DNA from: Clostridia bacterium
GTDB taxonomy: Bacteria > Bacillota_A > Clostridia > Oscillospirales > CAG-272
Direction of reading: 5' to 3'
DNA: 11,781 bases
NCBI GenBank assembly: GCA_017626655.1
Contig: JAGAIH010000387.1
Location: 1-11,781 of the forward strand
Of this stretch, positions 1-11,781 are shown in pieces. Numbering within the stretch: position 1 is the stretch's first letter; the number at the start of each line of letters is the position of its first letter. The notes under the pieces are model-generated. The model was not told the DNA's origin, did no database searches, and saw nothing but the letters and a program-made list of their open reading frames with translations. A program made the position numbers and the translations under genes.

Positions 1-123
1 CTCCTGTAGCTCGGAAACCGTGCACAGGTCCTCAAAAAAGCTGTAGCAATCCTCAACAGTCTCGAGCGTCAGGATGGCTTCAAACAGAAAATCCAGCTTC
101 TCGTCCTTGATCTTGCTTGCCAT
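1..123 (-). CDS. YerC/YecD-family TrpR-related protein, N-terminal 41 residues (cut by window edge)
   Basis: The visible residues (MASKIKDEKLDFLF..., then a stretch around DCYSFFEDLCTVSE) match the start of YerC/YecD proteins, small cytoplasmic helix-turn-helix regulators related to the Trp repressor. The family usually has about 100 residues, so the DNA-binding half lies outside the window. The ATG at 121-123 (complement) is preceded by AAAGGAG at good spacing, which fixes the start. A strong promoter lies just upstream on the same strand. The regulon of YerC proteins is poorly known, and nothing here shows what this one controls. Confidence 0.8.
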   Translation of the reverse strand, partial: MASKIKDEKLDFLFEAILTLETVEDCYSFFEDLCTVSELQE

Positions 124-172
124 GGTGAAACTCCTTTCGCGTAGGGTACAAGACCCCACCTTATTTAGAGTT

Positions 173-201
173 ATTATACCACATTTTTCGCCCCGTGTAA
201 A
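173..201 (-). promoter_or_regulatory. Sigma-A promoter of the yerC-like gene
   Basis: On the minus strand, TTTACA (196-201) and a perfect TATAAT (173-178) are separated by exactly 17 bases. The predicted start of transcription lies about 40 bases upstream of the yerC-like ATG. Confidence 0.85.
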
Positions 202-260
202 GAGGATTGAGTAAATTCCACAAAATTTTTCGCAAAAAACTCACCGCATGCATCTGCTCC

Positions 261-289
261 AAAAAACAAGCCCCCGCCGAAGCGGGAGC
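261..289 (-). terminator. Rho-independent terminator of the SASP gene
   Basis: Read on the minus strand, an 8-bp GC-rich stem (270-277 with 282-289) closes a TTCG tetraloop and is followed by TTGTTTTTT. It starts about 17 bases after the SASP stop codon. Confidence 0.93.
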
Positions 290-305
290 CTGCGTGGGTG
301 AGAGC

Positions 306-518
306 TTACTGGTTCTGGTTCTTGCCGGCCAGACCGTTCTCGTAGGACTGGATCATCTTCTTGACCATCTGCCCGCCGATAGAACCGGCCTGAGCGGAGG
401 TCAGCTGACCGTTGTAGCCCTGGTTGAGGGTAACGCCGACCTCATTGGCGGCCTCCATCTTGAACTGGTTGAGTGCCTGCTTTGCCTCGGGAACGAGGGT
501 CTTATTGCTTCTTGCCAT
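306..518 (-). CDS. Alpha/beta-type small acid-soluble spore protein (SASP)
   Basis: This 70-aa protein belongs to the alpha/beta SASP family, which coats and protects DNA in the forespore and is degraded at germination. Visible hallmarks are the germination-protease region (FKMEAANEVGV, about residues 19-29, expected cut after Glu22) and the conserved DNA-binding segment with AGSIGGQMVKKMI (about 45-57). The length is typical. The start at 516-518 is chosen because AAAGGAG lies just upstream and MARSNK is a typical SASP beginning; an in-frame ATG 22 codons earlier lacks these. A strong terminator follows, so it is probably monocistronic. Expression is expected from the forespore factor sigma-G, but I found no convincing sigma-G promoter. 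It shows that the organism, or a recent ancestor, forms spores. Confidence 0.95.
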   Translation of the reverse strand: MARSNKTLVPEAKQALNQFKMEAANEVGVTLNQGYNGQLTSAQAGSIGGQMVKKMIQSYENGLAGKNQNQ

Positions 519-820
519 GGTAATGGACTCCTTTTCGTCAAAAACTCTTGCTTGTCCCGCCACCTGAACGCCGTGACTCGGCACGCCAAGGGAACCGCGT
601 ACCTTACGCCTCCGACTCGGCAGGGAAACAGCGCATCTATATCATCGAGACCCCGAAGGACTCGCCGCGGCCGTCCCTCGGACTCGCCGTGTCTTGCGCC
701 CTGTCGCGTCTCTGGTATTATTGTGGGCTGATTTCGGCGAGATATGAATGGAAAGTATTGCATGTCGAATACCTTCTCGGGATTCCTTGCAGAGTTCGTT
801 GCGAAAATTTGCGCTCCCTA
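519..820. other. Divergent intergenic region without a convincing gene
   Basis: Between the SASP gene and the promoter at 821 I see no supported gene. Open frames here (548-859 plus, 401-763 minus) lack ribosome sites and resemble no known family. The stretch contains several loose copies of GACTCG(G/C)C at about 575, 614, 660 and 680, and a small inverted repeat CGTG/CACG at 572-585. Their meaning is unknown. The SASP leader and promoter must lie here. Confidence 0.5.
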
Positions 821-849
821 TTGCAATTCACGAGAAAAAGTCGTATAAT
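821..849 (+). promoter_or_regulatory. Sigma-A promoter of the DUF7336-like gene
   Basis: TTGCAA (821-826) and a perfect TATAAT (844-849) are separated by 17 bases. The start codon of the next gene lies 41 bases downstream of the -10 box. Confidence 0.88.
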
Positions 850-889
850 AGGATCGTGAGAGCTTACGATTTATAAGAGGGGTGCTGAT

Positions 890-1504
890 ATGTTTTACTA
901 TAAGGTCATGCACAAATACAAATCAGACGATCGGGACGAGATAAAAGAGGTCGGAGTTTTTTCATCAAAAGAAAAGGCTTTTCAAGCCATAGACGCGGTA
1001 AAGGACAAGCCCGGCTTTGTCGATCATCAAGACGGTTTTTCGGCCAAAAGGATTTTTCGATTGTTCAAGCCTCTGCTTACGGATCAAATTTTCTGGCGCG
1101 ACGGATTCGATACATATTATTTTGACAGACGGTTGAATGAGATTTGCTGTGATGAGGAAAAGAACCTGATGAAGTATTTCACGTTTCTCTTGACTGAATA
1201 CGGCTTTCGATTCGATAAGATTGAGCTCGGTGATCTGGTGGATGAGAACGGAAAGCGATGGTTCTACGGCCCCTATAATTGCTACTATTTTTACAATGAC
1301 AAAGTATGCGTGAACTTCATGAATTTAGTGCAAAGACAGGACTGGAACGTTTACGTGACCGATGCGGTGCTTTCGGATCAGAACCTCATCAAAAAAGGGA
1401 AGGAAGTACCGGGGGAACTGTGCTACAATTGGTCTTTGCTGGCATCCACGATCAAAAAAGAGCTTGTGGAGAGCCAAACGATCTTGGGCATCAGGATCAA
1501 TTAA
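890..1504 (+). CDS. DUF7336-like / immunity-type two-part protein
   Basis: A 204-aa soluble protein with no signal peptide or membrane segment. Residues 1 to about 75 (FYYKVMHKYKSD, VGVFSSKEKAFQAID, KDKPGFVDHQDGF, DGFDTYYF) resemble the small DUF7336 domain found in many bacteria, often as a short stand-alone protein and in polymorphic-toxin immunity loci. Residues 85-204 form a second part rich in Tyr, Phe and Trp (LMKYFTFLLTEYGF, YGPYNCYYFYNDKVCVNF) that I do not recognise; its composition recalls immunity proteins. The start is supported by GAGGGG seven bases upstream. The gene has its own promoter and terminator and is clearly AT-richer than the genes to its right, which suggests transfer. 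No toxin partner is visible. An immunity role is inference only. Confidence 0.75.
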   Translation: MFYYKVMHKYKSDDRDEIKEVGVFSSKEKAFQAIDAVKDKPGFVDHQDGFSAKRIFRLFKPLLTDQIFWRDGFDTYYFDRRLNEICCDEEKNLMKYFTFLLTEYGFRFDKIELGDLVDENGKRWFYGPYNCYYFYNDKVCVNFMNLVQRQDWNVYVTDAVLSDQNLIKKGKEVPGELCYNWSLLASTIKKELVESQTILGIRIN

Positions 1505-1594
1505 CACCGCGGACCTCATTTGCCGATCCAAATTTGCGGGAGGATCATAGAAGGCATTCGGCATGTATAGCAGTTGTCATGCGATCACCAACAA

Positions 1595-1623
1595 GGCGAC
1601 GGTCCCCGTCGCCTTCATCTTTT
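1595..1623 (+). terminator. Rho-independent terminator of the DUF7336-like gene
   Basis: A perfect 8-bp stem GGCGACGG/CCGTCGCC (1595-1602 with 1606-1613) has a 3-base loop and is followed by TTCATCTTTT. It separates the DUF7336-like gene from the helicase promoter ten bases further on. Confidence 0.85.
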
Positions 1624-1632
1624 CCGTCCCCC

Positions 1633-1661
1633 TTGACACTCCCGTCCAAATTTGCTATAAT
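1633..1661 (+). promoter_or_regulatory. Consensus sigma-A promoter of the helicase gene
   Basis: TTGACA (1633-1638) and TATAAT (1656-1661) are both perfect, with a 17-base spacer. The spacer ends in the palindrome CAAATTTG (1647-1654), and an 11-base direct copy of this stretch (TCCAAATTTGC) lies at 1527-1537. This could be an operator pair, which is inference. Such a strong promoter would be expected to need repression. Confidence 0.92.
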
Positions 1662-1694
1662 AATACCATACCCCCCAAGAAAGGAGGCAAAATC

Positions 1695-4403
1695 ATGAAT
1701 ATCGACTATAACCTGATCCTGGTCAAAGGCGAAGACAAAACTGCCTCCGTGGTCTCTTGGCGGTTTCATCCCTATAAGCCCATCGTGTTCATAACCTATA
1801 GCAATCATAGGGAATACCCCTACAGAACAGATTTGGTTGAGTTCCACAAGAATCCCAGGATCGTGTATCTGGAAGACAGAATTGCCCTGAAAGATGAATC
1901 GCCCCTGTCCGGTGCTGTGCAGCTACAGTATTTCGGGCGGCACTGCAGGATCGTGTATAAGACGGGTTACCGCGAACTGGTAAGCGCTTCGCGTGTTCGG
2001 ATCATCGTGTCCGCGTTTCATTCGCCCGAATGCCGAAACTGTTTTGAATACCTGAAGCAGATCGCCATTGTAACGGGACTGGTGGTCGAAAAACGGAACA
2101 TTCTGGCCGCAAGCTATGAAAAAATCGATTTCGTCCGTGAGGATAGTGTCCTGGCGGCTTTTCTGAGTGGAAAATACGAAAATGATCCCGGCGAAAAGAA
2201 TACTTCCATCGTGTATCCGTTCGGCTTTAATCTGAGCCAAAAGCAAGCGGTGGACAATGCTCTATGTAATCAGATCAGCATCATTGAGGGCCCTCCCGGG
2301 ACGGGTAAGACCCAGACCATTCTCAATATCATCGCCAATGCCGTGATGCGGGGAGAAAGCGTTGCCGTGGTGTCCAGTAATAATTCCGCTACGGCAAACG
2401 TCCTAGAAAAGCTGAAGAAATACGGCGTGGGTTTTATTGCGGCCCCCCTGGGAAACGTGGCGAATCGGGAAGTATTCATTGAATCACAGGATCCCAACCT
2501 GCCTGATATGACGGATTGGCGGGAGCCGATGGAGGATCTGTCCGTCATGCGGCGGGATGAAGCCGAGCTTGACGGGATGCTGAAGCTTCAGAATGAGCTG
2601 TCGGCCATCACTGCCGAGCAGGACACGCTGGAAAAGGAGTATGCTCATTTCGGTGACTACTATAAGACCGTGGAGCTTCCCATGTATCTGCCCACGTTCT
2701 CCGGAAGGATCACGGCTGAAAAGATTCTTTCCTTCGTGGCTGAATATGAAATGCTTCTGCAGAGCGGCGAAAAGCCGGGTTTTATCAAAAAGCTATCTTT
2801 GAAATTCAAATACGGACTCAAGAATTTCCGCTTTTATGGGCAAGAGATGGAGTTGATCACACCGTACTGCCAGAATATCTACTACATGCGACGGCTGGAG
2901 GAGATCAAAAAGCGCAAGATTGAGATCCGCTCCGAGCTGTCTGTGTTCAATTTCGACGCCAAGATGAAGCGGTACTCCGAATTATCCATGATGGCCTTCA
3001 AGGCCAAATTAGCCAAGAAGTACGGCAAGGATAATAAACGCGGATTCTATGAGGCGGACGATCTCTGGAGGCATTCCGACGCGTTTATCAAGGACTATCC
3101 CGTTGTGCTCAGTACCACCTACTCCTTGCGCTCCAGCCTTTCTGGCAGTTTTGTGTACGATTACGTGATCGTGGACGAAGCCTCGCAGGTGGATCTTGCC
3201 ACAGGGGCGCTGGCGTTGTCCTGCGCGAAAAAGGCTGTCGTGGTAGGAGACCTGAAGCAACTGCCCAACGTGGTGGACCAGGAGCAGAAGGAGACCACCG
3301 ACCGCGTATTTGAGCAATACGGACTTTCCGAAGCATACCGCTATTCCGATCATAGCCTGCTGTCGGCATTCGTAACCCTGTTCCCCAACGCGCCTCATGT
3401 GCTTCTCAAGGAGCACTACAGATGTCACCCTGAGATCATCGGGTTCTGTAATCAGCGCTTCTATAACAATGAACTGGTTATCCTGACCAAGCCGCAAAAC
3501 GATCGTCAGCCCCTGATGGTATATCGAACCGCGCCGGGCAATCATGCCAGAGGTCATGTGAATCAACGGCAGATCGAGGTGATCCGCAACGAAGTGTTCC
3601 CGAACCAGGAACTGAATCCTGACGACGGCTCGGTTGGCATTGTCACGCCCTACCGCAATCAAGCCAATGAATTACAGCGGGTGTTTGCCGATACCGCAGT
3701 TAAAGCGGATACCGCCGATAAATTCCAAGGCCAGGAGAGAAGTGTCATGATCTTCTCTACCGTGGACAACGAGATTGGTGAGTTCGCCTCCGACCCGAAC
3801 CGCCTGAACGTGGCGGTCTCCCGAGCGGTCGATCAATTTATCGTGGTCACCGACGGAAACAACAACGATTCGACCTCCCCCATCCACGAGCTGATCGGAT
3901 ATATCCAATACCACAATCATGAGGTGATCAACAGCGAGATCCACTCGGTCTTTGATTACTTGTATCACAGTTATGCCGACGCGCGCGAGGAAGCCATGCG
4001 GCGATACGGACGGGTCTCCGAGGTGGACAGCGAGAACCTGATGTACGCCGTGATCCGCGACGTGTTGAGCAAGAGCGAGTATACCAAATACGACGTGGTC
4101 ATGCACGTCCCACTCCGTATGATCCTGAGTGATCTGACAAAGCTGAACACCCGTGAGCTTATGTTCGCCACCAACCATTTGACTCACGTGGACTTCCTGA
4201 TCTTTTCTCGTCTGACCCACCAACCCATTCTGGTCGTTGAGGTCGATGGCTTCGCCTATCACAATAACGATAAGCAACAGGAGCGGGATCAGGTGAAGAA
4301 CGCGATCCTGGAAAAATATGAGATCCCTATCCTGCGCCTCAGTACCGTGGGAAGCGGAGAAAAAGAGCGCCTGCTCGCGGCGCTTGGGCGGTTGAACGGT
4401 TGA
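1695..4403 (+). CDS. SF1 helicase (UPF1/Dna2-like) with C-terminal DUF2726 nuclease-like domain
   Basis: This 902-aa protein carries a complete set of superfamily-1 helicase motifs: Q motif NLSQKQAVDNAL (179-190), Walker A GPPGTGKT (199-206), motif Ia around VAVVSSNNSATANVL (223-237), motif II VDEASQ (493-498), motif III VVGDLKQLP (516-524), motif IV KEHYRCHPEI (572-581), motif V KFQGQE (676-681) and motif VI RLNVAVSRA (703-711). Residues of about 290-450 form a charged, helical insertion. The C-terminus (about 778-895) matches DUF2726, a PD-(D/E)xK-like fold: D833 in VDFL, E849-V-D851, and the Q-x-x-RD-x-x-K series at 861-868, ending in EIPILRLST. The protein probably unwinds and may cut nucleic acid. 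I chose the ATG at 1695 because AAGGAGG lies just upstream; an upstream in-frame ATG would start before the promoter. The N-terminal 170 residues are unassigned. A role in defence or repair is possible but not shown. Confidence 0.9.
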   Translation: MNIDYNLILVKGEDKTASVVSWRFHPYKPIVFITYSNHREYPYRTDLVEFHKNPRIVYLEDRIALKDESPLSGAVQLQYFGRHCRIVYKTGYRELVSASRVRIIVSAFHSPECRNCFEYLKQIAIVTGLVVEKRNILAASYEKIDFVREDSVLAAFLSGKYENDPGEKNTSIVYPFGFNLSQKQAVDNALCNQISIIEGPPGTGKTQTILNIIANAVMRGESVAVVSSNNSATANVLEKLKKYGVGFIAAPLGNVANREVFIESQDPNLPDMTDWREPMEDLSVMRRDEAELDGMLKLQNELSAITAEQDTLEKEYAHFGDYYKTVELPMYLPTFSGRITAEKILSFVAEYEMLLQSGEKPGFIKKLSLKFKYGLKNFRFYGQEMELITPYCQNIYYMRRLEEIKKRKIEIRSELSVFNFDAKMKRYSELSMMAFKAKLAKKYGKDNKRGFYEADDLWRHSDAFIKDYPVVLSTTYSLRSSLSGSFVYDYVIVDEASQVDLATGALALSCAKKAVVVGDLKQLPNVVDQEQKETTDRVFEQYGLSEAYRYSDHSLLSAFVTLFPNAPHVLLKEHYRCHPEIIGFCNQRFYNNELVILTKPQNDRQPLMVYRTAPGNHARGHVNQRQIEVIRNEVFPNQELNPDDGSVGIVTPYRNQANELQRVFADTAVKADTADKFQGQERSVMIFSTVDNEIGEFASDPNRLNVAVSRAVDQFIVVTDGNNNDSTSPIHELIGYIQYHNHEVINSEIHSVFDYLYHSYADAREEAMRRYGRVSEVDSENLMYAVIRDVLSKSEYTKYDVVMHVPLRMILSDLTKLNTRELMFATNHLTHVDFLIFSRLTHQPILVVEVDGFAYHNNDKQQERDQVKNAILEKYEIPILRLSTVGSGEKERLLAALGRLNG

Positions 4404-4422
4404 CCGCACAGAATTGAGAATC

Positions 4423-4440
4423 CATTACCGTACATTACCG
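4423..4440 (+). repeat. Tandem CATTACCG pair upstream of the WYL genes
   Basis: CATTACCG occurs at 4423-4430 and 4433-4440, exactly one helical turn apart, between the helicase stop and the ribosome site (AAAGGAG, 4456-4462) of the first WYL gene. It could be an operator for autoregulation by a WYL protein. No convincing promoter is visible in this 66-base gap; TTGACC at 4399 with a 17-base spacer faces only a poor -10 (CATTAC). Read-through from the helicase is also possible. Confidence 0.4.
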
Positions 4441-4469
4441 CGCAAAAACGAATTGAAAGGAGTCCCGCC

Positions 4470-5729
4470 ATGTCCACCTACAACGAACTCATCAAAAACT
4501 TCGAGCGCATCCGTTCCTATATGCGGGATTTCTACGTGTACGGCTTCAAGAGCCGCGACGGGTATCAGTCCAAGAGCGCCCGCTCCTATGACGACGAGCG
4601 CCGCCGCATGGAGAGCTGGCTGGGGGACCACATGAGCTTTGTCCGTACCCCCGAGGGGAAGAATGTCTTCATCTCCATCGACAGCCGCACCATCCCCCAT
4701 AACCCCCTCTACAACGCCTGGAAGGCCAAGAGCTTCACCGACGGAGACATCACCCTCCACTTCATCCTTTTCGATATCCTTCACGACCCCACGGTACGCC
4801 GCAACCTCCCCGAGATCCTTTCCGAAATCGACGAAAAGTACCTGGCGGGCTTTCAGGCCCCCCTCATGTTCGACGAGTCCACCGTCCGCAAAAAGCTCAA
4901 GGAATACTGCGAGGCGGGCATCCTGATAGCCGAAAAGGAGGGCCGTAAGGTCTACTACCGCCGCGCCGACTCCACCGATGTGTCGAGCCTCACCGACGTC
5001 CTCCACTACTACTCCGAGGTCGCCCCCTGCGGCGTCATCGGCTCCTTTATTCTGGATAAGGAGGTCACCGATACCGACTCCTTCACCTTCAAGCACCACT
5101 ACATAACCGGCGCCATCGACAGCGGCGTGCTGGCCGCCCTCTTCACCGCCATGCGGGAGAAGCGGGCCGTCACCGTTACCAACATGAGCCGCCGCAAGGA
5201 TCTCCCCCGCCGCAGCCGCATTATCCCCCTCCGTATCCTCATCAGTGCCCAGAACGGCCGCCAGCACCTCTTCGCCTACCTCCCCGACTTCAATTCCTTC
5301 AACTCCTACCGCGTGGACTACCTGTCCAATGTGAAGCCGGAGGATCCCACCCCCCGCTTCGACGAACTGCGGGCCGAGCTGGATCGGATGCAGAGCAAGA
5401 TGTGGGGCGTCAGCGTCAAGCGCAACAAGTGGGGCAACGAGCATCTGGAGCACGTGGAGTTCACCATCCGCGTGGAGGAGGGCGAGGACTACATCGTCAA
5501 ACGCCTCTACCGCGAAAAGCGGGTAGGCACTGTAGAGAAGCTGGACGAGCATACCTACCGCTTCTATGCGGATGTGTACGATTCCAGCGAGCTGAAGCCC
5601 TGGGTCCGCACCTTTATCTGCCGCATCGTGAAGATGAACTTTTCCAACCGCACCATCGAGAATCAATTTAAGAACGATCTGAAAGAGATGTACCGTATGT
5701 ACGGCCTTGACGGGGAGGTGAAGCCATGA
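4470..5729 (+). CDS. WYL-domain protein with winged-helix N-terminus (first of pair)
   Basis: A 419-aa cytoplasmic protein. Residues of about 95-167 look like a winged helix: a helix-rich stretch from FDILHD to AGFQAPLMF, a recognition-type helix DESTVRKKLKEYCEAG (135-150), then a beta wing EKEGRKVYYRR (155-165). Residues of about 215-290 form the WYL domain, with GRQHLFAYLPD and the conserved Arg of SYRVDYLSNV (279-288). About 325-400 is the WCX-type extension. WYL proteins are usually transcription factors or effector subunits that sense nucleic-acid or nucleotide ligands through the WYL pocket. AAAGGAG precedes the ATG. The gene overlaps the next one by four bases (ATGA), so the two are translationally coupled and probably work together. 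Position just before the RNA array and Ro-like gene suggests control of that locus; this is inference. Confidence 0.85.
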   Translation: MSTYNELIKNFERIRSYMRDFYVYGFKSRDGYQSKSARSYDDERRRMESWLGDHMSFVRTPEGKNVFISIDSRTIPHNPLYNAWKAKSFTDGDITLHFILFDILHDPTVRRNLPEILSEIDEKYLAGFQAPLMFDESTVRKKLKEYCEAGILIAEKEGRKVYYRRADSTDVSSLTDVLHYYSEVAPCGVIGSFILDKEVTDTDSFTFKHHYITGAIDSGVLAALFTAMREKRAVTVTNMSRRKDLPRRSRIIPLRILISAQNGRQHLFAYLPDFNSFNSYRVDYLSNVKPEDPTPRFDELRAELDRMQSKMWGVSVKRNKWGNEHLEHVEFTIRVEEGEDYIVKRLYREKRVGTVEKLDEHTYRFYADVYDSSELKPWVRTFICRIVKMNFSNRTIENQFKNDLKEMYRMYGLDGEVKP

Positions 5730-6637
5730 TCTTTTCCGAGCTGTATTCCGCCTACTACAACACCGTGGCCGCCATCATCTCCCGTATCCTGGAGGGGGAA
5801 CGATCCGAAAAGGAGTTGCAAAAGATCGTCACCGAGCGAGCCTTCGGGGAGAGCGGCCTCACCATCCTCCCCTCCCTCAAGACCGAAAAGTGGCAGTTGG
5901 TCCACCCCGACATGACCACCCCTCTGGAGCATAAGCCCACCATGCCCCTCACCACCCTGCAAAAACGCTGGCTCAAGGCCATCTCCCTGGACCCCCGCGT
6001 CCGCCTCTTCGGGGTGACCTTCCCGAATCTGGATGATGTGGAGCCTCTCTTCACCCCCGAGGACTACTACGTCTATGACAAGTACGCCGACGGCGATCCC
6101 TTTGAGGATGAGGAGTACATCCGCCAGTTCCGCGTCATCCTGGAGGCCCTCCATAGCGGCTCCCAGATCAAGTTCGAGATGGTCAACCGCAAGGGCAATA
6201 CCATGTTCATCCGTTGCCGTCCCGTGCGGCTGGAGTATTCCGAAAAGGACGATAAATTCCGCCTCGTCACCGCGGGCTGGCGGGCCGTCTCCACCGTCAA
6301 CCTGGCCAAGATCCAAAAATGCGTCCACTACACAGGCGAAAAGCCCTCCTTCGGCCATGAGAAGGAGCCCACCTACGATACCGTCACCGTAAGGCTCCGG
6401 GACGAGCGCAACGCCCTGGAGCGGTTCATGCTTCATTTCGCCCATTTCGAGAAGCAGGCCGAGAAGCTGGGGAAGGATCTCTACCTCGTAAGGATCCGCT
6501 ACGTCCACGACGACGCCCCCGAAATGGTGATCCGTATCCTCTCCTTCGGCCCCCTCGTGGAGGTGATCGGCTCGGAGGAGTTCCGGGGACTGGTGATCGA
6601 CAAACTGAAAAAACAGAAAAATATTGGGTTAAGATAA
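5726..6637 (+). CDS. WYL-domain protein (second of pair)
   Basis: A 303-aa protein translated by the ATGA overlap with the first WYL gene. Residues 1 to about 90 are helical and hold no clear helix-turn-helix, though a degenerate winged helix is possible (SEKELQKIVTERAF, then WQLVHP). Residues of about 128-200 form the WYL domain (IRQFRVILEALHSGSQIKFEMVNRKG, FIRCRPVRLEYSEKDDKFRLVTA; counted as two separate pieces). About 215-297 is the WCX domain, with PEMVIRILSFGPLVEVIG followed by IDKLKKQ, typical of the family. Lack of an obvious DNA-binding head suggests that it acts as a partner of the first WYL protein, perhaps as a heteromer. The operon ends six bases later in a long terminator hairpin. 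Confidence 0.83.
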   Translation: MIFSELYSAYYNTVAAIISRILEGERSEKELQKIVTERAFGESGLTILPSLKTEKWQLVHPDMTTPLEHKPTMPLTTLQKRWLKAISLDPRVRLFGVTFPNLDDVEPLFTPEDYYVYDKYADGDPFEDEEYIRQFRVILEALHSGSQIKFEMVNRKGNTMFIRCRPVRLEYSEKDDKFRLVTAGWRAVSTVNLAKIQKCVHYTGEKPSFGHEKEPTYDTVTVRLRDERNALERFMLHFAHFEKQAEKLGKDLYLVRIRYVHDDAPEMVIRILSFGPLVEVIGSEEFRGLVIDKLKKQKNIGLR

Positions 6638-6642
6638 GAAAA

Positions 6643-6728
6643 CTGCGAGATTTTGCGGAAAACCTCTGATGATCCTGCGCCTTTTTGGCGGGATTTTCAG
6701 GGGTTTTCGTGAGTTCGCAGCTTTTTTT
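6643..6728 (+). terminator. Long hairpin terminator of the WYL operon
   Basis: A roughly 78-nt imperfect hairpin has nested arms: CTGCGA with TCGCAG (6643/6720 ends), GAAAACCTCTGA with TCAGGGGTTTTC, then ATCC with GGAT and CGCC with GGCG around a T5 loop. A run of seven T follows. It starts just after the stop codon at 6637 and isolates the WYL operon from the RNA array promoter that follows directly. Confidence 0.88.
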
Positions 6729-6730
6729 CC

Positions 6731-6759
6731 GTGATTCGGCAGGAAATATGTGGTACAAT
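6731..6759 (+). promoter_or_regulatory. Extended -10 promoter of the RNA array / Ro-like gene
   Basis: TGGTACAAT (6751-6759) is an extended -10 element (TGn plus TACAAT, five of six consensus). A weak -35, GTGATT (6731-6736), lies at 17 bases. Transcription would start near 6766, four bases before the closing stem of the first RNA unit. This tight fit supports the call. Confidence 0.65.
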
Positions 6760-6769
6760 GAGGGCACGA

Positions 6770-6908
6770 AAGGCGCGGACAGCAAACCTTTGCAGAAGCC
6801 TGTTAAGCTTTGATCGCAACACGAAGTTGCCGGATAAGTCCTCTAAAGGGACGCGTATCCCACAGACTTGACTTTGTACACCGAGCGACCGTGTCATAAC
6901 GCGCCTTG
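6770..6908 (+). ncRNA. Structured RNA unit 1 of the array (Y-RNA-like)
   Basis: The closing stem AAGGCGCG/CGCGCCTT (6770-6777 with 6900-6907, 8 bp) is followed on the 5' side by GACAGCAA and on the 3' side by G. At about 139 nt it is the longest unit. Inside, plausible hairpins are GCAAC/GTTGC around ACGAA, AAGTC/GACTT enclosing GGGA/TCCC, and ACAC/GTGT. Its 5' end lies at the predicted transcription start. Confidence 0.75.
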
Positions 6909-6910
6909 AA

Positions 6911-7018
6911 AAGATGCCAACAGCAAAAAAGCTATCATTGGCCCCTTAAGGAGCAGCTGTTCTTTGTAAGCAGCCACGAACGGTGTGAAAGACCCGTATG
7001 ATATGGAAGGGCATCTTG
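6911..7018 (+). ncRNA. Structured RNA unit 2 of the array (Y-RNA-like)
   Basis: The closing stem AAGATGCC/GGCATCTT (6911-6918 with 7010-7017) is followed by AACAGCAA. A second helix TATCAT/ATGATA stacks above it. The inner part includes a GCTG/CAGC hairpin and TGTGAAAGACCCG (6984-6996), which nearly repeats the sequence at the start of unit 5 (7263-7275). Only two bases separate this unit from unit 1. Confidence 0.75.
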
Positions 7019-7025
7019 ATCCCCA

Positions 7026-7115
7026 AAGGCACAAACAGCAAATGTAGTCTTGAAACTGTCTCGGCGTGTCAGGCATTGTGACCTCTCTCACCGAAATAAG
7101 ATAAATTGTGCCTTG
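7026..7115 (+). ncRNA. Structured RNA unit 3 of the array (Y-RNA-like)
   Basis: The closing stem AAGGCACAA/TTGTGCCTT (7026-7034 with 7106-7114, 9 bp) carries the AACAGCAA motif, whose first A pairs, and the 3' CTTG. Inside, TCGG/CCGA encloses a small hairpin GTCA-GGCATTG-TGAC (7068-7082) with a seven-base loop. Confidence 0.75.
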
Positions 7116-7186
7116 TAAAAGCTCTTACCGGTTAACAATTGCCAACCACTCGTACAGTTGGTGATTAACTTGCCGTTAAGTATAAA
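7116..7186 (+). other. Structured spacer hairpin A in the RNA array
   Basis: This 71-base gap between units 3 and 4 is not unstructured. A long imperfect hairpin (about 7125-7180) pairs CTTACCGG with CCGTTAAG (7 of 8), TTAA with TTAA and CCAAC with GTTGG. It lacks the ACAGC and AAG/CTT signature. It opens with AAAAGCTC right after the unit, as does spacer B, so the two spacers look related. No T-run follows, so it is not a standard terminator. Confidence 0.5.
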
Positions 7187-7264
7187 AAGATGTGAACAGC
7201 AAAGAAAAAGTAATTCCTTGTCAGATAAGGTCTGACCACTTGCGGGCGAAAGCCCCACATCTTG
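7187..7264 (+). ncRNA. Structured RNA unit 4 of the array (Y-RNA-like)
   Basis: The closing stem AAGATGTG/CACATCTT (7187-7194 with 7256-7263) is followed by AACAGCAA and ends in CTTG. Inside are GTCAGA/TCTGAC (7220-7236, five-base loop) and GGGC-GAAA-GCCC (7244-7255), a GNRA hairpin. At 78 nt it is the shortest unit. Confidence 0.75.
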
Positions 7265-7267
7265 TGA

Positions 7268-7350
7268 AAGACGCGAACAGCCATATCCGAACCAAGAATG
7301 CCGATGCATGGCACCCGCCATCTCGGAGGTAAGGCACCGATTGCGTCTTG
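7268..7350 (+). ncRNA. Structured RNA unit 5 of the array (Y-RNA-like)
   Basis: The closing stem AAGACGC(G)/(T)GCGTCTT (7268-7275 with 7342-7349, last pair G-U) is followed by AACAGCC, a one-base change from the usual ACAGCA. CTTG ends the unit. Inside, CCGA/TCGG encloses TGCC-GATGCAT-GGCA (7299-7313), again a seven-base loop. Confidence 0.72.
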
Positions 7351-7415
7351 CAAAGCTCCCGCCCGCCGGCGTTTGTGACCGTTGTGAGCGGGTGGGAGTA
7401 CCGAATCATGTTTTT
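7351..7415 (+). other. Structured spacer hairpin B in the RNA array
   Basis: This 65-base gap between units 5 and 6 holds a strong 11-bp stem (7356-7366 with 7388-7398, one G-U pair) made of CTCCCGCCCGC and GCGGGTGGGAG, with a 21-base loop. Like spacer A it opens with AAAGCTC immediately after CTTGY. TTTTT occurs at 7411-7415 but 12 bases beyond the stem, so termination is doubtful. CGAATCATGT here (7402-7411) recurs in unit 6 (7453-7462). Confidence 0.5.
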
Positions 7416-7495
7416 AAGGCGCAGGCAGCAGTTCTTTCGCTCCAAATATTGACGAATCATGTCAAAACCGCAATGCGAATGCGGTATGCGCCTTG
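7416..7495 (+). ncRNA. Structured RNA unit 6 of the array (Y-RNA-like)
   Basis: The closing stem AAGGCGCA/TGCGCCTT (7416-7423 with 7487-7494) is followed by GGCAGCA, the most diverged form of the motif. CTTG ends the unit. Inside are two neighbouring arms with seven-base loops, TTGAC-GAATCAT-GTCAA (7449-7465) and CCGCA-ATGCGAA-TGCGG (7468-7484), which resemble tRNA arms in size. Confidence 0.72.
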
Positions 7496-7501
7496 TCCTA
7501 C

Positions 7502-7573
7502 GCGGTCGGTAGCTCAGTGGTTGAGTGGGGACTTAAAATCCCCGTGATGTAGGTTCGATTCCTACCCACCGCA
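7502..7573 (+). tRNA. tRNA-like element, anticodon UAA (Leu codons), short variable loop, probably not a normal tRNA
   Basis: The cloverleaf is clear: acceptor 7502-7509 with 7566-7572, U8-A9 at 7510-7511, D-arm GCTC/GAGT with loop AGTGGTT, anticodon arm GGGGA-CTTAAAA-TCCCC with anticodon TAA at 7534-7536, five-base variable loop, and T-arm GTAGG-TTCGATT-CCTAC. Oddities are a bulged C (7507) in the acceptor stem, no base 26 if the D-stem is four pairs, no encoded CCA (A is followed by CA), and a class-I variable loop although bacterial tRNA-Leu has a long variable arm. It lies exactly six bases after unit 6 and six before unit 7. It may be a tRNA mimic or a processing signal that lets RNase P and RNase Z free the flanking RNAs. 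A real but unusual tRNA cannot be excluded. Confidence 0.65.
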
Positions 7574-7579
7574 CAATGA

Positions 7580-7666
7580 AAGGCACCAACAGCAACATCC
7601 ATGCCTACTGGAAGAGGGAGCGCAAGCTCCTGCGCGGGTTCGAGCCCCGCAATGAACGGTGCCTTG
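7580..7666 (+). ncRNA. Structured RNA unit 7 of the array, with YrlA-like tRNA mimic
   Basis: The closing stem AAGGCACC/GGTGCCTT (7580-7587 with 7658-7665) is followed by AACAGCAA and ends in CTTG. The inside reads like a reduced tRNA: a D-arm-like CCT-ACTGGAAG-AGG with the GG pair (7604-7617), a short hairpin GGAGC-GCAA-GCTCC (7617-7630), and a perfect T-arm GCGGG-TTCGAGC-CCCGC (7634-7650). CAT/ATG could form a short acceptor-like helix. This is the layout of YrlA-type bacterial Y RNAs, which join a Ro-binding stem to a tRNA-like module. It ends 43 bases before the Ro-like start codon. Confidence 0.8.
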
Positions 7667-7709
7667 ACCAAGATCAAGCAAAATTTACCACGAAAAGGAA
7701 GTGAGCTTC

Positions 7710-9203
7710 ATGTTAGAGTATCTGAAAACCGAGGCGAATACCGCCTACACCGAAAACGGTGCCGTGTCCAACGCCACCACAGGCTCCGACTGCCTCGATC
7801 TCTTCGCTACCATCGGCGCCCTCCGCCGCGCGAGCGATGAGGAGATCATCACCCGCTTTGTCCGCGCCTATACCGAGAACAGAGATGCCGCCATGAAGCT
7901 CCTGTTCTTCGCCCAGGATATCCGCGGGGGCCTGGGTGAGCGCAGAGTGTTCCGCGTCATCCTCCGCTGGCTGGCCTGCCATGAGCCCGCAAGTGTCCGC
8001 AAGAATCTGGCCTACGTGGCTGAGTACGGTCGCTACGACGATCTCCTGGCCCTCATGGGGACTCCCTGCGAGACCGAGATGCTAGATCTGCTGAAGGCGC
8101 AGTTCGAAGCGGACAATACCGCTTTGGAGAACGGCGGAGAGGTCTCCCTGCTGGCCAAGTGGCTCCCCTCGGTCAACGCCTCCAACCCCGAGACTGTGCG
8201 AAACGGTAAGCGGATCGCCCGCCATCTCGGTCTGACCGACGCCGCCTACCGCAAGGCCCTGGTGGCTCTCCGCGCCCATATCCGCATCATCGAAAATAAT
8301 CTCCGCGAGAAGGACTATACCTTCGATTACGAAAAGCAGCCCTCCAAGGCTCTGTACAAGTACCGCAAGGCCTTCCTCCGCAACGACGGCGAGCGGTATG
8401 GGAGCTTCATCAGCCGGGTCAGCTCGGGTGAAGCCAAGCTCCACGCGGATACCCTCGCCCCCTACGAGCTGGTGGAGCCTTACCTCAATGACAACTATTT
8501 CACAGCAAGCTCCCTCAGCTTCATGAAGCTCGTCACCGAGCAGGAAAAGGCGGTGCTGAACGCCACCTGGGCCTCTCTCCCCGACTTTGGCAGCACCGAG
8601 AACGCACTGGCCGTGATCGACACCTCGGGCTCCATGTACTGGAACGCCAAGCCCCTGCCCGCCGCCGTGGCTCTGTCCCTCGGCCTGTATTTCGCCGAGC
8701 ATAATACGGGTCTGTACAGGAACCACTTCATTGAGTTCTCGGCAAGACCTCAGCTCATCGAGGTCAAAGGCGAGACCTTCGCCGACCGCCTGCGCTACGT
8801 GGCCTCCTTCAACGAGGTGGCCAACACCAACCTGGAGGCGGTGTTCGACCTCATCCTGAACAGCGCGGTGAAGAACCGCGCCCTCCCCGAGGACCTGCCC
8901 GCCAAGCTGATCGTCATTTCCGACATGGAGTTCGACGTCTGTGTGGCCAACGCCGACAAGAGCGTGTTCGAGAGCGCCAAGGAGCGGTTCCGGTACCACG
9001 GCTACAAGCTCCCCGAGGTGGTCTTCTGGAACGTAGCCTCCCGCACCCGCCAACAGCCCGTCACCATGAACGAGCAGGGCGTGGCGCTGGTCTCGGGCTG
9101 TACCCCCCGCCTCTTCTCCATGGTAGCGAGCGGCACCGTGGACCCCTACGCGTTCATGATGGAGGTTCTCGGAAGCGAGCGGTACGCGGGGATCGTGGCG
9201 TGA
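7710..9203 (+). CDS. DUF2828/TROVE-type Ro60-like RNA-binding protein with vWA domain
   Basis: A 497-aa cytoplasmic protein. Residues of about 25-290 are a helical-repeat domain with DUF2828/TROVE landmarks: CLDLFATIGALR (28-39), FFAQDIRGGLGERRVFR (66-82), VAEYGRYDDLL (103-113), SLLAKWLPSVNAS (146-158) and a YRKALVALR segment (180-188). Residues of about 296-490 are a von Willebrand A domain with an intact metal site: DTSGSM (304-309), Thr373 and Asp405 (ISDMEFD). Ro60 proteins form a ring that binds misfolded RNA in its hole and Y RNA on its surface, and serve in RNA quality control and stress. ATG at 7710 is preferred over GTG at 7701, because AGGAAG (7696-7701) would overlap the latter. 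It follows the RNA array without a terminator, so protein and RNAs share a transcript. The gene ends 62 bases from convergent comEC, with no clear terminator between. Confidence 0.88.
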   Translation: MLEYLKTEANTAYTENGAVSNATTGSDCLDLFATIGALRRASDEEIITRFVRAYTENRDAAMKLLFFAQDIRGGLGERRVFRVILRWLACHEPASVRKNLAYVAEYGRYDDLLALMGTPCETEMLDLLKAQFEADNTALENGGEVSLLAKWLPSVNASNPETVRNGKRIARHLGLTDAAYRKALVALRAHIRIIENNLREKDYTFDYEKQPSKALYKYRKAFLRNDGERYGSFISRVSSGEAKLHADTLAPYELVEPYLNDNYFTASSLSFMKLVTEQEKAVLNATWASLPDFGSTENALAVIDTSGSMYWNAKPLPAAVALSLGLYFAEHNTGLYRNHFIEFSARPQLIEVKGETFADRLRYVASFNEVANTNLEAVFDLILNSAVKNRALPEDLPAKLIVISDMEFDVCVANADKSVFESAKERFRYHGYKLPEVVFWNVASRTRQQPVTMNEQGVALVSGCTPRLFSMVASGTVDPYAFMMEVLGSERYAGIVA

Positions 9204-9265
9204 TACATCGTCTTGTGATGATTCAGCCAATTTGAAGTTTAAGTAAGCGGTCCGCCCCATCCCGG

Positions 9266-11578
9266 TCAGTCAGGAATCTCGGCAAAGCCTCTCCATTCCC
9301 CAATCCACATCTTCTGCTCCCCCACAGCGGAGGGATCGAACCACCCCGCCGCGTCCCCCTCCACCGAGAACACGATCACCGCGTCCTCCTTCAGGGTCAG
9401 GTCGCCGCCGTAGGGCGCCTTGAACAGGGGCCCGTGGTTGCCGAAGATCACGGTGTCCGCCTCGGCCACCAGGGAAACGGCGGTCTCGGCCAGCCCGCTC
9501 TCGAATACCGCCGAGCCGCAGTAGACCAGCCGTCCGCCCTCCCCCGCGTCCAGGGACAGGAGAAGAACAGGCTGGACCGAACGCTTGATAGAGTCGGTCT
9601 CCAGAGCGACCCGACACCCGCCGAAAACGGTCAGGGTCTCCCCCTCACCGTACAAGTAGGTAGGCACCCCGGCCGCCTCGGCCTTCTCCAGGTAGGCCAG
9701 AAGGAGGTAGTAGTCCTCCTCACACGTTGGCGCGGGGAGCCATAGCGCCCGCACCGTCTCCCGCCCCAGGATGGCGGAAAGGGACCCCACTGTGCGGGAA
9801 TGATAGTGGGTCATCATAAGAACCGCGATCTCGGTGGCCCCCATCCGTTCCGCCTCCCCGGCGGCGTCGGACAGGGAGGTCAGACTGCCGTTGCCCAGGT
9901 CGCAGATCACCGCCTCGCGGCCCTCCGTCACCACCAGGGCGTCGGCTTGGGAGGAGGGCTGGAGGTAGCTGATGGCCATATCCCCATCATGCACGGCGGT
10001 ATGGATACCCAGCACGGCACCAATGGCGACCCAACCCACCAGCAGGGGCAGAGCCACTACCCACCGCCGTCCACGGGAGAGCCGTACCGCCAGCAGGACC
10101 AGGATCCCCGCCAGCATACAGAAGGCCAGGGGCAGCACGGCGGGATGACGCAGAGATACCACCACCCAAGAGGGAGCCGCCATCCGGGCGGTCACCTCCT
10201 CCATGACCGCGCAGAGCCCCGCGTCCAGCCCGCCGAGGACAACCCCGACGGCACTCCCTCCGAAGGGCAGAGCCAACAGGGACACCACCAGCACGCAACC
10301 GCACAGAGGCGTCAGCAGTAAGGTGGAGATCGGCGACAGCACCCCCATCTCCTCGATGACCGCCGCTACCACGAACAGGGTCATGCTCATGGCCACGACA
10401 CCCACGGCGATCCCCGCAAAGAGCTTGCCCAGCCCCGCCCCGATCCGAGAGGGCAGGGAAGCACGCAGCTCCTTTTCCTTGCGGTCAGACCGAAAGGCGG
10501 GCAGGACCGCCACTAAGCCCAGGGTTGCCAGGTAGGACATCCAGAACCCCGCGTCAGCCACCGTGTAGGGCGTCACGGCCACGATGACCGCGCCCGCAAG
10601 CCCCAGGGAGGTCAAAGCATCCGCCCGCGAAGAGAGGGCGTAGGACAGGTAGACCACCCCCAGCATGATGACCGCGCGGGTGGCCGAGGGAGGGAAGCCC
10701 AAAAGGGCCAGATACCCCGCCGCGCCAAGGGACAGGATCACCGCCCGTACCCGCTTGCCCACCCGCAAAAGCCGCAAAAGCCCCTCGAACAGTCCAAAGA
10801 GCAGGGTCATGTGCAGACCGCTGATGGCCAGCAGATGGGATACTCCCGCGCGGGTGAAGTCGCGGCGGACGCTGTCCTCCAGGTAGGTCCTGTCTCCCAG
10901 GAGCAGAGCCGATGGAAGCCCGCGTCCTCCGTCACCCACCAAGCGGTCCAGCCGCGCAGAAAGGGTACGACGGAGCCGTCCCGCCTTGACGGTCAGACCG
11001 CCCCGATCCTCTCCCGTGATCGACACGTCACCCTCGTCCTCGGACAGAAGCCCCGCTACGAAGCCGTCTCCCAGCAGCGCGATGGCGTCGTACCCGTCCC
11101 CCGCCGCCTCGTCCAGACTCTGTACAAAGACCGTCATCTCCACCTCGTGCCCTACCTGTAGGTCAGACACGTAGTGGCAGGTCAAGAGCGCGGTGCCGTC
11201 AGCCTCCTCGCCGTTGACCGAATCCAACGCCAGGGCAAAGGAGGTCAAATACCCGCCACTCCCCCGTCGGTCGACCACCACCCCTGTGACGGTTACGGTC
11301 TCGCCTTCCAGCTCGGTCAATACCTTGGCCGTTCCCCTGTGGAAGTACAGATGGGACTGCAAGAGCGCCGCCAAGGCCAACAGGCAAGCCACACCCGCCA
11401 AAACTCCGCGGTGGACTTCCCGCCGCCGCAAGGCTCGAATCCCATAGCCAACCGCGCAAAGGACAAGAGAGGCACCCACGGCCACCTTCCCCCATCCCGC
11501 CAGGAAAAAGCCCGCCACCGAGGCGAGCAGGAAGACCGAGCAGCAAAGAAACAGAGGACGGCGGTGGAAGATATTCAC
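9266..11578 (-). CDS. comEC: ComEC/Rec2 DNA-uptake channel with degenerate metallo-beta-lactamase domain
   Basis: A 770-aa membrane protein, the usual ComEC length. After two or three N-terminal membrane helices comes the DUF4131/OB-like region (about 75-185). The competence domain (about 220-500) has many membrane helices and the hallmark LLGDR...FTRAGVSHLLAISGLHM (SGLHM at 253-257). The C-terminal beta-lactamase-like domain (about 530-770) has lost its active site: the usual DVGQGD is QPSSQADA (540-547), the HxHxDH motif reads HYHSRT (591-596), and the HHGS-type motif is PYGGD. ComEC carries single-stranded DNA across the membrane in transformation. I prefer the GTG at 11576-11578, because AAAGGAG lies seven bases upstream; an in-frame TTG 12 codons earlier has no such site. 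No DNA-binding comEA is in view. Confidence 0.93.
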   Translation of the reverse strand: MNIFHRRPLFLCCSVFLLASVAGFFLAGWGKVAVGASLVLCAVGYGIRALRRREVHRGVLAGVACLLALAALLQSHLYFHRGTAKVLTELEGETVTVTGVVVDRRGSGGYLTSFALALDSVNGEEADGTALLTCHYVSDLQVGHEVEMTVFVQSLDEAAGDGYDAIALLGDGFVAGLLSEDEGDVSITGEDRGGLTVKAGRLRRTLSARLDRLVGDGGRGLPSALLLGDRTYLEDSVRRDFTRAGVSHLLAISGLHMTLLFGLFEGLLRLLRVGKRVRAVILSLGAAGYLALLGFPPSATRAVIMLGVVYLSYALSSRADALTSLGLAGAVIVAVTPYTVADAGFWMSYLATLGLVAVLPAFRSDRKEKELRASLPSRIGAGLGKLFAGIAVGVVAMSMTLFVVAAVIEEMGVLSPISTLLLTPLCGCVLVVSLLALPFGGSAVGVVLGGLDAGLCAVMEEVTARMAAPSWVVVSLRHPAVLPLAFCMLAGILVLLAVRLSRGRRWVVALPLLVGWVAIGAVLGIHTAVHDGDMAISYLQPSSQADALVVTEGREAVICDLGNGSLTSLSDAAGEAERMGATEIAVLMMTHYHSRTVGSLSAILGRETVRALWLPAPTCEEDYYLLLAYLEKAEAAGVPTYLYGEGETLTVFGGCRVALETDSIKRSVQPVLLLSLDAGEGGRLVYCGSAVFESGLAETAVSLVAEADTVIFGNHGPLFKAPYGGDLTLKEDAVIVFSVEGDAAGWFDPSAVGEQKMWIGEWRGFAEIPD

Positions 11579-11654
11579 GGCGGGACTCCTTTTGGGGATT
11601 GTAGAGTATTTCAAATTTGGGTTTGTCGGTCTGTTTCGATTGGCACAAACACCT

Positions 11655-11682
11655 GTAGGGAGCGACGCCCTCGTCGCTCCGC
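11655..11682 (+). repeat. REP-like palindrome upstream of comEC
   Basis: A perfect 9-bp inverted repeat GGAGCGACG/CGTCGCTCC (11659-11667 with 11672-11680) with a CCCT loop is preceded by TGTAG. This layout is common in dispersed extragenic palindromes of gut Clostridia. It lies about 80 bases upstream of comEC. Confidence 0.6.
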
Positions 11683-11724
11683 CACATAGAACATACCGAT
11701 ATGTTTCGGGTGTAAAGGCGAATC

Positions 11725-11738
11725 ATATATATATATAT
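11725..11738. repeat. (AT)7 dinucleotide run
   Basis: Seven uninterrupted AT units lie in the AT-rich stretch between the two REP-like copies. It may be a slippage-prone tract. An ACATA/TATGT hairpin (11691-11704) lies nearby. I found no convincing comEC promoter here. Confidence 0.6.
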
Positions 11739-11768
11739 CTGACAATAGATATGGGCAATTTCCAGGTT

Positions 11769-11781
11769 GCGGAGCGACGAG
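11769..11781 (-). repeat. Second REP-like copy, inverted, cut by window end
   Basis: GCGGAGCGACGAG at the window end is identical to the first 13 bases of the reverse complement of the palindrome at 11658-11682. The two copies thus face each other about 90 bases apart, as in a REP doublet. Confidence 0.55.

What the first reader, a model, noticed from the sequence alone, without database searches (positions are those of the whole stretch)
6770..7666. Tandem array of seven covarying stem-closed RNAs with a shared ACAGCAA/CTTG signature
Seven units share a closing stem that begins AAG and ends CTT, then ACAGC(A) after the 5' strand and G after the 3' strand. Inner stem pairs vary but stay paired: pair 4 is G-C in units 1, 3, 6, 7 and A-T in 2, 4, 5; pair 5 is C-G except T-A in 2 and 4; pair 6 is G-C except A-T in 3 and 7; pair 7 is C-G except T-A in 4; pair 8 is G-C, C-G, A-T or G-U. 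This is strong evidence of selected RNA structure. The interiors differ widely. I do not recognise the ACAGCAA signature from described Y RNAs, so this may be a new family whose members share one protein-binding stem and carry different cargo modules.
Basis: partly seen in the sequence, partly recalled or inferred. Interest (0 to 1): 0.95.

Follow-up and report, generated by a model that had tools for sequence, protein, structure and literature searches.

The report
Ro60-linked array of tRNA-like RNAs
This bacterial DNA carries seven repeated units that share one covarying stem and a short sequence tag, beside a gene for a predicted Ro60-like protein; they likely make small RNAs that would ride on that protein, some with predicted tRNA-like heads, in what is likely a tRNA-damage repair system.

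Summary
In detail: seven plus-strand units at 6770-7666 show the stem changes described. In 81 loci of the neighbouring DUF2828 gene the 5' tag occurs 266 times in 301 kb upstream, against 8 in 731 kb elsewhere; 262 of 263 tags with a candidate partner keep at least 4 of 5 inner pairs (80 expected). DUF2828 folds like Ro60/TROVE by prediction. In relatives the order is WYL-WYL-promoter element-array-DUF2828-RtcB (WYL in 66 and 67, RtcB in 63 of 81 loci); this window lacks RtcB. Of 18 phage or plasmid DUF2828 loci fetched, 12 carry such a stem right before [AG]CAGC, some closing YrlA-like permuted tRNA modules. In the bacterial arrays the tRNA-like heads are unpermuted (54 of 55 T-arms near the 3' end), and 48 of 77 such units have an anticodon-like arm, with varied anticodons. 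I read this as Y RNA-like RNAs for a Ro-like protein in a tRNA-repair cassette. RNA production in these bacteria, protein binding and function are untested; bait or adaptor roles are inference. It is a new variant of the Ro60-Y RNA kind, displaying the anticodon arm.

The parts
4470..5729 (+). WYL regulator 1
   Evidence: Pfam WYL 8e-07; tblastn match upstream in 66 of 81 loci, window included
5726..6637 (+). WYL/WCX-like regulator 2
   Evidence: PADLOC WYL 2e-08; Pfam WCX below its cut-off; match upstream in 67 of 81 loci, window included
6730..6759 (+). conserved promoter-like element CGTGA-N19-TACAAT, 10 nt before unit 1
   Evidence: 46 copies of CGTGA-N16-20-TANAAT in 301 kb upstream of DUF2828 genes, 7 in 734 kb elsewhere, 4 on the minus strand; spacer 19 in 44 of 46
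6770..6908 (+). unit 1: closing stem AAGGCGCG/CGCGCCTT, ACAGCAAA; hairpin with loop CTGTTAA
6911..7018 (+). unit 2: stem AAGATGCC/GGCATCTT, ACAGCAAA; aligns with the ~110-nt tRNA-like class G
7026..7115 (+). unit 3: stem AAGGCACAA/TTGTGCCTT, ACAGCAAA
7116..7186 (+). non-unit module (CGGTTAACAATTG ... GATTAACTTGCCG)
   Evidence: 7119-7186 folds at -16.7 kcal/mol, z -2.0; near copies in L001, L002, L004, L005
7187..7264 (+). unit 4: stem AAGATGTG/CACATCTT, ACAGCAAA
7268..7350 (+). unit 5: stem AAGACGCGA/TTGCGTCTT (G-U at pair 8), ACAGCCA
7351..7415 (+). strong hairpin between units 5 and 6
   Evidence: -29.5 kcal/mol, z -4.3
7416..7495 (+). unit 6: stem AAGGCGCA/TGCGCCTT, GCAGCAG
7502..7574 (+). 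tRNA-like element called tRNA-Leu(TAA), 73 nt
   Evidence: ARAGORN; Rfam tRNA 41 bits
7580..7666 (+). unit 7: stem AAGGCACC/GGTGCCTT, ACAGCAAC; canonical T-arm GCGGG-TTCGAGC-CCCGC; GCAA tetraloop hairpin in place of an anticodon loop
7710..9203 (+). DUF2828/DUF7788 protein, predicted Ro60/TROVE fold

Best explanation
The region carries an array of seven units with a shared covarying stem and [AG]CAGC tag, which likely give Y RNA-like small RNAs that would dock by that stem on the neighbouring predicted Ro60-like DUF2828 protein and hold out different, in part predicted tRNA-like, heads, as part of what is likely a tRNA-damage repair cassette. Shown by sequence: the units, their stem covariation, tags upstream of DUF2828 in 80 of 81 loci, the conserved promoter-like element, WYL genes upstream in most loci, and RtcB ligase genes in 63 of 81 loci (not in this window). 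Predicted: the Ro60 fold. Inferred: WYL proteins sense damage and switch on the CGTGA-N19-TANAAT promoter; the transcript is cut into single RNAs; the ring loads them; the heads recruit or occupy tRNA-handling enzymes, among them nucleases that cut anticodon loops, while RtcB rejoins cut tRNAs.
For: Tag and stem. Ro60 fold. No classical TROVE match in any of 12 such genomes, so DUF2828 could fill that place. WYL order. Promoter element. RtcB: (50 of 63 start just past the DUF2828 end). tRNA-like heads: T-arms, a 5-bp, 7-nt arm at the anticodon position in 48 of 77 units, 34 with U33, versus 3.5 and 0.85 in shuffles, exact tRNA anticodon loops 32 versus 1.0, arm covariation. Same signature at phage Ro-like genes, with YrlA-like permuted modules by eye. 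In Listeria phage CKA15 a paper reports three highly transcribed unannotated regions within 2 kb upstream of the DUF2828 gene, which its authors suggest may be Y RNAs (PMC12282133, passages seen); I find three such units at L099 3651-3915, the last about 75 nt before that gene, but could not check that they are the same regions.
Against: No expression or binding data for any of the bacterial arrays. RtcB is absent from this window and from 17 other of the 81 loci, some of them cut short. By two T-loop patterns 184 of 262 units (70%) have no T-like arm, and 23 of 80 loci with units have no class T or G unit. At the anticodon position 29 of 77 units lack a 5-bp, 7-nt arm, and window unit 7 has a GCAA tetraloop there. 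Six of 18 fetched phage or plasmid loci show no unit by my criterion. Related sequences inflate the counts.
Confidence: 0.8

Rival explanations
1. Adaptor model (same RNAs and ring, other use of the heads): the heads are tethers that bring different enzymes (for example PNPase) to a Ro-like ring for RNA decay or quality control, as reported for D. radiodurans Rsr and Y RNA, and are not baits.
For: Published Rsr-Y RNA-PNPase tether (PMC7790460 and PMC8394870, passages seen); the heads are too varied for one substrate.
Against: It does not by itself explain anticodon loops with varied anticodons or the RtcB neighbour.
Confidence: 0.4
2. The array is a graveyard of captured tRNA genes: tRNAs fell between stem repeats and decay, without function.
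For: Whole tRNA-like genes lie between units; anticodon arms differ even between close relatives (A3 rows L015 and L027, with DUF2828 DNA 93% identical).
Against: Compensatory changes keep the closing stem, the anticodon-position arm and the T-arm paired (the T-arm and stem were also used to choose units); tag, promoter element and gene order recur across loci 63-95% identical to the query protein.
Confidence: 0.07
3. A cis-acting leader: the stems regulate the downstream DUF2828 gene (processing or attenuation sites) and are not stable RNAs in trans.
For: The last detected unit ends 60 nt or less before the start codon in 58 of 80 loci; no terminator-like site was found between array and gene in the window.
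Against: Unit number (1 to 9) and content vary widely, the gap to the gene exceeds 1 kb in 3 of 80 loci, units lie downstream of the gene in two mycobacteriophages, and a Listeria phage shows separate abundant transcripts nearby (PMC12282133, passages seen).
Confidence: 0.08

Closest known systems
Bacterial Y RNAs / YrlA with Rsr (Ro60 orthologue)
   Same: Encoded next to a Ro60-like gene; ends pair into a stem; tRNA-like module in some members; RtcB nearby in many relatives.
   Different: Different protein family by sequence (DUF2828, no PF05731 match); stem plus [AG]CAGC tag; up to nine strictly tagged units per locus; tRNA-like heads unpermuted with the anticodon arm shown, whereas YrlA is described as resembling D, T and acceptor arms (PMC8394870, passages seen).
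rsr-yrlBA-rtcBA RNA repair operon (RtcR-controlled)
   Same: Ro-like protein, Y-like RNAs and RtcB together (63 of 81 loci).
   Different: Two WYL regulators and a CGTGA-N19-TANAAT element; RtcR and RtcA were not searched for; no RtcB in this window.
Ro-like (DUF2828) genes of phages, e.g. Listeria P100/CKA15, mycobacteriophages
   Same: 28-56% identical protein in the listed records; a stem set right before [AG]CAGC in 12 of 18 fetched phage and plasmid loci.
   Different: Few units, some with permuted YrlA-like heads; no WYL gene named in the annotated stretches shown (several without annotation); several sit in phage tRNA clusters.

Membership tests
Bacterial Y RNA | encoded next to a Ro60-type protein | tested here: met
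   Tag upstream of DUF2828 in 80 of 81 loci; Ro60 fold by prediction only
Bacterial Y RNA | 5' and 3' ends pair into a conserved stem | tested here: met
   262 of 263 with at least 4 of 5 inner pairs, 80 expected
Bacterial Y RNA | at least one member per species with a tRNA-like domain (criterion recalled) | tested here: inconclusive
   57 of 80 loci have a class T or G unit; the window has unit 7 with a T-arm
Bacterial Y RNA | bound by the Ro protein in the cell | not testable with these tools
   needs pull-down or gel shift
YrlA subfamily | permuted tRNA order (T, acceptor hairpin, D), the long stem in the anticodon place (partly recalled) | tested here: not met
   54 of 55 T-arm hairpins lie within 45 nt of the 3' end of the bacterial units; permuted order seen by eye in phage sequence of L095, L100, L107, L110
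Ro60/TROVE protein family (PF05731) | sequence match to the TROVE model | tested here: not met
   Only DUF7788, DUF2828 and a below-cut-off GDE_C matched the window protein at E 0.1
Ro60/TROVE fold | full-length structural match to solved Ro60 | tested here: met
RNA repair operon | RtcB ligase adjacent | tested here: not met
   No match in this window (2.6 kb downstream available); match in 63 of 81 loci as a group
RNA repair operon | RtcR regulator | not tested
   WYL genes lie there; RtcR was not searched for
Any Rfam family | match to a curated RNA model | tested here: not met
   Window: tRNA at 7503-7572 and four hits far below their cut-offs, none in a unit; 15 further loci: tRNA only

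The most novel reading that the evidence does not exclude
The array is a heritable, fast-changing library of anticodon baits: a Ro60-like ring displays anticodon arms copied from many tRNAs (Arg, Met, Thr, Ile, Phe, Lys, Asn, Leu and others) so that tRNA-cutting toxins and phage-triggered anticodon nucleases strike the baits, the cut baits signal to the WYL pair, and RtcB mends what was cut.
Probability: 0.3. Interest if true: 0.95.

Novelty: new variant of a known kind. Interest (0 to 1): 0.83.

Why it matters
Ro60 and Y RNAs are long known, yet what the RNA heads of Y RNAs are for is largely open. Natural arrays that put up to nine or more different heads on one constant stem, next to a tRNA ligase gene in most relatives, let that question be tested head by head. 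It would also give DUF2828, found in many Clostridia and phages, a candidate RNA partner and a recognition tag that can be searched for. If the bait reading holds, it is a new kind of defence against tRNA-cutting nucleases.

Tried and rejected
Sigma-70 promoter and intrinsic terminator scan over 6600-7720: none found, fewer than in shuffles, although a conserved element of another kind is there. The reverse-complement control for U33/R37 was uninformative, since U33 and A37 swap under reversal (U33+R37 0.33 on plus, 0.35 on the complement, 0.13 in shuffles); replaced by exact-loop sets and shuffles. My first arm finder stretched stems through G-U pairs and hid 7-nt loops (23 of 77); replaced by a fixed 5-bp, 7-nt frame. 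My first window scan printed nothing because it read the wrong file entry; repeated. DUF2828 in viral contigs: 41 pattern matches, no confirmed relative, while tblastn in named phage records found 673 of 50,697. PDB sequence search with the family profile: one chance-level hit, so the Ro60 link rests on fold. Helicase, DUF7336 and ComEC genes of the window have no match in the fetched stretches of the 80 loci and were set aside. A regex for the second module (7116-7186) found 5 copies upstream against 1 elsewhere and missed the window's own copy: too strict to count with. No covariance model was built; pair counting served instead.

Literature limits: searches for DUF2828, Y RNA/Ro60/tRNA-like, TROVE/WYL, YrlA/Rsr, anticodon decoys, phage Ro60 and RtcB/WYL listed no paper whose title or opening abstract describes an array of this kind; this covers one open-licence library and capped lists only. 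Papers opened, as passages only: PMC7790460, PMC7824862, PMC4810234, PMC8058203, PMC8394870, PMC12282133. Chen 2014, Chen 2013, Sim 2020 and Burroughs and Aravind 2016 are not held and were not read; PMC12282133 says that Y RNAs were identified in mycobacteriophages by Chen 2014, so the tag may already be noted there.

Full report
What is there. The window carries two WYL-type genes (4470-5729, 5726-6637), then seven units (6770-7666), then a DUF2828/DUF7788 gene (7710-9203). The helicase, DUF7336 and ComEC genes around them have no match in the fetched stretches of relatives. The minimum-energy fold of each of the seven units closes the stem. Rfam recognises only one tRNA-like element at 7503-7572, plus four hits far below cut-off outside the array.

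Relatives. A protein search gave 7,887 homologues with E at most 1e-10 among the 8,000 candidates scored. A scan of species genomes found 440 encoded relatives, of which the best 80 were kept, 63-95% identical; most record titles name Clostridia, Oscillospiraceae or Lachnospiraceae, with a few others. A sequence-only 5' tag occurs 266 times in the 4 kb upstream of these genes and the window's, in 80 of 81 loci (65 with two or more; the exception, L077, has only 252 nt upstream), against 8 in the remaining 731 kb and 6 on the other strand. Among the 263 tags followed by a CTTG before the next tag, the best partner keeps at least 4 of the 5 inner Watson-Crick pairs in 262; with partners shuffled it is 80. 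Taking the first CTTG only, it is 230 of 263. In 8 genomes searched whole, every run of two or more tags within 1 kb lies at the DUF2828 locus (6 genomes); single matches are scattered elsewhere, about as often as the backward control pattern. In 147 genomes drawn from the class of L007's genome (the tool does not name it), 6 have DUF2828 over the cut-off, and all 6 show at least one tag within about 1.5 kb upstream; one of the six is L007's own genome and two have a single tag.

The cassette. WYL1 is found upstream in 66 and WYL2 in 67 of 81 loci, the window included. CGTGA-N16-20-TANAAT occurs 46 times upstream of DUF2828 in 44 loci, 7 times in 734 kb elsewhere and 4 times on the minus strand, the spacer being 19 in 44 of 46; 25 of the 46 end 7-16 nt before the next detected unit; the window has it at 6730-6759. 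RtcB is confirmed by Pfam in three loci and matched by tblastn in 63 of 81, 50 of them starting 1,509-1,658 nt after the DUF2828 start, that is just past its end. The window has no RtcB in the 2.6 kb downstream. I take this as a counterpart of the rsr-yrl-rtcBA repair operon. Hughes 2020 describes that operon's control by damaged tRNAs and suggests that the YrlA tRNA-like domain may competitively inhibit an anticodon nuclease (PMC7790460, passages seen).

The heads. The 262 units are 49 to 166 nt long, 1 to 9 per locus. By T-loop pattern, 55 have a canonical T-arm, 23 a UGA[AG]A loop, 184 neither; 57 of 80 loci have at least one of the first two kinds. Using 277 units of a looser scan, 32 hairpins carry a 7-nt loop identical to one of 55 U33-bearing anticodon loops of 133 tRNAs outside the arrays, against 1.0 in shuffles (maximum 5 of 100), 0 for the reversed and 1 for the reverse-complement loop set. 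Of 77 units with a T-like arm, 48 have a 5-bp, 7-nt hairpin at the anticodon position (shuffles 3.5, maximum 11 of 200), 34 with U33 (0.85, maximum 5) and 29 with U33 and R37 (0.43, maximum 3); 17 anticodons occur among the 34. The other 29 units have other arms, some of them tetraloops, as window unit 7 does. In alignments of 31 and 33 units, 95.1% and 93.7% of cells pair; all five pairs of the anticodon-position helix change on both sides in each; covariation scores are 0.347 and 0.500 against 0.132 and 0.175 (0 of 500 shuffles), and slid partners drop to 34-48% paired. The weakest measure, further pair types in A4, was reached by 1 of 500 shuffles. Units are related, so these are not independent counts.

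Turnover. Between the window and L002 (DUF2828 94% identical) most of unit 4 and the core of unit 6 have no counterpart; the tRNA-like element reads Leu(TAA) in the window and L001, Phe(GAA) in L002 and L003. L015 and L027, with 93% identical DUF2828 DNA, differ in one aligned unit mainly by its anticodon-position arm.

Phages. DUF2828 homologues occur in 673 of 50,697 phage records and 4 of 72,556 plasmids. Of 18 such loci fetched (15 phage, 3 plasmid), 12 hold at least one stem of 8 or more pairs set within 2 nt before [AG]CAGC near the gene (shuffle expectation 0-0.6 per stretch): Listeria, Bacillus, Enterococcus, Staphylococcus, Campylobacter, Fusobacterium and Mycobacterium phages among them. 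Two pairs of loci (L095/L098, L096/L099) show the same units. The Vibrio, Salmonella, Escherichia, Aeromonas, Klebsiella and Jeotgalibacillus loci show none by this test, though the Klebsiella and Jeotgalibacillus ones have ACAGCAA tags by eye. Two mycobacteriophages, Bacillus phage FADO and the Klebsiella phage contain, by eye, a T-arm, an acceptor-like hairpin and a D-arm in that order, the YrlA arrangement. In the bacterial arrays 54 of 55 T-arm hairpins sit near the 3' end: the heads are unpermuted and the anticodon arm is free. For Listeria phage CKA15 the paper reports the DUF2828 protein in purified particles and three highly transcribed unannotated regions within 2 kb upstream (PMC12282133, passages seen); three units lie within 338 nt upstream of the gene. 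Whether these are the same regions I could not check.

Mechanism. Shown: units, covariation, synteny, promoter-like element. Predicted: Ro60 fold. Inferred: RNA production, stem binding, head function. The most economical reading is a Ro-like ring with exchangeable Y RNA-like adaptors in a tRNA-damage response; the boldest is a bait library against anticodon nucleases. Confidence in the Y RNA-like array reading 0.8, in the bait role 0.3.

Noticed in passing
window 7502-7574: Called tRNA-Leu(TAA) but only 73 nt, without the long variable arm usual for bacterial Leu tRNAs (recalled); L002 and L003 have a Phe(GAA) call at the matching place, so it may be a changed tRNA-Phe-like element inside the array.
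   Followed up: partly
window 7116-7186; L001, L002, L004, L005, L041: A second recurrent structured module without the closing stem, with conserved CCGTTA and TTCACTTGCCG-like arms; three tandem variants by eye in L041 at 6275-6437.
   Followed up: partly
L035, L043, L048: 26-28 tRNA calls per locus, nearly all just upstream of the DUF2828 units, with no WYL match; resembles phage loci where DUF2828 sits in tRNA clusters.
   Followed up: no
L041 about -2571 and L049 about -1771 from DUF2828: A second copy of the CGTGA-N19-TANAAT element about 1.26 kb before the array promoter.
   Followed up: no
L096, L099 (Listeria phages); L104 (Salmonella phage Munch): An RtcB-type ligase starts about 1.3 kb after the end of the Listeria phage DUF2828 gene; Munch has an RNA_ligase-domain gene just upstream of its DUF2828 gene.
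   Followed up: partly
literature listing: The four papers that hold the word DUF2828 are on plants (listing only), so the Ro60-like fold of DUF2828 may matter beyond bacteria.
   Followed up: no
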